Shown: piece by piece, positions 1 to 64,000 of the stretch
How the letters are laid out: each line of letters begins with the position of its first letter
Numbering within the stretch: position 1 is the first letter of the stretch
Assembly (NCBI RefSeq): GCF_000379425.1
Contig: NZ_KB902193.1
Location: forward strand, 1-64,000
Direction: 5' to 3'
Source: Corynebacterium lubricantis DSM 45231
GTDB lineage: Bacteria > Actinomycetota > Actinomycetes > Mycobacteriales > Mycobacteriaceae
Length of the DNA: 64,000 nt
Notes under the pieces: model-generated
What the model saw: only the letters and a program-made list of their open reading frames with translations
Databases searched by the model: none
Told to the model about the DNA's origin: nothing
Position numbers and translations under genes: made by a program

Positions 1-103
1 TGATGGTGTCCTGGAGCATCTGGCGCATCAGATCGGGTGAGGCTTGGGCCAGCAGGTCGTCGAGGTATCCGGTGGGGTCGATATGATTGGGCGCGGAGGC
101 CAT
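1..103 (-). CDS. IS256-family transposase, N-terminal fragment cut by the window edge
   Basis: The reverse strand reads 34 codons from an ATG at 103 and runs off the window. It begins MASAPNHIDPTGYLDDLL and continues with QASPDLMRQML, the usual opening of actinobacterial IS256 (mutator-type, DDE) transposases. A ribosome binding site (GAAAGGA) lies about 8 nt upstream of the ATG. The catalytic DDE residues would lie beyond the edge, so activity cannot be judged. The element sits against the broken 3' end of the NRPS-like gene, so this is the 5' side of the insertion sequence. Family assignment is by recognition of the N-terminus; the exact IS name is not known. Confidence 0.85.
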   Translation of the reverse strand, partial: MASAPNHIDPTGYLDDLLAQASPDLMRQMLQDTI

Positions 104-236
104 CGTTGGTGTCCTTTCGAGGATGTGTAGGAGCTGAGTCGAAAGGTACCGCGGTGGTCTCCTTGCTGGTCGGCAGGGGGGGTTCACCAGGCGGTAGCTG
201 TACACCACACTATTGGACGCAACCATGGTGCGGTGA
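1..236 (-). mobile_element. IS256-family insertion sequence, left part only
   Basis: This covers the transposase start and about 130 bp of upstream sequence ending near 230-236, where homology to the NRPS-like gene begins. The terminal sequence on the reverse strand contains GGTTGCGTCCAATAGTGTGG followed by TGTACAGC, which is probably the terminal inverted repeat. The boundary is inferred: the host gene reads through the conserved GSSWLG motif and then changes to six residues (HHGCVQ) with no relation to the family before a stop. The other inverted repeat and the target duplication are outside the window. Confidence 0.7.
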
Positions 237-3200
237 TTGTCCCAGCCAGGACGATCCAGCCTGAACGCGTCCGGGATTAACAGAGAGTACGGCGATCAGC
301 GAGTCGTCGGGAACATCTTGGTCGGGACCGACGATGCCGGAATTTCCTACGAAGCTTCCCTCCCCGATAACAGTGGTGCCAATATGGATCCAGTCTGCGC
401 TGAGCCTCGTGGAGCTCGCGGTGGAGTGATCCGCCAAGAAGCTGTTGTCGCGAATCCAGGTCAGGTGGGGGATAGTTTCCACCGTGGAGATCTCCACATT
501 GTGGCCAACGCGAGCGCCTAGCAAGCGCAGCCAGCCAGGCGTGAAGCTGGAGGCGTAGATCGGGTAGGCGGAGATGAGCGTGCGCTGCATGATGATGTGG
601 GTTAGCCAGACGGCAGCAGCAGTAAAGCTTCGCGACGAGAAAAACCCAGGTTTGATCACGAGAGACAATAGGCGCACGACGATCACGACACCGGTAAGCC
701 AGGTAGCAGCCATCAAAATAGTGAAAATTGGTGTCCACAGGATGAGCAGTGGGAAGACATCTTCGTAGAGTTCCAGCGCTGCGACTTGTGGGTAGACCAG
801 CATGAAGCCGGGTATGAGGCAGCCGATCTGGAGGAGTCGTATGACTAGCAGGCCGGCGCTGTAGACAATTCTGCGGATGGTGTCGCTGAGGGGAATCTCC
901 AAGCGATTCAGAGACGAACGGGGAGCATCTTCGGGTGTGCGGTCTGGCCAGGTTTCACCTGCTGGACCGAGGTGCTCAATAGGTGAGCCACCCCACAGCT
1001 CTCCGGCGGGAATGGTGCCTGTGATGGTTGATCCCGCCACGATCTCGGCAGATTCTCCGACGTGGGTGTTCGGGGTGATAAAAGTTCGCATGGCAACGCG
1101 TGCGTTGTCGTCGATAGTGATGGTTCCAATGAGTACTGTGTCGCCGTCGATCCAATAGCCCTGCAGGTCAACTTCGTGTTCGACCACGGCGTGCTCGCCA
1201 ATAGTGGCCATTCCTGTCACACAAGGTTCTGCTGCAACGTGGGCGGTGGGAGCGACGCGATTACCAAATAATCGGTGCAGCGTCGGTGCCATGGGTGTGC
1301 CATAAAGGTTGTCTAGCTGCATGAACGTGAGAAGTCGTCCAGCGGCCCACATGCGTAGGTGTGTCCAGCTGCCGCGTTTGTAGAGTCCCGGTTGCATTCT
1401 CGCTGTGAGAATTCGGGCCCCAGCGGCGGTCAGGACCGCCTTGCCTGGCAATGAGTAGACTGCGATCCAGGCGATAAGCAGTGGCCAGCCGGGGATGGAG
1501 GGGACCCAGCCGGCGTCGAAAAGCGTGCCGAGACCCCAGACGGCAATGAGGGCGCCGACAACGTAGCGGATGGTGTTGAACAAGTAGAGCAGGCAGACGA
1601 AGAAGAACTGGAAGACTCCAGCGGTCGCCGGGATCGGGTCGGCGGGCCGCCGGTGTTCCGTTTCCGATTCAAGCTGACCCAGGTAGTGGGCCATTTCTCC
1701 GAGAGTGGGGCGGGCGTAGAGCTCTGCGATTTCCGCAGAGGGATAGGTCTCGCGAATACGCGCTGCGAGTTGGGCAATGGCAATAGAGCTGCCGCCGATC
1801 TCGAAGAAGTCTGACTCTGTGGTCATGGGTACGCTTCCGAGTTGTTCCACCCAGAGCTGCGCCAGCTCGTGTTGGGTGTCGGTGAGCCCTGTAAAGTCCT
1901 CGTTACCGGTAGATTGCAGCGGCCACGGCAGTGCTTTGCGGTCGACTTTGCCGGAGGTCTTCAGGGGCATGTTCTCTAGGATTGTCAGCTGGGGAACAAT
2001 GCCGTCGGGGAGGTTGGCCTGCATGATTGCGCGGACCTCGTTCAAATCAATCGTGTCATCGCCGGAAACATAGCCGACGAGGATGCTGTTGCCGCCCTCA
2101 GTTTTCTGCACCGCGGCGGCGGTTGCGTGGACACCGGGAGCGGAGTTGAGATACTCGTCGACTTCGCCCAATTCGAGGCGACGGCCGCCAATTTTGACCT
2201 GGTCGTCGGCGCGACCTCCGAAGATGAGTCCGTCGTGCTCGGCGACGACGAGGTCGCCGGTGCGGTAAGCGCGCTGCCAGCCCAGGGAGGTCAGTGGGGC
2301 GTATTTTTCAGCATCTTTGGCTGGATCTAAGTAGTGACCGAGGCCGACTCCAGCAATGATCAGCTCACCGGTCTCGCCCTAGTTCACAGGTTCTTCGTGT
2401 TCATCGACAACGGCGAGTTCCCAGCCCGGAATGGGGCGCCCGATGCGAATTGGAGGGGTGCCATCCATCAATTCCGCGGTGGCGATCACGGTGGCCTCGG
2501 TAGGCCCGTAGGTATTCCACACCTCGCGGCCGGGTTTCGAAAGCCGCTGCACAAGTGCAGGTGGGCACGCTTCGCCACCGAAGATGAGGAGGCGGACTGC
2601 CTCTAAGGACTTTTCGCTCCACATCGCAGCCAGGGTGGGCACGGTGGAGACGGCAGTAATGCGCTTGTCGACGATCCACTGGCCGAGCACGTCTCCAGAG
2701 CGCACGACATCGCGGGAGGCTGTGACAAGTGTTGCGCCTGCGCGCCAGGCCAGCCACATTTCTTCACAGGAGGCATCGAAGGCCACGGACAGGCCTGCCA
2801 TGACGCGATCGGTTGGTCCGAGTGGTGCATCCGCAAGGTAGGTGAGGCGTTCGGAATCGACGAGTGCTGCGGCGCTGCGGTGACTGACCGCGACACCTTT
2901 GGGCACCCCGGTGGAGCCGGAGGTGAAAATGATCCACGCGTCGTCGTCAAGCGTGGGCGGAGTCGTATCGACCGGGATGTTCTCTTCTGCTGGATCGTGG
3001 TCGGGGTGGGTGATGAAGAGGTCTTCGCCGAAGTCAGCATCCACCTGGGCTTCAGCCCACACAGTGTTGGCGCGCGAATCCAATTCGTCCCAATCGACGG
3101 GAACATAGGCGGCACCTGCGTAAATGGTGGCCAAGATGGCGATATAGAGATCCGTAGTGCCCGATGGAACACGGATTCCTACTCGCGAGCCACGGCCGAC

Positions 3201-3404
3201 ACCGTGCTCGTGCAGACGCTGCGCATGCTCGATGAGCACGTCCTTGAGCTGGGCATACGTGAGCGATCCTTCGGTGGCCTCGATCGCGACAACATCAGGG
3301 TGATCGGTGATTGTTGCGTTGATGATGTCAACGAGAGTGTGCTCTGGGGGAGCGGGGGCGACACCGAAAATAGCCTTTTCGGGGTGGTCTAGATTATCAG
3401 CCAT
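210..3404 (-). pseudogene. Pls/PosA-type NRPS-like protein, broken by an in-frame TAG and by an IS
   Basis: One reading frame runs from the ATG at 3404 to a stop at 210. The order is an adenylation domain (residues about 1-460, with FTSGSTGVPKGVAVSH, NTYGPTEAT and a C-terminal GRADDQVKIGGRRLE core), a carrier domain (FFEIGGSSIAIA, phosphopantetheine Ser), then a polytopic membrane part with two left-handed beta-helix (hexapeptide acyltransferase-like) stretches. This is the layout of Pls/PosA proteins, some of which make amino-acid polymers such as poly-lysine; these are normally about 1,300 aa. Two lesions are visible: a TAG at 2379-2381 within the adenylation domain (after DEHEEPVN), and replacement of the C-terminus by insertion sequence after GSSWLGQSP. 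Downstream of the TAG the frame stays open with family-like sequence, so the nonsense change is probably recent. Confidence 0.85.
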
Positions 3405-3775
3405 AGTTGTCCTATCGAAAGCGAAAGAGCAGTTGAAAAAGGTCCCAACTGCCCTACATAAGCCGCCTGCATGGGAACACAGGGGCTAATGCAGTGATTG
3501 CTAGAGATAATCTAATTCTTCCGGCATATAAAAAATTGATCATATGAGGAAATGTAAGCGGCGTAACAGTTCTATAACATTGTGGTCTCAACCGTTCATG
3601 TTGGTTAAATAATGTGATAAGTAAATTGACTTGCCACTTTAATTAACCTTGCATGTTTTTTAATTAATGTTTTGTTGGCCAAATAAGATTCTTCTCATCC
3701 CCCTATACAGGGGTGATTAGACATGCGTTGCTTCAGTCCTGCGTCGCAGCCGCGCCGGCAAGTACATTGAAATCC
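3405..3775. other. AT-rich divergent intergenic region with a small CCCC/GGGG dyad
   Basis: About 370 bp lie between the start of the broken NRPS-like gene and the next gene. The stretch is clearly more AT-rich than its surroundings (3500-3690) and has no convincing open frame. At 3700-3713 there is CCCC-TATACA-GGGG, a short dyad of the kind bound by CsoR/FrmR-type repressors; no such regulator is in the window, so this is only a resemblance. Confidence 0.4.
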
Positions 3776-4288
3776 ATGAGTTTGAGTAGCACCGTCGCTG
3801 TCGCCGACCGCACTTTAACCGCAACCGATCTCGCGCGAATCGGGATCGTAGTCACGGGAGAAAAAACAACCTTCGATCTGCCCATGGACACGCAAGCGCC
3901 ACCCGAGAAAGTCGGGGTGTTCAACGTATTGGGACGGACATTGATCGTCTCCGCCGACCCGTCATTTACGCGGGCGATCACTGGCCCGGGGCGTTTTGAG
4001 GCTGATTGGCTGGTGGCAATAGCTGACGGCACCTCCGATACTGCGGCCTTCGAGGTTTTTGGGGGTGGGGAGTGCGAACGACGCTTTGTATACGCCCAAG
4101 GCGAAGTCCTCGAAGACAGTGGCGAGCGCCCATCATTTGAACCGGAGCCGGATGAGGATGGAGTAATCGGCGACCTGGAAGAGTATTTCTGGGCCGTAGT
4201 TGAGCGCTCCGGTGCTCCCGCGGCGGCCCCGAAAGGCGACATTATGTGGCTCGAAGGTAAGTGGGCTGAGCTGCGTCTAGAGCACTAA
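3776..4288 (+). CDS. Hypothetical protein, unrecognised
   Basis: A 170-residue soluble protein if the ATG at 3776 (MSLSSTVAVADRT) is used. The frame is open upstream to 3713, but that extension has no ribosome binding site and odd composition, so the internal ATG is preferred; no clear Shine-Dalgarno is seen there either and the mRNA may be leaderless. There is no signal peptide or membrane segment. The middle part (WLVAIADGTSDTAAFEVFGG) and an acidic stretch (EPEPDEDG) are the notable features. It stands alone, with a perfect 11-bp inverted repeat after its stop. I do not recognise a family. Confidence 0.7.
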   Translation: MSLSSTVAVADRTLTATDLARIGIVVTGEKTTFDLPMDTQAPPEKVGVFNVLGRTLIVSADPSFTRAITGPGRFEADWLVAIADGTSDTAAFEVFGGGECERRFVYAQGEVLEDSGERPSFEPEPDEDGVIGDLEEYFWAVVERSGAPAAAPKGDIMWLEGKWAELRLEH

Positions 4289-4309
4289 GGAGCGCCCGAG
4301 AACGCTAAA

Positions 4310-4346
4310 TGCGTTAGACCCAGGGCAGATACCTAGGTCTAACGCA
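4310..4346. terminator. Inverted repeat, probable bidirectional terminator
   Basis: TGCGTTAGACC and GGTCTAACGCA form a perfect 11-bp stem with a 15-nt loop between two convergent genes. There is no T-run right after it in either direction, so termination efficiency is uncertain. Confidence 0.5.
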
Positions 4347-4382
4347 GGAAGAAAAGTGCAGTAGCTAGCGTGCGGACTTTAT

Positions 4383-4769
4383 CTAGCGCGCTACTGCAAT
4401 CGCTTCGATTTCCAGCAAGGCCTCGGTGTGGCCGAGCGAGACAACCTGAAACAGGGTGGTGGCGGGGTAAGGCTTGGCGAAAAACTCGTCGATAATTGGC
4501 TTGATTTTTCGTGCCGCACTGATGTCCTTGACCATAATGGTCAACTTCACAATATCGGAGAGGCTGCCGCCCGCTGCTTCCATGACTGTTCTGATGTTCT
4601 TGAACGTCTGGCGGGCCTGCGATACGAAGTCGGGGCCGACGAGTTCGTCGGTCTCGTCATTGCCAATCTGCCCGGAAACGAAGACTAATCCGTTCGCCTT
4701 GATGCCGAGGGAAAGGCCGTATGGTTCTTGCCAGTCGGGATCGTGGGTGACTTGTTCGATCTTGGACAT
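4383..4769 (-). CDS. RidA family protein (enamine/imine deaminase-like)
   Basis: A 128-residue single-domain protein of the YjgF/YER057c/UK114 (RidA) family. Typical members are trimers that hydrolyse reactive enamine/imine intermediates made by PLP enzymes. Family signs are LVFVSGQIG near residue 30, QARQTFKNIRTVMEAAGGS in the middle, and PATTLFQV...LLEIEAIAV at the end. Position 105 of the RidA consensus (usually Arg in active deaminases) falls in PYPATTLFQV, where no Arg is present, so it may belong to a non-deaminase Rid subfamily. The start at 4769 was chosen over a longer frame because it begins the domain (MSKIEQVTHD) and has GGAG just upstream. It lies 22 bp after azoR on the same strand and is probably cotranscribed with it. 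Confidence 0.88.
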   Translation of the reverse strand: MSKIEQVTHDPDWQEPYGLSLGIKANGLVFVSGQIGNDETDELVGPDFVSQARQTFKNIRTVMEAAGGSLSDIVKLTIMVKDISAARKIKPIIDEFFAKPYPATTLFQVVSLGHTEALLEIEAIAVAR

Positions 4770-4791
4770 TGCGGGGCTCCTTAAAGAGGAA

Positions 4792-5403
4792 TTAAGCGTT
4801 CGCGGAAGCGAGTGCGCGAGCGCGCTCGACGACCTGCTGCTGTGCCTTCGTGTGGTTGTCGGCGGCGAGGTCGCGGAGATGCTCCATCTGTGGAACAAAA
4901 TCGGCGAGGGTGAGCTCAGAGACAATAAATTCAGCCTCAATACCGAACATACCGCTTAGTACCTTGTTCAGGTAGCTAGTTGCGAATTCCTTGTCCTCGT
5001 TCGGGGTGCCAGGGCTGTAGCCACCGCCACGGGCGTTAATGACCACGGTCGGGGTGCCTGCGACGGTACCCTCCGCGCTGCCGGTGCGACCGGTGATGCA
5101 GGCCTGGTCGATCCATGCCTTGAGGGTGGAAGGGATGGTGAAGTTGTGCATCGGGGTGCCGATGAGGATCAGGTCGGCCTGCTCCATCTCTTCGGCGAGT
5201 TTCGCGCGCAGCGGAGCCTTGTCGCCGGCAGCATGGTCAGCTGCGGTCAGGTGAGGGATCGGATCTGCGGCGAGGTCGCGGTAGATCACGGTGCCGTCTG
5301 GGTTCTGAGCGAGCCATTCCTCCTGGAATGCAGCGGAGAGCTGCTTGGAAACAGATGATTCCTTGGTGCCGAGGGAGGAGTCGATGTGAAGAAGAGTTGG
5401 CAA
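4792..5403 (-). CDS. azoR: FMN-dependent NADH:azo/quinone oxidoreductase
   Basis: A 203-residue flavodoxin-like protein. It starts with a TTG codon (MPTLLHIDSSLG) preceded by AAGGAAA, and the length fits AzoR (about 200 aa). Motifs are HIDSSLGTKESSVSKQL (FMN phosphate loop), LIGTPMHNFTIPSTLKAWIDQ (FMN ring contact) and NARGGGYSPGTPNEDKE. These enzymes reduce quinones or azo compounds with NAD(P)H by two-electron transfer in the cytoplasm. The gene is divergent from a TetR regulator with two operator-like repeats in between, so it is probably induced by a quinone or other electrophile. RidA lies directly downstream. Confidence 0.9.
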   Translation of the reverse strand: MPTLLHIDSSLGTKESSVSKQLSAAFQEEWLAQNPDGTVIYRDLAADPIPHLTAADHAAGDKAPLRAKLAEEMEQADLILIGTPMHNFTIPSTLKAWIDQACITGRTGSAEGTVAGTPTVVINARGGGYSPGTPNEDKEFATSYLNKVLSGMFGIEAEFIVSELTLADFVPQMEHLRDLAADNHTKAQQQVVERARALASANA

Positions 5404-5416
5404 GATATTTCCTTAA

Positions 5417-5478
5417 CTTGATGTGACCGTCAAGATATTGACAAAATAGATAATAATTAAATTGACGGTATAGTCAAG
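5417..5478. promoter_or_regulatory. Pair of TetR-type operators between azoR and the TetR gene
   Basis: Two copies of the same element stand in opposite orientation: at 5417-5434 (reverse strand CTTGACGGTCACATCAAG) and at 5461-5478 (ATTGACGGTATAGTCAAG). Both have the form TTGACGGT-N4-TCAAG, itself a partial palindrome TTGA-N8-TCAA. One copy covers the azoR translation initiation region and one lies just before the regulator's ribosome binding site, as expected for repression of both genes by the adjacent TetR protein. Binding is inferred. Confidence 0.7.
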
Positions 5479-5498
5479 TTGGACGAGAGGAGATAGCC

Positions 5499-6158
5499 AT
5501 GACTGGAAAGAATGCACCGCGGACCATGCGCGCGGACGCAGTGCGCAACATGCAAAAGATCCGCAACGCCGCGGTAGGAGTCTTTCGGGAGCAAGGCCTC
5601 GCCGCTCCGATCGAGGAGATTGCGCGCCGGGCGGGTGTGCGGCCGGGCACGGTATACAACAGGTTCGGGAGCAGGGAAGGGCTTATCGACGATGTCGTGC
5701 CCGATCTCGCGGCCGCGGCACTCGGCCAAGCCACCCAATCTGCCTTGGCCTTTGATGATCCATGGGAGGGCTTCGTTTACTATCTCACCCGCATAGGAGA
5801 GATTCAGGCGGAGAATGCCGCGTTGAGCGACGCGGTGACCCGCCGGTATATAGAAACGGAGCATCTAACGCATGCCTGCGACGTCTCGCGCAGCCGTGAG
5901 CAGGAGATTATCAATAGAGCGGTGCAGGGCGGTTCGCTGCGAGCCGACTTCACCTTAGAGGATGTCCAGCTGATTTTTTGGTCGACGGCGGAGATTATCC
6001 GGTCGACGGACGAGATCGCGCCTAATGCTTGGCGACGACACCTCGCCTTCATCCTTGACGGCCTGCGCGCCGGGGCTGCACATCCTTCAGGTGTTGAGGC
6101 GCTTTCGCCTGAGCAGGTGCAGAAAATCAGGTTGAAGCTTGGGTCAGACGGGGCTTAG
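5499..6158 (+). CDS. TetR/AcrR family transcriptional regulator
   Basis: A 219-residue repressor. The N-terminal helix-turn-helix is at about residues 20-65 (IRNAAVGVFREQGL, IEEIARRAGVRPGTVYNRFGSREGLIDDV); the rest is the all-helical ligand and dimer domain. The start ATG has GAGGAG 8-10 nt upstream. It is divergent from azoR across 95 bp with two matching operator-like repeats, so it most likely represses azoR-ridA and itself. Its last 32 bp overlap the convergent DUF4442 gene. The ligand cannot be read from the sequence. Confidence 0.9.
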   Translation: MTGKNAPRTMRADAVRNMQKIRNAAVGVFREQGLAAPIEEIARRAGVRPGTVYNRFGSREGLIDDVVPDLAAAALGQATQSALAFDDPWEGFVYYLTRIGEIQAENAALSDAVTRRYIETEHLTHACDVSRSREQEIINRAVQGGSLRADFTLEDVQLIFWSTAEIIRSTDEIAPNAWRRHLAFILDGLRAGAAHPSGVEALSPEQVQKIRLKLGSDGA

Positions 6159-6675
6159 TTGCCCTACTTTTTGCCGAGACCCACACGTCGATCTCGGCGA
6201 CCACGGGCTTCTCGCCGACGTCGTCGATGCAGTCGATGTGTACGGTGACCAGCTGGCCGCCGGTCTCTCGGGTAATCGTGGAGAAATCCGGGAAGTCTGC
6301 CGTTGCCTTGACCGTCAAGCCACCGGTGGACTTGGTGGGGTAGTCGGCGCGCATGCCACGCGGGATCCAGCGGTGGGTATCGGGCACCGAGCATTCACAC
6401 AGCAGGCCCATGGCGGATTCTGCTCCGTTGAGCGCGGCAATGACGTGGAAGGTGCCGATGTGGTTTTGTACTCCCCACCATTTGCCCAGGCGCACGGTGG
6501 CGAACCCGCGGCCGGCCTCCTGCACGCGGGGCAACACCGTGCGGAAATAGGGGGCCTTCAGGGCATAAAGCGTGGAGAAGATGCCGCGCTTCAAGGCGTT
6601 TTCGTTGAACTTTTCCCAGAGTTTGGCGGTGGCGCCGGGCTGGAAATCTGCAAGAGATTCTGTGATGCTAGTCAT
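6127..6675 (-). CDS. DUF4442 hotdog-fold protein (thioesterase-like)
   Basis: A 182-residue cytoplasmic protein of the DUF4442 group within the hotdog superfamily, whose characterised relatives are acyl-CoA thioesterases. The pattern fits: a helical N-terminus, then GTFHVIAALNGAESAMGLL (the hotdog helix region) and beta-strands LTVKATADF and GEKPVVAEIDVWVS. Its start (MTSITESLADF) is at the first ATG. It is convergent with the TetR gene and overlaps its last 32 bp. The substrate is not predictable. Confidence 0.75.
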   Translation of the reverse strand: MTSITESLADFQPGATAKLWEKFNENALKRGIFSTLYALKAPYFRTVLPRVQEAGRGFATVRLGKWWGVQNHIGTFHVIAALNGAESAMGLLCECSVPDTHRWIPRGMRADYPTKSTGGLTVKATADFPDFSTITRETGGQLVTVHIDCIDDVGEKPVVAEIDVWVSAKSRATKPRLTQAST

Positions 6676-6742
6676 AAAAGCTCAGTGTACGGGTACGATT
6701 GTTCATTCGTAAAGGGGTGATTCGTGCCGTGAGAGTTCGGCC

Positions 6743-6773
6743 TTGACATTGATACCAGTGTCAGGGTTTAAGG
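6743..6773 (+). promoter_or_regulatory. MerR-type promoter-like element with 19-bp spacer
   Basis: A TTGACA box (6743-6748) and a TTAAGG box (6768-6773) are 19 bp apart, the overlong spacing typical of promoters activated by MerR-family proteins. Inside the spacer TGACA (6744-6748) and TGTCA (6759-6763) form a dyad, as such regulators require. No intact gene follows: 6774-7042 has only short frames with stops. The element may be a leftover of a lost gene. Confidence 0.4.
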
Positions 6774-7042
6774 TGTGGACATGTGCAACTCTTAGAGTCC
6801 AGTTACCGGCAAATCGACCACAACCTTGGCTAGCTTCACCAGCACATTCTCGGCGCTGGCGCGACGGGCTACCGGAAAAAGAGATCGATCCGGCCACATT
6901 CTATACAGGTGGGGCGCGCGGTTACACGGATTATCCGCGGTATGGCGCTTGAGGCTGGCGGAAAGCGGACCTAACGCACGACGAAATCTAAAAGCCCAGG
7001 TCGCTGTGCGAGAAGTCGTGCGAAGTGCACCTATTTAAAGTT
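6774..7042. other. Gene-free stretch, possibly a decayed gene
   Basis: Downstream of the MerR-like promoter a short ATG frame (6781) stops after four codons. The other frames give only 50-70 residue runs that I do not recognise, such as one ending in FYTGGARGYTDYPRYGA. No RNA gene or repeat is seen. Confidence 0.35.
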
Positions 7043-7753
7043 TCAATTTAAAACGGTCACGAGAATGATCAGCGCCAATGGCATAAGAACCACACCCATC
7101 AGGAGCCACGAACCTGGGTTCGCCCAGTTGAGGGTGGTGCCCAGCCCGTGTTCGATCAGCACGCGGTCGTCGTTGCGGTTGTAATAGAACATTCCCCAGT
7201 GCATGTTTTGGGAGTTCTCATCGTGTCCGACCACGTTGGCTACCCTGCGCTGTGCAGCCATGAGATCACGGACAAACCACACCAGGAGCAGCACGATCCC
7301 CGCGATGACAAGCCCGGTTAACAAGGGGCCGCGCAAGAATCCCAACAGGCTAAAAGTGACTGCACCTATTACGAGGGCCGTGAGCGCCAACATGAAATTC
7401 GCCAGCAGCGGAACCGTCTCGTTGGTGGTGGCGCGAATGCGGTCGACCTCCTCGACAGACTTGTGGGGTAGCCCCTCGTGCGCATGTTTCGCCTGGTAAT
7501 GGGTGGTGTACACCACGGAGGGAGCAACCACACCCAAGGGAATTCCACCCGCTGCGATCATCCCAAATACCGCACCGGGAGTCTTCGGTTTGAAGCTATC
7601 CGGCTCGCCACTGAAACCCCAGTGCGTCGGCATCGGATCAGGAATCCGATCCCACAACACAAAAAGCAGCACGCCCGAAAGCAAGAAAATCCCGGCCAGC
7701 AGATATAACCATTGCCGGGGTACTGGTTTCAGTTCGATGTACTCGGAGTCCAC
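7043..7753 (-). CDS. DUF1648/DUF5808-type membrane protein
   Basis: A polytopic membrane protein of about 236 residues from a GTG at 7753 (VDSEYIELKP), which has AAAAAGG a few nt upstream; the frame is open up to 7822. The N-terminal half carries a DUF1648 signature: a first membrane helix, then PDPMPTHWGFSGEPDSF. Two or more further helices and a C-terminal WGMFYYNRNDDRVLIEHG, typical of DUF5808, follow, then a last helix. Relatives sit next to MerR, GntR or SdpI-like immunity genes in Gram-positive bacteria, but the biochemical role is unknown. It is divergent from the DUF1801 gene. Confidence 0.75.
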   Translation of the reverse strand: MDSEYIELKPVPRQWLYLLAGIFLLSGVLLFVLWDRIPDPMPTHWGFSGEPDSFKPKTPGAVFGMIAAGGIPLGVVAPSVVYTTHYQAKHAHEGLPHKSVEEVDRIRATTNETVPLLANFMLALTALVIGAVTFSLLGFLRGPLLTGLVIAGIVLLLVWFVRDLMAAQRRVANVVGHDENSQNMHWGMFYYNRNDDRVLIEHGLGTTLNWANPGSWLLMGVVLMPLALIILVTVLN

Positions 7754-7846
7754 ATTCACCTTTTTGCTTAACGACGATTGCCAGCCCCTAATGTAGCAAC
7801 CTGCGAGTATCCTGGGGCGCACTCAAAACGGTGAAGGAGCAATCAC

Positions 7847-8275
7847 ATGAGCGAAGAAACCGGATTCAGCCAAGCTGAGCGCGACGCGATGAAGGCCCGA
7901 GCTGCGGAACTGCGTGCCCAAAAGGGTGGCAACAAGAAAGCTAAGAATCTCGAAGCTCTCGAGGCTGTCATTGACGAGCTACCCGCAGGTGATAAGGAAG
8001 TCGCAGTGGCCCTGCACCAAATTATGACCGAAGTTGCCCCTGAGCTGGCGGCAAAAATATGGTACGGCATGCCCGCTTACGAAGATGAGGAAGGCGTGGT
8101 GGCATTCCTACAGGTAACAAGCAAATTTGAAACGCACTATTCCACACTTGGTTTTAATCAAGGAGCACAACTCGACGAGGGTGATATGTGGCCTACCCAC
8201 TACGCCATCACCGAGATCAATGACCACGTCAGGGCGAAAATGACCGAGCTTGTAAGAAAAGCTGTAGGTAAATAG
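7847..8275 (+). CDS. DUF1801 / YdhG-like protein
   Basis: A 142-residue soluble protein. The core VAVALHQIMTEVAPELAAKIWYGMPAYEDEEGVVAFLQ is the DUF1801 signature (a small fold related to frataxin-like YdhG proteins). The N-terminus is a charged helix rich in Lys, Ala and Glu (KARAAELRAQKGGNKKAKN). AAGGAG lies 8 nt before the ATG. The gene is monocistronic. The molecular function is not known. Confidence 0.8.
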   Translation: MSEETGFSQAERDAMKARAAELRAQKGGNKKAKNLEALEAVIDELPAGDKEVAVALHQIMTEVAPELAAKIWYGMPAYEDEEGVVAFLQVTSKFETHYSTLGFNQGAQLDEGDMWPTHYAITEINDHVRAKMTELVRKAVGK

Positions 8276-8354
8276 GCCGCTAAATCTTATATCTGACCTG
8301 AATCTACGGGAGTAGCATTAGAGAAGTACAAGAAGTACTCACGAAAGGCTCGCC

Positions 8355-9278
8355 ATGGCCATCGTAATTAGTGCAACTGAACTGCAGAAACGCTTTGGAA
8401 ATCACGTTGCTGTGAACGGGATTGATCTGGCGGTAGAGCAGGGATCCATCTACGGCCTTGTTGGCCCAAATGGTGCAGGAAAGACCACGATTCTGCGGAT
8501 GCTGGTGGATATTCTGCGCCCCTCAGATGGAACGCTGAGCGTGCTTGGTGCCACGCCAAGGGAGTCCGGATCGGAGCTGCGCCGCCGCATCGGATATCTG
8601 CCGGGCGAATTGAAACTCAACGAGCGAGTTACCGGCAAGAAGCTGCTGCGCCAGCTGGAAAGGATCAGCGGGTCGGTGGACCAGGAATTCGTCGAAAAGC
8701 TTGCTAAGCGCTTCGACGTCGACCTTGCTCGACCCGTTCGGACCTTATCAAAGGGAAATAAGCAGAAGATCGGGCTGATTCAGGCATTTATGCATCGCCC
8801 GGAGCTATTAATTCTCGACGAGCCCACCAGCGGTCTTGACCCCCTGATGCAACGGGAGTTTCTTGCGCTGGTGCGCGAGGCGCAAGATAATGGGCAGACG
8901 GTGCTGTTGAGTTCGCATATTCTGAGCGAGATTCAGCACGCGGCAGACGAGGTTGCGGTGTTATCCCACGGCAAGATCGTCGCGCACAATGATGTGAATT
9001 CGTTGCGTTTGGCCGGTGTGTCGCATGTGCGCGCGATCCTGGGTGGGGCAAGTCTCGACGAGGCACGAGACCGCTTGGAGGCGCTGCCGGAACTATCGAA
9101 GGTGTACGTGGCTCGAACCACCGGCGACCTGGTTAGCGTGAGTGCGGCGCTAAAGGGGGAGGTCGATCCCGTGATTAAGGCGCTGGCCGGATTTCATGTG
9201 GTGAACTTGTCCATTGAGGAACCGGATCTTGAAGAGTCGATACTTAACCTGTATGAACGCGGGGAGGTCGAGCGATGA
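8355..9278 (+). CDS. ABC exporter, ATP-binding subunit
   Basis: A 307-residue ABC ATPase with Walker A GPNGAGKTT (about residue 36), signature LSKGNKQKIGL, Walker B LLILDEPTSGLDP and switch His (LLSSHILSEIQH). A C-terminal extension of about 90 residues after the ATPase core is typical of drug/antibiotic-type exporters of the DrrA/CcmA kind. The stop overlaps the permease start by 4 bp (ATGA), so the two subunits are translationally coupled. The exported compound is unknown; relatives are often annotated as polyketide antibiotic exporters. Confidence 0.92.
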   Translation: MAIVISATELQKRFGNHVAVNGIDLAVEQGSIYGLVGPNGAGKTTILRMLVDILRPSDGTLSVLGATPRESGSELRRRIGYLPGELKLNERVTGKKLLRQLERISGSVDQEFVEKLAKRFDVDLARPVRTLSKGNKQKIGLIQAFMHRPELLILDEPTSGLDPLMQREFLALVREAQDNGQTVLLSSHILSEIQHAADEVAVLSHGKIVAHNDVNSLRLAGVSHVRAILGGASLDEARDRLEALPELSKVYVARTTGDLVSVSAALKGEVDPVIKALAGFHVVNLSIEEPDLEESILNLYERGEVER

Positions 9279-10069
9279 AAACGCTTCCGATTTTCACCGG
9301 TGACCTTGAGGCTGGCTGGCGCAGTTTGGTGGCGTGGAGTGTGGCTATTATTGCCGTGCTGTGTTTGTATCTGCCGATTTATCCTTCGATGAATACGCCT
9401 CAGCTCACCCAGATGATCCAGGCTTTGCCTGCGGAGCTGACGCAGGCGCTGGGCTACGATCAGATCACATCCGGGCAAGGCTATACGCAGGCGACATTCT
9501 TCGGATTGATGGGCTTTGTGCTCATTGCAATCGCGGCGATTTCCTGGGGTGCCGCCGCTATCGCGGGGGAGGAAGAATCGGGTCAACTTGAGCTCACCCT
9601 GGCTCACTCGGTGGGTCGAGTGCAGTATGCGCTGGAGACGGCGGGAGCACTCGTCGTGAAGCTAGTCCTTCTTGGCGCGGTGGCAACTGTGGTTATTACG
9701 GTGCTGAATTCACCTTCTGAACTGGGGATTGGCTCTACTGAGTTGTTCGCGGAGATCTTCGCTTGGGTGGGTCTGGGACTCCTGTGTGGTTGTGCGGCTC
9801 TGGCTGCTGGCGCGCTGACCGGCAGGCGAGCCTGGGCGATAGTTGCCGGTGCAGCAGTCGCCGTGTTGGGCTATGCCTTCAACGCACTGGGCAATATGAG
9901 CTCGAATGTCGAATGGCTGAAATACCTCTCGCCCTATGACTGGGCGTATAGAAACACTCCGCTACTCGACGGATTCGACTGGGGCGGTCTGGCCTTGCTG
10001 TGGGGTTTGTCGCTGGTGCTTATCGTGGTGTCGGCGGTGGCGCTGGCGCGGCGAGATATTAAAGGCTAA
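9275..10069 (+). CDS. ABC exporter, permease subunit (ABC-2 type)
   Basis: A 264-residue integral membrane protein with about six hydrophobic segments; the first is AWSVAIIAVLCLYLPIYPSM and the last is near the C-terminus. The large loop after helix 1 and the GEEESGQLELTLAHSVGR motif between helices 2 and 3 are characteristic of ABC-2 permeases that pair with DrrA-type ATPases. A ribosome binding site (GGGGAGG) lies inside the end of the ATPase gene. It overlaps the convergent LURP-one gene by 4 bp. Confidence 0.9.
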   Translation: MKTLPIFTGDLEAGWRSLVAWSVAIIAVLCLYLPIYPSMNTPQLTQMIQALPAELTQALGYDQITSGQGYTQATFFGLMGFVLIAIAAISWGAAAIAGEEESGQLELTLAHSVGRVQYALETAGALVVKLVLLGAVATVVITVLNSPSELGIGSTELFAEIFAWVGLGLLCGCAALAAGALTGRRAWAIVAGAAVAVLGYAFNALGNMSSNVEWLKYLSPYDWAYRNTPLLDGFDWGGLALLWGLSLVLIVVSAVALARRDIKG

Positions 10070-10638
10070 TCGTCCTGCTTCTTTGCGCGCAGCATATCCA
10101 GGCTCATCGTGGCACCAAGGAGAGCTGCGTGCTGGCGCGAGTCAAGACCGGGTCGGATGGTGAGCAAGTACGTGTTTTTGCCGAGCATGTAATTGCTCAG
10201 GCCGGTCCAACCGGTGGTGACCCTGGCGAGGGGTTGGCCTTCAGAGGCGATGGCAAAGTCGAGGTCCCAGAAATTGCCGGTGATCTCGACATCGGGGAAT
10301 CCTGCCATGGTCAGCGACAAGCGTGTTTTCAGGAAAGACCATTTCTGGGAAATGATTGCCAGTGGTTCTTCTTCTTGCGGTAAATAGACCTCATAGGTGT
10401 CGAAGACGAAATTTGGCAGGTCCTGGATGATCAGGACGGGCGCGGTGGATGTGCCATCGGCATCGGTCGCCGCCACGGTCAGCCCGCGCGAACCCATGAA
10501 AAAATCCTTCAGATCTGTGGATTGCACGACGGTGCCGACTGGTGAGCCGTGCTCGTCGGAGATGGAAAACTCGTCGGCTATGAAAGACTTGGTCTGGGAG
10601 ATCACTAGAGTGTCCAACGTGAGTAGGTCAGGGATCAT
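10066..10638 (-). CDS. LURP-one-related / scramblase-like protein
   Basis: A 190-residue protein of the LURP-one-related (Tubby/scramblase-like beta-barrel) fold. The visible features are repeated beta hairpins: FSISDEHGSPVGTV, FDTYEVYLPQEEEPLAII, DVEITGNFWDLDFAI, and a C-terminal hydrophobic helix with conserved Asp/Arg (RQHAALLGATMSLDMLR), which in this fold fills the barrel. A paralogue is encoded at 15028. Its start overlaps the stop of the upstream SPFH gene by 4 bp, so the two are coupled and probably act together at the membrane. The function in bacteria is not established. Confidence 0.82.
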   Translation of the reverse strand: MIPDLLTLDTLVISQTKSFIADEFSISDEHGSPVGTVVQSTDLKDFFMGSRGLTVAATDADGTSTAPVLIIQDLPNFVFDTYEVYLPQEEEPLAIISQKWSFLKTRLSLTMAGFPDVEITGNFWDLDFAIASEGQPLARVTTGWTGLSNYMLGKNTYLLTIRPGLDSRQHAALLGATMSLDMLRAKKQDD

Positions 10639-11360
10639 AGCTGATCTCCGCGAATCTCGATGGTCGAACCCGGTGGCAGTGCTTCCAGCATTCGGATCTT
10701 AGCCAGGACCGGATTCTGCTCGAGAACTTTTGCGCTGGCAAGCCGGGCGCGCGTGGTTTTCACTTCATTGCGCGCGCGTTCCAAGTCCGTTTCGGAATTC
10801 ACTTTGGCGACTACAGCGTCCTGGAGTGCCGCAGAATAGCTTGCGGGCAGGCTGATGTCCTTCAAAAAAGCAGCGTTCACCTGCGCACCGACTAGTGTTG
10901 CTGCCGATTGCGCAGCGGTGAGCACAGAATCGAGCTCAAGACGCGTGCCGACGAAAGAATCCAGCGTTTGCTCCATGACGAGTTCTCGTAGGGCGATCTG
11001 CGCCGCAAGGTAGATCTCTTCGTCTGGGCCCTGCGCTTCGGTGATGAACTGAACTGGATCAACTGTCCGCGCCGCAAACGCCAAGGTAAGAGTCACAGTC
11101 ATGCCGTCAGCTGTCGGGATCGTTTGCGGGTGCATTTGAATCAGACGACGCCGAAGATCAACCTCTAAGAAGCGATCGCCGGGACGTGCGATCTCGCGCT
11201 TACTCAATCGCGTGATTGTTCCTTTGCGTTGACGCAATACAGCATGACCAGCCTGTTCGACTGGTGAGCGCAGCGAAGCAGGTTGCCAGGCACCACCATC
11301 CGTCAAAGGGGCATACATTGCCCACCCGGGAGTATTTGCACGAGAACGAAACAAAGCCAT
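10635..11360 (-). CDS. SPFH/Band 7 domain protein
   Basis: A 241-residue protein from the ATG at 11360 (MALFRSRANTP), preceded by AGGTGATC; an ORF upstream of this start lacks signals. The core REIARPGDRFLEVDLRRRLIQMHPQTIPTADGMTVTLTLAFAARTVDPVQF matches the stomatin/prohibitin (SPFH) beta-rich domain, and the C-terminal half is a long charged helix (NSETDLERARNEVKTTRARLASAKVLEQNP). No clear N-terminal membrane helix is present, unlike classical stomatins. SPFH proteins scaffold membrane microdomains. It is cotranscribed with the LURP-one gene downstream and with a frameshifted small gene upstream. Confidence 0.78.
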   Translation of the reverse strand: MALFRSRANTPGWAMYAPLTDGGAWQPASLRSPVEQAGHAVLRQRKGTITRLSKREIARPGDRFLEVDLRRRLIQMHPQTIPTADGMTVTLTLAFAARTVDPVQFITEAQGPDEEIYLAAQIALRELVMEQTLDSFVGTRLELDSVLTAAQSAATLVGAQVNAAFLKDISLPASYSAALQDAVVAKVNSETDLERARNEVKTTRARLASAKVLEQNPVLAKIRMLEALPPGSTIEIRGDQL

Positions 11361-11436
11361 CTGATCACCTATGGAAGTATTGGAAGGTTGCCGCCGACCG
11401 GACTGGTGTTGGCGGGGCACCGGTGCGTCCCCCGGA

Positions 11437-11762
11437 TCAACGGATACGGGTTCGGGCCGGGCCACTGGCGTCCACCGGAATATTCCGGGCAGCGACAACC
11501 CTATTCAGTGGAGAGGGGACTTGAACCCCGTTGGCTCCGTGGAGCCGTGCCACAGCGATCCGCATCTGTTCAATCGGGAACACCCACGGAAGGCCGGAAG
11601 CGCCCAGCAACCAGGATGCGGTGCTGCCACGAGGATAGCGGAAAGTGAGTTTTGCTATCGCCGAAATCTGCCTTCGTTGCTGACAAGCCAGACGATGAGT
11701 CGTCCGGAATCATCGGGAGTGTCGAATTGGTGGCCGGGAAAATAGGCAGTTGATTCCGCCAT
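11437..11762 (-). pseudogene. Small gene with a one-base frameshift, upstream of the SPFH gene
   Basis: From an ATG at 11762 the frame reads MAESTAYFPGHQFDTPDDSG and then LIVWLVSNEGRFRR before a TAG at 11655. Adding one base near 11660 joins it to a frame open to the TGA at 11437, which reads IAKLTFRYPRGSTASWLLG and ends near PVDASGPARTRIR. The joined product is 108 residues with normal codon usage, so a single-base deletion (or a sequencing error) is likely. It lies 76 bp upstream of the SPFH gene on the same strand. I do not recognise a family. Confidence 0.5.
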
Positions 11763-11875
11763 TGTCTGCTCACTCCACTAGCATCCTGCGCTTAGGAGAA
11801 AAGAATGAGGAACTGGCTTAGGGCCTTGTCAGGGTAGTGACTTACCAGCCTCCGCGCTCTATTGTTGTGAGCACC

Positions 11876-12892
11876 ATGAACGAGCAAGCACCCCAGCAAC
11901 AACCCAAGTTCCTGCGGTTCAGCACGCGCGGGATTGTTCCGGATAACCGCGTGCAAATGTGGGAGGGGCACAACGCGAAAGCGCTGATCCCGCTGGATAT
12001 TCGCACTATCGACGATCGCCCCATGCAGGCATCCGAGACGAATCTTTACCTGCCCTCGGTGCGGATGGCCAGCGTGTTCGGCACCTCACAGATTGTCGAG
12101 CGCTCCGAGAGCTTCATCGCCGATAATCCTACCGGTGTGGTCGCGATTTTCTTCGCCACCGAGGGCGACGCGTTTTTCTTCCATCGCGCCGGGAATATCT
12201 CACTTCGGCCCGGTCAGGCAATCGTTTATGATGCAGATCGCCCCTTTGTCAGGGGTTTCAACCACAGGTTCAGGGAGCTGGTGCTTACCATTCCAAAGCA
12301 GCGCTACCGCGAGATCCTAGGTCCGAAGGGTCCAGAACTCCCGGCGGTGTTCGAGTTCGGTGCGACAGGAAATCCCGGAGAGCAGGCGCTTGCCCGCCTG
12401 GTCAAGGAGTCACTGGCCCGCATCGAAGGCGGCCAGCTGCAGCACATCGACTATTCGGATTACTCAGAGCCGAAGCCTTGGAGCGGCATTGAGGACGAGG
12501 CAATCGGGCTGATCCGCAATGTGCTTGGCGAAGATGCGAGCAGCGAGGAAGGACTGATCTCCGCCGCGAAAAACCATATCGAGCTCAATATTGGCGACCG
12601 AGAACTGAGTCCAGGCCAGGTCGCCGCCGCCGTGGGTATCAGTGAGCGTCAGCTCAGCCGGATCTTCGCTGACGCGGGCACGACCGTGGGTCGCTATGTG
12701 CTCAACCAGCGACTCGGTTTTGCCAAGAGTGCTCTTTCTGCGCCGGAGCAAGATCTGATTTCGGTCGGCGAGATCGGACAGCGCTTCGGATTTGCCTCGC
12801 AAAGCCACTTTGGACGCACCTTCCGTGAACGCTTCGAGATGACACCATTGCAGTGGCGCAAGGAAGCTCAGCGCCAGCGCCTGCAAGACTAA
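11876..12892 (+). CDS. AraC family transcriptional activator
   Basis: A 338-residue regulator. Residues about 50-200 form an AraC-binding-like (cupin) sensor with FIADNPTGVVAIFFATEG and SLRPGQAIVYDADRPF; the last 100 residues hold the double helix-turn-helix (LSPGQVAAAVGISERQLSRIFADAG, then GEIGQRFGFASQSHFGRTFRERFEMTPLQWR). The ATG at 11876 is preferred although a GTG at 11837 is in frame; neither has a strong ribosome binding site. It lies 150 bp upstream of a flavin hydroxylase on the same strand, which it probably activates in response to the aromatic substrate. Confidence 0.88.
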   Translation: MNEQAPQQQPKFLRFSTRGIVPDNRVQMWEGHNAKALIPLDIRTIDDRPMQASETNLYLPSVRMASVFGTSQIVERSESFIADNPTGVVAIFFATEGDAFFFHRAGNISLRPGQAIVYDADRPFVRGFNHRFRELVLTIPKQRYREILGPKGPELPAVFEFGATGNPGEQALARLVKESLARIEGGQLQHIDYSDYSEPKPWSGIEDEAIGLIRNVLGEDASSEEGLISAAKNHIELNIGDRELSPGQVAAAVGISERQLSRIFADAGTTVGRYVLNQRLGFAKSALSAPEQDLISVGEIGQRFGFASQSHFGRTFRERFEMTPLQWRKEAQRQRLQD

Positions 12893-12926
12893 ATCGGGTG
12901 TTTTGGCCCCGTACAGACATGAATTT

Positions 12927-12974
12927 GTCCGAGGCGGACGATTCCTGCAGTCACACTATCGCTTTGATTGTGAC
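12927..12974. promoter_or_regulatory. Two dyads before the flavin hydroxylase gene
   Basis: GTCCG-AGG-CGGAC (12927-12939) is a perfect 13-bp palindrome, and GTCACA-N13-TGTGAC (12950-12974) is a second inverted repeat. Both lie 70-115 bp upstream of the hydroxylase ATG. They are candidate sites for regulators of the hydroxylase. Assignment to the AraC protein is a guess. Confidence 0.35.
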
Positions 12975-13041
12975 CTGAACTACATTTCTGGGTACCCCAA
13001 GGAGAACACCAACGAAGCAAGACCCTTTGAAAGGACTCGAC

Positions 13042-14949
13042 ATGCAGTTTCACTACGACGGATACGCAACCGGCGACCCAATGGAAATGCGCGCGGAGGG
13101 CAGCGGCATTAACCGCCCCGACGATCTTCCTGAGGTCATGGACGTGCTGGTTGTCGGTGCCGGCCCAGCGGGCACCATCGCGGCAGCTCAGCTCTCCCGT
13201 TTCCCGAATGTGACCACCCGCCTTGTGGAGCGCAGCGATCGTCGTCTAGAGCTTGCGAACGCCGACGGCGTGCACTCCCGCACCATCGAAACCTTCCAGG
13301 CGTTCGGCTTCGCCCACGAGATCCTCGCAGAGGCCCACGAAATCACCGACATGGCTTTTTGGAAGCCCAACCCGGAGAACCCGAAGCACATTATCCGCGA
13401 CAACAGCACCCGCGAGTTGCCGCAGCACATCAGTGAGTTCCCAATGGCGCTTCTGACCCAGACCCGCATTATCGACCACTTCAACCGCTTCATGAAAAAC
13501 GCGCCGACACGCATGGAACCGGATTATGGTTACGAGTTCGTCGACTTCGAGGTGGCAGAGGATGCGGACAACGCCGAGTATCCAGTGACCGTCACTTTGC
13601 GACGATCCGCTGGCCCCAAGGAAGGCGAAGAGGTCACCGTTCGCACCAAGTACTTGGTCGGCGCCGATGGTGCACGTAGCCAAGTGCGTAAGTCGCTGGG
13701 CTACCGCCTCCAGGGCAAGCAGGCCAACCACGCTTGGGGCGTGATGGACATTCACGCCAACACCGACTTCCCCGATGTGCGCAAGAAGTGCACCATCAAG
13801 TCGGACTCCGGCCGTACCATCTTGCTCATCCCACGCGAAGGTGGTTACCTCTTCCGTCTCTACGTTGACCTGGGTGAAGTACCCGACGACGGCAGCAAGG
13901 CAGTGCGCAACACCCCACTGCAGGAGGTGATTGATACCGCGAACAACATCCTCGCGCCGTACACCGTGGACGTGAAGAACGTGGTGTGGAACTCCATCTA
14001 CGAGGTGGGCCACCGCGTCGCCGATCACTTCGACGACCGCGTCTCTGACAAGACCAACGGCGAGCACCCACGCATCTTCATCGCCGGCGACGCCTGCCAC
14101 ACCCACAGCGCTAAGGCCGGCCAGGGCATGAACGTGTCCATGCAGGACGGCTTCAACCTGGGCTGGAAGCTAGGGCATGTGGCCAGCGGAAACAGCCCTC
14201 GCGAGCTGCTGCAGACCTACGCCGAGGAGCGCGAGGACATTGCCTACAAGCTCATCGAATACGACAAGAACTGGTCCTCGCTGATGGCAAAGCCGTCCAG
14301 CGAGATGGGCAGCGCGCAGGACCTAGAGGATTTCTACCGCGCGAACTCCGAGTTCAACGCCGGCTACATGACGCACTACGAGCCTTCCTCGATTACCGCG
14401 GATGGCACGCATCAGGCCCTCGCAGAGGGCTACCCAATTGGACGTCGCTTCAAGTCGGCCATGGTAGGTCGAGTATGTGATCTCGTCGAAACGCATCTTG
14501 GACATCAGGCCACCGCCGACGGCCGCGTGCGCGCCTACGTCTTCGCCGGCGCCGACGCGCTCGAAGACGGCACCTCGGATCTGGATCGCTGGGCATCGTG
14601 GGCGGAGGAGGCCCTGGATCCGACGCTGGTGGACGCGAAGGTGATCTACCAGGCGCCGTACACTGACTTTGACATCTCGCAGGTGCCAAGCGCGTTCAAG
14701 CCGGCCGTGGGCATTTTCGAACTCACCAACGTGGAGAATTCCTTCGGTGTGACCGCGGATTCCGATATCTTCGACAGTCGTGGGATCTCCCGCGACGGCG
14801 TGGTCATCGTGGTGCGCCCCGATCAGTATGTGTCCGGCATCTTCCCGCTGACCGATACCGCGGGCCTGGAGCAGTTCCTCCTCAGCTACTTCCCGCAGAT
14901 GCAAGGTGTGGGCCAGGAGGCTCTCCCTGAGGTCATCGAGGCGAAATAG
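13042..14949 (+). CDS. FAD-dependent phenol 2-monooxygenase / 3-hydroxybenzoate hydroxylase-type enzyme
   Basis: A 635-residue class A flavoprotein monooxygenase. It has an FAD-binding GxGxxG (VLVVGAGPAGTIAAAQLSR), the DG motif (YLVGADGARSQVR), the GD motif (IFIAGDACHTHSAKAGQGMN) and a C-terminal thioredoxin-like domain from about residue 465 (GRRFKSAMV, then VVIVVRPDQYVSGIFPL). Length and layout match PheA-type phenol hydroxylase and MobA-type 3-hydroxybenzoate 4-monooxygenase, which use NADPH and O2 to ortho-hydroxylate phenols. The ATG at 13042 has GAAAGGA at good spacing. An AraC regulator precedes it; no ring-cleavage gene adjoins, so the product may feed a catechol or protocatechuate route elsewhere. 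The substrate is not settled by sequence alone. Confidence 0.87.
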   Translation: MQFHYDGYATGDPMEMRAEGSGINRPDDLPEVMDVLVVGAGPAGTIAAAQLSRFPNVTTRLVERSDRRLELANADGVHSRTIETFQAFGFAHEILAEAHEITDMAFWKPNPENPKHIIRDNSTRELPQHISEFPMALLTQTRIIDHFNRFMKNAPTRMEPDYGYEFVDFEVAEDADNAEYPVTVTLRRSAGPKEGEEVTVRTKYLVGADGARSQVRKSLGYRLQGKQANHAWGVMDIHANTDFPDVRKKCTIKSDSGRTILLIPREGGYLFRLYVDLGEVPDDGSKAVRNTPLQEVIDTANNILAPYTVDVKNVVWNSIYEVGHRVADHFDDRVSDKTNGEHPRIFIAGDACHTHSAKAGQGMNVSMQDGFNLGWKLGHVASGNSPRELLQTYAEEREDIAYKLIEYDKNWSSLMAKPSSEMGSAQDLEDFYRANSEFNAGYMTHYEPSSITADGTHQALAEGYPIGRRFKSAMVGRVCDLVETHLGHQATADGRVRAYVFAGADALEDGTSDLDRWASWAEEALDPTLVDAKVIYQAPYTDFDISQVPSAFKPAVGIFELTNVENSFGVTADSDIFDSRGISRDGVVIVVRPDQYVSGIFPLTDTAGLEQFLLSYFPQMQGVGQEALPEVIEAK

Positions 14950-14964
14950 TCAACACCTTTAACT

Positions 14965-15006
14965 AAGTGTGGCCAGCCCAATAGTGGCTGGTCACACTTA
15001 TTTTTT
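14965..15006 (+). terminator. Rho-independent terminator after the flavin hydroxylase gene
   Basis: AAGTGTGGCCAGCC and GGCTGGTCACACTT form a 14-bp stem (one G-U) with a 7-nt loop, followed by A and six T. Confidence 0.9.
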
Positions 15007-15027
15007 CGGCACGGCGAGAGTAAAATT

Positions 15028-15615
15028 ATGGGTATGGCGACCGAGTTGCTTGCCCTCAACGAATTGAAAATCAATAAGACTAAGGCTTCACTCACGAACG
15101 AATATTCCATCGTTGATGCCCACGGCACGCCCGTTGGCAGGGTGGAAGAGTTGTCCACGCTCAAAGAAGCTTTACGACGAGCGCGTACGTTCATGGTGCT
15201 TGGCCTCGATGATGCGGGAAACGCCGCCGAGCCCATCTTCGGTTTAAAGGCTTTTCCTCGATTTATCACTGAGACCTACGAGGTGCACTTGCCGGGCCAG
15301 GACAAGGCCCTCGCCACCATCGAACAGACCCGCGCGATGGTCAAAACCACGCTGAAAGTCACCATGGATGGATACCCCGAAATTGTGGTCAGCGGAAAAT
15401 TCTGGGAGCGAGAATTCGTCGCCAAGGCGGGTACGCAGATACTCGCGACCGCGGACATGAGTTGGGAGGGGTTTAAGCGCTACCTCGGTGGGGAGATTGA
15501 TTATCGTCTGGTGGTTTCCCGTGGCCTTGATCAGAATCAGCATCTGGTCATTCTGTTGGCAGTTGTGTGCCTGGATGTTTTACATTCAAAATGGGTGGAA
15601 TCCACGAACAGCTAA
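15028..15615 (+). CDS. LURP-one-related / scramblase-like protein, second copy
   Basis: A 195-residue paralogue of the protein encoded at 10066. Equivalent segments are NEYSIVDAHGTPVGRVEE, ITETYEVHLPGQDKALATIE, PEIVVSGKFWEREFVA and a C-terminal hydrophobic helix (QHLVILLAVVCLDVLHSK). An ATG two codons downstream (15034) is an alternative start. A GPP34 gene follows after 51 bp, perhaps in the same transcript. As with the first copy, a membrane or lipid-binding role is suggested by the fold only. Confidence 0.8.
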   Translation: MGMATELLALNELKINKTKASLTNEYSIVDAHGTPVGRVEELSTLKEALRRARTFMVLGLDDAGNAAEPIFGLKAFPRFITETYEVHLPGQDKALATIEQTRAMVKTTLKVTMDGYPEIVVSGKFWEREFVAKAGTQILATADMSWEGFKRYLGGEIDYRLVVSRGLDQNQHLVILLAVVCLDVLHSKWVESTNS

Positions 15616-15666
15616 TGTGGAAGGCGAAGAAAACTCAGCGACATCTTTGCCAATGAGGAGGCAACC

Positions 15667-16302
15667 ATGCTTGTCTGTGAAGAACTTTTCCTGCTGCTCG
15701 TCAACGATGAAGGTCGCTCCGAATCTGGAGTCGGCTTCCAAAGCGAATCCCTGTCGGCGGCGGTCCTTTTCGATCTCGTATCTGCCTCGCTTATTTCTGT
15801 CGGTCTGGGTAAGCGCGATCGGATCCAGATTCTTCAATCCCAGGCTGACCACCCTGTGTTGCAGTGGGCCTTGGATACCCTCGGGGGCAGGAGGAAGCCC
15901 TCGACCGTGAATGCCGTTGTTGATTCCGAGTGGTTCAAACCCAAGGAGGAAATTGGTAAAAACTTTGCTCGGTCGGGGTTCGTTGACTACACCGAGAAAA
16001 AGTGGGCCGGCATGGTCCCAGCCATCTTCCGAGTCCTTGATCCTGAGCCCGAAAAGGCGCTGCGCTGGCGGCTGGCCGACGTACTCAATAGTCACGCTGT
16101 ACCGACCTTCCGAGATGTGGTTGTGCTCAATATCCTCGAGGCGGCGGACTGCGCCCACCGTGTGCTCAGGGACGACGTGCCGAACTTGAAGCGCCGCGAA
16201 CTGCTCAAACGTATCAAAGAGCTAGGCGAACAATATCCCGAAGACGTTTACAGCCCAGCGGTGCGTAGGGCTGTGTGGGAGTTCTACTCGGTTGTGACTT
16301 AA
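15667..16302 (+). CDS. GPP34 family phosphoprotein (GOLPH3-like)
   Basis: A 211-residue protein with the GPP34 pattern: LVCEELFLLLVNDEGR at the start, the helix SLSAAVLFDLVSASLISVG, then RDRIQIL and a helical C-terminal half. Eukaryotic GOLPH3 binds phosphatidylinositol-4-phosphate on Golgi membranes; actinobacterial homologues are common but uncharacterised. GAGGAG lies just before the ATG. It follows a LURP-one gene on the same strand, so two lipid-binding-type folds are side by side. Confidence 0.85.
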   Translation: MLVCEELFLLLVNDEGRSESGVGFQSESLSAAVLFDLVSASLISVGLGKRDRIQILQSQADHPVLQWALDTLGGRRKPSTVNAVVDSEWFKPKEEIGKNFARSGFVDYTEKKWAGMVPAIFRVLDPEPEKALRWRLADVLNSHAVPTFRDVVVLNILEAADCAHRVLRDDVPNLKRRELLKRIKELGEQYPEDVYSPAVRRAVWEFYSVVT

Positions 16303-16400
16303 AGGGGTTAGGGGGCTTGTTCGGCGCGATTGATTCCAGCGTAGGCTGATGTCAAGTCATAGTTTTGCTCCCAAACAAAGTAGTGAAGGTATTACTAATA

Positions 16401-17153
16401 ATGCAAGATCATTTAGTTCGTCTCCCACGCTGTCTTGAGGGAACGAAAGAACAACTTCTCGATGAAAACTCACAGGCTTTGCAGTACTTGCGGACCTATT
16501 ATCAAACGAGGCTAGATCCAGAAAATTACTCCGGGAAAGGTTGGTACGCTGGAGCTTTCTTTGATCAGTGGAACTTTGATTCCGTCGAAGTGGAGAATCC
16601 GACCCGTTTTACAGCGCAGGACATTGCTGCAGTCCAGTGCTTGAGCATTTCTTTCAAGGCGCGAACCGTTGCTGAAATCTTGTATCTCCGAAACGATGAC
16701 CTGAACAGCTGGCTCGAAAAAGCAGTAGATGCCTGCGCTCAGTACTCGAAGTTGAGCGATATTCCACCAAGCGTGACCGACTATCGGGGGAAGACCAAAG
16801 ACGTCTCAGACGACGAATGGGCACCATTTGTACTTGATAAAAAGCTACGTGAAATTGATGATGTTGACGTAGTTACTGCTTCCAAGCTCATCGCCCGCAA
16901 ACTTCCGCACATCTACACAATTTGGGATAAGAAAGTCACCAAGCTTGCAGGCGTAGAGGATCGCTACATGAGGCCCCTTCAGATCACTCTGCAGAATGAT
17001 CCTTCAATTGAAGAAAAATTGGAGGCTTTGCGGTTAGCAGCGGGTCTGCCGATCAGCGTGTCGTTGATTCGGATTTACGACGTACTTGCATGGATGGAGC
17101 AGACGCATGATCCGATTTCTAGTCAGAACCCAATAGTTGGTAATCCAGGTTAA
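16401..17153 (+). CDS. DUF6308-like protein
   Basis: A 250-residue soluble protein from the ATG at 16401 (MQDHLVRLPRC) with GAAGG about 11 nt upstream; TTG and GTG codons at 16365 and 16383 are alternatives. The segment WYAGAFFDQWNFDS, then NPTRFTAQDIAAVQCLSI, resembles the DUF6308 family of Actinobacteria, where a 'tGr..f' segment precedes a 'ftaeDl.A..lL' segment. The C-terminal third (LPHIYTIWDKKVTKL, then ISVSLIRIYDVLAWME) is helical. Base composition is lower in GC than in the neighbours. Function is unknown; the family call is tentative. Confidence 0.65.
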   Translation: MQDHLVRLPRCLEGTKEQLLDENSQALQYLRTYYQTRLDPENYSGKGWYAGAFFDQWNFDSVEVENPTRFTAQDIAAVQCLSISFKARTVAEILYLRNDDLNSWLEKAVDACAQYSKLSDIPPSVTDYRGKTKDVSDDEWAPFVLDKKLREIDDVDVVTASKLIARKLPHIYTIWDKKVTKLAGVEDRYMRPLQITLQNDPSIEEKLEALRLAAGLPISVSLIRIYDVLAWMEQTHDPISSQNPIVGNPG

Positions 17154-17462
17154 CTACCAAATTAGCGATTGAGATAGCACAACTTCGAGTTACCAAGAGT
17201 ATGAGAAAGGTCGATGCAATGGATTCCTCGGAGTTTGGCATCCGATATCGAATCGTAGGACCGAAAGGGATGTTGGCGCGTTTAGTATCGCAAATCTTGG
17301 AAAGCCAGCGGCAGGGGGCGTGGGTTTTAAAGACTTGCACCCTGGTGTGGAGAATATCGGTGTAAGCGCAAGCGTTCTTGAACACGGTCAGTATCTTGAA
17401 GGAGTGAGCCTAGGAAGATAACTAAAGTCGGCGAGTGCAGATCCTGCGCCCCGAATTGCCTG
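17154..17462. other. Intergenic region without recognisable content
   Basis: About 309 bp between the DUF6308-like gene and the convergent racemase gene. I see no open frame with coding character, no RNA gene and no strong hairpin. Confidence 0.4.
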
Positions 17463-18155
17463 CTACCCCAGCACAACCTTCACCAGATCATCGATATGTG
17501 GCTCCATCGTGTCCAGCGTCGGTATCGGGGACGTGGAATCGTCGAGAAGCAAAGGCAGTTCCGTACAACCAAGGATGACCAACTCTGCGCCCTCGTCGGC
17601 GACAAGGCGCGCGATGATGTCCACGAATCCTTGTCGGGTGTCGTCCTTGACTATGCCGAGCTCGAGCTCTGTGGCGATCTTGTCCTGGATGTAAGCGATC
17701 TCGGAATCATTCGGGAGGATGACATTGATGCCATCTGTGCGAAGCGGGCCTGACAGGAAATCCTCGCGCATGGTGAACTCGGTGCCGAGCAGCAAAACAT
17801 TACTGACACCGCGCGCGTGAATCTCACGCTGTGTGGACGTGATCGAGCTGATCAGGGGCAGGGGAGATGCTTGCTCGAGGCGGTCGAAAACCACGTGAGG
17901 CGTATTCGCCGTCAGGCTTGCGACCTCCGCACCCGCGGCCTGCAAGTTTTTAATACCCGTGAGCAGATACTCGGTCAGGCCGTCCCAGTCTCGGCCGCCA
18001 GCGTACTTGAACACCTCGAACGCGCTGAGCGACTCGATAGTCAGTGGCGCGAGGTTGTCAGGACTGGTGGCAGCCTGGACACCTTCGATGATGCGCTTGT
18101 AATAAATCACCGTTGATTCGGGTCCGGTGCCACCAATGAGTCCTAACTTTTTCAA
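17463..18155 (-). CDS. Aspartate/glutamate racemase family protein
   Basis: A 230-residue PLP-independent racemase. The start is TTG with AAGGAGCG upstream (MKKLGLIGGTGPESTVIYY). The N-terminal catalytic position of the family (normally C/T-N-T-x-H) reads ANTPH here, while the C-terminal GCTEL cysteine is present. Loss of the first thiol is known in subgroups with relaxed or altered activity, so classical aspartate racemase activity should not be assumed. The FAD oxidoreductase gene lies 16 bp upstream on the same strand, so the two are probably cotranscribed. Confidence 0.85.
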   Translation of the reverse strand: MKKLGLIGGTGPESTVIYYKRIIEGVQAATSPDNLAPLTIESLSAFEVFKYAGGRDWDGLTEYLLTGIKNLQAAGAEVASLTANTPHVVFDRLEQASPLPLISSITSTQREIHARGVSNVLLLGTEFTMREDFLSGPLRTDGINVILPNDSEIAYIQDKIATELELGIVKDDTRQGFVDIIARLVADEGAELVILGCTELPLLLDDSTSPIPTLDTMEPHIDDLVKVVLG

Positions 18156-18171
18156 TGTCCGCGCTCCTTAA

Positions 18172-19383
18172 TTATCCGCCTGGCTTGATCTGTTCAGCGA
18201 GATCCTCCACCGACAGCTCGCCGGAGTGGTTCTTGCGAACGGCCTCGCGAGCAGCCGGAACGGAATCCCACGTATTCCACAAAAGTACGCCTTGGACCTT
18301 GTCGCCGTCGAGATACCAGACAACGGCCGCGGTCTGGTCGTCGTTCCAGACTTCCTTCACCTCGAACCGGGTGGAGAGCAGTCCGATGGCCTCATAACCG
18401 TCAGAGAACAGATCCGAGTAGAACAGCGGCGTGTAGTCGTAGTTTTCGCCCGCCCCAGCCATGTTCTTGCCCGCTGTAGTTCCCGACGCCCACGCGTTAT
18501 CCACGTGCTCGATATGGCGCGCACCGAAGAGAGGATCGTCGAAGTGTGCGATGTCGCCGGCCGCCCAGACATCCTCGGCACTCGTGCGCAGTTGCTTATC
18601 GACGAGCACCGCGCCCTTTTCCATGGTCAAGCCGGCAGCTTCGGCGAGATCCGTATTCAAAATGGCACCGAGGCCGAGAACGGCAACATCGGCGGTGACG
18701 GTGTCTCCATTAGCTGCGGTGAGCGTGAGTTCTTCGCCAGCATCGATGGATTCGAGATTGAATCCCGGAACCAGCTCGATGTCATGGTCGTGATACACCT
18801 GCTCAAGGTGAGAGACAATGCTGGTCGGGAACATGTGTTCGAGCAAGTGTTCGCCGAGGAAGTAGTTAGTAATCTTCGCGCCGGTGTGGGTAAGCCCGGC
18901 TGCGATTTCGGAGCCGATATACCCCCCACCAATGATGGCCACGCGGGAGCCTTCGCGAACGAGCTCGCGCAGCTTGCGGTAATCGGCGACGGTGCGGAAA
19001 TAGACCACGCGATCGTCGTCAAGCGTGCCAAACTTGCGTGGCGTGGAACCGGTAGCCAATAGGAGCTTGCCGTACTCGACGTTTGTGCCGTCGGCGGTGG
19101 TGACGGTGTGCTCTGCTGGGCTAATGCTGAAGATCTTCGTGGAGGTGACAAGCTCCGCGCCGGTATCTGCTGCCGTGGCTAAATCCTGTGATACGGGATC
19201 GGGGTTGTCTCCGTTCCAAAGATCCTTCGTTAATGCAGGACGGTAGACAGGGCCGTCCGCATCGGCGGAAATGATCGCGATGGAGGCCTCGGGTTCTGCC
19301 TCGTGGATGGATCGTGCGGCTTTGTCCGCGGAAACGCCGCCGCCGACAATGACGTGGTCGTACCTACTTTGAAGCTGTGCCAT
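18172..19383 (-). CDS. FAD-dependent NAD(P)H oxidoreductase (ferredoxin/rubredoxin reductase-like)
   Basis: A 403-residue flavoprotein with two Rossmann motifs (HVIVGGGVSADKAARSI for FAD and VAIIGGGYIGSEIA for NAD(P)H), the ATG motif LLLATGSTPRK, the GD motif DVWAAGDIAHF, and a C-terminal reductase domain of about 80 residues (QTAAVVWYLDGDKVQGVLLWN). It resembles BphA4/AIF-type reductases. The first motif has VSADKAAR where oxygenase-linked reductases usually have AGxxAA, so the partner may not be a Rieske ferredoxin. AAGGAG lies upstream of the ATG. No ferredoxin gene is adjacent. Confidence 0.85.
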   Translation of the reverse strand: MAQLQSRYDHVIVGGGVSADKAARSIHEAEPEASIAIISADADGPVYRPALTKDLWNGDNPDPVSQDLATAADTGAELVTSTKIFSISPAEHTVTTADGTNVEYGKLLLATGSTPRKFGTLDDDRVVYFRTVADYRKLRELVREGSRVAIIGGGYIGSEIAAGLTHTGAKITNYFLGEHLLEHMFPTSIVSHLEQVYHDHDIELVPGFNLESIDAGEELTLTAANGDTVTADVAVLGLGAILNTDLAEAAGLTMEKGAVLVDKQLRTSAEDVWAAGDIAHFDDPLFGARHIEHVDNAWASGTTAGKNMAGAGENYDYTPLFYSDLFSDGYEAIGLLSTRFEVKEVWNDDQTAAVVWYLDGDKVQGVLLWNTWDSVPAAREAVRKNHSGELSVEDLAEQIKPGG

Positions 19384-19467
19384 GATTAAACTCCTTTAAA
19401 TTTAAACTATACGTAGCTTCCATTGTAGGCTCGGGTGCAGGTCTCTGCAATGGTGCGTCGGGAGGTG

Positions 19468-21165
19468 TTAATTATGGCCTCCTACGTGCGCTTCAATGCG
19501 CATTCGCTCCACCATGTGCGGGTAATGCAGCTCGAATGCCGGGCGCTCCGAACGGATCCTCGGCAGCGAGGTGAAGTTGTGGCGCGGAGGTGGGCAGGAT
19601 GTTGCCCATTCCAAGGAATTTCCGTAGCCCCAGGGATCATCCACGGTGACAACTTCTCCATAGCGCCAGGACTTAAACATGTTCCAAATGAACGGAACCA
19701 CCGAGAGGCCAACCACGAAGGAGAAGGTGGTGGAGATCTGGTTGAACAGCGTGAATCCATCCGAGTCGAGGTAGTCCGCGTAGCGACGAGGCATGCCCAT
19801 ATTGCCCAGCCAGTGCTGGATTAGGAACGTGCCGTGGAAGCCAATGAAGGTCAGCCAGAAGTGCCACTTCGCCAGGCCTTCATCGGCCATGCGTCCTGTC
19901 ATCTTCGGGAACCAGAAGTACAAGCCCGCGAACGAGGCGAAGACAACGGTGCCAAAGACGGTGTAATGGAAGTGCGCGATAAGGAAGTAGGAGTCAGCCA
20001 GGTGGAAATCCAGTGGTGGAGACGCCAACATGATGCCGGTCAGACCACCGAAGAGGAAGGTGGACATGAAGCCCATCGCCCAGATCATCGGAGATTGCCA
20101 GGTGATGTGGCCGTTCCACATCGTGCCCACCCAGTTGAAGAATTTCACACCCGTGGGCACCGCAATAAGGAAGGTCATGAAGGAGAAGAAGGGGAGTAGC
20201 ACAGCGCCGGTGACGAACATGTGGTGAGCCCACACCGTCATAGACAAAGCGGCAATCGCGAGAGTGGCGAAGACCAGTCCGATGTAGCCGAAGACTGGTT
20301 TTCGGGAGAATACCGGGACTACTTCGGAAATGATGCCGAAGAACGGCAGTGCGATGACATAGACCTCCGGGTGACCGAAGAACCAGAACAGGTGTTGCCA
20401 CAAGATGGCACCACCGTTGGCGGAGTCGAAGATGTGACCTCCGAGGAGGCGATCGTAGAGCACGCCGAGTGCGGCTGCGGTGAGCAATGGGAAGATCATC
20501 AGCGCCATAATGCCGGTGATAAAAATGGTCCAGCAGAAGACGGGCATGCGGAACATGGTCATGCCGGGAGCACGCATGGTGAGCATGGTGGTCATCATGT
20601 TGATAGCTGAGGCAATCGTGCCGATGCCCAGCATGCCAACGCCGAGAATCCACAGGTTCGCGCCCACGCCGGGAGTGCTATCTGACGACGAGAGCGGCGC
20701 GTACATGGTCCAACCGAAATCGGCCGCGCCGCCTGGGGTAAGGAATCCGGCGAGGATAAGTAATCCGCCCGCGGTGGTGATCCACAAACCGAAGGCATTT
20801 AACCGTGGGAAGGCCACGTCTGGGGCGCCGATTTGCAGCGGTACCACGAAGTTGGCAAATCCCCAGACAATCGGGGTGGCGAATCCCAGCAGCATCATGG
20901 TGCCGTGGATGGTAAACAGCTGGTTGTATTGCTCGTTGGACAGAAATTGTAGTCCGGGGCTAAATAGTTCGGCGCGCATCAGTAGGGCCATGATGCCACC
21001 GGCGAAGAAGAACATAAAGGACATCACCATGTAGTAAATGCCCAGCTTCTTGTGGTCTGTTGTAGTGAGCGCATTCCAGAAAACGGTGCCCTTGAAGCCG
21101 TTTCCACTTGGTTCTGGTCTGCTTTGTATCGTTCTTTCTACTTCTCTTGGTGCGACGGCAGTCAT
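19468..21165 (-). CDS. ctaD: Cytochrome c oxidase aa3 subunit I
   Basis: A 565-residue haem-copper oxidase subunit I with 12 membrane helices. Visible ligands: low-spin haem His in TIHGTMMLL, CuB His and cross-linked Tyr in [10 protein letters not shown], the His pair in VWAHHMF, and the haem pair in HFHYTVFG. It transfers electrons from cytochrome c (the bcc complex in corynebacteria) to O2 and pumps protons. The C-terminal extension ([15 protein letters not shown]) is typical of actinobacterial CtaD. As is usual in corynebacteria, ctaD stands apart from ctaC/ctaE. GAGGAGA precedes the ATG. Confidence 0.97.
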
Positions 21166-21361
21166 CGGAATCTCCTCATGTCCGGGGCAGTCCCGCAGAT
21201 GCGGGGCCGTCCATGCGCGATACCGGCTTAACTTTTAAGTCGGAGAAACTACTTTTAATCCCGAAATATGTTCGGTATATCTGTGACCATAGACTAGATA
21301 TGTGCTATACACCACACTATTTATTCGAAAAAACTGAAACTAATTCATTACGGGGGTGGTG

Positions 21362-21763
21362 CTATGGCTCCCGTCGTTTGGAATGGCTATCTTGGCCTAG
21401 CACGCTGGTGACTGTGGTGAGAAGAAATACTGAATCCTCGAGCGCTTCAACCGCATGGCGGTAGTGGGTAAGTGCTTCAAGGTCTCCGGCGTTCAAGATT
21501 GTTTCTTCTTGTCCGGAAATTCGAACCTGTCCATGCAAGACGAAAGCGGACGCTGCCGGAGGAGAATTATGCTCGGCCAGCGTCTCTCCCGCGCGCAACG
21601 CGATGATGGACTGGCGGAGCGGGCCATCCTTGACTAGAAGTTTTGCTACTCGGCCTTTATTGGATGTGAGCGCTTCGTGGAGAAAATCTTCGGTTAGTTT
21701 TTGAATCTTCATCTCCGTTCCGGGCTCGTCGTGAAAATCCTCGGAACCATTGTTCGTGCCCAT
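21362..21763 (-). CDS. Cupin-domain protein
   Basis: A 133-residue protein; the ATG at 21763 (MGTNNGSEDFHD) is chosen over one 7 codons upstream because GGAAGGA lies at the right distance. The second half is a small cupin: LRAGETLAEHNSPPAASAFVLHGQVRISGQEETILNAGDLEAL. The first cupin motif keeps only one His (AEHN) and the second has HYRHAVEA, so metal binding may be partial. It lies upstream of ctaD on the same strand with about 200 bp between. Role unknown. Confidence 0.75.
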   Translation of the reverse strand: MGTNNGSEDFHDEPGTEMKIQKLTEDFLHEALTSNKGRVAKLLVKDGPLRQSIIALRAGETLAEHNSPPAASAFVLHGQVRISGQEETILNAGDLEALTHYRHAVEALEDSVFLLTTVTSVLGQDSHSKRREP

Positions 21764-21952
21764 GTCAGTCCTTCCCGCATTCATAAACTATTTAATACGT
21801 AAAGTATCGTACTAATTACTAACTGGTGCGGGAAGGGGTGGCTTGCGAGTCAGAGACTATTGGTGATGAGGCCCAAACGTAGACATTTCAAAGCCGCTGC
21901 AGTTCTTCTAGAATTGAAGCATTAATTTCGCATTAGTTTCTGGAGGAAAATA

Positions 21953-23035
21953 ATGTCAGGAAAAGCAAGCGTCCTAGTCACCGGCTCTGGAGGCGTGATC
22001 GGGCGCAACGTGGTCGATCATTTCGTTGCCCAGGGCTACAGCGTGCGCGGTATTACTCGCCGTGAACCCGAAGAGCACGAGGGGTGGGATCACATCGCGG
22101 CTGACCTTTTGGATAAGCAGTCCACCCTCGAGGCGATGGGCCAGGCGAAAGACACCACTCATTTAGTATTTGCCGCCTACATTGAAAAACAGAATCCTAC
22201 GGAGTTGATCCAGGTCAACATGGATCTTCTTCACAACACCCTGGACGCTCTCGAGGCTGTTGGTGCGCCGCTCGAGCACGTCACCTTGTACCAAGGGATG
22301 AAGTATTACGGAGCGAACTTAGGCCGATTTAAAACTCCAGCCTTAGAAAACGACGAGCGGCTCATCAGCCCTAACTTCTATTACGAGCAGCAGGAACTCT
22401 TGCAGCGCGTGGCCTCCGAGCGCGGTTACCACTGGACTATTTTCCGCCCGGAAGGTGTGCAGGGCTATGCGCAGGGAACCCCGATGAACCTGTTGATGGC
22501 ACTCGCAGCCTACGTGAGCATCACCAGCGAGCTTGGCGTGCCACTGCGCTTCCCGGGGTCGCGCACTACTTATGACCAGGTCTTTTACCAGGTCACAGAT
22601 GCCGAGCTTCTCGCCGAGGCCACGGAGTGGGCGGGTACCACGAAGGTAGCTTACGACGAGGCCTTTAACCTCACCAATGGTGATGTCTTCCGCTGGAGCC
22701 ACCTTTTCGCAGCTATCGCCGATCACTACGGGATGAAGCTGGAGGAGCCACAAGAGATGAAGCTTGCCGAGCGCATGCCCACCTACCAACCCCTCTGGAA
22801 TCAGATGGTCGGCCACCACGGTTTACGCCACATCACCTGGGAGCAAACCGTGGATTGGAACTTCGCGGACATGATCTGGAACTCCGAATGGGACAACGTC
22901 AGTTCCACGATCAAGGTGCGCAAGGCGGGCTTTCAGGGCTGCCACGACACCATCACACGCACGCTCGAGCTTCTCGACGATCTTATCGAGCGCAAGATCA
23001 TTCCGCCGCTGGGCAAGAGCGCGCCAGTGCTGTAG
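21953..23035 (+). CDS. PRISE-type NAD(P)H enone reductase (progesterone 5-beta-reductase/iridoid synthase-like SDR)
   Basis: A 360-residue atypical/extended short-chain dehydrogenase. The nucleotide-binding motif GSGGVIGRNVVDHF is at the start; the catalytic segments are YQGMKYYG (the Lys of the PRISE group) and NFYYEQQELL, with a Tyr where this family has its catalytic Tyr. These proteins reduce activated C=C bonds and are best known from plants; bacterial members are sporadic. GGAGG precedes the ATG. The gene is monocistronic, and the ABC-F attenuator region follows. The substrate is unknown. Confidence 0.78.
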   Translation: MSGKASVLVTGSGGVIGRNVVDHFVAQGYSVRGITRREPEEHEGWDHIAADLLDKQSTLEAMGQAKDTTHLVFAAYIEKQNPTELIQVNMDLLHNTLDALEAVGAPLEHVTLYQGMKYYGANLGRFKTPALENDERLISPNFYYEQQELLQRVASERGYHWTIFRPEGVQGYAQGTPMNLLMALAAYVSITSELGVPLRFPGSRTTYDQVFYQVTDAELLAEATEWAGTTKVAYDEAFNLTNGDVFRWSHLFAAIADHYGMKLEEPQEMKLAERMPTYQPLWNQMVGHHGLRHITWEQTVDWNFADMIWNSEWDNVSSTIKVRKAGFQGCHDTITRTLELLDDLIERKIIPPLGKSAPVL

Positions 23036-23104
23036 GAGATCTCGAAGCAATGTACTATCCACCACCCTTGCCCCTCCGCTCACCCTCCTGTTATGGTCAG
23101 GAAC

Positions 23105-23149
23105 ATGAGTATGGGACTTTCCTCGAAAAAGCTCTGGTCTCGTCGCTAA
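23105..23149 (+). CDS. Leader peptide of an ABC-F gene
   Basis: A 14-codon frame, MSMGLSSKKLWSRR, starts at an ATG with a second ATG two codons on. AGGA (23099-23102) is 8 nt before the second ATG, while a possible TATGGT box (23092-23097) would place the transcript start at the first ATG. It lies about 170 bp before the ABC-F start and is followed by an intrinsic terminator. This is the arrangement of leader peptides that sense ribosome-targeting antibiotics by stalling. The basic, Leu/Lys/Arg-rich C-terminus suits such a role. Translation is inferred from position and signals. Confidence 0.65.
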   Translation: MSMGLSSKKLWSRR

Positions 23150-23210
23150 CGGCGGTGACTACCTTTTAGGACTAGCACGTCGTTCTGGCTTTTAGCCAAA
23201 CGACGTTTTC
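23148..23210 (+). promoter_or_regulatory. Transcription attenuator upstream of the ABC-F gene
   Basis: The 3' part is a strong intrinsic terminator: ACGTCGTTCTGGCT (23177-23190), a TTT loop, AGCCAAACGACGT (23194-23206, one bulged base) and a T-run to 23209. A competing pairing exists: AACGGCG at 23148-23154, overlapping the leader stop codon, can pair with CGTCGTT (23178-23184), the 5' arm of the terminator. A ribosome finishing the leader would mask AACGGCG and allow termination; a ribosome stalled earlier would leave it free and permit read-through into the ABC-F gene. The structures are seen; the mechanism is inferred. Confidence 0.72.
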
Positions 23211-23317
23211 TGCTGCGCATTTCCGGTATTCACTCGCTGCATCCAAGATCAATGCACACTTCGTGCCTTGGCAGCCGACCATGCGCGCCGGGCACGCTTA
23301 CGCTAAAGCGAGACACC

Positions 23318-24991
23318 ATGCCAGAACTTAAACATCCCCGAACTATTGCCGTTCAAGGCACGCTGATTGCGGGGGAATCGGCCCACATCAGGGCGGAAAA
23401 TCTCACCACCACCAGAGGCGAACGGACCCTTTTTCAAGACCTGAGCCTGACCGTTTCTTCGCGGACCCGCCTCGCCATCGTGGGTGAAAACGGTCGCGGC
23501 AAAACAACCTTATTGCACATGCTTGCCGGTACCGAGCTCCCAGATGCGGGATCGATCACGCGCCATGGTCGTATTGCGTTGGTCGAGCAAGCACTCGAGT
23601 TTTCTCCGGGACACACCGTGGGAGCTTTGATTAACGAGGCTGTCGGCGAGGCGCATGCGGCGCTCACGGACTTAGACGAGGCCACCTACGCACTTGAACA
23701 GGGAGAAGATGGGGCCGATGCACGATACGCCCACGCGCTCGAGAGTGCCGTGGCGCTTGAAGCGTGGGATGCCGACCGCAGGATCGACATCGCACTTGCG
23801 GGCCTGTCGGCCTGTACTGATCGCGCGCGCGAGCTTTCCACCCTGTCGGTAGGGCAGCGCTATCGCGTGCGCCTTGCGGTGTTGCTCGGGTCGAGCACCG
23901 ACATTTTGCTTATCGACGAGCCCACCAACCACCTCGATGCTGCCTCCCTGCAGTTCCTCACCGATTCATTGAAGGCTAAGGATGGGGCTGTGGTGTTGGT
24001 CAGTCACGACCGCAAGCTTTTGAGTGATGTCGCCCAGGATTTCATGGACCTTGATCCGACATCCAATGGGAAACCGAGGACCTATCACGGTGGCTACGGC
24101 GCCTGGCTGGAAGGCAAACACAAGGAGCGGGAGCACTGGGAGCAGGAATTTGAAAAACAAGTTGAGGAGCAACACCGTCTTGAAAATGCTGCCCAAGATG
24201 CCCGCGACCGCCTGAGCACGGGGTGGCGTCCGCCGAAGGGAACCGGCAAGCACACTCGCGCCACCCGCACGGCTGGTGTTGTCCAAGCCTTCAATCGCCG
24301 CATGGAGGAGCTGGAGAAATTCAAGGTCACCGTTCCCGAACCGCCGGGAAAACTGCAGTACCCGTTCCCGCGGGTTAAACAAGGCAGGACCGTACTCGAT
24401 GCAGCCGAGGTCTCGGTTGAGGGGCGGATTCTTACGCCGGTCACTGTGAAAGTGGAAACCGGTGACAAGTTCCTGCTCGTGGGGCCAAATGGTGCGGGAA
24501 AATCGACACTGCTTTCGGTCCTCGGCGGCACACTCGCTCCCACAACCGGATACGTGACCCCGACACCAGGCGCGCGCATTGCCACTTTGGACCAGGAGGT
24601 CCCCGACTGGGAAGCCACAAAGACTGCTCGCGCGTTGTACGAAAACCACATTGAGGAAAGTGGCGTGCTCGCACGGCGGGGGAGTGCTCCCACTTTGAAA
24701 TCTCTCGGATTGCTCGATAGAAAAGCCCTGCACACGCAAGTCGGCAGGCTTTCTCAGGGGCACCAGCGCCGTCTCCAGTTGGCCATGTGCCTTGCCGAGC
24801 AACCCGATCTGTTGATCCTCGATGAACCCACCAACCACCTTTCCATTTCGCTTGTCGACGAGCTCACCTCTGCCCTGAGGCAGACGGCCTCGGCGGTGAT
24901 CGTCGCAACGCACGACCGGCGGATGGTGAAGGATCTCAAGGATTGGAAGGTGATCGAGCTGGGCCTTTACTCACCACCTCACGGTGTGTAG
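23318..24991 (+). CDS. ABC-F ATPase, probable antibiotic-resistance (ribosome protection) type
   Basis: A 557-residue protein with two fused ABC domains and no membrane helices. Domain 1 has Walker A VGENGRGKTTLL, signature LSVGQRYRVRLA and Walker [13 protein letters not shown]; domain 2 has VGPNGAGKSTLL, LSQGHQRRLQLA and LLILDEPTNHLS. The interdomain linker (about residues 240-350) is long and charged and contains GTGKHTRATRTAG and VVQAFNRRMEEL, like the actinobacterial TlrC/CarA/OleB resistance proteins. Such proteins bind the E site and displace macrolides, lincosamides or related drugs. The start at 23318 (MPELKHPR) fits the family better than the upstream in-frame codon. Its leader peptide and attenuator support drug-dependent expression. 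Confidence 0.85.
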   Translation: MPELKHPRTIAVQGTLIAGESAHIRAENLTTTRGERTLFQDLSLTVSSRTRLAIVGENGRGKTTLLHMLAGTELPDAGSITRHGRIALVEQALEFSPGHTVGALINEAVGEAHAALTDLDEATYALEQGEDGADARYAHALESAVALEAWDADRRIDIALAGLSACTDRARELSTLSVGQRYRVRLAVLLGSSTDILLIDEPTNHLDAASLQFLTDSLKAKDGAVVLVSHDRKLLSDVAQDFMDLDPTSNGKPRTYHGGYGAWLEGKHKEREHWEQEFEKQVEEQHRLENAAQDARDRLSTGWRPPKGTGKHTRATRTAGVVQAFNRRMEELEKFKVTVPEPPGKLQYPFPRVKQGRTVLDAAEVSVEGRILTPVTVKVETGDKFLLVGPNGAGKSTLLSVLGGTLAPTTGYVTPTPGARIATLDQEVPDWEATKTARALYENHIEESGVLARRGSAPTLKSLGLLDRKALHTQVGRLSQGHQRRLQLAMCLAEQPDLLILDEPTNHLSISLVDELTSALRQTASAVIVATHDRRMVKDLKDWKVIELGLYSPPHGV

Positions 24992-25030
24992 TCTCTAACT
25001 CGTCCTATTGTCGAAGGAAGGAAAGGCATA

Positions 25031-25057
25031 GTGTTCATTCGTCTCGCATTCGTTTAA
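25031..25057 (+). promoter_or_regulatory. Possible short leader ORF before the second ABC-F gene
   Basis: GTG-started 8-codon frame (MFIRLAFV) with GAAGGAAAGG 5-8 nt upstream, ending 31 nt before the second ABC-F start. TCGTCT in it (25039-25044) can pair with AGACGA (25077-25082) next to the ABC-F initiation region, so translation of the leader could change access to the start codon. It is short and could be chance. Confidence 0.4.
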
Positions 25058-25088
25058 TGAATCCGAACTGCAGAAAAGACGATTACGC

Positions 25089-26600
25089 ATGCCTATAACT
25101 TTTCAAAACCTTTCTTTGACCTGGCCTAACGGCACCCCCTGTTTCACCGACCTCAGCGGGGCATTTACCAGGCCCATGACCGGCCTGATCGGTGATAATG
25201 GCACCGGGAAATCTTCGTTGCTCAAGGTGCTCGTAGGCCAACTTGAGCCCACCTCCGGCACGATGCAGACTCCCGACAATATTGCCTACCTGCCGCAGGA
25301 TTTGGGTCTGGACACCGCAAGCACCATTGCCGACATCTTCGGCATCACCCCAATCCTCGCTGCCATCGCCAAAGTGGAGGCTGGTGAATACGCGCCCGAG
25401 CTACTCGAGATCATCGGCGAGAACTGGGACGTGGCCGAAGCCGTCACAGTCAGGCTCGCCGAGGTCGGCCTCGAGCTTAAGCTGGATCGCACCGTGGGCA
25501 CGCTCTCCGGCGGGGAAGCAGTATCGGTCGCGCTTACGGCGGCCTTTTTTACTAACCCGGACTTCCTTGTGCTCGACGAGCCCACCAACAACCTCGATTC
25601 CCAGGCCAAAGCGACTCTGATCAAGCTGGTCACGCATTCGCAGGTACCCGTGCTCGTGGTCAGCCACGACCGCGACCTTCTGGCGCACACGACCCAAATC
25701 GCAGAACTCTATCACGGTCAGCTCCGGTTCTTCGACGGTAATTACGCGACCTACCGTGAGGCGATCGACCAGGAGCAAGCCGCCGCGGTGCAGGGTGTGC
25801 GCGAGGCGAAAGCGGAGGAGCGCAAGCAAGTCCGCGAGCGCGAGGCAATGCAGACCCGCCTGGCCAGAGATGCGCGCCGCGGCAGGAAGTTCGCGGCGGA
25901 GAAACGAAAACCGCCCATCGCCATGGGGATGGATAAGAATAAGTCGGAGAGGTCGTCGTCGAAACGCGAAATGGCGGCTGCTGACTCCGTGGCGCAGGCC
26001 CGCGACAACTTCGATGCGGCGCAGCGCAAAGTACGTGATAGCGACCAGGTGTTCATCGATCTTCCTGCCACTCGTTTGGCAAATGGCACGCGCGCGCTGG
26101 CCGCGGAAGAGCTGACCATCGTCGGCCCGGAGCGCGTGCGCATCGCCGGGCCGAACGGGAGTGGAAAGACAACGCTGCTGAACGCGATTGACCGCGGTGA
26201 GGTGGAGTATGTCATCGCGGCGCGCGGTTACCTGCGTCAACGTATCGAGCTGGATCCAACCAAGTCCGTGTTGGCGCTGGTTCTCGACGCGAATCCCGAG
26301 ACGGATCCGCAGTATGTGCGTAATCAGCTGGCGCAGCTGCTCTTCCGCAACGACGAAGTGCGCGCGCAGGTGGGCACGTTGTCGGGTGGCGAGCGGTTCC
26401 GCATCGAGTTCGCAAGGGTGCTTTTGGGTACGCCGGCGCCGCAGCTTTTGCTTATCGACGAGCCCACCAACAACCTAGACATCTCCACCGTTGATTGGCT
26501 GGTCTCGGCGCTTGAGGGCTACCAGGGGGCGCTGATTGTGGTGAGCCACGACGATGATTTTTGCGACCGCATTGGAATTGAGCGCGTGATTGAGCTGTAA
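25089..26600 (+). CDS. ABC-F ATPase, second copy
   Basis: A 503-residue duplicated ABC protein without membrane helices. Domain 1: [39 protein letters not shown]. Domain 2: [41 protein letters not shown]. The linker (about residues 220-320) is very basic ([18 protein letters not shown], then [12 protein letters not shown]) and shorter than in the first copy. The type is widespread in corynebacteria and is likely a translation factor or resistance protein. It follows the first ABC-F gene by 97 bp on the same strand and has a weak Shine-Dalgarno and a possible short leader ORF. Confidence 0.82.
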
Positions 26601-26895
26601 GGGGCTACCCCCGTTTGCTGTCAACGAAACTTGGGAGTTTCATTCTGGGCCTTTACTGCGCTTTAGGCCTGATTTCATCGGATTTGTAAAGGTCACACTA
26701 ATTTAGTTGATGAGATTTGCTTTACACAGGAACTTATGTGCCTTGAATCACAATCGATTAGTCTGAAGTTGGCCACCCCCGCAGGAAAAGTGACCCAGGC
26801 CATAGGGGTCGGAATTGATAACACGTATCACCATTGGTGTGGTTGAATACTTCTCAACTCAATTTGTCCACAAACCCTTCGAATGGGAGACCCCC
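26601..26895 (+). promoter_or_regulatory. Upstream region of the GPH symporter with a GlxR-like site
   Basis: About 295 bp without a gene. TGTGCCTTGAATCACA at 26737-26752 matches the corynebacterial GlxR (CRP-type) consensus TGTGA-N6-TCACA at 9 of 10 positions, about 145 bp before the symporter ATG. This would fit carbon-catabolite control of a sugar transporter. Binding is inferred. Confidence 0.45.
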
Positions 26896-28338
26896 ATGAG
26901 CTCGATCCCCACAACAAAAGCGCCCGCCACGGTGGAGCGCAAGACACGGCCTTTCGGCATCCGCGACAAAGTCGGATACATGTTTGGCGACTTTGGCAAC
27001 GACTTCACCTTCATTCTGCAGTCGACATTCTTCATGATCTTCTACACCAACGTCGTTGGCATTACTGCCGCGCACGTTGGTGTTTTGTTGCTCGTCGCGC
27101 GTATCTTCGACGCGTTCACCGACGTGATCATGGGCATCATCGTCGACCGCTTTCCGAACAAGCACGCTGGCTACAAGTTCAAGCGCTGGATCAAGTGGAT
27201 CGCGATTCCAGTCGCCGTCGCTTCGGCGCTGATGTACATGTCGTTCGTCGCGGACTTCGACTCCTACACGGCCAAGGTCGTGTGGATGACCGCCACCTAC
27301 TTCCTCTGGGGTTCCATCTGCTACAGCGCCGTCAACATCCCTTACGGCTCGATGGCATCGGTTATTTCCGCTGATCCTGATGAACGTGCGCACCTTTCCG
27401 TGTGGCGTTCTACCGGTGGCACCCTTGCGAACATCGTAATCTCTTCCGTTCTTCCTCTTGTTGTTTATGTCACCAACGAAGCGGGCGTCTCGATTCTCTC
27501 TGGTGAGCGGATGCAGTGGGCTGCCATCGTCTGTTCGATCCTCGCAGTTGTCTGCTACGCCTTCTGCTACAAGCTTGTTGAAGAGCGCGTCATCGAAGAC
27601 CCAAATGCTGAAAAGAAGCAGGTCGGTATCGGTAAGATGCTCGCTTCCGTTGTGAGCAACCGAGCACTGCTCGGCCTCATCGTGGCGGCATTGTGCCTGC
27701 TCCTGTCGATGATGTTCCTCAGCGGCATGCTCGGCTACCTGTTCCTTGAGTACTACGGTGACGGTCGCCTGCAGTCCCCGGCATCCTTCTTCGGATTGGT
27801 TCCTTCTCTTGTCCTGATCGTGCTCTCTCCATGGTTTGCGAAGAAGTTCGGTAAGGCAGAGACGGGTATCGCCGCAATGGTCATCGCTGGCGTGGTACTT
27901 ATTGCGGCGTACTTCTTGCAGATCTCCAACCCGATCGTGTGGATCGTTTTCTACTCGGTAGCTATGTTCTGTATCGCCATCTTCAACTACCTGATCTGGG
28001 CGTTTATCACCGACGTTATCGATCACCAGGAAGTGACCACCGGATCCCGCGACGACGGCACCGTCTACGCCGTGTACTCATGGTCTCGTAAGCTCGGCCA
28101 GGCACTCGCCGGCTTCCTCATCGGTGCCTCGCTGACCTGGGTTGGTTTCGATTCCGCTCTCGCCTCCACGGGTGGCGCGCAGTCCCAGGCCGCGCTCGAC
28201 GGTGTGTACGCGCTGGCTAACCTAGTCCCAGGTATTGGCTGCATCATCGTTGCCCTGGCCCTGTTCTTCCTCTACCCGCTGAAGAAGAAAAAGGTTGAGG
28301 AGAACGTTGCAATCCTCGCTGCACGCCGCGGTGAGTAG
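26896..28338 (+). CDS. GPH-family (MelB-like) sugar:cation symporter
   Basis: A 480-residue membrane protein with 12 hydrophobic segments. The N-terminal RDKVGYMFGDFGNDFTF and the first-loop DVIMGIIVDRFPNKHAGYKFKRWIKW segments are characteristic of the glycoside-pentoside-hexuronide symporters, which bring in glycosides or uronates with H+ or Na+. The ATG at 26896 has GGGAGA upstream; a longer frame starting before it has no signal. It is convergent with a four-gene 3-keto-sugar operon that ends 170 bp downstream, so it probably supplies that pathway's substrate. Confidence 0.9.
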   Translation: MSSIPTTKAPATVERKTRPFGIRDKVGYMFGDFGNDFTFILQSTFFMIFYTNVVGITAAHVGVLLLVARIFDAFTDVIMGIIVDRFPNKHAGYKFKRWIKWIAIPVAVASALMYMSFVADFDSYTAKVVWMTATYFLWGSICYSAVNIPYGSMASVISADPDERAHLSVWRSTGGTLANIVISSVLPLVVYVTNEAGVSILSGERMQWAAIVCSILAVVCYAFCYKLVEERVIEDPNAEKKQVGIGKMLASVVSNRALLGLIVAALCLLLSMMFLSGMLGYLFLEYYGDGRLQSPASFFGLVPSLVLIVLSPWFAKKFGKAETGIAAMVIAGVVLIAAYFLQISNPIVWIVFYSVAMFCIAIFNYLIWAFITDVIDHQEVTTGSRDDGTVYAVYSWSRKLGQALAGFLIGASLTWVGFDSALASTGGAQSQAALDGVYALANLVPGIGCIIVALALFFLYPLKKKKVEENVAILAARRGE

Positions 28339-28352
28339 TTAGTCAGCTTTAC

Positions 28353-28380
28353 GCCCTGCCGGTTGCTGCCGACAGGGCTT
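28353..28380 (+). terminator. Terminator hairpin after the symporter gene
   Basis: GCCCTGcCGG, a TTGCTG loop and CCGaCAGGGC form a stem just after the stop. The T-run is only two bases, so it is weaker than most in this window. Confidence 0.55.
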
Positions 28381-28459
28381 AAGCGTGCTCGGGAGCTATC
28401 GACCAATATGTGTATTTACCCCCCTCAGCAGGCCCGAAACCCCAAATCGGTTGATAGTA

Positions 28460-28500
28460 AAACGCAAAAGCCCGGCTTCCACGAAGGAAGCCGGGCTAAA
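28460..28500 (-). terminator. Rho-independent terminator of the 3-keto-sugar operon
   Basis: On the reverse strand AGCCCGGCTTCC and GGAAGCCGGGCT (28469-28480 and 28486-28497) form a perfect 12-bp stem followed by TTTGCGTTTT. Confidence 0.88.
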
Positions 28501-28510
28501 GCGTAAGTAC

Positions 28511-29356
28511 TTACCAGCCGATAGAGGTCAGGTACTCGCGCGAGTCCTTGATGCAATCGAATGGATCACGGCCGTAGGTCATGTCCTGCTCGATGAAGAA
28601 GAACTCCGCACCCGCATCCTTGGCGGCAGGCAGCAGCTCAGGCCAGTTCATGTTGCCCTGGCCAACTTCTGCGAACTGCACAATGTTGACGAACTTGTCG
28701 TAGCCTTCCTCAATCTTGCCCGCCTCCATCAGCTCCATGGCTTCTGCAGGCAGCTCGGTGACGCGGAAGTCCTTCACGTGGATCAGCTTGCACACGCCCG
28801 AGTACTCCTTGAGCATGTCCAGTGGCGCCATGCCGCCGCGCTGGACCCAGTGCAGGTCCACCTCGAAGAAGAGCGAAGGAGCTACACGACGAACAATGTC
28901 GAAGATTCGCTCGTCGCCGAACTTGTGCAGGTCAACGTGGTGATTGTGGTAGCACAGGGTGAGGCCCTCGTCGTTTAGCTTGGCTGCGTATGGCTCGACC
29001 TCTGCTGCCCATGCCTCCGTGGCTTCCTTGGACACCATGGCGGTAAACGGCATCATGCCGATGCGGAGGAACTTCACGCCGAGGCGCTTGGAGTCGGCGA
29101 CAATCTTGTCGAAGTTCTCTTCAAGGTTGTCCAACATGGGGTTTCCAGGGCCGAGCGCGACGGAAAGTGCGCCGACCTGGATGCCGAGTTCGCTGATACC
29201 GCGCTCGAGGTCAGCGGTGTTCTCTTCGTTCATGGGGATCTGGGAGACCTCAACGCTTGCGATGTTGAGTTCCTTCAGGCGCTCGAGGACGGGGTACATG
29301 CCTTGTTCGGCAACCTGGTCCTTGAGCATCATCATTTGTACGCCAATGTCAGCCAT
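28511..29356 (-). CDS. Sugar phosphate isomerase/epimerase family protein (3-keto-sugar lyase/hydratase candidate)
   Basis: A 281-residue TIM-barrel protein of the AP-endonuclease-2/xylose-isomerase-like family. Metal-site style residues are visible in CYHNHHVDLH (about 150), FEVDLHWVQRGG (about 180), LIHVKDFRV (about 205) and FFIEQDMTYG near the end. Its nearest functional parallel is LgdB/IolE-like enzymes acting on 3-keto sugars. It is the last gene of a four-gene operon, overlapping the upstream dehydrogenase by one base (TAATG). A second enzyme of this family is encoded at the head of the operon. Confidence 0.82.
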   Translation of the reverse strand: MADIGVQMMMLKDQVAEQGMYPVLERLKELNIASVEVSQIPMNEENTADLERGISELGIQVGALSVALGPGNPMLDNLEENFDKIVADSKRLGVKFLRIGMMPFTAMVSKEATEAWAAEVEPYAAKLNDEGLTLCYHNHHVDLHKFGDERIFDIVRRVAPSLFFEVDLHWVQRGGMAPLDMLKEYSGVCKLIHVKDFRVTELPAEAMELMEAGKIEEGYDKFVNIVQFAEVGQGNMNWPELLPAAKDAGAEFFFIEQDMTYGRDPFDCIKDSREYLTSIGW

Positions 29357-30519
29357 TAGTTACGCTCCTCAAACTTTCCTTCAGCCTTGATGCGCTTGTT
29401 CAGTTCTTCCAAGTAGGTCTCTTCGTCGAAGTTGACCAAGTCAACTTCCTTACCCAGCCAGGACGAGAGGTGGATGCCGTTGGCCAGGCGCACGCCGTTG
29501 ATACCGTCGCTGCCCGGTGCGAGAAGTTCTTCCTCGCCAGCGACTGCCGCAGCGAAGTTGCGCAGGACCTCAACGTGCTGCTGGCCCCAGACGGAGTCGT
29601 ACTCCTTGACCTCGGTGGTCATGTACTTGTCCATGTCCATTTTGCCCGTGAACAGAAGCTTCACGTCTTCCATGCTCATGTCCTTGGACAGGATTTCCTC
29701 GTTCTCGACGAGGCGAGTGATGGTGACCTTCTTCGAATCCTCGACGACGATCTTGCCCTTATCCAGGAGGATTTCCAGGCGGTCGGTACCAACCATGTCG
29801 TGGGTCGCGGTGATGAAGGTGCCGGTTGCGCCGTTCGGGAAGGAGACCAGTGCGTTAACCTCGTCCTCGACAGCGATGTCGCGCTTGAAGCCGTACTCCG
29901 CGCGGGCGAAGACGCGCTCGGGGGTGCCACACATCCACTGCCACAGATCGAGCTGGTGAGGTGCCTGGTTGACCAGGACGCCGCCGCCCTCGCCGCCCCA
30001 GGTCGCGCGCCATGCGGACTGGTTGTAATAGCCCTGCGGACGCCACCACGTGGTGATGATCCAGGAGGTGTGGCGCAGTGCACCGAGCTCGCCGGAATCC
30101 ATGATTGCCTTGATGTCCTTGTACAGCTGGTTGGTGCGCTGGTTGAAGAACACGCCGAACTTCAGTTCAGGCTTGGAGGCGGCGTAGTCGATGAGCTCGT
30201 TGGCCTGCTTGGTGTACACACCGACAGGCTTTTCGACGAGCGCGTGGATTCCTTGCTCCAGCGCGTAGATGCCCATTTCTGGGTGCAGGTAGTGAGGCAC
30301 GGTGGTGACCACTGCGTCGACGTCACCGGAGGTGATCAGTTCCTTGTAGTCGGCGTAGAAAGGCACGCCGTACTCGTCGGCCTTTTCCTTCTTCTCTGGC
30401 AGGATGTCGCAGATTGCGCCGATTTCCATGTTGGGAACGCGGCCTTCGTTGAGGAAGTCTGCGTACATGCCGCCTTCGGCACCAAGGCCGATGATGCCGA
30501 GTCGTAGTTTGTTACTCAA
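29356..30519 (-). CDS. Gfo/Idh/MocA family sugar dehydrogenase (1)
   Basis: A 387-residue NAD(P)-dependent dehydrogenase started by TTG with AAGGAGA upstream (MSNKLRLGIIGLGAEGGMY). Rossmann motif GIIGLGAEG, the EKP motif (ALVEKPVGVYTKQANELIDY) and the catalytic segment GGGVLVNQAPHQLDLWQWM (D-x-x-x-H type) are present. Such enzymes oxidise sugars or inositols, often at C3. It is coupled to the isomerase gene downstream by a one-base overlap. Together with the second dehydrogenase it could run opposite steps: oxidation of a glycoside at C3 and reduction of the released 3-keto sugar. Confidence 0.88.
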   Translation of the reverse strand: MSNKLRLGIIGLGAEGGMYADFLNEGRVPNMEIGAICDILPEKKEKADEYGVPFYADYKELITSGDVDAVVTTVPHYLHPEMGIYALEQGIHALVEKPVGVYTKQANELIDYAASKPELKFGVFFNQRTNQLYKDIKAIMDSGELGALRHTSWIITTWWRPQGYYNQSAWRATWGGEGGGVLVNQAPHQLDLWQWMCGTPERVFARAEYGFKRDIAVEDEVNALVSFPNGATGTFITATHDMVGTDRLEILLDKGKIVVEDSKKVTITRLVENEEILSKDMSMEDVKLLFTGKMDMDKYMTTEVKEYDSVWGQQHVEVLRNFAAAVAGEEELLAPGSDGINGVRLANGIHLSSWLGKEVDLVNFDEETYLEELNKRIKAEGKFEERN

Positions 30520-30543
30520 GGTGTTCTCCTTATATGTGTGTGT

Positions 30544-31554
30544 TTAGTTATTCGATGCTGAATAGATGCCCTTGGCAATCTTCAGCGAGTTCATTGCTTC
30601 GGCAGGCCCGATCCAAAAGGGTTCTGGGTCCCCCAAGTGCTCGTAGAAATCTCGGATGAGCAGCTCGTGGCTGACACCCCAGTAGCTCCTGCCCTCGGTT
30701 TCCTGGGTGCGTTCCTCGTAGCGGTCCACGCGCCCGTCCACCCAGGTGACGGTGAGTCCGTCGCGCAATTCGACGAGCGCGGCCTCGCAGTCGAGTTCGA
30801 GTTCTACGTCGCGGTGACGGGAATTGGTCAGCGTGCCGTAGAAGCTGGAGTGCACATCTCCCGGGTGTTCGAGATAGGCGTGGGCCGTGTCCTCGACGTC
30901 GATGACATCGCCGTACTTGCAGGTGGACACCGCCCCATCAATAGAGCGGGCCGGGCCGAGGAACCACTGCAGGAGATCCAAGGTGTGAATCGCCTGGTTC
31001 ATGAGCAGGCCACCGCCGGAGCGAACCTGCTGGCCGCGCCACGGTTTCGTCTGGTAATAGCCGGGAGTTCTCGTCCATACCACCGAGGCGTATGCGCCCT
31101 TAATCTGGCCGAGTTTGCCGGAATCAATCAGGCGACGCAGCTGTTGGGAGGACACGTTGTAGCGGTTCTGGAAGCACACCGCGATCTTCGGTGCATCCGG
31201 GTGCGCGTCCAGGTAATCCACTAGGCGCTGCGCTTGATCGAGCTCGTTGGCCAGCGGTTTTTCCAGGACCACGTTTACACCAGCCTCTAGGGCCTCAAGA
31301 GCGAGGTCGATGTGCTGGTCGTGCGGGGTGGTGATGTGCACGACGTCGATGTCTTCGTTTGCCAGCAAGTCCGAAAGGCTGGGGTAAGCCTTCGTGCCGG
31401 TCTTGGCTGCGAAGGTTTCTGCAGCTTCTGCGTCCGTGTCGGCGACGGCGACGAACTCGATGCGGAGCTCGTCGTGAAGCGCTTGAAGAGCCTCAGCGTG
31501 GACGGTGGCGACGTCGCCGCAGCCAACCAGGGCTGCCTTAATTGTTGAAGTCAC
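30544..31554 (-). CDS. Gfo/Idh/MocA family sugar dehydrogenase (2)
   Basis: A 336-residue NAD(P)-dependent dehydrogenase, GTG start (MTSTIKAALVGCGDVATVH). It has the Rossmann motif ALVGCGDVA, the EKP motif (NVVLEKPLANELDQAQRLVDY) and the catalytic GGGLLMNQAIHTLDLLQW. It is shorter than its neighbour and clearly divergent from it, suggesting a different step rather than redundancy. It lies 24 bp from gene (1) and 13 bp from the epimerase-type gene upstream, so one transcript is likely. Confidence 0.88.
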   Translation of the reverse strand: MTSTIKAALVGCGDVATVHAEALQALHDELRIEFVAVADTDAEAAETFAAKTGTKAYPSLSDLLANEDIDVVHITTPHDQHIDLALEALEAGVNVVLEKPLANELDQAQRLVDYLDAHPDAPKIAVCFQNRYNVSSQQLRRLIDSGKLGQIKGAYASVVWTRTPGYYQTKPWRGQQVRSGGGLLMNQAIHTLDLLQWFLGPARSIDGAVSTCKYGDVIDVEDTAHAYLEHPGDVHSSFYGTLTNSRHRDVELELDCEAALVELRDGLTVTWVDGRVDRYEERTQETEGRSYWGVSHELLIRDFYEHLGDPEPFWIGPAEAMNSLKIAKGIYSASNN

Positions 31555-31567
31555 GATTGCCTGCCTG

Positions 31568-32410
31568 TTAGTTGTACTTGGCGCCGATGTTGTCCAAGAT
31601 GCCGGTCAGCGCCTGCTGCGCGTCGGTCCAGAGGTCGGGGCCACACAGACCTCCGAACTCATCGAAGTCACCGAGGTGAGGCTCGATGGAGAGGAAGCCG
31701 TCAAACCCAGTCTCGTTGAGCGTGGCGAGCAGCTCGGGGTATTGGCCGTCGCCCTGACCTGCGGGAGTGATAACACCGAGTGGCTTGTCCGGGGTAGGCA
31801 CGGTCGCGTCCTTGATGTGGATATAGTCGACGTAATCGCTGACAATGGGCCAGGCCTCGTCGAAGGGTTTGAAGCCGGTCTGGACGTAGTTCGCGGCGTC
31901 GTAAATCGCGCGGTAATTCGGTGAATTGACGGTAGTAATAAGGTCCTTCACGCGCTCAGGCGAGTCGCCGTAAATGCCCTTCTCGTTTTCATGGAGCAAG
32001 GTGATGCCACCGGCCTCAGCGACCTCGACCATGGCGCGGGTGCGCGCGATCACCTCGTCGCGGAAGTCTGCAGGATCGGCGCCTTCGGGAATGAAGAAGG
32101 AGAACATACGGATGTATTGGGTGCCGAAAAACTGGGCCACCTCGACGCCGTGCTTGGCCCGCTCGAGGTGGGCATCGAATGGATCGGTGATCTGAATCTT
32201 TCCCAAGTCGGATCCGACGGAGGAGAGCGAAATGCCCGCTTGGTCCAGCTTTTCCTTCGCAGTTTCAAGCTGCTCCTGCGACAGATCCAGGACCTTTGTG
32301 TCCCAGGCGCTACGGAATTCTACGTGGGAGATGTTGAGTTTATTAAGGAGGGTGATTTGCTCGTCGAGATCGTGTGCGATCTCGTCGGCGAAACCTGTGA
32401 TCGTGAACAT
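31568..32410 (-). CDS. Sugar phosphate isomerase/epimerase family protein, first gene of the operon
   Basis: A 280-residue TIM-barrel protein. Metal-site-type residues occur in LLHENEKGIYGD (about 145), AIYDAANYVQTG (about 175), YIHIKDATVPTP (about 200) and FLSIEPHLGDFD (about 250), as in TIM-barrel sugar isomerases with a Glu/Asp/His metal centre. It shares only the fold with the last gene of the operon. An LgdB- or IolE/IolI-type role on 3-keto sugars is inferred from the partners. The start ATG has only a weak ribosome binding site. Confidence 0.82.
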   Translation of the reverse strand: MFTITGFADEIAHDLDEQITLLNKLNISHVEFRSAWDTKVLDLSQEQLETAKEKLDQAGISLSSVGSDLGKIQITDPFDAHLERAKHGVEVAQFFGTQYIRMFSFFIPEGADPADFRDEVIARTRAMVEVAEAGGITLLHENEKGIYGDSPERVKDLITTVNSPNYRAIYDAANYVQTGFKPFDEAWPIVSDYVDYIHIKDATVPTPDKPLGVITPAGQGDGQYPELLATLNETGFDGFLSIEPHLGDFDEFGGLCGPDLWTDAQQALTGILDNIGAKYN

Positions 32411-32578
32411 ATTTACCCCGTTCTAGTGAGATATACGCAATTTAGTTCAGTCTACAGAAGGGGATAGACATTAGGTGTGATCTTTAAGGGATTCTCGGCA
32501 ACTTCGCTACATATTTGTTTCGCAGCGCGTGAAGCCAATTTGGTGAAATGTGATAACCATGCAGTTCACCACTGGAAT

Positions 32579-32604
32579 TGAACACCGTTTTGAACGCTGT
32601 TCAA
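32579..32604. promoter_or_regulatory. BioQ-like operator upstream of bioB
   Basis: TTGAACGCTGTTCAA (32590-32604) is a perfect palindrome of the form TGAAC-N3-GTTCA, and an overlapping degenerate copy (TGAAC-N3-GTTTT) lies just before it at 32579. The corynebacterial biotin repressor BioQ binds TGAAC-N3-GTTAC. The site is 65 bp before the bioB start, within the likely promoter. The regulator gene is not in the window. Confidence 0.7.
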
Positions 32605-32668
32605 GTTTGGTTTAGTGTATCTAACAATTGCTCATTCTTGATAAAACCTGACTGAAGGGACGCAACCC

Positions 32669-33661
32669 ATGTCTATCCTCGATACCGCCCGTACCCAAGT
32701 GCTGGAGCAGGGCATTCCGCTCACCGAGGAGCAAATCCTTGACGTCCTCCGCCTGCCTGAAGATGAGATCTCCGGGCTGATGGAACTCGCACACGAAGTG
32801 CGCCTGAAGTATTGCGGGGAAGAAGTCGAGGTTGAGGGCATCATCTCGCTGAAAACCGGCGGTTGTCCTGAGGATTGCCACTTCTGCTCCCAGTCGGGCC
32901 TGTTTGAATCCCCGGTGCGTTCGGTCTGGCTCGATATTGCGCAGCTCGTTGAGGCGGCGAAGCAAACCGCGAAGACGGGAGCCACCGAGTTTTGTATCGT
33001 TGCCGCGGTCAAGGGGCCCGACGACAAGTTGATGGCGCAGATGGAAGAAGCCGTCGCAGCGATCCATGCGGAGGTAGACATCGAGGTCGCGGCCTCCATT
33101 GGCACGCTGACTCCGGCGCAAGTAGATCGGCTCAAGGCAGCCGGCGTGCACCGTTATAACCACAACCTGGAAACGGCGCGTTCCTTCTTCCCGCAGGTTG
33201 TCACCACCCACACCTGGGAGGAGCGCCGCGAGACCCTGCGCCTCGTAGCCGAGGCCGGCCTCGAAGTATGCTCCGGCGGCATTCTGGGCATGGGCGAAAC
33301 CCTGGAGCAGCGCGCCGAATTCGCGGCGCAACTCGCGGAGCTGAACCCCCACGAGGTGCCCATGAACTTCCTCGATCCGCGCCCGGGCACGCCATTTGCC
33401 GACCACGAGGTGATGGACAGCCGCGATGCGCTACGCGCGATCGGCGCATTCCGCTTGGCCATGCCACGCACGATGTTGCGCTTTGCCGGTGGTCGCGAGC
33501 TCACGCTTGGCGACGAGGGCGCTGAAACCGGACTGCTCGGCGGGATGAATGCCCTGATCGCTGGAAACTACCTGACTACCTTGGGTCGTCCCATGGAACA
33601 AGACTTGGACATGATGGACCGGCTCAACCTGCCGATCAAAGTGCTGAACAAGTTCGTCTAA
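32669..33661 (+). CDS. bioB: Biotin synthase
   Basis: A 330-residue radical-SAM enzyme that inserts sulfur into dethiobiotin. The CxxxCxxC motif binding the SAM [4Fe-4S] cluster reads CPEDCHFC (about residue 68); other family blocks are [39 protein letters not shown] and [10 protein letters not shown]. The conserved Arg ligand of the auxiliary cluster lies near the end in [12 protein letters not shown]. As in other actinobacterial BioB, the protein needs an accessory protein; a bsaP homologue overlaps its stop by one base. A BioQ-like site precedes it, so biotin repression is expected. Confidence 0.96.
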
Positions 33662-33912
33662 TGCGCACGATTATGGATGAAACTCTCCTCAGTGCGATTC
33701 TTGTCGGTGACGAGCCCGCGTTCCACCCCAATACGGGAAAGCCATTCGGCGCAGAACAGGTGCTCTCGCCCTCGGCGCGCGCCGGGCTGGAGGCCCCGCG
33801 CTTTTGCCAAATCTGCGGGCGGCGCATGAAAGTCCAGGTCCGCCCCGATGGCTGGTCCGCGCAGTGTTCGCGGCATGGGGCGGTGGACTCGGCAGTGCTG
33901 GGTCCGGCTTAG
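33661..33912 (+). CDS. bsaP: Biotin synthase auxiliary protein
   Basis: An 83-residue protein starting at the TAATG overlap with bioB. The C-terminal half has [20 protein letters not shown] followed by CSRHG, a CxxC...CxxH arrangement that fits binding of an iron-sulfur cluster or zinc. Actinobacteria have a small BsaP protein of this kind required for BioB turnover, encoded next to bioB. Position, size and the Cys motif all agree. The two genes are translationally coupled. Confidence 0.85.
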
Positions 33913-33918
33913 TCTTCC

Positions 33919-34407
33919 TTAGTCCTCGAGATCAGATTCCAGGCGTTCCACGTCTGACTTATGGCGTGACTTAAATATGCGCGGAATCAGGAGCAGGGCA
34001 GTACCTGCGCCGATGATGGCGCCCACAACGACGCCACCGGGTCCGGCCCAGGACTGGTCCGTGGTGAAGAAGGAATTGTAGGCCATGCCGGCGAGCATGA
34101 TCACTCCGGGGATCACGCCAAGCAGCATGTATTTCGTAGGCGAGGTCTGCTTTGGGCGTGGGGCATAGTTGCTCATCCAGGATTGCGAGGCAATCTGGAC
34201 AATCAACACAGTGAAGATGGGAAGCGCGCTCCACAGCGAATAAGTCGATGGCAAAACCCATGCCAGGATCGCGCCGCTGATGATGGCGGCCAGCGGCATC
34301 ATCCACATGGCCACGGTGTCCGCTTTATATGTCATGGTTGCCTGGTATTCGTCGTCCGAGGTGCGCTCGGTCCAGTCGACGACCCAGTCTCCGAATTGCT
34401 TGATCAT
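33919..34407 (-). CDS. Four-helix membrane protein paired with an XRE regulator
   Basis: A 162-residue protein from the ATG at 34407 (MIKQFGDWVVDWTERTS) with four hydrophobic segments: MWMMPLAAIISGAILAWVL, ALPIFTVLIVQIA, YMLLGVIPGVIMLAGMAY and VVVGAIIGAGTALLLIP; the C-terminus is charged. The start overlaps the stop of the XRE gene by 4 bp. Small XRE regulators coupled to membrane proteins are common in Gram-positive bacteria; function unknown. Confidence 0.75.
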   Translation of the reverse strand: MIKQFGDWVVDWTERTSDDEYQATMTYKADTVAMWMMPLAAIISGAILAWVLPSTYSLWSALPIFTVLIVQIASQSWMSNYAPRPKQTSPTKYMLLGVIPGVIMLAGMAYNSFFTTDQSWAGPGGVVVGAIIGAGTALLLIPRIFKSRHKSDVERLESDLED

Positions 34408-34628
34408 TGTTCTTGCTCCTCTTGGCGTACGCCGAAAACTTCTTCGACGGTCTTTCCGAGTTCGTGGCAAATATTGAGGGCTAAGTGGACAGAAGGGGAG
34501 TAGTTGCCTTTTTCGATGTTGGCGATGGTCTGCCGAGAAACCCCCGCGCGATCCGCGAGTTCTTGCTGAGACAACTCATTCCAACGACGCCACTTCCGCA
34601 CCATGTTCGTGTATGTGGATTCCGTCAT
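34404..34628 (-). CDS. XRE-family helix-turn-helix regulator
   Basis: A 74-residue single-domain regulator. The HTH is at residues 15-60: LSQQELADRAGVSRQTIANIEKG followed by YSPSVHLALNICHELGK. It resembles the short YozG/Cro-type regulators that control an adjacent membrane protein. The first gene of a two-gene operon. Confidence 0.88.
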   Translation of the reverse strand: MTESTYTNMVRKWRRWNELSQQELADRAGVSRQTIANIEKGNYSPSVHLALNICHELGKTVEEVFGVRQEEQEQ

Positions 34629-34714
34629 CCGGGCGTCCTTTCAGTCAACTTCCTTACTCTTATAGTAAAAGGTCATAATTAGAATGTAAAGAAAACTTTA
34701 CAAAAATGGGCGAA

Positions 34715-34747
34715 GGAAAAGCCGCCGAGCATCGTGCTCGGCGGCTC
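34715..34747 (-). terminator. Rho-independent terminator of panBC
   Basis: On the reverse strand an 11-bp GC-rich stem (34721-34731 with 34735-34745, loop TCG-type) is followed by TTTTCC, just after the panC stop. Confidence 0.88.
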
Positions 34748-34760
34748 CCTAGAGAAGGTG

Positions 34761-35612
34761 CTATCCCAAAAGCTCAATATTGTCGATCAAGCGCACCGGT
34801 CCGACATAAATCGCGCCGACCACCAGCGCGGGCCGATCCAACACACTGTCAACGACAAGCGGCTCCAAGGAGGCGGGATCCACGATTTCTAAGTGGTCCA
34901 GGCGCACACCCTCGCTCGCTCCCAGCTGCGCACGCACACCTGCAAGGTCCAATGGTTCGCCCGATTGGGCGCGCTCTTCCAAGGTAAAAAGCGCCCGCGA
35001 CAGCGCCAGCGCCTGGCCACGTTCAACCTCGGACAGCCGTTGATTTCTACTCGACTCCGCCAGCCCATCGACCCCGCGAATGATCGGAACCGGCCGAATC
35101 TCCACGGGAAAATCCAGATCAGCGACCATGCGCCGGATTACAGCGAGCTGCTGCGCATCCTTCTGTCCGAAATACGCGCGATCAGGGCGCGCAAGATGAA
35201 AAAGCTTCGCGACGACCGTTGCCACACCATCGAAATGACCGGGACGACTTGCCCCTTCCAACCGCTCGCCCATCTCGCCCGTGCGCACCCACACCAGCGG
35301 GAGATTGTGCGCGCCGGGATACATCTCATCCACCGACGGCGCGAAGACAACGTCCACGCCGGCCTTATTTAATAGGTCGCAGTCGGCTTCAAGCTGACGT
35401 GGGTAATTGCGGTAATCATCGCAATCGCCCAGCGCCTCGAACTGCAGAGGGTTGACGAAGATACTCGCAACCACTGTCTCGTTCTCGGCCCGCGCGGCGG
35501 CGACAAGTGAGGCATGACCGCTGTGCAGCGCACCCATCGTGGGCACGAGGCCTATCGACGATCGCCCCTGCAGAGCCTGGGCAAGGTCAGCCTTAGTGGT
35601 AACAACCTGCAT
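34761..35612 (-). CDS. panC: Pantothenate synthetase
   Basis: A 283-residue enzyme that condenses pantoate and beta-alanine with ATP. Motifs: [15 protein letters not shown] (HIGH-like ATP site near residue 25), [19 protein letters not shown] (KMSKS-region counterpart QKD) and [12 protein letters not shown]. Length is normal. The ATG overlaps the panB stop by one base, so panB-panC are coupled, and a terminator follows. Confidence 0.96.
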
Positions 35613-36421
35613 TAGAAGGACTCAGCTTCGCCCGGGAATGTGCCACTGGATACCTCGTCAGCGTAGCTGCGCGCGGCCTCCAGGAGGGTGTCGCCGATCG
35701 AGGCATATTCGCGCACGAAGCGTGGTTTGCGGCCCCGGTTGAGTCCCATGGCATCCTGCCAGACCAACACCTGGCCGTCAGTGCCGTTTCCGGCGCCGAT
35801 ACCGATGGTCACGATGTCGAGCTTTTTAGTCACTTCGGTGGCAACATCAGCAGGCACCATCTCAAGAACTACCGCGAAAGCGCCGGCCTCCTGGACGGCG
35901 AGGGCGTCGTCGATAAGCTGCTTCGCGCTATCGCCGCGACCTTGCACGACCGCACCGCCGAGCTGATGCTCCGCCTGTGGGGTGAAGCCGATGTGAGCGC
36001 AGACCGGGATGCCGGCGTCTACTATGCGACGAATTGTCGGCGCGATCCCCACGCCGCCCTCGATCTTGACGGCGGAGGCGTCAGTTTCCTTCATCACTCG
36101 GGAGGCGGATAGAACTGCCTGCTTTTCCGAGGCCTCGTAGGAGCCGAAGGGGAGGTCGACGACGACAAGCGCGCGCTTCGCGGCAATGGTGACGGCTTTG
36201 GCAAGCGTGATCATCTCGTCGAGAGTGATGGAAAGGGTGCTCTTCTGGCCGAGCACGACGTTCGCTGCGGAGTCACCGACGAGGAGCATGTCGATGCCAG
36301 CCTCGTCGAAGATGCCAGCCGTGAGCGTATCGTAGCTGGTCAGGGCTGAAATCTTCGTGCCGTTGGCTTTGGCTTCGTAGAAATGGCGAGTGCGAACTCT
36401 TTTTGCATCTATTCCGGACAT
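35612..36421 (-). CDS. panB: 3-methyl-2-oxobutanoate hydroxymethyltransferase
   Basis: A 269-residue TIM-barrel enzyme making ketopantoate from alpha-ketoisovalerate and methylene-THF. Motifs: [32 protein letters not shown] cannot be mistaken; the metal ligands are the Asp in VGDSA and later VDLPFGSYE, and the catalytic Glu is in AVVLEMVP. The start at 36421 ([14 protein letters not shown]) fits C. glutamicum PanB and has no ribosome binding site but a TATACT box 7 nt upstream, so the mRNA is probably leaderless. Confidence 0.95.
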
Positions 36422-36434
36422 GCGGATTAGTATA
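36422..36434 (-). promoter_or_regulatory. Extended -10 box of a leaderless panB promoter
   Basis: On the reverse strand TATACT (36434-36429) is followed by 7 nt and then the panB ATG, the geometry of a leaderless transcript. There is no Shine-Dalgarno. The -35 region is poorly conserved. Confidence 0.6.
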
Positions 36435-36645
36435 GGTGGCACGCGCTGCTCATATGAATAAAATTCAGACTTACCTCGAGACGGTTTAATGCGAAACACT
36501 TATGATTGCACAAGCGATTTAAAGTCAATGAAGTGGTGCGCCCGATAAACTTAGCGGGACTGGAAGAGCAATTACACAGGTAAAACTGTTGTGTTGTTGC
36601 TAATCTTTTCTTGTTAAAGAACCGACGAGAAAGGCATTCAGTGCA

Positions 36646-38073
36646 ATGGAGTTACGTGATTACGCTGTAATCTTGCGAAAGAATTGGGTGTTGGTATTAA
36701 TTTCCTCAATTCTTGGCCTTGCACTGGGGGCCGGAATCACGTTCTTAATGACTCCAAAGTATGAAGCGCATACGCAGATTTTCGTGTCGACCCGCGCGGG
36801 CGATGGATCGACCGGCGATCTTGCTCAGGGTGCCGATTATTCACGTCAAGTGGTCAATAGTTACGTCACCGTTTTGACGACAAGCGTGGTGCTCATCCCC
36901 GTCATTGAAAAGCTCCAGCTAGATACCACAAGCGAGGAACTAGCCAAGGATGTCAAGGTGAGTTCACCCGCGGACTCCACCCTGATTGACATTCGCGTGC
37001 AGGATCCTTCCGCGGAACAATCAGCAGTGATCGCCTTTGAAATCGGGGAGCGCTTCAAGGAGGTCGTACGCACCGAACTGGCCCCAGAGACTCGCGACGG
37101 AACAAGCCCGGTCACGCTCACTTCGACGCAACGCGCCCTCGTTCCAGAAGATCCCATCAGTCCAGTGCCGGTGCTCAACCTATTACTCGGCCTGCTGGCA
37201 GGTTTCGTCGTGGGATATACCATTGCGGTAATCCGCAAGGCTATGGACAACCGAGTTCACTCGGTGAAGGAAATCGAGGAGATTACCAATATTCCAGTCA
37301 TCGGTGGAATCTATAAAGATCAGAGCATTGAAGAAGATGCCCTAGTTGTCAGCACCAATCCGCAAAGTTCCAGCTCTGAGTCTTACCGCACCCTGCGCAC
37401 TAACTTGCAGTTCCTCAACGTGGATTCGGAAAATTCGGTCTTCGTGGTTTCCTCCGCTAATGCGGGCGAGGGCAAAAGCACGACCTCGCTTAACTTGGCG
37501 CTCACCCTCGCGCAATCTGGTGCGAAAGTGGTCGTTGTAGAAGGCGATCTGCGTCGCCCTGTTTTTGCAGAGTATTTGGGTATCGAGGGCGGTGCCGGCC
37601 TGACCGACGTGCTGATCGACAGAGCAGATCTTGTGGATGTTCTGCAGCGTTGGGGCGATAACGAGTTCTATGTGCTTCCTGCGGGCCGCAGGCCTCCGAA
37701 CCCGAGCGAACTTTTGGGCTCGGAGAAAATGGAGGAAGTCACCAAGGCGCTTGCCGGGACCTTCGATTATGTCATCATCGATGCTCCGCCGATGCTGGCA
37801 GTGGCGGACGCGGCGGTCATCTCAAAGGAAGCTGCCGGCATGTTGCTGGTGGTGCGCATTGATAAGACCACGAAGCAGGAGCTCGACGATGTCCTCCAGG
37901 GTCTGGAGACAACCGGTAATAAGGTGCTTGGCGTCATTGCCAATATGCTGCCAGCGAAGGGAACCGACTGGTATCGCTACGGTTCGGGTGTCTATGGCGT
38001 GGAGAGTAAAACCCCGTCCCGTCATTCCAGCTCGAATCGACCGAAGAAATTGACCACCGGTCATGAACAGTAG
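36646..38073 (+). CDS. Wzz-type chain-length regulator fused to a BY-kinase (tyrosine autokinase)
   Basis: A 475-residue membrane kinase. Residues 1-200: a Wzz domain between two membrane helices (WVLVLISSILGLALGAGITF and VLNLLLGLLAGFVVGYTIAV) with the Pro-rich PEDPISPVPV before helix 2. The cytoplasmic half has Walker A ANAGEGKSTTSLNLAL, Walker A' VVVEGDLRRP and Walker B YVIIDAPP. The C-terminal tail has a modest Tyr cluster (DWYRYGSGVYGVE), the probable autophosphorylation site. It likely controls export or length of a cell-surface polysaccharide. The phosphatase gene overlaps its 3' end by 11 bp. Confidence 0.92.
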   Translation: MELRDYAVILRKNWVLVLISSILGLALGAGITFLMTPKYEAHTQIFVSTRAGDGSTGDLAQGADYSRQVVNSYVTVLTTSVVLIPVIEKLQLDTTSEELAKDVKVSSPADSTLIDIRVQDPSAEQSAVIAFEIGERFKEVVRTELAPETRDGTSPVTLTSTQRALVPEDPISPVPVLNLLLGLLAGFVVGYTIAVIRKAMDNRVHSVKEIEEITNIPVIGGIYKDQSIEEDALVVSTNPQSSSSESYRTLRTNLQFLNVDSENSVFVVSSANAGEGKSTTSLNLALTLAQSGAKVVVVEGDLRRPVFAEYLGIEGGAGLTDVLIDRADLVDVLQRWGDNEFYVLPAGRRPPNPSELLGSEKMEEVTKALAGTFDYVIIDAPPMLAVADAAVISKEAAGMLLVVRIDKTTKQELDDVLQGLETTGNKVLGVIANMLPAKGTDWYRYGSGVYGVESKTPSRHSSSNRPKKLTTGHEQ

Positions 38074-38668
38074 TTTCACAATTCTCACGGTATGTACCGG
38101 AAATGTGTGCCGATCTCCTCTGGCCCAACAGCTTTTGGCCGCTCTTTTGGCAGATGAACCAGGCATTGAAGTAGCGTCTGCAGGTACGCATGCGCTCATC
38201 GGTGCTCCGATGGATCGGGATTCCCAACAGCAGGCTTACGTGCTCGGAGTGGAGGATTCGAGCGGACATCGGGCTCGACAACTCAATGAGCAGATTCTTG
38301 AGTCCGCCGACCTGATTCTTGCATTAACTCGTGAACACCGAAAAGAAATTGTGCAGCTGAGTCCTCGGGTGACTCGCAAGACCTACACTTTGATCGAGCT
38401 CGCCCGCTTAGAAGAGGTTACTAACGACGAATGGCTTGCCTCTGAGCTTGACTCAGCTGCTTACACCGAGGATTCGATGGATAGGCTGCGTGCAGGGGTG
38501 AAGATCCTCGGGGCAAACCGGAGTGTCCTGACTCCGCTCGCCGACCCGAACGATGAAGACGTGATTGACCCTTACCGGGAGAGCGTTGAGGTACACGAAA
38601 CCTCCGCCGATCAAATTGCACTCGCGGTTGAATCCGTTGTGCGATTAATTCGCCGCATGATGGCGTAG
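38063..38668 (+). CDS. Low-molecular-weight protein-tyrosine phosphatase
   Basis: A 201-residue phosphatase with the P-loop VCTGNVCRSPLAQQ (CX5R: Cys-Arg) at residues 10-20 and the general-acid DP motif late in the sequence (DVIDPYRES). It is longer than typical LMW-PTPs (about 150 aa) because of an insert before the acid. Overlap with the BY-kinase indicates that it dephosphorylates that kinase, as Wzb does for Wzc. Confidence 0.9.
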   Translation: MNSSFTILTVCTGNVCRSPLAQQLLAALLADEPGIEVASAGTHALIGAPMDRDSQQQAYVLGVEDSSGHRARQLNEQILESADLILALTREHRKEIVQLSPRVTRKTYTLIELARLEEVTNDEWLASELDSAAYTEDSMDRLRAGVKILGANRSVLTPLADPNDEDVIDPYRESVEVHETSADQIALAVESVVRLIRRMMA

Positions 38669-38730
38669 CTCAATATTAAGGCCAAACTTTCGGGATGCCC
38701 CCGGTTCACTAGACGCGTAAAGTATTGCCC

Positions 38731-39321
38731 ATGAGCAAGGTGCGGGGCCCGATCGCGCGTCGGAATCGACGTGTGCGAAAGCGACTCTTGGTCTTGCTGT
38801 CTATCTTCGTCGTTTTCTTGATCGTTGCCGCTGGGCTGCTCACTTCGTGGTTTGTGAATCCTCCACAGAAACAGCCCGCAGCCAGTGATGCTGTGGTGGT
38901 GATCGCCGGTATCGCCGATGGCAGGCACGCAATGGGAGCTAGCCTGGTCCAAGACGGAATTGCCCCGAACTTCGTTGTTTCGAACCCCTTAGGCACGGAG
39001 GAACCCGTCGGCTCATCCTATTGCCGAGGCGATAACCGGCCGTCGGCCGCCGAGCACACTTTTTGCATGGACCCCCAACCCGTCACCACAACGGGTGAGG
39101 CGATGACGATGGGGGCGTTGGCAAAGGAAGAAGGGTGGTCGTCGGCAACGCTTGTGACCAGTCGGGTACACGCCCGCCGCGTCGCCGCCAACTTTGAAAA
39201 ATGCACGGATCTGGATGTGAACGTGATGTACACAAACAACCTCGGCGAATCCAACATCGTTTACGAGATTGCTCACGAAACTGGCGGGATGATCAAACTG
39301 TTGCTCTCTAATCCGTGCTGA
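38731..39321 (+). CDS. YdcF/ElyC-type (DUF218) membrane-anchored protein
   Basis: A 196-residue protein from the ATG at 38731 (MSKVRGPIARRNRR). A basic N-terminus is followed by one membrane helix (LLVLLSIFVVFLIVAAGLLTSW), then an extracytoplasmic DUF218 domain: DAVVVIAGIADGRHAMGASL, TTTGEAMTMGALAKEEGW and TLVTSRVHARRVAANFEK. In E. coli ElyC and SanA affect the cell envelope. It follows the BY-kinase/phosphatase pair by 62 bp and may belong to the same surface-polysaccharide theme. No Shine-Dalgarno; possibly leaderless. Confidence 0.82.
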   Translation: MSKVRGPIARRNRRVRKRLLVLLSIFVVFLIVAAGLLTSWFVNPPQKQPAASDAVVVIAGIADGRHAMGASLVQDGIAPNFVVSNPLGTEEPVGSSYCRGDNRPSAAEHTFCMDPQPVTTTGEAMTMGALAKEEGWSSATLVTSRVHARRVAANFEKCTDLDVNVMYTNNLGESNIVYEIAHETGGMIKLLLSNPC

Positions 39322-39348
39322 GAGGCTTGGCGACGAACGGCCCGGCTC

Positions 39349-39624
39349 CTAGCTTTCCCGTGTCAGGAACCAGCGGGTCAGGGAAGCAAAGAGCTGTGGC
39401 TGCTCGATTTGCGTCCAGTGGCCAGCGTGCGGGATGACATGCAGCTCGGCGTTCGGAAGGTGAGTGGACATGTAATAACTCGCTTCCACCGGAATGATCT
39501 CATCCTCTCGACCGTGAATGACCAGAGCGTTGTGAGTGATCTCGCCAAGTTCCTCAGGAGAGTAGTTCACTGGTGAGTGGTCTATATGGTCGGAATTTGC
39601 GAAGCCGAGTTCGTCTGGGGCGCC
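39349..39624 (-). pseudogene. Remnant of an alpha/beta hydrolase (C-terminal third)
   Basis: An open frame of 91 codons preceded by a stop (TGA at 39625) encodes only the C-terminal part of a meta-cleavage-type alpha/beta hydrolase: NALVIHGREDEIIPVEASYY with the catalytic Asp and HVIPHAGHWTQIEQPQLF with the catalytic His. The N-terminal domain and nucleophile Ser are missing. The same region of the intact MhpC at 51830 reads LLIHGVQDVVIP and CGHWSQVE. This is a relic of a second meta-cleavage hydrolase beside the dioxygenase operon. Confidence 0.75.
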
Positions 39625-40019
39625 TCAATAATAGTTGCTGTTGAGCTGTGGCATCGATGCGGAGTATTTGGACGTAGTGCCGACACCTGAGACGGAAACG
39701 TAGGGGAAGGTGGAAGTCGGTGCTGTGGGGTCGCCAGTTGATGCCGCATTCTGAAAATAACCAGCGTGCTTGCTCGACCGGGATGTCAAAGTTATGAATC
39801 CAAGGGGGAAAGTTAAAAGTATCGAGAAGTTTTGGTTATTATTTAATGCTAATAAGGGCTAGACATTTATTGGTCAGGCCAAATACGTTCCGTACCTTGG
39901 AACACTAAAGGCTTTCATCTCCAGAAGTTGATTTAATCTAAGTCACATTCCCATCCTTGATGGTTCGATACCACAAGAGGGGGGACGTGAACGAATGAAC
40001 GTCAACGACGGAGGAAAAT
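39625..40019 (+). promoter_or_regulatory. Upstream region of the ring-dioxygenase operon
   Basis: About 395 bp without an intact gene. The reverse strand at 39640-39815 keeps a 60-codon open stretch (containing NFDIPVEQARWLFSECGINW) that I do not recognise and that is probably decayed. The part nearest the operon (39830-40010) is AT-rich and holds an IclR-type operator at 39887-39903. A GAGGAAAAT ribosome binding site precedes the operon's GTG start at 40020. Confidence 0.55.
39887..39903. promoter_or_regulatory. IclR-type operator, site 1 (dioxygenase operon)
   Basis: GTTCCGTACCTTGGAAC, a nearly symmetrical 17-mer (reverse strand GTTCCAAGGTACGGAAC) fitting the shared pattern GTKCCA-N5-YGGAAC. 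It is 117 bp upstream of the operon's first codon. Confidence 0.7.
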
Positions 40020-41345
40020 GTGAGTACCGCAAGCCCTGAGCTCCCAATCGACGGCCTTGATCGCCCAGAAGGACTTGATTCGAATCTTGACGTCAGTGGC
40101 ATGATAGACACTGACGGCGGGCGAGTGGATCGCCGAGTATTCGTGGATGAGAAGATCTATAAGCAGGAGATGCGACGCATTTTTGCACGCAGCTGGCTGT
40201 TTATCGCGCATGAATCTCAATTCGAAAAGCCTGGCGACTTCTTCCAAACCTATATGGGAGAAGACCCAGTAATCGCGACCATGAACAAACAAGAAGAGAT
40301 CCGCATTCTTCTCAACAATTGCCGCCACCGCGGAGCACGCGTTTGTAGGGCAGATCTTGGCCGCACCAAGAACTTCACCTGTACCTACCACGGCTGGTCC
40401 TATGACTTGGATGGAAAGCTGATCAACCTTCCTGGCAAGGAGCAGTACAATGAGGACTTCAAACGAGAAGAATGGGGCTTAATTTCTGTCCCCCGCGTCG
40501 AATCATACAAGGGCTTAATTTTCGCAAACTGGGATGAGAACGCTGAGCCTCTCGAGGACAACCTTGGCGATATGAAATGGTACATCGATGCCTTTCTAGA
40601 TCGTGATGATGAAGGCAGCTACGTTGTCGGGGGCGTAACCAAGTGGGTTCTCGAGGGTAATTGGAAGCTCGCAGCTGAGCAGTTCGCAACGGACTGGTAC
40701 CACGTGAACATGTCGCATGCTTCCGCACTGATGGTGATGTCTCCGACGGGCAAGGGGCCAAAGAAGGAAATCGCCGAGCGCACGGGCAAGCAGTTCTCGT
40801 CCGAAAAGGGACATGGTGCGGGTTTCCCAGTGCACCCGAAGAATCGTTTCGACGCGCAGCCTGTTCACGAATATTACGACTACGACTTCCTACGTGAGCG
40901 CTTGTCCGAAGAACAGGTCACCGGCCCATTGACGAACGGCCACGCAACGGTCTTCCCGAACTTCTCCTACCTGCCAGTGAACGGCTCCATCCGAATCTGG
41001 CATCCGAAGGGTCCGAACAAGATGGAAGTGTGGGCATGGACCATCCTTGATCGCGCCATGCCAGAAGACGTTGCCCGCGCGCAACGACTCTACAATCTCC
41101 GCACTTTCGGACCTTCCGGCATTTTTGAGCAGGACGATGGTGAGAACTGGTCGGAGGTTCAAGCGAATGCTGGTGCTTTTATGGTGTCCAACACTCCGCT
41201 GAACTACCAAATGGGGCTAGATACTGAAGGGGAAACTGAAGGTTACCCAGGTATGACCTCAGAACTGTACTCCGACGCAGCAGGGCGAAACTTCTACCGC
41301 CGCTGGGCCGAGCTGATGTCGTCTCCCGCGTGGCACGAGAAGTAG
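40020..41345 (+). CDS. hcaE: Aromatic-ring-hydroxylating dioxygenase, large (alpha) subunit
   Basis: A 441-residue Rieske non-haem iron oxygenase. It starts with GTG after GGAGGAAAAT (MSTASPELPIDGLDRPEG). The Rieske centre is CRHRGARVCRADLGRTKN...CTYHGWSYD, with the CxH and CxxH pairs. The mononuclear iron is bound by His, His and Asp in the region ATDWYHVNMSHASAL and further on. Together with the beta subunit, ferredoxin and reductase it would convert an arene such as 3-phenylpropionate to a cis-dihydrodiol. The hcaE name is given for pathway context; the exact substrate is not proven. It heads an eight-gene operon. Confidence 0.88.
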   Translation: MSTASPELPIDGLDRPEGLDSNLDVSGMIDTDGGRVDRRVFVDEKIYKQEMRRIFARSWLFIAHESQFEKPGDFFQTYMGEDPVIATMNKQEEIRILLNNCRHRGARVCRADLGRTKNFTCTYHGWSYDLDGKLINLPGKEQYNEDFKREEWGLISVPRVESYKGLIFANWDENAEPLEDNLGDMKWYIDAFLDRDDEGSYVVGGVTKWVLEGNWKLAAEQFATDWYHVNMSHASALMVMSPTGKGPKKEIAERTGKQFSSEKGHGAGFPVHPKNRFDAQPVHEYYDYDFLRERLSEEQVTGPLTNGHATVFPNFSYLPVNGSIRIWHPKGPNKMEVWAWTILDRAMPEDVARAQRLYNLRTFGPSGIFEQDDGENWSEVQANAGAFMVSNTPLNYQMGLDTEGETEGYPGMTSELYSDAAGRNFYRRWAELMSSPAWHEK

Positions 41346-41382
41346 TTACTGGATTTTCACCTAAAGCAGAAAGGCAACCCCC

Positions 41383-41751
41383 ATGACCAGTTCTACCGAA
41401 GCTTCTCAGCCCATCCACGTCGCAGATCTCGATGACATCGAGCAAGAAGAGGCGATAGTCGTCGACACCGACGTGACGGGATACCGCGAGCCAATTGCAA
41501 TTTTCCGCACCGAAGACGACGAGGTATATGCGCTCAACGATACCTGCACCCACGAAACTGCTTCACTTGCCGATGGTTGGATCGAAGGCACCTTGGTTGA
41601 GTGCCCAATTCACTCTTCAAGCTTCTGCCTGAAAACCGGCGCAGTACAGTGCATGCCCGCTACCGAAAACGCACCGACCCACAAGGTTGAGCTGCGTGAC
41701 GACGAAGTGTGGCTGTACCCAGGAACCTCGGCTGAAGGAGCAGCTCAATGA
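41383..41751 (+). CDS. hcaC: Rieske-type [2Fe-2S] ferredoxin of the dioxygenase
   Basis: A 122-residue soluble ferredoxin. The Rieske cluster is held by CTHETASLADGWIEG...CPIHSSSFCLKTG (CxH and CxxH). There is a 25-residue N-terminal extension before the fold, rich in Asp/Glu (DLDDIEQEEAIVVDTDV). It passes electrons from the reductase encoded next to the oxygenase; the stop overlaps the reductase start by 4 bp (ATGA). Confidence 0.9.
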   Translation: MTSSTEASQPIHVADLDDIEQEEAIVVDTDVTGYREPIAIFRTEDDEVYALNDTCTHETASLADGWIEGTLVECPIHSSSFCLKTGAVQCMPATENAPTHKVELRDDEVWLYPGTSAEGAAQ

Positions 41752-42962
41752 GTTCGTCCACCTCAATCGTTGGTGGTGGGATCGGTGGATTTACGCTAGC
41801 CCAAGAGTTGCGCAAGGCGGGCTACACCGACTCCATCGCAATAATCGACGAGCACGGATTCCCCTACGACCGGCCTCCACTGTCGAAAGAAGTGCTCAAT
41901 GGCACCAAGACCGCCGAAGAGATACGCTTCGTTCCTGATTCCTGGTACGAGGACAACAACGTCGAGGTCATCCAAGCGAAGGTCGAGCGTGTCAACACCG
42001 ACACCAACACGTTGGTGCTTGGAGATGGTTCCGAACGACCTTATGACAAGCTAGTTCTGGCAACTGGTGGTCATGCGCGTCGGATCAATGGCCCTGGCTT
42101 TTTCCACGATTCCGTCATCGTTCTGCGCACCCTCGAGGACGCCCAGAAGCTTTCCAAAGCGCTGGTCCCCGACGCGCGCGTCGGAATCGTCGGCGCTGGC
42201 CTCATCGGCGCTGAGGTTGCCTCTGCTGCTCGAGATCGTGGCGCAAAAGTCATCCTCGTCGATCCAGCACCAGTTTCTCTTGTCCCAGCCGTCGGCATTG
42301 AAATCGCCGAGCGACTGCATGCACTGCACGAGACCAATGGCGTCGAGTTCGTAAACGGGATGATCACCGCAATCAACCATCACGACGATGGCCGTCATAC
42401 TCTCGAGGTTGACGGCCAGGGCTCCATCGACGTCGATCACGTCCTGCTCTGCATCGGTTTAGTTCCCGATGAGTCGCTCGCAGATTCCGCTGAGCTGGAT
42501 GTTGATGGTGGAGTCCTCGTTGATCGTGAGCAGCGCACCAGTGCAAAGAACATTTGGGCGATTGGCGATTGCTCCCGCGTTCGCAACGCAGATGGCTCCC
42601 TTGAGCGACGTCATGAGCACTGGGACGCAGCAGTACAAGATGCTACTCGTGCAGCTGCCTCAATCGCAGGCACCGAACCACCGCAGGAAAGCGCCGATTG
42701 GTTCTGGTCCGATCGGTACGGCATCCATGTTGAGGGCGCTGGCTCAATGGTTGCCGAAGGCACCACGGTCGTTCGCCGGAATGCGGACGGCGAACCGGAG
42801 GTTGCGTTCCGCGTGACCCCTGAAAGAAAGCTTGCCGGAGCGGCAGTATTCGATGACTCTAAGGCCATCCGCGCAGCTCGACGCATTATCGATCGAAATA
42901 TCAGTGTCGACCCAGCCCAACTTGTAGACCCTGCAGTCTCTCTAAAGAAACTGACCCGCTGA
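41748..42962 (+). CDS. hcaD: Ferredoxin reductase of the dioxygenase
   Basis: A 404-residue FAD- and NAD(P)H-binding reductase of the BphA4/HcaD type. It has FAD motif IVGGGIGGFTLAQELR, NAD motif VGIVGAGLIGAEVASAA, the ATG motif LVLATGGHARR, GD motif NIWAIGDCSRV and a C-terminal reductase domain ending in RKLAGAAVFDDSKAIR. It is translationally coupled to the ferredoxin. It is distinct in sequence from the reductase at 18172. Confidence 0.92.
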   Translation: MSSSTSIVGGGIGGFTLAQELRKAGYTDSIAIIDEHGFPYDRPPLSKEVLNGTKTAEEIRFVPDSWYEDNNVEVIQAKVERVNTDTNTLVLGDGSERPYDKLVLATGGHARRINGPGFFHDSVIVLRTLEDAQKLSKALVPDARVGIVGAGLIGAEVASAARDRGAKVILVDPAPVSLVPAVGIEIAERLHALHETNGVEFVNGMITAINHHDDGRHTLEVDGQGSIDVDHVLLCIGLVPDESLADSAELDVDGGVLVDREQRTSAKNIWAIGDCSRVRNADGSLERRHEHWDAAVQDATRAAASIAGTEPPQESADWFWSDRYGIHVEGAGSMVAEGTTVVRRNADGEPEVAFRVTPERKLAGAAVFDDSKAIRAARRIIDRNISVDPAQLVDPAVSLKKLTR

Positions 42963-42985
42963 TCCAAATTTGAAACGAGCTATTC

Positions 42986-43546
42986 ATGACTGACTACTTG
43001 CGACGCGAAGACATCACTCTCGGTGAACGCGTAAACGCAGATCTATACTACAAGCTGCAAAATTTTTACTATGACGAGGCTTATCTCCTCGACGAGAGCC
43101 GTTACGTCGACTGGCTAGAATGCTTCGACGAAGATCTGTCCTATTGGGCACCAACTCGAACAAATCGTCTGCGTAGACAGCAGGCGCTGTCGATTTCAGA
43201 ACGAGACGGCCTATCTTTCTACGACGAGACCTACGACTCACTGGCTTGGCGCATCCGGCGCTTCGATTCTGGTATGGCCTGGGCAGAGGATCCGCCATCG
43301 CGAACCCGACACCTAATTACGAATATCGCAGCATTTCACGGTAAGGATCCAGACGATAACCAAGTTATCGAGGTTCGTTCAAACTTCCTCGTGTGGCGCA
43401 CCCGCCTCGAGCGAGAGCAAGACACATTCGTAGGTACCCGCACTGACTTGTTGCGTGTGAACGAAGATTCTTTCAAAGTCTTCGATCGCCGTATCCTTCT
43501 GGACTTTAATGTTCTGCCTTCTAAGAACATTTCCACCTTCTTTTAG
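42986..43546 (+). CDS. hcaF: Aromatic-ring-hydroxylating dioxygenase, small (beta) subunit
   Basis: A 186-residue subunit with the beta-subunit fold (NTF2/cystatin-like): FYYDEAYLLDESRYVDWLECF followed by SYWAPTRTNR and a C-terminal VEVRSNFLVWRTRLEREQDTFVGTRTDL-like strand block. The beta subunit is structural and affects specificity. Its place after the reductase rather than next to alpha is unusual; in E. coli the order is hcaE-F-C-B-D. Confidence 0.88.
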   Translation: MTDYLRREDITLGERVNADLYYKLQNFYYDEAYLLDESRYVDWLECFDEDLSYWAPTRTNRLRRQQALSISERDGLSFYDETYDSLAWRIRRFDSGMAWAEDPPSRTRHLITNIAAFHGKDPDDNQVIEVRSNFLVWRTRLEREQDTFVGTRTDLLRVNEDSFKVFDRRILLDFNVLPSKNISTFF

Positions 43547-43554
43547 GAGTAAAA

Positions 43555-44373
43555 ATGCTCAATGGGCATACCACCTTTATTACAGGTGCGGGTTCGGGCC
43601 TCGGAGCGGCACTCGCACAACGATTCGTGAATGAAGGCTCAAATGTAGCGATTGTCGATGTTGATTTGGATAGGGCGAGGGAAACCGCGAGCGCCTTGGA
43701 CCCAGACAAAGTACTACCGCTAGCCGCGGATGTGCGCCAAACAATTGATTTACACAATGCAGTGGACAAAGTCATTGAAAAATTTGGCGGGTTGAACACG
43801 GTTATCCCGAACGCAGGTATTTGGGATTACAATCGTTCGGTTTCCCGGCTGAGCGGGGATGAACTATCAGAAATCTTTGACGAAGTTATGGCGGTTAATG
43901 CAAAGGGGTATCTACTGACGGTAGAAGCCACATGGCGCCAACTTGTGGAAACCCACGGTTCGATCATTATGACGCTCTCGAATTCTGCCTTCTATTCCGC
44001 CGGCGGCGGCCCAGTCTATACCGCCAGTAAGTTCGCGAGCAGAGGTCTCATGCTGCAGTTTGCTTACGAACTAGCTCCGAAAGTCCGCGTGAACGCTGTT
44101 GCTGTTGGAGGGATGAGTACCAACCTAAGTGGCCCTTCCTCGGCGGGACTCGATGACAGGAAGATTGCTGATACCTTCGCAAAACGCGAAGCAGGAGGAA
44201 ACCCATATATTCCACTTCACGACATCTCGCTTGACCCAGCCACATTCACCGGACCGTATGTGTTGCTTGCTTCGCAAAAAGAGGCCGGAAATATCACTGG
44301 AACCATTATCAATGCTGATGGCGGAATTTCCGCCCGCGGATTCGCAAAAATTGCAGGAGGTGACGACCTATGA
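43555..44373 (+). CDS. hcaB: cis-Dihydrodiol dehydrogenase (SDR)
   Basis: A 272-residue classical short-chain dehydrogenase. Cofactor motif GAGSGLGAALAQRF and NAG (VIPNAGIWDYN), catalytic YTASKFAS with Ser in LSNSAFYSAGG. Length and motifs agree with BphB/HcaB enzymes, which oxidise the cis-dihydrodiol to a catechol with NAD+, here 2,3-dihydroxyphenylpropionate. The stop overlaps the CoA ligase start by 4 bp. The hcaB name is by context. Confidence 0.88.
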   Translation: MLNGHTTFITGAGSGLGAALAQRFVNEGSNVAIVDVDLDRARETASALDPDKVLPLAADVRQTIDLHNAVDKVIEKFGGLNTVIPNAGIWDYNRSVSRLSGDELSEIFDEVMAVNAKGYLLTVEATWRQLVETHGSIIMTLSNSAFYSAGGGPVYTASKFASRGLMLQFAYELAPKVRVNAVAVGGMSTNLSGPSSAGLDDRKIADTFAKREAGGNPYIPLHDISLDPATFTGPYVLLASQKEAGNITGTIINADGGISARGFAKIAGGDDL

Positions 44374-45998
44374 TCGTCAACGGCGTAGAACACAATGCAA
44401 GTCAATTCAACATCAGTCCATGTACTCAAGTTAACAAGCATGCCGAATACCAACCAGAGCTTATTGCGATGATCTATGAAGATCGCAAATACACGTTCAA
44501 GGAGTTCGCGGATAAAGTTCGGACCTGGGCAGCTCATCTAGATGACGCCGGTGTCGAACAGGGGGACCGTGTCGCGTATATTGGCATGAATTCTGAGTCA
44601 TTCGTGTTTGCTATGTTTGCCTCCTGGTGGATCGGCGCAACCTTTATGCCGTTCAACTTCCGTCTTTCGGCACCGGAGGTGTCGCAGCTTCTTATGCAGG
44701 GCACTCCCCACAGCGTTGTTGTGGAAGGATCCCACCTTGAGCTGGCTCAGAGCGTCTTTGGCATCGAGCGCCACCACGTCCTAGTCGTCGACGACGATCC
44801 AATTGCACCGCCAACCGGAGATGTTCCCATCTACTGGTCAAAGTCCTCGTCCCTTCAGGGCATTGACACCTCCGGTGTCTACAAGCCACAGGCTCGCGTC
44901 ATGTCCGACCTTGCGCTTTTGCTATTTACCTCCGGTACCACAGGTCTTCCTAAAGGCGTCCAGCTAACCTTCGGAAACCTATGGTGGAACTCCACGAACG
45001 TAGACACGATGGTTGACACCCGCCCTGGAGACGTCACCCTTGCAGCCGCACCACTTTTCCATGTGGGTGCATTGAACTCGTTCGTGATTCGTTCCTTCTA
45101 TCGGGGCAACACAGTGGTTATCCACCGGAACTTTGATCCCGGTAAGGTGATGGAAGATGTAGAGCGCTACCAGATTGCTTCTTCCTTTCTTGTTCCTGCG
45201 CAGCTACAGGCGATGTATAACCACGAGAAGTTTGCCGAGGCTGATTTAAGTTCAATGCGCGCGATCATCTGCGCGGGCGCTCCGGTTCCACCTGTATTGA
45301 TTCGCGAGTACATGGAAAAGGGACTCGTCGTACAGCAGGCGTGGGGACTGACGGAAACCTCGCCGTTTGCAACTTACCTACCTCCACGCATGACTGAGGA
45401 AAAGCTTGGCTCTTGTGGCTTTCCTATGCCATATACCCAGGTCAAACTGGTGGATCCGGATACAGGGGAATCGATCGAAGAAGTCGGACGCACAGGCGAG
45501 ATGTGGGTCAAAGGCCCAAACGTTGCTACCGGTTACTGGAACAACCCAGAAGCAACCCAAAAAGCATACACTGCTGGCTGGTTTCACTCAGGCGATCTAG
45601 GATATGTTGACGAAGACGGTTACTACTTCATTGTCGATCGCCTCAAGGATATGATTATTTCCGGTGGAGAAAATGTTTATCCTGCCGAAGTTGAGCGTGT
45701 TCTAGCAGAGCACGAGGATATTCTGGGCAGCGCCGTGGTCGGTTCTCCGGACGAGAAATGGGGAGAGAGTGTTGTTGCGGTTGTCCACCCTCGCGACGGT
45801 GTAAATGTCACTCTTGAAAGCATCCAGACTCACTGTGGTAAACATCTTGCACGTTACAAACTTCCACGCAAGGTTATTGTTGTCGATGAAATTCCACGTA
45901 ACTCTGCGGGTAAGTTGGACAAGCTGAAAATTCGCACTATGGTGCGAGAAATCCTTAGCTCTGAACTCGCGGACGAAGTACAAGGAACGAAGGTGTAG
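44370..45998 (+). CDS. AMP-dependent acyl-CoA synthetase/CoA ligase
   Basis: A 542-residue ANL enzyme with the P-loop LLLFTSGTTGLPKGVQLTF, the motif AWGLTETSPF, and the C-terminal hinge DRLKDMIISGGENVYPAEVER and catalytic Lys segment RNSAGKLDKLKIR. It belongs to fatty-acid/cinnamate-type ligases. Its presence in a dioxygenase operon is unexpected because the hca/mhp route uses free acids: it may activate cinnamate or longer phenylalkanoates for chain shortening before ring attack, or a pathway product. Followed by a GNAT-like protein and a thioesterase. Confidence 0.88.
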   Translation: MIVNGVEHNASQFNISPCTQVNKHAEYQPELIAMIYEDRKYTFKEFADKVRTWAAHLDDAGVEQGDRVAYIGMNSESFVFAMFASWWIGATFMPFNFRLSAPEVSQLLMQGTPHSVVVEGSHLELAQSVFGIERHHVLVVDDDPIAPPTGDVPIYWSKSSSLQGIDTSGVYKPQARVMSDLALLLFTSGTTGLPKGVQLTFGNLWWNSTNVDTMVDTRPGDVTLAAAPLFHVGALNSFVIRSFYRGNTVVIHRNFDPGKVMEDVERYQIASSFLVPAQLQAMYNHEKFAEADLSSMRAIICAGAPVPPVLIREYMEKGLVVQQAWGLTETSPFATYLPPRMTEEKLGSCGFPMPYTQVKLVDPDTGESIEEVGRTGEMWVKGPNVATGYWNNPEATQKAYTAGWFHSGDLGYVDEDGYYFIVDRLKDMIISGGENVYPAEVERVLAEHEDILGSAVVGSPDEKWGESVVAVVHPRDGVNVTLESIQTHCGKHLARYKLPRKVIVVDEIPRNSAGKLDKLKIRTMVREILSSELADEVQGTKV

Positions 45999-46003
45999 CA
46001 GCT

Positions 46004-46327
46004 ATGGCAGATTACACGCCAATTCAAAACTCTGAATTGCGGCATACATACCCGTACGGAAAAACGGATATAGAAGTGCCATTCGGTTTGGTGAAAGAGA
46101 TGAAGGCAATCATTGACGATGTCTTTAAGGATTATCCAGAGTGTCGTCGCGTCATTGTAGCTGTCGAACAAGGAAATCTCGATGAAATTGCCACCTGCGA
46201 AGAAGGAGGTCTGCGTTATGCCATCGATGTACAAACCCGAGATGGGCGTGAACTTTCGCTCATGGTGCATGAACCGAACTGGGTTATGGACGAACCCAGC
46301 GAGATAGAAGATTTGGAGCTGTCATGA
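46004..46327 (+). CDS. Small protein resembling the C-terminal half of a GNAT acetyltransferase
   Basis: A 107-residue protein with no membrane segments. The part RRVIVAVEQGNLDEIATCEEGGLRYAIDV and then GRELSLMVHEP resembles the last strands of GNAT N-acetyltransferases, where a neighbour-residue motif (N-xx-A) precedes the final beta-strands; the N-terminal acetyl-CoA-binding half is absent. It lies between a CoA ligase and a PaaI thioesterase, overlapping the latter by 4 bp, so it may be an acyl-CoA-binding or accessory subunit. Family membership is uncertain. Confidence 0.6.
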   Translation: MADYTPIQNSELRHTYPYGKTDIEVPFGLVKEMKAIIDDVFKDYPECRRVIVAVEQGNLDEIATCEEGGLRYAIDVQTRDGRELSLMVHEPNWVMDEPSEIEDLELS

Positions 46328-46743
46328 CTTTTCAAGAGGACTGGGATAACTTCTATTCCAAAGTCACCGACGTCGCGCAGACGTTGAAGCTATACCCCAT
46401 TAGCCGCACCCCCGAGGAGCTTCGCCTGGGCATGCCACTACACCAGGAGATCACCCAACCTGCAGGCATGTTCTCCGCTCCATCACTTTTCGGGCTTGCG
46501 GATCTATCGGGCACCTGGCTTGCCATGCAGCATGTCCCAGAAGGCACGTTCCCTCTGGCAGTTTCGTCGTCCATTAACCTTCTGACCAATAGGAAGGAAG
46601 GCGACGCGATCTCTGTGTCTCGCCTCGTGCGTGCCGGTCGCACGATCGTTGTAACTGATACTGAGATCATCTCGTCTATAGACGATGCCGTACTGGCGAA
46701 AATCATCTGCACCTATTCGGTGCCGGCCCCGCGTAGTAAGTAA
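46324..46743 (+). CDS. PaaI-family hotdog thioesterase
   Basis: A 139-residue hotdog protein: GMFSAPSLFGLADLSGTWLAMQ contains the active-site helix (Asp/Ser) and LAVSSSINLLTNRKEGDAISVSRLVRAGRTIVVTDTEI the conserved strands. PaaI-type enzymes hydrolyse aromatic or short acyl-CoA thioesters and rescue trapped CoA. As the last gene of the operon, it may counterbalance the CoA ligase. A strong terminator follows. Confidence 0.85.
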   Translation: MTFQEDWDNFYSKVTDVAQTLKLYPISRTPEELRLGMPLHQEITQPAGMFSAPSLFGLADLSGTWLAMQHVPEGTFPLAVSSSINLLTNRKEGDAISVSRLVRAGRTIVVTDTEIISSIDDAVLAKIICTYSVPAPRSK

Positions 46744-46760
46744 CGTAATTTCGTCAATTT

Positions 46761-46800
46761 AAGGCCTGGACTTCCAAAATGGAAGTCCAGGCCTTTTGTT
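46761..46800 (+). terminator. Rho-independent terminator of the dioxygenase operon
   Basis: AAGGCCTGGACTTCC, loop AAAAT and GGAAGTCCAGGCCTT form a perfect 15-bp stem; the last stem Ts continue into TTGTT. Confidence 0.93.
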
Positions 46801-47290
46801 CTGCTAGGTCGCTTGGGGCGTCGAGGCTGCGCTGTGGAGATGAGGGAAGTGGGAGAGTGCGCGGTGTATTTGCGAGGTGCCCCACGGTCGAGATGTTGGA
46901 GTGTTTGAGTGGTCACTGCTCGTTTTCCGGTTGCTGTTTGTGGAGATCAAGTGCTTCTTGAGACTTTGAGGTGTCCGCACAGCAGGCTCATTTACCTTTG
47001 TGGCAGATCAACGGGTGAGAGTTGTTGGTTGCTGTGGTCAGTGAGTCGTGTTGTTTGGCTTTGTCGAAGGAAGCTACGATTACGGTTTTCGCTGATCCTC
47101 GTTCGATGATTTGGCACTATGGGGCCAGTGAATGCAGCAGTGGCACGGTGAGGCTTAGGAAGTCACACGGACGCACGGATGCTCGAATTCATGGAGGTAT
47201 CGAAGTACAGCTGCGGGGCACTCTCTGGTGTTTGCAGTACCCGATGAAGTCCACACAGTGAAATCTTGGTTGAAAGCTCATTGAGGAACG
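46801..47290. other. Gene-poor region between the dioxygenase operon and the MHS transporter
   Basis: About 490 bp with only short open frames (60-80 codons) that match nothing I know. The composition is G/T-rich on the + strand with many stops. It could be a decayed gene or insertion-sequence scar, but no inverted repeat or transposase motif is visible. Confidence 0.4.
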
Positions 47291-47326
47291 CCTAAAACCC
47301 GCAACTTATTGGTTGCGGGTTTTAGG
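47291..47326. terminator. Bidirectional terminator hairpin after the MHS transporter gene
   Basis: CCTAAAACCCGCAAC (47291-47305), loop TTATTG, and GTTGCGGGTTTTAGG (47312-47326): perfect 15-bp stem 28 bp after the transporter stop on the reverse strand. Confidence 0.85.
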
Positions 47327-47353
47327 TAGTTAAACTACCCGGCGAGCCTCAAA

Positions 47354-48730
47354 TTAAGCGTTAACTTCAACCGGCTCGGACGTGATGACCTTCTTGGTTT
47401 TAATGTTGTACTTATTATTCTCGATCGCAAGGATGGAGATGGTTGCAATGGCCAGAAGCACGATGAAGTAGATCGCGATGTTGTAGGTGCCCCAGCCGTT
47501 GTCCAGAGCGACCAGCCACGTGGAAACCATTGGTGCTAAACCGGCGCCGAGGATCGAACCGGTCTGGTATGACACGGAGACACCGGTGTAGCGATCCTGT
47601 GGAGCGTACTTGTCGGCCAAGAAGGATCCGACAGCGCCGTAGGTGGATGCCTGGATGATTGGGTTTCCCACAATGAATGCGAGGCCGATGAGCCAGACGT
47701 TGCCGGAGTTAAACAGCATGAACATTGGGAAGATTAGGGCGAGAGAAATGACCACGCCGGTGAGCATGACCCTGCGGCGCCCGAAACGGTCCGAGAGCGA
47801 TGCGAAAAATGGAATTGCGAAGATGTGCAGGAAGGACGAGAGAGTCAGCAGCATCAGGGCGGTCTGACGGTCGATTGCGCCGGTGTCCACAACGTAAGGG
47901 ACGATGAAGACTGCGAGCAATGCTTGTATGAACAGTGGGGCTGCGATGGTGAGAGATGCGAAGATGGTGACCTTCGGGTACACAGTAAAGATGCGCTTGA
48001 TGGGGACGCCGGTGTGGGTGTCGCCTGCCTTGCGGGCGGCCTCGAACTCTGGGGACTCCGTAAGGCTGTAGCGCATGTAGAGACCGATGATCACGAGAAC
48101 AGCTGACAGTAGGAACGGGATACGCCAGCCCCAGGTCAGGAACTGCTCTTCCGGCAAGCCAGCGAAGAGGGCAAGGACCAAGGTCGAAAGTACGGAGCCG
48201 GCAGGGCCACCTGCGACTGCAATGGAAGATGCGAAGCCACGAGCACCCTGCTTAGAGTGCTCAGCTGCCATCAGAGTGGCGCCAGCCCACTCGCCGCCGA
48301 CGGCAACACCTTGAATGACGCGCAACATCACCAGGATGATGGGAGCGGCGATGCCGATAGCTGCATAGCTTGGCAGAAGGCCGATGGCGACTGAGACTAG
48401 GCCCATCACCATCAATGTGATGAACAAGACGTTCTTCCGACCGAAGCGGTCGCCCAGGTGGCCGAAAAGGATACCGCCGATTGGGCGAGACAGGTAACCC
48501 GCAAATAGGATGACATAGGACAAGAGCATGCCGACGAAGGGGTCCATGGACTCATCGAAGAAAACATAAGGGAAGACGAGACCTGCGGCAGCGCCGTATA
48601 GCAGAAAGTCGTAGTACTCGACCGTGGAGCCGAGGAAGCTTGAGATGAGTACTTTCCGACGCTCACGTGGTGTCGATTCTTTTGCAACTACGCTCCCTTG
48701 CGGGGCATTTTCAGCATTCTGTGTTGACAT
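47354..48730 (-). CDS. MHS-family metabolite:H+ symporter, probable phenylpropionate/aromatic acid importer
   Basis: A 458-residue MFS protein with 12 helices of the metabolite:H+ symporter (ShiA/ProP-like) family: SSFLGSTVEYYDFLLYGAAA at helix 1, GHLGDRFGRKNVLF as the loop 2-3 signature and RVIQGVAVGGEWAGATLMAAEH in helix 4. Start chosen at the ATG at 48730 (MSTQNAENAP) with GGAG 6 nt before. It is divergent from mhpA, with two IclR-type operators between them, so both are likely induced together. The transported acid is inferred from context. Confidence 0.88.
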   Translation of the reverse strand: MSTQNAENAPQGSVVAKESTPRERRKVLISSFLGSTVEYYDFLLYGAAAGLVFPYVFFDESMDPFVGMLLSYVILFAGYLSRPIGGILFGHLGDRFGRKNVLFITLMVMGLVSVAIGLLPSYAAIGIAAPIILVMLRVIQGVAVGGEWAGATLMAAEHSKQGARGFASSIAVAGGPAGSVLSTLVLALFAGLPEEQFLTWGWRIPFLLSAVLVIIGLYMRYSLTESPEFEAARKAGDTHTGVPIKRIFTVYPKVTIFASLTIAAPLFIQALLAVFIVPYVVDTGAIDRQTALMLLTLSSFLHIFAIPFFASLSDRFGRRRVMLTGVVISLALIFPMFMLFNSGNVWLIGLAFIVGNPIIQASTYGAVGSFLADKYAPQDRYTGVSVSYQTGSILGAGLAPMVSTWLVALDNGWGTYNIAIYFIVLLAIATISILAIENNKYNIKTKKVITSEPVEVNA

Positions 48731-48819
48731 TGGACACTCCAAAGGCTTGATCGTTACTTAGATCACATTGATCGGGACGCCCTTGATTTCAGCCCAATTG
48801 TTTCTGTGCGACAACTGGC

Positions 48820-48836
48820 GTTCCGGTATATGGCAC
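48820..48836. promoter_or_regulatory. IclR-type operator, site 2 (MHS transporter side)
   Basis: GTTCCGGTATATGGCAC; on the reverse strand GTGCCATATACCGGAAC. It is 90 bp before the transporter start and matches the other five sites at both half-sites. Confidence 0.72.
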
Positions 48837-48915
48837 ACTTTGGCCATGGCGATTGGCTGGAAGAATGCTAAAAGGTATAGATGAAAACCGTCAATTGTGT
48901 GACAATTGAGCGTCT

Positions 48916-48932
48916 GTGCCACGGGGCGGAAC
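48916..48932. promoter_or_regulatory. IclR-type operator, site 3 (mhpA side)
   Basis: GTGCCACGGGGCGGAAC, 73 bp before the mhpA start. It differs from site 4 (before the TesB-like gene) at a single position. Confidence 0.75.
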
Positions 48933-49004
48933 GATATGCGTGAAAGTAGCTATGAACCGCAATAATGATTCAAATCACAACTATTTAGCTGTAGGGAGAG
49001 TGTC

Positions 49005-50747
49005 ATGGCGGAAACCATAGAAACAGATGTGCTCATCGCAGGAGCGGGACCGACTGGATTAGTTTTGTCTAATCTTCTGGGAGCCCGAGGAGTCAAGGTG
49101 GTGCTCGTCGATAAGCGTGCTCAGCTTATCGATTATCCGCGTGGAGTCGGTCTCGACGACGAGTCCTACCGGACTATTCAAGCAATGGGCTTGCTCGACG
49201 AAATTGAGCCGTACACTCTGCCTCACCACGTCATGCGTATTGTCAACGGCAGGGGCGAGGTCATCATGACTAACGACCCCCAGGGGGAGCCATTCGGCTT
49301 CCCGCGTAAGTTTGGTTTCCTGCAGCCACTCGTTGATCAGGTGGTTTATGAGGGGCTTGACCGCTATCCAAACGTGACGGCTTCTTTTGGTCGAGAGCTT
49401 GCTTCGATTGTCGACCACGGCACAGGGGTCACTGCGACGCTCAATCACGTCACTGGTGAAGAGGGAGAAAATCGTACCGGCGAAGTCATCACCGTTAACG
49501 CCCGTTTTTTAATCGGCTGCGAAGGTGGCCGTTCTTTGACACGCAAGTGGATGGGGGTCGACTTTGAGGGAGTTTCGCCTTCTACGCGGTGGGTCGTTGT
49601 CGATGTGCGTAACGATCCATTGGGAATCCCGAACGTGTATCTTGGTGCAGATCCCGAGAGGCCATACGTCTCGATCGGCTTACCGCACGGTGTGCGACGC
49701 TTCGAGTTCATGCTTTTTGACGATGAACCAAATGAGCGCGTCGAAGATGATGCGTTCGTGACCGAACTGCTTAATCAGCACCTTCCTGAGGGCATCGAGC
49801 TTGATATCATTCGTCGTCGCGTCTTTACCCACCATGGTCGTGTTGCCTCTGATTTCCGAAAGGGCAATGTCATGGTTGCTGGCGATGCCGCGCACCTGAT
49901 GCCGGTATGGATGGGGCAGGGCTTCAATTCCGGTGTTCGCGACGCAACGAACCTTGCCTGGAAGATCGACGCAGTTCTCAAGGGTCGAGCAACGGACAGC
50001 CTGCTGGATACATATAGTCAAGAACGCCTCGAACATGCGAAGGCTATGGTCGACCTTTCCCTAACCATGGGAAATGTAATTAAGCCGACGGACAAAAAGG
50101 TTGCCTTCGCTCGTGACTTGGGGGCGCGAGCGATGAACCTCTCACCTCAAGTGCGCGACTACTTTTCGGATATGCGTTTCAAGCCGATGCCACGCTACAG
50201 CCGTGGCGTCGTCGTCGACCATGAGACTCTGACAGCTGGTAAAGCTGATCGAAAAATTTCGCAGTCGAAGATTCCCCGTTTGGTGCCTTTGCGGAATGCG
50301 CTGCGCAAGGACTCGGTTGTTGGCACACAATTTGTCCAACCATGGGTAACTTTCCTGGGCGACAAGGTGCGTCTCGACGATGCACTTGGGAATGATTTTG
50401 CCATCCTGAGCTGGGGGCTTGACCCCGCCAAATTGCTCAGTGTCGAATCCCGTGACGAGATAGACGCGTTAGGAATTGAGCTCATTTGCGCAGTATCCCC
50501 GAATCAGGTGTCTTGGGCTGAGGAGCAGTGTGCCTCGACCGGTACCCGCGTAGTTGCGGATGATTCCGGTGCTTTGAAGACGTGGTTCGATGTCACCTCG
50601 GTGGGCTCGGTTATTTTGCGCCCTGACCGGTTCATTGCCTCTGCGTGTCTCAATGGCAACTTGCAGAAGGCCTTTGAGGCAGTCGTGCGTGCGGGTCACT
50701 TCGTGGCATCACAGTCTGGGACCAGTGCCGTCGAGGAGAAGAACTAA
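49005..50747 (+). CDS. mhpA: 3-(3-hydroxyphenyl)propionate / 3-hydroxycinnamate hydroxylase
   Basis: A 580-residue FAD- and NADH-dependent class A monooxygenase that turns 3-hydroxyphenylpropionate into 2,3-dihydroxyphenylpropionate. FAD motif VLIAGAGPTGLVLSNLL, the DG motif FLIGCEGGRSLTRK (CEG in place of the usual ADG), and the GD motif VMVAGDAAHLMPVWMGQGFN. The phrase HLMPVWMGQGFNSGVRDATNLAWK is diagnostic of MhpA-type enzymes. RBS GGGAGAG. A terminator follows. The gene is preceded by the IclR-type operator at 48916. Confidence 0.93.
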   Translation: MAETIETDVLIAGAGPTGLVLSNLLGARGVKVVLVDKRAQLIDYPRGVGLDDESYRTIQAMGLLDEIEPYTLPHHVMRIVNGRGEVIMTNDPQGEPFGFPRKFGFLQPLVDQVVYEGLDRYPNVTASFGRELASIVDHGTGVTATLNHVTGEEGENRTGEVITVNARFLIGCEGGRSLTRKWMGVDFEGVSPSTRWVVVDVRNDPLGIPNVYLGADPERPYVSIGLPHGVRRFEFMLFDDEPNERVEDDAFVTELLNQHLPEGIELDIIRRRVFTHHGRVASDFRKGNVMVAGDAAHLMPVWMGQGFNSGVRDATNLAWKIDAVLKGRATDSLLDTYSQERLEHAKAMVDLSLTMGNVIKPTDKKVAFARDLGARAMNLSPQVRDYFSDMRFKPMPRYSRGVVVDHETLTAGKADRKISQSKIPRLVPLRNALRKDSVVGTQFVQPWVTFLGDKVRLDDALGNDFAILSWGLDPAKLLSVESRDEIDALGIELICAVSPNQVSWAEEQCASTGTRVVADDSGALKTWFDVTSVGSVILRPDRFIASACLNGNLQKAFEAVVRAGHFVASQSGTSAVEEKN

Positions 50748-50762
50748 CGCGTAGCGACGAGA

Positions 50763-50806
50763 AGCCGCGGTCCTTTTCCTTCTGGAATGGACTGCGGCTA
50801 TTTTTA
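50763..50806 (+). terminator. Rho-independent terminator after mhpA
   Basis: AGCCGCGGTCC and GGACTGCGGCT form an 11-bp stem (one G/T pair) with a loop of about 15 nt, followed by ATTTTTATT. Confidence 0.82.
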
Positions 50807-50818
50807 TTCCTTATATAC

Positions 50819-51700
50819 TTAGTTGGCTGCGATGAGAATCGACTGGTTCGTCGTTCCGATCGGGCCGTGTTCGTCGTAGATCCGGCTGATGGTAACGCCG
50901 ATACCGTCTGGGCCATAGTTGGCGTCCGGCAGGATACCAATCCACTCGCCTACAGGAAGGCGGTTGAGATAGATTGAAGTGTCCACGTTCATGAAGCTCC
51001 ATTGTTCGGGAGAAAGCCCCGTACCTAGACCATTCGCCGAGTCGACGATTTTGGCTACCTGTAGCCAAGGAGTATCAGGCTGGCCAGCGATAACTGACGC
51101 GTCAGTTTTCACCCAATAAAAAGCACCAGCTTCCCACACCTCGGAGAGGGCGCCTTCGAAGCCGGGGACGGGAGTGCGGCTCGAAATATCGGGGCGAGGA
51201 ATCATTGCACGTCGAACCTCAATGGTGTCAATATAGGCACCACTCCAACGATTAAAGAACACGTCATCGCGCTTTGTATCTGCTGGGGCTGGGATCTTTG
51301 GCGCGAGCTCGCGGCGTAGCTCGGGCAGCTCTTGAGTGTGAAGCCACCACGCACTGCCCTTAATGACATCACGACCCGTCGCGGGATCATGCACGACTGC
51401 CTCTAATAGGCTGATGCGCTTGCCGGGGCGGACCACACGGGCCGTGGCTGTAAGAGGAGTCAGAGGGACAGCGGAGAGGATCTCGGTGGTGACACGTGAG
51501 AAGCGACCGTGGATTAAGCCAGCATTCGCGGCTTCAAGCTCTAAAGCGTGGGTCAGGAGTGCAGCTGGGGGAGCCCCGTGCTGTAGTGTCGTGCCCCAGG
51601 GGCTAGCGGTGTGTTCGGTGGGGGCAAATTCATAGTGAGTGCTGCCATCTTTTTGAAAGCTGCCCTGAGGAACGAAATAAGCAAAATCTATGTTGGTCAT
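50819..51700 (-). CDS. TesB-like double-hotdog acyl-CoA thioesterase
   Basis: A 293-residue protein with two tandem hotdog domains. Residues about 20-130: HYEFAPTEHTASPWGTTLQHGAPPAALLTHALE and LSAVPLTPLTATARVVRPGKR; residues about 170-290: second copy with WSFMNVDTSIYLNRLPVGEWIGI and ISRIYDEHGPIGTTNQSILI. This is the arrangement of actinobacterial TesB-type thioesterases. It has its own IclR-type operator 41 bp upstream, so it belongs to the aromatic-acid regulon. It may release or rescue CoA from phenylpropionyl- or related thioesters. Start with AGAGGA close to the ATG. Confidence 0.82.
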   Translation of the reverse strand: MTNIDFAYFVPQGSFQKDGSTHYEFAPTEHTASPWGTTLQHGAPPAALLTHALELEAANAGLIHGRFSRVTTEILSAVPLTPLTATARVVRPGKRISLLEAVVHDPATGRDVIKGSAWWLHTQELPELRRELAPKIPAPADTKRDDVFFNRWSGAYIDTIEVRRAMIPRPDISSRTPVPGFEGALSEVWEAGAFYWVKTDASVIAGQPDTPWLQVAKIVDSANGLGTGLSPEQWSFMNVDTSIYLNRLPVGEWIGILPDANYGPDGIGVTISRIYDEHGPIGTTNQSILIAAN

Positions 51701-51740
51701 TCCTCTAATTTAGCGGTAGTCCAAGGACTCTTTTGGTTTC

Positions 51741-51757
51741 GTGCCACGGGGTGGAAC
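51741..51757. promoter_or_regulatory. IclR-type operator, site 4 (TesB-like thioesterase)
   Basis: GTGCCACGGGGTGGAAC, 41 bp upstream of the thioesterase ATG; 16 of 17 positions equal site 3. Confidence 0.74.
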
Positions 51758-51774
51758 AGCATGCACAGGGCATC

Positions 51775-51808
51775 AAAAAGTGGACCAGCCGTTACCGGCG
51801 GGTCCACT
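51775..51808 (-). terminator. Rho-independent terminator of mhpC
   Basis: On the reverse strand AGTGGACC-GCCGG...CGGCT-GGTCCACT (8 bp outer stem 51779-51786 with 51801-51808, inner GCCG/CGGC) is followed by TTTTTGATG, right after the mhpC stop. Confidence 0.87.
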
Positions 51809-51829
51809 ACAGGGGTCGGGGTCGCGGGA

Positions 51830-52684
51830 TTAGACGCGCGTAGACAGCCATTGCTTGATAACGGTGTTGAACTCGGAAGACTTCTCTACCTGCGACCAGT
51901 GGCCACACTGGTTGAAGATGTGCGCATCAGCCGTTGGGATAGTGTTCAGCAGGTCCCAGGTGCGCTGGACCGGAATAACAACGTCTTGTACACCGTGGAT
52001 CAGCAGTACCGGGACATCCAGCTTTGCCAGCACATCAAAATCAAGCGGGAGGGCGTCACGGTCACGATCGCGCGCCGCCACAACGTCCTTCAAGCGATCA
52101 GACGCGGTGTCGTTGAGCGCCGACTGGTAGCGCAAGGAAACCAGCTCATCGGTGATGAGTGTCTTGTCGACAACGAACATTTCCAGCGTCTCCCGGATGC
52201 CTTCTTCAGTCAGCTGTGGGTTGGAGTGACTCTTCAGCGCGCCGGTTAGTTTCGCGCCACCGGTACCCATGGAGACGATGCCATGGAGACGTTCCGGGTA
52301 ATCGATGGCGAACTGGAAGGCGAGCCAGCCACCCAGTGAGTTGCCAACGATCCAGGTTTTTTCAATCCCCAATGCGTCGAGGACGCGGACAGCATGGTTT
52401 ACCCACTCACGGATGCCGTACTCGGTGCCCTCGGCAACAACACTCTGCCCATAGCCGATGGAGTCGATGGCGATGCAGCGACCAACCTCGGCGAGCTCTG
52501 GAAGGTTCAGCCACCAGTTTGCAGCCGCGGTGACACCAGTTCCGGAGCCGTGTAAGAAGAGGATGGGTGCGCCTTCACCAAGCTCGTGGTAGTGGGTGAT
52601 CTCGCCTGGGGCGGTCTCGAGCCACTTGTCTTCGAGGCCAAAGAAGTCGTCGGTCTTGTAATCAGGAATGGTTGTGTTGGTCAT
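51830..52684 (-). CDS. mhpC: 2-hydroxy-6-oxonona-2,4-diene-1,9-dioate hydrolase
   Basis: A 284-residue alpha/beta hydrolase cleaving the meta-ring-fission product. Catalytic triad: Ser in WIVGNSLGGWLAF, Asp in LLIHGVQDVVIPV, His in NQCGHWSQVEKSS; the oxyanion motif is LFLHGSGTGVTAAANW. The start at 52684 (MTNTTIPDYKTDDFFG) is within the family length; an in-frame start 19 codons earlier would run into the operator. Divergent from the IclR gene with one operator between. The products expected are 2-hydroxypenta-2,4-dienoate and succinate (or fumarate from cinnamate). Confidence 0.9.
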   Translation of the reverse strand: MTNTTIPDYKTDDFFGLEDKWLETAPGEITHYHELGEGAPILFLHGSGTGVTAAANWWLNLPELAEVGRCIAIDSIGYGQSVVAEGTEYGIREWVNHAVRVLDALGIEKTWIVGNSLGGWLAFQFAIDYPERLHGIVSMGTGGAKLTGALKSHSNPQLTEEGIRETLEMFVVDKTLITDELVSLRYQSALNDTASDRLKDVVAARDRDRDALPLDFDVLAKLDVPVLLIHGVQDVVIPVQRTWDLLNTIPTADAHIFNQCGHWSQVEKSSEFNTVIKQWLSTRV

Positions 52685-52724
52685 TACTCCACGGTACTGA
52701 ACCTCACATTTGTGGTGGGGTTGT

Positions 52725-52741
52725 GTTCCATACAATGGCAC
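52725..52741. promoter_or_regulatory. IclR-type operator, site 5 (mhpC / iclR divergent)
   Basis: GTTCCATACAATGGCAC; on the reverse strand GTGCCATTGTATGGAAC. It lies 41 bp before mhpC and 21 bp before the regulator ATG, well placed for autoregulation. Confidence 0.74.
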
Positions 52742-52761
52742 GGGTTAACTGGAAGAAAAGA

Positions 52762-53592
52762 ATGAATAGTAGTTTCGCAGACAAAACTCGACGGAAATTA
52801 GGTGGAGACGTGACCAATCCAGATACACGAAGTTCAGTGGATAAAGCGTTTAGCTTGCTTCGAGCTTTTAAACCTGGAGACGCAGCGGGCGTGGGTGTGA
52901 GCGAACTTGCTCGGCGCACTGATCTATCAAAGTCGACCGCGCACAGGTTGCTGAACACTCTGGTGAAAAACGGGGCCGTCCAGCGCGCCGGTGAGGTTTA
53001 TCGGCTGGGTGCGCTCTTTACAGAGCTGAACAGGGAAGAAACGACGAAGCAAGGTGAGCTCGTCTCTGAGATTTTGACACCCTTCTTGGCAGCGCTGTTT
53101 GAACGGACCCGAAATACCGTCCATTTGGGGTATTTGATTGGTACGGACGTGTCCTATGCAAACAAGCTGTTTTCAGTTTCAGGCGTGTCTACGCCCTCAC
53201 GCATTGGTGGGCGTGTGCCGGGGTATGCCACGGGAGTCGGGAAAGCGATCATGGCCTGGGATAAAGACCTGATCGAGGCCACGATCCACAAGGGCATGTC
53301 GAGTTGGACGTCCAACACAATCACTGACCCCGATGAGTTCCGCGCGGTGCTGGCCAAGGCGCGGGAAGAAGGCGTTGCGTACGACCGTGAGGAAATTTCC
53401 ACAGGGCTAAGTTGCGTGGCAGCGCCCATCTTCGGGCGGGGACCCATCCCTGTGGCAGCAATGTCGGTGTCAGGACCAACTGATACTTTCAAGCCGGAGG
53501 AACACATCACGGTATTGAAGAAGATCTGTGCGACAGCCACAAAGGCATACCGGGCTGCGACCAGAGAACAAGATCCGGATGGGCGTGCTTAA
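52762..53592 (+). CDS. IclR-family regulator of the aromatic-acid (mhp/hca-type) regulon
   Basis: A 276-residue regulator. N-terminal winged HTH: DKAFSLLRAFKPGD, VSELARRTDLSKSTAHRLLNTLVKNGAVQRAG; the effector domain has GRVPGYATGVGKAIMAW and YDREEISTGLSCVAAPIFG. The ATG at 52762 (MNSSFADKTRRKLGG) with GGAAG at good spacing is preferred over upstream in-frame codons. By position and the six matching sites it is the probable controller of all units of the aromatic island, analogous to E. coli MhpR (also IclR-type). Effector presumably an aromatic acid; activator or repressor is undecided. Confidence 0.9.
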   Translation: MNSSFADKTRRKLGGDVTNPDTRSSVDKAFSLLRAFKPGDAAGVGVSELARRTDLSKSTAHRLLNTLVKNGAVQRAGEVYRLGALFTELNREETTKQGELVSEILTPFLAALFERTRNTVHLGYLIGTDVSYANKLFSVSGVSTPSRIGGRVPGYATGVGKAIMAWDKDLIEATIHKGMSSWTSNTITDPDEFRAVLAKAREEGVAYDREEISTGLSCVAAPIFGRGPIPVAAMSVSGPTDTFKPEEHITVLKKICATATKAYRAATREQDPDGRA

Positions 53593-53603
53593 GACGCGCA
53601 AAG

Positions 53604-53636
53604 CCCCGCACCAAGTGTGTTGGTGCGGGGATTCTT
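53604..53636 (+). terminator. Terminator after the IclR gene
   Basis: CCCCGCACCAA and TTGGTGCGGGG form a perfect 11-bp stem with a 5-nt loop; the downstream ATTCTT tract is T-rich. Lies between convergent iclR and mhpE. Confidence 0.85.
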
Positions 53637-53643
53637 GCTCGAC

Positions 53644-54666
53644 TTAGCTGACTGCAGCGCCCTGGCGCTGGAGATCGACTGCAACGTCGATGATCATGTC
53701 TTCTTGTCCGCCGACGTAGCCGCGCTTACCTACCTCACGCAGGATGTCCTGGGTAGGGATTCCGTAGCGCTCAGAAGCGCGCTCTGCGTGGAAAAGGAAG
53801 CTGTTGTACACGCCCATTTGACCTTGGACGATGGAGCCACGGTCCATCATTGGGAGGCGGTCAACCATTGGGCGCAGTACGTCTTCAGCAGCGTTCTGCA
53901 GGCCGGTGACATCTACGTCACCGATATCAATGCCGAGGCGGGTGAAAGCGGTAGCCAAGACCTCGATCGGCGCATTGCCGGCACCAGCGCCGAGGCCGTA
54001 GAGCGTGCCATCGATCTGGGTCGCACCTGCGCGCACAGCAAGCAGGGAGTTGGCAACGCCGAAGCTCAGGTTCTGGTGGCCGTGGAAACCGACCTCAGCT
54101 TCGTCACCGATTTCGTCCTTGACGGCCTTGACGCGGTCGGATGCCTCTTCCATGATGAGGTGGCCGGAGGAGTCAACAACAAAGACGCACTGGCAGCCAG
54201 CATCAACCATGATGCGAGCTTGCTTGGCCAGTTCTGCTGGCTCGAGGCGATGCGAAAGCATGAGGAATCCGCCGGTTTCCAAGCCCATCTCGCGTGCTGC
54301 CTGGAAGTGCTGGATGGAGACGTCTGCTTCAGAGCAGTGCGTGGCAATACGAACGATGGAGATGCCGCGCTCCTTGGCTTCCTTGAGGTCCTCGACCGTG
54401 CCGACACCCGGCAAGAGCAGAGCTGCAATCTTGGCGTTCTTGGCTTCGTCGACGGCCGCCTCGATGAGGTCGAGCTCATTGGTCTTGGAGAAGCCGTAGT
54501 TGAAGGTGGAGCCGCCGAGTCCGTCACCGTGGGTGACTTCGATCATTTCCACGTTGGCATCGTCGAGTGCGCGGACGACCTTGCGGACCTGGTCGGTGGT
54601 GTACTGGTGGCGCACGGCGTGTGAACCGTCGCGCAGGGTGGAGTCGTTGAGGCGAATCTTAGTCAT
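53644..54666 (-). CDS. mhpE: 4-hydroxy-2-oxovalerate aldolase
   Basis: A 340-residue class II aldolase (HMGL-like TIM barrel) splitting 4-hydroxy-2-oxovalerate to pyruvate and acetaldehyde. Family opening LNDSTLRDGSHAVRHQYT with the metal Asp and catalytic Arg; GFHGHQNLSFGVANSLLAVRAGATQIDGT carries the two His metal ligands. It normally forms a channelling complex with MhpF, encoded just upstream. Last gene of the mhpB-D-F-E operon; good RBS AAGGA. Confidence 0.96.
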   Translation of the reverse strand: MTKIRLNDSTLRDGSHAVRHQYTTDQVRKVVRALDDANVEMIEVTHGDGLGGSTFNYGFSKTNELDLIEAAVDEAKNAKIAALLLPGVGTVEDLKEAKERGISIVRIATHCSEADVSIQHFQAAREMGLETGGFLMLSHRLEPAELAKQARIMVDAGCQCVFVVDSSGHLIMEEASDRVKAVKDEIGDEAEVGFHGHQNLSFGVANSLLAVRAGATQIDGTLYGLGAGAGNAPIEVLATAFTRLGIDIGDVDVTGLQNAAEDVLRPMVDRLPMMDRGSIVQGQMGVYNSFLFHAERASERYGIPTQDILREVGKRGYVGGQEDMIIDVAVDLQRQGAAVS

Positions 54667-54686
54667 GTTGTGTCCTTATAAAACGA

Positions 54687-55607
54687 TTAAGCGTTGACGG
54701 CGAGGAGCTCGGCGTAGCGGTCGGCGGTAGCTACTGCGGCGGAGGTGATGATGTCGAGGTTGCCGGCGTAATCAGGCAGGTAGTCGGCGGCGCCGCGGAC
54801 CTGGATCAGGATGGTCACGCGCGCCCAGCCGTTCCAGTCGTCGCGTGCTTCGTCGAATTGTGGCTCAGCGGTGAGGTGGTAACCAGGAACATAAGCCTGG
54901 ACTTCTTCGACGCGCTTGGCAATAGCGTCCTTGATAGCATCCTGGAGTTCGCCTGGCTGGCCTGCTTCTGCTGGCAGGGAGCAGTAGACGGTGTTACGCA
55001 TGAGCATTGGTGGCTCGACTGGGTTGAGGACGAGGACGACCTTGCTGTCCTTCGCACCACCGAGCTGCTTGAGGGCGTTCTGGGTGGTTTCGATGAACTC
55101 ATCGATATTGGCGCGGGTACCAGGACCTGCAGACTTCGACGCGATGGAAGAAACGACCTCGGCGTATTCAACATCGACGACGCTGGAGACAGCATTGACG
55201 ATTGGGGTGGTGGCCTGACCACCGCAGGTGATCATGTTGACGTTGTCAACGGTGGCCAGCGAGTCCAGGTTGACTGAAGGGCACAGGTAAGGGCCGACTG
55301 CAGCAGGGGTGAGGTCGATGGCGCGGATGCCTGCTTCGCGGTACTTCGGTGCGTTTGCAGCGTGGGCGCCTGCCGAGGTTGCTTCGAAGACGAGGTCTGG
55401 CTTTGGATCCTGCTTGACCAGCCAATCAACACCTTCTGCGGAGGCGGTCAATCCGAGCTTGTCAGCGCGCTTGAGGCCGTCAGAGGTGGGGTCGACACCG
55501 ACCATGTAGATAGGTTCGATGTGCTGAGAGTTGTTGAGCAGCTTAATTAGGAGATCGGTGCCGATGTTGCCGGGACCGACAATCGCTGCCGTCAGCTTTT
55601 TTGCCAT
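54687..55607 (-). CDS. mhpF: Acetaldehyde dehydrogenase (acetylating)
   Basis: A 306-residue enzyme making acetyl-CoA from acetaldehyde. NAD motif [18 protein letters not shown], catalytic Cys in [17 protein letters not shown]-terminal interaction domain [15 protein letters not shown]. Partner of MhpE, which lies 20 bp downstream on the same transcript, so both subunits of the channelling complex are made together. Confidence 0.96.
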
Positions 55608-55657
55608 GAGTTCTGTCCTGTTCTAAAGAAGTTTTGGGTGTAATGAATGAAAGTGTT

Positions 55658-56458
55658 TTAGACAAAGTCCAGCGTGAGAGTGCCGTGCTTGCCGAAGTCA
55701 ACGGAGACGTTTTGACCTGCAACAACAGGGGCAGCCGCGCAAAAACTACCGGTGAGGATAATGTCACCGGCCTTGAGCGGGACACCTTGTTCGCCGAGGA
55801 CTCCAGCAAGCCACTGCAGTGGAGCGAGTGGGTGGCCCATTACGTCGGCACCGGTACCTGCACCGGCTGGTGAGCCTGCAATGCTCATCTCCGCGGTGAC
55901 CTTAGGAAGATCCTCGGAGTTAATGGCGAGGTTCTCTTCACCGATGACAATGGCACCGCACGATGCATTGTCAGCCACCGTGTCAACAAGAGTGATATCC
56001 CAGTCGGCGACACGTGAGTCAATGATCTCGACTGCGAGTCGAATTTCTCCTACCGCTGCGACTGTCTGCTCGAAGGAAGCATCCGCAGGAAGGTCGTCTT
56101 TGAGAATGAACGCAAGTTCCGGCTCGACCTTCGGAGCGATGAATTGATCGACCTTGACCGAGTCGCCCGACTTGAACACGAGGTCGTCGGTAAAGAACCC
56201 GAAGTCAGGGCTGTCCACCCCGAGTTGCTGCTGCATCGCAAGGGAAGTCAGGCCGATCTTGCGCCCGACGACCTTCCTGCCCTGTGCAACGAAGGCTTCT
56301 TCCTGGATCTGCTGGATGCGGTAAGCACCTGCAATATCGAGGTCGGCGATGACAGTACGCGGCGGTGCGATTGGATTCCCAGACTCGTAGGCATCGAGGA
56401 AGTCCTGTGCAACCTGCTCGAGCGTTGGCTCTGGAGTCGTGGAAGTGGTTTCAGACAT
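55658..56458 (-). CDS. mhpD: 2-oxopent-4-enoate (2-hydroxypentadienoate) hydratase
   Basis: A 266-residue FAH-superfamily hydratase giving 4-hydroxy-2-oxovalerate. Signatures: GRKVVGRKIGLTSLAMQQQLGVDSPDFG, the metal-site region KVEPELAFIL (Glu-x-Glu), and VMGHPLAPLQWLAGVLGEQG. It is placed between mhpB and mhpF with short gaps (17-50 bp), so it is in the same operon. Length is normal for MhpD/XylJ. Confidence 0.94.
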   Translation of the reverse strand: MSETTSTTPEPTLEQVAQDFLDAYESGNPIAPPRTVIADLDIAGAYRIQQIQEEAFVAQGRKVVGRKIGLTSLAMQQQLGVDSPDFGFFTDDLVFKSGDSVKVDQFIAPKVEPELAFILKDDLPADASFEQTVAAVGEIRLAVEIIDSRVADWDITLVDTVADNASCGAIVIGEENLAINSEDLPKVTAEMSIAGSPAGAGTGADVMGHPLAPLQWLAGVLGEQGVPLKAGDIILTGSFCAAAPVVAGQNVSVDFGKHGTLTLDFV

Positions 56459-56475
56459 GGTTTTCCTTAAGTTAA

Positions 56476-57411
56476 TTACTGCGCGGACATCAGGCCGAAA
56501 CCTGCAACGAATTCAGGAATTGGGCGGTAGAACTCGTAGTTCACTTCGAACTCGCCGTTCGCGGCAGCCAGCGCGGAGAATCCAGCCATCCAGGTACGAA
56601 CTTCATGGGAGGAGTGGCCCGCATCGCGGTCCATGTCATCGGCGTTGTAGGAATCAAAAACCTTGGGGTCCTTGGCAGCTGCTGCGCAATCGGCCATGAA
56701 CTGCTGATCCCACTCAGGGTTGATGTCGATGATTCCGGTATCCGCAGTGGAGGTCTGACCAGCGGCAATGACGCGAGCTTCACGTGCATCACGGTCTGCC
56801 TGGTCTGGGTGACCGTGCAGCATGAAATCCTTCTGCGGGGCGGTTGCGGTTGCCCACTGTGGCAGTGGTGGATCGTGGGAGAGACCGCCGGACGAGATCA
56901 TCAGGATGCGCTCGTCGCGGCCCTTGGCCCACTCACCGATAGCCGCACCGAGCAGGCGGACGCGCTCGGTCTGGACGAATGGTCGTGCAACACCATTAAC
57001 AAACACCGGAATCACGGGCTTGGCATCCAAGCTTCCGAGCAAGAGCTCCAAGGGCTGCGCGCCACCGTGGTCGAGTACCATTTCGCGGGAGATAGCAACA
57101 TCGATGCCACGATCGATGACGAACTGTGCCAGTTCAGCCGAAAGATCTTCAGGGACGTTAAGTGGACCTGCAGTGGTCTTGTAATCGCCCATCGACTCTG
57201 CGGAATAGCCCACGCAGAACGGAGGCATCAGATCGTAGAAGAATCCGTTGAAGTGGTCAGGTGTAAAGACAATGACCAACTCGGGATCAAACTCGGCGAC
57301 CTTCTTCTTTGCAGCCTCGAATGCTTCATTTAGAGCATCGTTAATCTCTGGCTGCGGATCGTTGATACCCAGAAGTGGGCTGTGGGACATGGCCAATAGT
57401 GAAACGCTCAT
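56476..57411 (-). CDS. mhpB: 2,3-dihydroxyphenylpropionate 1,2-dioxygenase
   Basis: A 311-residue class III (LigB-type) extradiol dioxygenase that opens the catechol ring. Family blocks: ALSLLAMSHSPLLG-like start (SVSLLAMSHSPLLGINDP), ELVIVFTPDHFNGFFYDLMPPFCVG with the iron-binding His, LDHGGAQPLELLLG with the catalytic His, and ISSGGLSHDPPLPQW. First gene of the mhpB-D-F-E operon. Its promoter region holds a GlxR-like site and an IclR-type operator. Confidence 0.95.
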   Translation of the reverse strand: MSVSLLAMSHSPLLGINDPQPEINDALNEAFEAAKKKVAEFDPELVIVFTPDHFNGFFYDLMPPFCVGYSAESMGDYKTTAGPLNVPEDLSAELAQFVIDRGIDVAISREMVLDHGGAQPLELLLGSLDAKPVIPVFVNGVARPFVQTERVRLLGAAIGEWAKGRDERILMISSGGLSHDPPLPQWATATAPQKDFMLHGHPDQADRDAREARVIAAGQTSTADTGIIDINPEWDQQFMADCAAAAKDPKVFDSYNADDMDRDAGHSSHEVRTWMAGFSALAAANGEFEVNYEFYRPIPEFVAGFGLMSAQ

Positions 57412-57470
57412 GTTGAAGGCTCCTCAATCAAAGTGTTTGTTTATTACACGGAGTCACAGAAGATAGGTTG

Positions 57471-57486
57471 TGTGATCGTGTGCACA
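57471..57486. promoter_or_regulatory. GlxR-like (CRP-type) site before mhpB
   Basis: TGTGATCGTGTGCACA matches TGTGA-N6-TCACA at 9 of 10 defined positions; 60 bp before the mhpB start. Suggests carbon-catabolite control together with the IclR site. Confidence 0.5.
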
Positions 57487-57526
57487 AATTTGATTGTAGG
57501 AAAAGAGCCTCAACTAACCGAGTGTC

Positions 57527-57543
57527 GTTCCGGTGACTGGAAC
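57527..57543. promoter_or_regulatory. IclR-type operator, site 6 (mhpB operon)
   Basis: GTTCCGGTGACTGGAAC, reverse strand GTTCCAGTCACCGGAAC. It lies 116 bp before mhpB and 3 bp from the stop of the convergent-side SRPBCC gene. With flanks it forms a CGTTCC...GGAACG palindrome, the most symmetrical of the six. Confidence 0.7.
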
Positions 57544-57545
57544 GA

Positions 57546-57998
57546 CTAGGCCAGCTCGCTCATCGCCGCGAGCTGGCTTAAGACCTGTTCCCAACCTTGA
57601 GTATTTTCCTCGATGGTCTGCTTGCGTGCCTCCTCGTCGAGGCGCTCGAAACCGGATTCGCTGACCGAAATCTCGGTGTTGCCATCTACATCGCGCAGCG
57701 AAAACTGGACCAGCGAGGCGTTCTCGTCGGTGTGTGTTGCGTGCAATTCGCCCCAAAGGAAATCAAAATGGTTCGGCGCATCATTGCGCATAATGCGAAT
57801 AGGGAAGAAGCCGTGACCCACCCACTCAAAGGTTCCTTCAGAGCCCGCGGTCATGCCATTGGGAAAGTGCGCGGGGTGTTCCCACCACTTGCCGATTGCA
57901 CTCGGCGAAGTCAGCGTCTCCCACACGACCTGCTGGGGAGCGTGGGCGAGACCGGTCAGCGAAAGCTTTCCGTTGTCATATTCGTGGGTAGTGTCCAT
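57546..57998 (-). CDS. SRPBCC (AHSA1-like) domain protein
   Basis: A 150-residue START-like protein: LTGLAHAPQQVVWETLTSPSAIGKWWEHPAHF at the start and EEARKQTIEENTQGWEQVLSQLAAM as the long C-terminal helix, typical of AHSA1/SRPBCC ligand-binding folds. It has no known enzymatic function. The HAD phosphatase gene lies 12 bp upstream on the same strand. The IclR-type operator of mhpB sits directly after its stop. Confidence 0.82.
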   Translation of the reverse strand: MDTTHEYDNGKLSLTGLAHAPQQVVWETLTSPSAIGKWWEHPAHFPNGMTAGSEGTFEWVGHGFFPIRIMRNDAPNHFDFLWGELHATHTDENASLVQFSLRDVDGNTEISVSESGFERLDEEARKQTIEENTQGWEQVLSQLAAMSELA

Positions 57999-58010
57999 GT
58001 GCAGGCTCCT

Positions 58011-58787
58011 TTACAAATCAGCTACTAGGCGCAATCCGTCCGCGGTCGATTCCACGACATGATCAGTCGCAGCTTTTACTCCGTCCGGCGACCACGGGAA
58101 AGCAAAAGATGTATCGGCGATCTCGTGCATCGACATATCATTCCAGGAATCGCCAAAAGTAAATACCTCCACGTCCTCGCGCGAAACTCCGAGATGGTTG
58201 CCCAACCATTCCAGACCCGCACCCTTCGTCGACCCCTGCGGGATCACGTCAACGAACGTCTGATTTAACACGCATTCCACGGGATAAGTCGCGGCAATCC
58301 AATCGCGGATCTCAGCTTGCAACCCAGGGTTGCCGGGCACCCAAATTGGCACCCCGATAAACTCCTGACCAGCAATATCGTCTACCGACATCTCTTCGAA
58401 ACCGCGCAGAATATTCGTTTCCAGCTTGTCGCCGATCGTGTCGCTGAACCGAGAATCACGCTCATTCAGGCGCGTGCCATAGACAGCAATTCCCTCAACG
58501 CTAGAGAGCTTTACGACGATTTCCTGCACCACCGCAGCATCTATCGTCGAGGTACGCAGCGCCGTTCCCTGCGCATCGGTCACGACCGCGCCGGTGAAGA
58601 GAACCGAGTAGTCGAAGGAGATGTCAATGCCCGCCAGCGCTTCCTGGGCGGCCGATTTTGATTTTCCCGTCGCGGCGACGGCGAGGTGTCCGGCTGCTTG
58701 CCACTGATGAATCGCTTGCAGGTCGGTGGGGGAAATTCCCTGGTCGAAAAGAATGGTGCCGTCGAAGTCAAAGGCCGCAAGCTTCAT
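58011..58787 (-). CDS. HAD-superfamily phosphatase (Cof-type, class IIB)
   Basis: A 258-residue hydrolase. Motif I AAFDFDGTILFDQ with the nucleophile Asp at the N-terminus, motif II in VAATGKSKSAAQ, and motif III/IV TFGDSWNDMSMHEIA; the large C2B cap lies between. Such enzymes dephosphorylate sugar phosphates or flavin/nucleotide metabolites; the substrate cannot be told. Cotranscribed with the SRPBCC gene. Confidence 0.88.
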   Translation of the reverse strand: MKLAAFDFDGTILFDQGISPTDLQAIHQWQAAGHLAVAATGKSKSAAQEALAGIDISFDYSVLFTGAVVTDAQGTALRTSTIDAAVVQEIVVKLSSVEGIAVYGTRLNERDSRFSDTIGDKLETNILRGFEEMSVDDIAGQEFIGVPIWVPGNPGLQAEIRDWIAATYPVECVLNQTFVDVIPQGSTKGAGLEWLGNHLGVSREDVEVFTFGDSWNDMSMHEIADTSFAFPWSPDGVKAATDHVVESTADGLRLVADL

Positions 58788-58808
58788 GGCTTCAGACTAC
58801 GTGGCAAT

Positions 58809-60476
58809 CTATTGGGCCACCAGAGTTCCGACGTGGCTGGCTCCCAGGCACAGCTGCGCCTCAGAGCCATCGTCCGGGGAAACATGCAAGCTCGATCCGC
58901 CACCGGCCACCGAGACATACACCTGGTTCAGCCCCTGTCGCAGGGGAACGCGTACAGATTCGCCGTCGAGGGAAACATCGACATCCATGTCCTCCTCGGC
59001 CATGTAATTGAGCAACACGGTCCATTTCAGGTCCAGCAGGGGACCATTGAGCTCATAAGATTCGGTGCTGCAGGCAGCGTCGGACTCAGCGGCAGTACTG
59101 CGTGAGGTAAACAGACCAGCCTCGTGGATATGACCCTGGCCATCCACCAGTGCAGGGGCAGTCGTGGATGGGGCCACCGCATCGGGAAGCTGGTGCGACA
59201 AAAGATTGTGTGGATAGGTCACAGGCAGAAGTACTTCCAAGGGGACTTGCTGGTCAAGCAGTAGCTCGTTGCGAAGCTGCACTTCAGCTTGGAGGTTTTC
59301 GAAGTAGGTGCGAGCGGGTTGCTCGGACCAGACCTGGGAATAGGTCACGCTGCTGACCAACGAGGAGACCACGAAGAGCGCAACGGGGATGCGCGGAATG
59401 CGCAGGTAGCGGGCAAGGAAGGCCAGCGTGAGGCTAACAATCACGGCTACTTCGGAGAAGTGGCGCAGCGATTGCACGATTTCATAAGCCGTATCGGAGC
59501 CCGAGCGCGCCACGATGATCGCCACTATAGGCAGCAGCGGATATACAAGCGTGGGCACCCACACGACAAGATAGCGACGGCTCCACCAGCCAACCACGGC
59601 TATCACAATTAGCCCGGCGGCAATCGCGTACCACTGCGGCGCTGCCCAGGGCGGGGAGGGTTGCCAGCGCTCCCAGTGCCAGGGGCCGCCGGCGGCCACG
59701 GGCACTAGGGCATCGAGATAGGTATGGCGGACGAGCTCCCAGAATGACAGTGGCTCGCCGCCAGCGGGGCGCTCCACGACCCACAGGTACAAAGTTGACC
59801 AGGCTGCGGCGGGGATCGCCAGCGCCACCGTCAAGCGACCGAGGGCAGGGAGGGAGGCAGGTAATCGTCGTGAAGCGAGCGCGAAACACACCATCATGCC
59901 CACCACGAGCGGCACCGCGAAAAGCGTCCGCTCATTAAAAAGTAGACCGATGACCAGCCATAACGCGGCCATCCACGGGCGCGAGCGCCAGGCATAGCCC
60001 AGCATCATCGCGATCGCGGCGTGCATGGGCAGCGCATTGACCGCGGCGGCCAACCACGTCGTCGACGGCAGCGTCAGCGGAGTGACCACATAAATCAGCA
60101 CGGGCGCCAGCGCGAGCTTGCCCGCGATGACCCGGCTCGCCCACGCGACCGATCCCACGGCCCACAGCTGTAAAACGGCGAGCACCGCGACTGCAACGGG
60201 CCAATTCAGCGGTGCGACGTTGCCGAGGAACCACTCGATAATCCAGGCTGCCGGCATGAGGTGGCCGTCATGTGTTTGCAGTAAGAGGTCAGAGAGCGGA
60301 GCCCGAGCCTTTGACTGCAGAATCAGATCGTCCCAGTAAAACCAACCCTGAGCTGCAATGATGGTCCGAAAAATGGCACCGATGAGCACCACGGCACTGA
60401 GCAGCACCGGCGGTTTCTTGAGAGTGCGTAAAAATTCGATGGGCCCGAGTGTAGTTCCTACTAGGCTTGGCTTCAT
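58809..60476 (-). CDS. Polytopic membrane protein (glycosyltransferase-like, unassigned)
   Basis: A 555-residue protein from the ATG at 60476 ([15 protein letters not shown]), which overlaps the divergent larC ATG; the longer upstream frame reads through larC and is rejected. About 10-11 membrane helices occupy residues 25-400, with WYWDDL-like [12 protein letters not shown] after helix 1 (an acidic pair at this point is common in GT-C glycosyltransferases). The last 150 residues are an extracytoplasmic beta-rich domain ([38 protein letters not shown]). It may build or modify envelope glycans; this is from topology only. Confidence 0.65.
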
Positions 60477-61737
60477 GATTTGGATTGATGCCACGGCCGG
60501 GGTCGCCGGCGATATGCTCCTCGGCGCGCTCGTGGATACGGGAGTAGAACTGTCCGCGCTGCAGGGCGCCATCGATGCGGTCGTCGCGGATTCCGTCCGC
60601 CTCACCGCCACGCAGGTTACCCGCGGCGGACAGCGCGCGACGAAGGTCGACGTCGAGATGCTGCACACAGATCCACCGCATAGGACCTGGACCACCATCA
60701 AGGAAATGCTGCACGCCTCCTCGCTTCACGACGACACCCGCGCCTCCGCGTTGGCCGTTTTCGAACTCATCGCCATTGCGGAAGGCCATGCCCACGGCGT
60801 GGATCCCGAGACGATCCACTTCCATGAGGTCGGCGCGTTGGATTCCATCGCGGATATTGTGGGAGTCTCCGAAGGCATTCGTCTGCTCGGAGCAGATGCG
60901 GTGACGGCCTCTCCGATCGCGCTCGGATTCGGGCGCATCACCGCGGCGCACGGCGATATCCCGGTTCCAGTACCCGCAGTGGCGGAGCTGGTGAAGGGCT
61001 GGCCGACGACTCCTGGGCACATCATGCAAGGTGGCGGGCACTCGCACGACCATGAGCATTCACACGACCACCATCACCACCACCATGACCACGACCATGC
61101 CCCGAAGGGTCCCGGCGAGCTGGCGACCCCGACCGGAGTCGCCCTGATCCGGCACTTCGCCAAGCAGGCGGGTCCTCTTCCCGAAGGAACAGTGTCCAAG
61201 ATTGGTATTGGTGCAGGATCCAAGGAGACTCCGGGCCGCCCGAACGTGGTGCGCCTCTTCATCGTCGACGAGGCGCAGCAATCCTCGGCCAATCCAGATA
61301 CTGGCCAACTCGTCCAGCTCGAGGCGAATGTCGATGACTTCGATCCCCGCAACTGGCCCGACGTCATCGCAGATCTTATCGATGCGGGCGCGAAGGATGC
61401 CTGGCTGAGTAACATTCAGATGAAGAAGGGCAGGCCTGCTCACACCATCCACGTCCTGGCCGGGCCAGCGGATGTCGAGGCAATGAAGCAGGTCCTGTTC
61501 CGCTCCACCACCACCTTCGGGGTGCGCTCGTGGCCAGTGGACCGAGAAGGACTCGATCGCCACCACGAGACCTTCAACGTCGATGGCCAACAGGTTCGCG
61601 TCAAAGTTGGTACCCGCGCCGGGGAGGAACTCACCCGCCAGCCGGAGTTCGAGGACGTGCGCGACGCGGCCCATCAGCTTGGCGTATCCACGAAGGAAGT
61701 CCTCGCACGTGTCATGCGCTTGGATAAACCTAAATAG
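60475..61737 (+). CDS. larC: LarC-type nickel insertion protein (nickel-pincer cofactor chelatase)
   Basis: A 420-residue protein starting [19 protein letters not shown], the LarC signature. LarC inserts Ni into the pyridinium dithiocarboxylate nucleotide to form the cofactor of lactate racemase. A His/Asp-rich loop at about residues 182-202 ([21 protein letters not shown]) is a metal-holding stretch. In many species larC is made by a programmed frameshift between larC1 and larC2; here it is one continuous frame. larA, larB and larE are not in the window. The ATG has no ribosome binding site; a TAGGCT box lies 7 nt upstream. Confidence 0.9.
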
Positions 61738-61821
61738 ATAGCACCACTAAATAATCGTGACGGGGTAGCATGACCGGTGGCCCACAGGCCGATCCGAGCA
61801 TGAAGAGAGTAGAAGACCCCG

Positions 61822-62643
61822 ATGAGTTATGTTGCCGCGTTTGGTACGAAGGTGCAGAACAATAAGTTCTACCGCCTTTTTGTGCGCGTCGGCCTCATTG
61901 TTTTTGGTCTCGTCTACGGCTTGCTGGGTGTGCTCGTCTTGCAGATCGCGTGGAATATTAACGACGGTTACCATGACGCGTCGTTTGTCAGCGTGCTCTC
62001 GGAAGTAGAGAACCTACCCTTTGGCAACTTAATCCTCATTGTGGCAGCGACGGGGCTGTTCGTGATTGCTGTCTGGCAACTGATTGAATGCCTGTTGGGC
62101 TACACACACCTGGGCGGGATCCGAAGGTTCAATCGTCGTATAGCGTCTGCGGGCAGGGCCCTCATTTACTCCAGCGTGGCTGTATTGGCCCTGTTCATGG
62201 GGCTAAATATCCAGGGGCCGTTCGGTGAGAGCAACGTCGGAGGAGTCCTGGCGCGTCTGTTGGAATCGACGGCGGGGCGTTGGATCGTCCTGGTCATCGG
62301 ATGCGTTGCCATTTCGATCGGAATCGGACAGGTCGGCCGAGGTTTGGGGCGGATCTTTGTCGACGAGATGCTGGGCAAGGTTCCGCGCTGGGTAGTAGCC
62401 CTGGGGATGATCGGCTACGGAATGCTGGGACTCTCACTGACGCTGATCGGTGCTCTGGTGGCGTGGTCCGCGATTAGTGCGCTGCCACGCTATGCGGGAA
62501 CGATGGACACGGCGATTCATTTCCTTGTCGGTCTACCCTTGGGCTCAATCCTGGGCACGATTGTCGCCGCCGGATTTATCTGCTTCGCGGTCTTTTGCAT
62601 GGCGTGGTCGACGCGACCGCTGCACGCGACGGCGCAGTACTAA
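61822..62643 (+). CDS. DUF1206 membrane protein
   Basis: A 273-residue protein made of three repeats of about 80 residues, each with two membrane helices: FYRLFVRVGLIVFGLVYGLLGVL, NRRIASAGRALIYSSVAVLALFMG and PRWVVALGMIGYGMLGLSLTLIG start the repeats. This is the DUF1206 architecture of Actinobacteria and Cyanobacteria. Function unknown. Start ATG 84 bp after larC, same strand. Confidence 0.85.
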   Translation: MSYVAAFGTKVQNNKFYRLFVRVGLIVFGLVYGLLGVLVLQIAWNINDGYHDASFVSVLSEVENLPFGNLILIVAATGLFVIAVWQLIECLLGYTHLGGIRRFNRRIASAGRALIYSSVAVLALFMGLNIQGPFGESNVGGVLARLLESTAGRWIVLVIGCVAISIGIGQVGRGLGRIFVDEMLGKVPRWVVALGMIGYGMLGLSLTLIGALVAWSAISALPRYAGTMDTAIHFLVGLPLGSILGTIVAAGFICFAVFCMAWSTRPLHATAQY

Positions 62644-62759
62644 GCCTGATTTCACCAGGCAATTCGAACGCGCCAAAGTACTTTTGTGTACAAAGGGGTA
62701 GTAGCGTCCCGTAATTGCTGAACCTCAACTTTTCAGTGGAGAAGAAAGCAGGAGAATCG

Positions 62760-63662
62760 ATGCAACCGAAGAAAGTGCTCATTTCAGGTTCCTCAGGTCT
62801 GATCGGTTCGGCCTTGACGCGCTCGTTTCAGTCGGATGGTGTGGATGTCAGTCGGTTGGTTCGGCGACAGCCACAATCAGAGAGCGAAGTAAATTGGGAC
62901 CCCGATAGGAAACCGCTCGACCCCCAGGTACTTGAGGGAGTAGACGTTGTCATCAATCTCAACGGCGCCAGCATCGGTCACCTGCCATGGACATCCAAGT
63001 ATCGGGCACTCTTGCGGAGTTCCAGAATTAATCCCACAAGAACGCTCGCGACGGCACTCCGCGAGAAGGTGGGTTCGGTACCGAAATTTGTTTCGGCTTC
63101 GGCAGTGGGATTTTACGGTGCCAGACCGGGCGAGCAGCTTGACGAGACCAGCGCGCCCGGGACTACATTTTTGGCACAACTGTGCGTTGCCTGGGAAAAA
63201 GAAGCGCTCTCGGCGGGTGAACGCGCGAAGGTTGCTGTGTTCCGGACGGCTCCTCTGCTGCATCCGCAGGCGACTCTGAAGCCGTTGATTCCACTGACTC
63301 GCCTGGGGGTGAGCGGTCCGCTGGGAGGCGGTCGGCAGCTGTGGTCATGGATTTCGCTTGATGACGAGGTCCGTGCCATCCGCTACATCATCAACCACGA
63401 CATTGAAGGCCCAGTAAATCTGTCCGGGCCTGCACCGGCTAGCGCCAATCAGATTGGGCAAGAGCTTGCGCGTCAACTGAGGCGTCCATACTTTTTGCCT
63501 GTTCCCGCATGGGCATTGCGCTTGGTCATTGGGCGAGACGCTGCTGATTCGTTGCTGGCGGAGGTTGTCGCGCTGCCCACGGTCCTTCGTGAGACCGGTT
63601 TTGGATACTCGCACCCGACGGTCGAGGACGCCATACATGATGCCTTGGCTACGAAAGATTAG
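62760..63662 (+). CDS. TIGR01777-type epimerase/NAD-dependent oxidoreductase (YfcH/SulA-like)
   Basis: A 300-residue extended SDR. Nucleotide motif VLISGSSGLIGSALTRSF, catalytic YxxxK-type segment replaced as in the TIGR01777 family (SASAVGFYGARPGEQLDETSAPG), and a C-terminal DUF1731 domain (LPVPAWALRLVIGRDAADSLLAEVVALPTVLRETGF). ATG at 62760 with CAGGAG upstream; the longer frame from 62715 has no signal. Exact role unknown; plant and bacterial members affect cell division or chloroplast FtsZ. Confidence 0.87.
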   Translation: MQPKKVLISGSSGLIGSALTRSFQSDGVDVSRLVRRQPQSESEVNWDPDRKPLDPQVLEGVDVVINLNGASIGHLPWTSKYRALLRSSRINPTRTLATALREKVGSVPKFVSASAVGFYGARPGEQLDETSAPGTTFLAQLCVAWEKEALSAGERAKVAVFRTAPLLHPQATLKPLIPLTRLGVSGPLGGGRQLWSWISLDDEVRAIRYIINHDIEGPVNLSGPAPASANQIGQELARQLRRPYFLPVPAWALRLVIGRDAADSLLAEVVALPTVLRETGFGYSHPTVEDAIHDALATKD

Positions 63663-63775
63663 CTTCGGGAGTCCCATGGCCCCACAGAATACGAAGCCTC
63701 CATCCGAGTGCGGGCGAGGTTGCGCAGCGCTAAGTCGATACGTTGATCCCAAGGAAAGTTCCGATGACAAAGGAA

Positions 63776-63808
63776 AATCTCAGCGGACCGGTCATGCCCG
63801 CTGAGATT
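63776..63808 (-). terminator. Rho-independent terminator of the MFS gene at the right edge
   Basis: Reverse strand: AATCTCAGCGG and CCGCTGAGATT form a perfect 11-bp stem followed by TTTTCC, 10 bp after the stop. Confidence 0.85.
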
Positions 63809-63817
63809 AACGTTGAT

Positions 63818-64000
63818 TTAAGAAGCTACTACTTTGGTTGAATCGGCCTCTTGTGCCGATTCCTCTTCGGTAGTTGCTGTTGTGCCCTGGAAAGGCTTGA
63901 TCCCGATGAGGGCGACGGCAGCTAAGATAACCACTGCGGCAACGCCGGTGTAGAGGTAGACGGGGGTCCAGCCTGCGTCGAGAAGCGCGCCGACAACAAT
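63818..64000 (-). CDS. MFS transporter, C-terminal end only
   Basis: The reverse strand reads 60 codons to a TAA at 63818: IVVGALLDAGWTPVYLYTG, a last membrane helix VAAVVILAAVALIGI and a short acidic tail (TTEEESAQEADSTKVVAS). The pattern 'LLDAGWTPVYLY..' near the last helix is that of aromatic-acid:H+ symporters (AAHS/BenK-like MFS). The rest lies beyond the window. Confidence 0.7.
   Translation of the reverse strand: MVVGALLDAGWTPVYLYTGVAAVVILAAVALIGIKPFQGTTATTEEESAQEADSTKVVAS

Follow-up and report, generated by a model that had tools for sequence, protein, structure and literature searches.

A likely macrolide-sensing attenuator on a leaderless mRNA upstream of an ABC-F gene of Corynebacterium lubricantis, shared with erm(X)-type genes

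We consider it likely that an ABC-F gene of Corynebacterium lubricantis DSM 45231 is controlled by a macrolide-sensing, ribosome-operated transcription attenuator on a leaderless mRNA, and that this type of control is shared with erm(X)-type genes. The window (the whole stretch of 64,000 nucleotides that was analyzed) contains, upstream of the ABC-F gene, a short leader peptide gene and two competing RNA pairings, one of which is a predicted intrinsic terminator. In related loci, a three-codon motif of the leader holds a fixed place relative to the stop codon and the mutually exclusive pairings are conserved. Further, the same element stands before erm genes of the genus.

Anatomy of the leader region and the ABC-F protein

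All features of the locus lie on the forward strand. A putative −10 box, TATGGT (23092–23097), is located 7 nt 5′ of the ATG of a 14-codon leader peptide gene, MSMGLSSKKLWSRR (23105–23149; ATG at 23105, TAA at 23147–23149), and the predicted transcript start is the leader AUG itself. Codons Lys9-Leu10-Trp11 (23129–23137), six codons before the stop, form a predicted +X(W) macrolide arrest site. The end of the leader (strand 0, 23136–23146, defined by folding) pairs with strand 1 (23148–23161), the antiterminator strand, which starts within the stop codon. Strand 2 (23177–23190) is the 5′ arm of the terminator, and strand 3 (23194–23209) comprises its 3′ arm (to 23206) and UUUU (23206–23209). 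The predicted terminator hairpin (23177–23206; −16.3 kcal/mol) consists of 13 base pairs interrupted by one bulge, and the UUUU follows it. The first-pass annotation had described a competing pairing of AACGGCG (23148–23154) with CGTCGTT (23178–23184); in a longer drawing, strand 1 (23148–23161) pairs with 23173–23184 through 12 pairs with two bulges (−11.5 kcal/mol). The gene of the ABC-F protein (557 aa) follows as an uninterrupted ORF at 23318–24991, and its alignment with orthologues (e.g., L003) reaches query residue 1. Thus, the leader, the terminator, the competing segments and the ABC-F gene are all present in the order and at the places that the first-pass annotation had given. This arrangement fits the anatomy of ARE-ABCF attenuators, in which a short uORF lies between the promoter and the gene, and a predicted intrinsic terminator lies between the uORF and the gene.

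The fold of the leader region was better than that of 196 of 200 shuffled sequences (z = −2.47). A simple scanner found no TTGACA/TATAAT-type promoter, and a consensus −35 sequence was absent before the leader. The terminator at 23177–23206 was missing from the output of a simple scanner because of the bulge in its stem, and a hairpin over the leader stop was reported instead. There were no matches to Rfam 15 in the window at the gathering score, and a search at E ≤ 5 over 22950–23400 returned narK only (18.9 versus 43.2 bits).

Against the TlrC/CarA/OleB/SrmB family (NF000171), the ABC-F protein scored 307.1 bits, which is below the curated score of 800. The TlrC/OleB type that had first been assigned to the protein was therefore not upheld, yet this was its best-scoring named resistance subfamily. 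The best-scoring family was the ribosomal protection-like ABC-F proteins (NF000355), in which the protein reached 353.4 bits, below the curated score of 380. The product probably protects ribosomes from macrolides. A second ABC-F gene (25089–26600) is preceded by a GTG…TAA reading frame (25031–25057) that encodes MFIRLAFV. When 12 loci of this second gene (among L174–L184 and the window) were read by eye, five carried MFIRLAFV or ML[KT][FI]RVSA and seven carried MKIFS or MKIRS.

In the mechanism that we propose, transcription would begin at the leader AUG and ribosomes would load on the bare 5′ end of the RNA. Without drug, a ribosome at the stop codon would cover strand 1, strand 2 would pair with strand 3, and transcription would terminate. 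When a macrolide occupies the exit tunnel, translation would stall at Lys9-Leu10-Trp11 with Leu in the P site. The front edge of the stalled ribosome would extend no further than roughly the stop codon's first base, leaving strand 1 free to capture strand 2 before strand 3 is made, and RNA polymerase would read through into the ABC-F gene. The usual toeprint distance is about 16 nt; with codon −5 in its P site, a ribosome of this reach would shield the message roughly as far as the initial base of the stop codon, and strand 1 starts one base further on.

Leader classes, arrest motif and transcription start among relatives

Among 242 genomes of the same genus, 42 had relatives of the ABC-F protein at E ≤ 1e-100; a sample of 397 genomes from the order gave 56, and the genome of the window is included in both counts. 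Further, 77 plasmid records matched at E ≤ 1e-60, of which eight were taken, and the upstream regions were compared in a set of 104 related ABC-F loci. Leader classes were called by script: 50 loci were type I (the class of the window), 50 were type II and four were uncalled. Three of the type I loci were duplicates, leaving 47 distinct ones. Type II leaders are also leaderless-looking, with 6–10 codons and hydrophobic ends (MHLYFL, MQQLFFL, MPYVLYL and others; examples are L060, L068, L100, L103, L123 and L136). Of the four loci without a scripted call, L093 carries a leader resembling type I at a greater distance from the gene, with the motif out of register; L094, the leader of which lies outside the region read, was labelled together with L093; and L078 and L108 remain uncalled. 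In a quick tree of 100 proteins (of the 104 rows, two short and two identical ones were left out), the type II rows and one uncalled row formed one supported group, the sister clade. The leader-type labels changed three times on this tree, compared with a mean of 34.9 changes for shuffled labels.

A contig search with the ABC-F protein returned 20 loci at 25–34% identity, the upstream DNA of which was not used in the comparison. The more distant ABC-F loci L011 and L012 have minute upstream ORFs (ATG-GAG-AGC-TGA and ATG-CTG-AGC-TGA) followed by GC-rich sequence. On the plasmids L132, L136, L137 and L138 (Micrococcus, Gordonia, Glutamicibacter and Janibacter), an annotated MFS transporter gene lies directly 3′ of the ABC-F gene.

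Counted back from the stop, the motif [KR]x[KRW] occupied codons −6 to −4 in 46 of the 47 distinct type I loci, a count favoured by the loose form of the motif with which these loci were collected. Across seven other offsets, it was present in 7 of 47 loci at −4 and in none of 46–47 at −5 and at −7 to −11. In an earlier set of 25 loci, chosen by eye and by a stop followed by CGGC, 24 had the motif. The residues at codons −6 to −4 of the 47 loci were KPW (11), KLR (9), RIW (6), RPW (6), RLR (5), KVR (5), KLW (4) and PTR (1), so that KLR, RLR or KVR was present in 19 and an X-W form in 27. The codons of the motif varied while the residues were kept (e.g., AAG-CTG-CGT, AAG-CTA-CGT and AAG-CTC-CGC), as expected of a translated peptide. 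From the fixed spacing of the motif, we infer a ruler that would run from the stall site to the stop codon.

According to the accessible part of an inverse toeprinting study, erythromycin pause motifs are +X(+), XP(X), +X(W) and XP(W) (PMC6238534), and the conserved leader motifs match three of these classes, +X(+), +X(W) and XP(W). The K-L-W of the window belongs to +X(W) and lies outside the strict Arg/Lys-X-Arg/Lys motif. The +X+ arrest motif is also that of ErmDL (MTHSMRLRFPTLNQ) and MefAL (MTASMRLR), as described in the available portions of their accounts (PMC8298421; PMC10314930), and MefAL has ASMRLR in common with some type I leaders (e.g., L005 and L079). In contrast, ErmDL and MefAL belong to another phylum, and K-L-W of the window is a predicted arrest site. 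The middle residue of the motif occupies the P site in the arrest of ErmDL, and the change of its A-site Arg to Trp relieved stalling with telithromycin in the same partial account (PMC8298421). By analogy, KLW of the window may not respond to ketolides.

The variety of residues at this place, where KLR, RLR, KVR, KLW, RIW, RPW and KPW all occur and no single residue is kept, bears also on whether the element could be an amino-acid attenuator like those of trp or ilv, responding to shortage of Arg or Trp. This is suggested by the end of the window leader, W-S-R-R, and by the precedent of ilvBNC in the genus, as far as the consulted sources describe it. Since the controlled genes are, further, ABC-F and erm genes, we give this explanation hardly any credence, and it was set aside because of the residue variety at the motif.

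The macrolide-sensing attenuator that we favour would begin at its own start codon. Because a TANNNT box is located 6–8 nt before the leader start in 45 of the 50 type I loci (at 7 nt in 37), the leader AUG is probably the very 5′ end of the message, which would make the mRNA leaderless, a point on which the first-pass annotation had not remarked. The combination of box, spacer, ORF and motif was present in 41 of the 47 distinct loci, and none of 4700 shuffled sequences had it; when the motif was disregarded, the box and a short ORF were found in 42 of 47 loci and in 183 of 4700 shuffles. In the called type II leaders and in 18 erm leaders that were read, the boxes were at 6 or 7 nt, but a box at about this spacing was itself a criterion for calling both. 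The type II calls required a loose hydrophobic ending in addition to the box. The box counts of both groups are thus not independent.

RNA pairings in relatives and in the window

In the strand scheme, strand 1 pairs with strand 2, strand 2 pairs also with strand 3 (the terminator), and strand 0 can pair with strand 1. A further strand 4 pairs with strand 3 in most relatives (columns 128–156 of alignment A1) and is not recognisable in the window. Alignment A1 held 43 of the 47 distinct loci; L048, L062 and L064 were left out for their long spacers and L135 as a near copy of L131. Among 42 distinct sequences, the paired cells amounted to 97.9% for the 1:2 core, 93.7% for 2:3, 82.5% for 0:1 and 94.8% for 3:4, compared with shuffled means of 97.2, 93.0, 82.3 and 93.8%, respectively; much of the paired-cell fraction is plain sequence conservation. 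The covariation scores of these helices were reached by 1, 10, 19 and 1 of 500 shuffles in the same order, and at least one slid version scored higher for 2:3, 0:1 and 3:4. By the shuffle and slid-helix scores, covariation therefore backs 1:2 best and 0:1 hardly. When the lowest-energy hairpin was chosen, the longer fold that contains 3:4 was often taken, and helix 2:3 was therefore counted on the alignment.

When strand 1 was compared with shuffled downstream RNA locus by locus, the result was weak: no shuffle paired equally well in 5 of 47 loci, and at most 10 of 200 did so in 26 of 47. In a partner-swap test made after this single-locus test, 28 distinct strands bound their true partners with a mean of −21.7 kcal/mol versus −19.6 kcal/mol for swapped partners (sd 0.37; 0 of 5000 permutations). 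Folding with the ribosome masked was carried out for 45 of the 47 elements (all except L125 and L134). Strand 1 was predicted to pair downstream when the ribosome was stalled, and not when it was terminating, in 42 of them, and the three elements that did not switch were those of the window, L005 and L064. Without a ribosome, strand 1 was mostly paired downstream anyway in 13 of the 45 elements, which in this model counts against a simple default-off state.

The window copy is among the weakest and is a diverged member of the attenuator family. At least as good binding as with its own partner was obtained for strand 1 of the window with 25 of 27 foreign partners, and 23 of 200 shuffled downstream regions paired as well as its 1:2 helix. 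The competing pairing of the first-pass annotation is thus present, whereas in the window alone it does not exceed chance; a pairing of 7 bp is by itself no evidence, and the claim is carried by the comparison with relatives. In equilibrium folding of the window, the terminator was present in all four states that were tried. When the RNA was ended at 23193, before the 3′ arm, the 1:2 helix formed with a stalled ribosome and not with a terminating one. Since the terminator persists at equilibrium and the switch appears only in the nascent RNA, the mechanism of the window copy is kinetic, or translational, or lost. The attenuator logic proposed earlier for this gene is in the main supported by the comparison, and the switch in the window is predicted only for nascent RNA.

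We regard it as very unlikely that the family is real and the window copy has decayed, with a terminator that, if it works, is not relieved, or with constant low expression of the gene. The weak 1:2 helix, the lack of equilibrium switching and the unrecognisable strand 4 would agree with decay, but the leader frame, the box, the place of the motif and the terminator are all kept, and the ABC-F gene is intact. Further, the base changes of the window are partly compensated in helices 1:2 and 2:3 (e.g., G-C to A-U and C-G to U-A).

A less remote, still rather unlikely alternative is that the same sensor acts mainly on translation, the freed strand 1 rearranging the 3′ leader RNA and opening the ribosome-binding site of the ABC-F gene. 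Translational attenuation has been suggested for erm(X) in the accessible part of a published account (PMC3350403), the 3:4 helix is formed in most relatives (94.8% of cells), and many of them have no clear U-tract. When the window RNA was folded with a stalled ribosome, strand 1 found its partner 3′ of the terminator, and slightly more of the start region was unpaired (0.59 versus 0.45). Over the 45 elements, however, the mean gain in openness of the start region is only 0.07 (above 0.1 in 14 and below −0.1 in three), and the window has UUUU after the hairpin, with the gene start about 110 nt further on. The number of T among the 10 bases after strand 3 averaged 4.8 before erm (n = 18), 3.6 before ABC-F genes of the same genus (n = 21) and 3.2 in other taxa (n = 26), a difference that is suggestive only, as the comparison had no control.

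Occurrence before erm genes and relation to known systems

To the transcription attenuator proposed here, the erm genes of the genus bring the main indication of its signal. A covariance model, R1, was built from 43 ABC-F leader elements including that of the window and run on the 242 genomes of the same genus. It gave 114 matches at E ≤ 0.01: 24 upstream of ABC-F genes, 62 upstream of erm genes and 28 with neither gene behind them; for the best 85 (E ≤ 1.2e-4), these numbers were 24, 58 and 3. The 24 ABC-F matches account for every type I ABC-F locus of the genus, and three of these loci had not been used for training. There were 66 erm matches in 65 genomes, which we take to be erm(X), and the R1 element was present upstream of 62 of the 66, in 61 cases 20–33 nt before the matched start. 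Two such Erm proteins scored 295.7 and 289.3 versus 212 bits with NF000499. In the 18 erm leaders that were read, the calling of which required a box, codon −6 began RLR in 10 and RPL in five, and RLR or RIR was one codon nearer the stop in three. At L152–L167, L169 and L170, the leader and hairpins that precede the ABC-F gene are found before erm genes as well. Since one covariance model matches both, the same RNA element appears to serve the type I ABC-F leaders and the erm leaders of the genus.

Two of the 28 matches before neither gene were read. At L168 (G024:C73), the leader MYTGTASLKLRTLR lies before an ORF that the contig end truncates; this ORF was read as an MFS pump, and its sole family match is weak. 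At L151 (G249:C4), the element is followed by an open frame of 345 codons that has no NCBIfam match. On the Prescottella equi plasmids L131 and L135, an ABC-F gene with the type I leader MYASTGFMKPWSLR is two genes from erm(46); a pattern scan before erm(46) of pRErm46 found no such leader, and the ABC-F gene two genes away has one.

Macrolides are proposed as the signal mainly because of this shared use with erm genes. The broad drug range first suggested for the leader was thus narrowed: the arrest motif and the sharing with erm indicate macrolides, and nothing indicated pleuromutilins or chloramphenicol.

Several known systems resemble the element in part. Published work on erm(X) has suggested a leader peptide gene and induction by erythromycin through translational attenuation (PMC3350403), and R1, trained on ABC-F leaders, recognises the architecture of the ABC-F element upstream of 62 of the 66 erm genes in the genus. 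The gene controlled is a different one, the mode proposed is translational, and the accessible part of that account mentions neither a leaderless start nor a motif at a fixed position. In the msrD attenuator, MsrDL (MYLIFM) stalls at its stop codon with erythromycin (PMC10314930, available portion). Like the window locus, msrD combines an ABC-F gene, a macrolide-stalled leader (predicted here), an intrinsic terminator and transcription attenuation, whereas MsrDL resembles the type II leaders of the sister clade (MHLYFL and kin) and not the leader of the window. A uORF, a terminator and an anti-terminator also precede the ARE-ABCF genes vmlR, cplR, tiaA and are5sc, with the different uORFs MIN, MRI, MLV and MVGDDDISG, in the accessible parts of two papers (PMC10201436; PMC12421871; vmlR through these). 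According to the same parts, lincosamides, streptogramin A and pleuromutilins stall the ribosome at the start codon of the tiaA and are5sc uORFs, whereas erythromycin does not.

A sister leader sequence can be set beside that of the window: MYSGIASMKLRSAR. The RNA parts of the ErmDL and MefAL systems are not known to resemble those of the window element. In a literature search, with most subscription journals outside its coverage, we found no description of the element upstream of any ABC-F gene in this group, and no paper that mentions "MHLYFL".

We lean, with modest assurance, towards a wider reading in which one macrolide-sensor cassette would serve unrelated resistance genes (ABC-F, erm and perhaps an MFS pump) across Actinomycetes. 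This cassette would be a leaderless mini-gene with an arrest motif so positioned that the stalled ribosome ends exactly at the stop codon of the mini-gene itself, and the sister ABC-F clade would have a second leaderless sensor of the MsrDL kind (MHLYFL and kin).

If this is true, inducible macrolide resistance in the genus and its relatives would depend on a common RNA sensor, recognisable in sequence data, and the response of ABC-F and erm genes to the same drugs would be explained. The element would also be a natural case of drug sensing on a leaderless mRNA. Further, the family would provide dozens of natural variants of the erythromycin arrest site (KLR, RLR, KVR, KLW, RIW, RPW and KPW) at a fixed distance from the switch.
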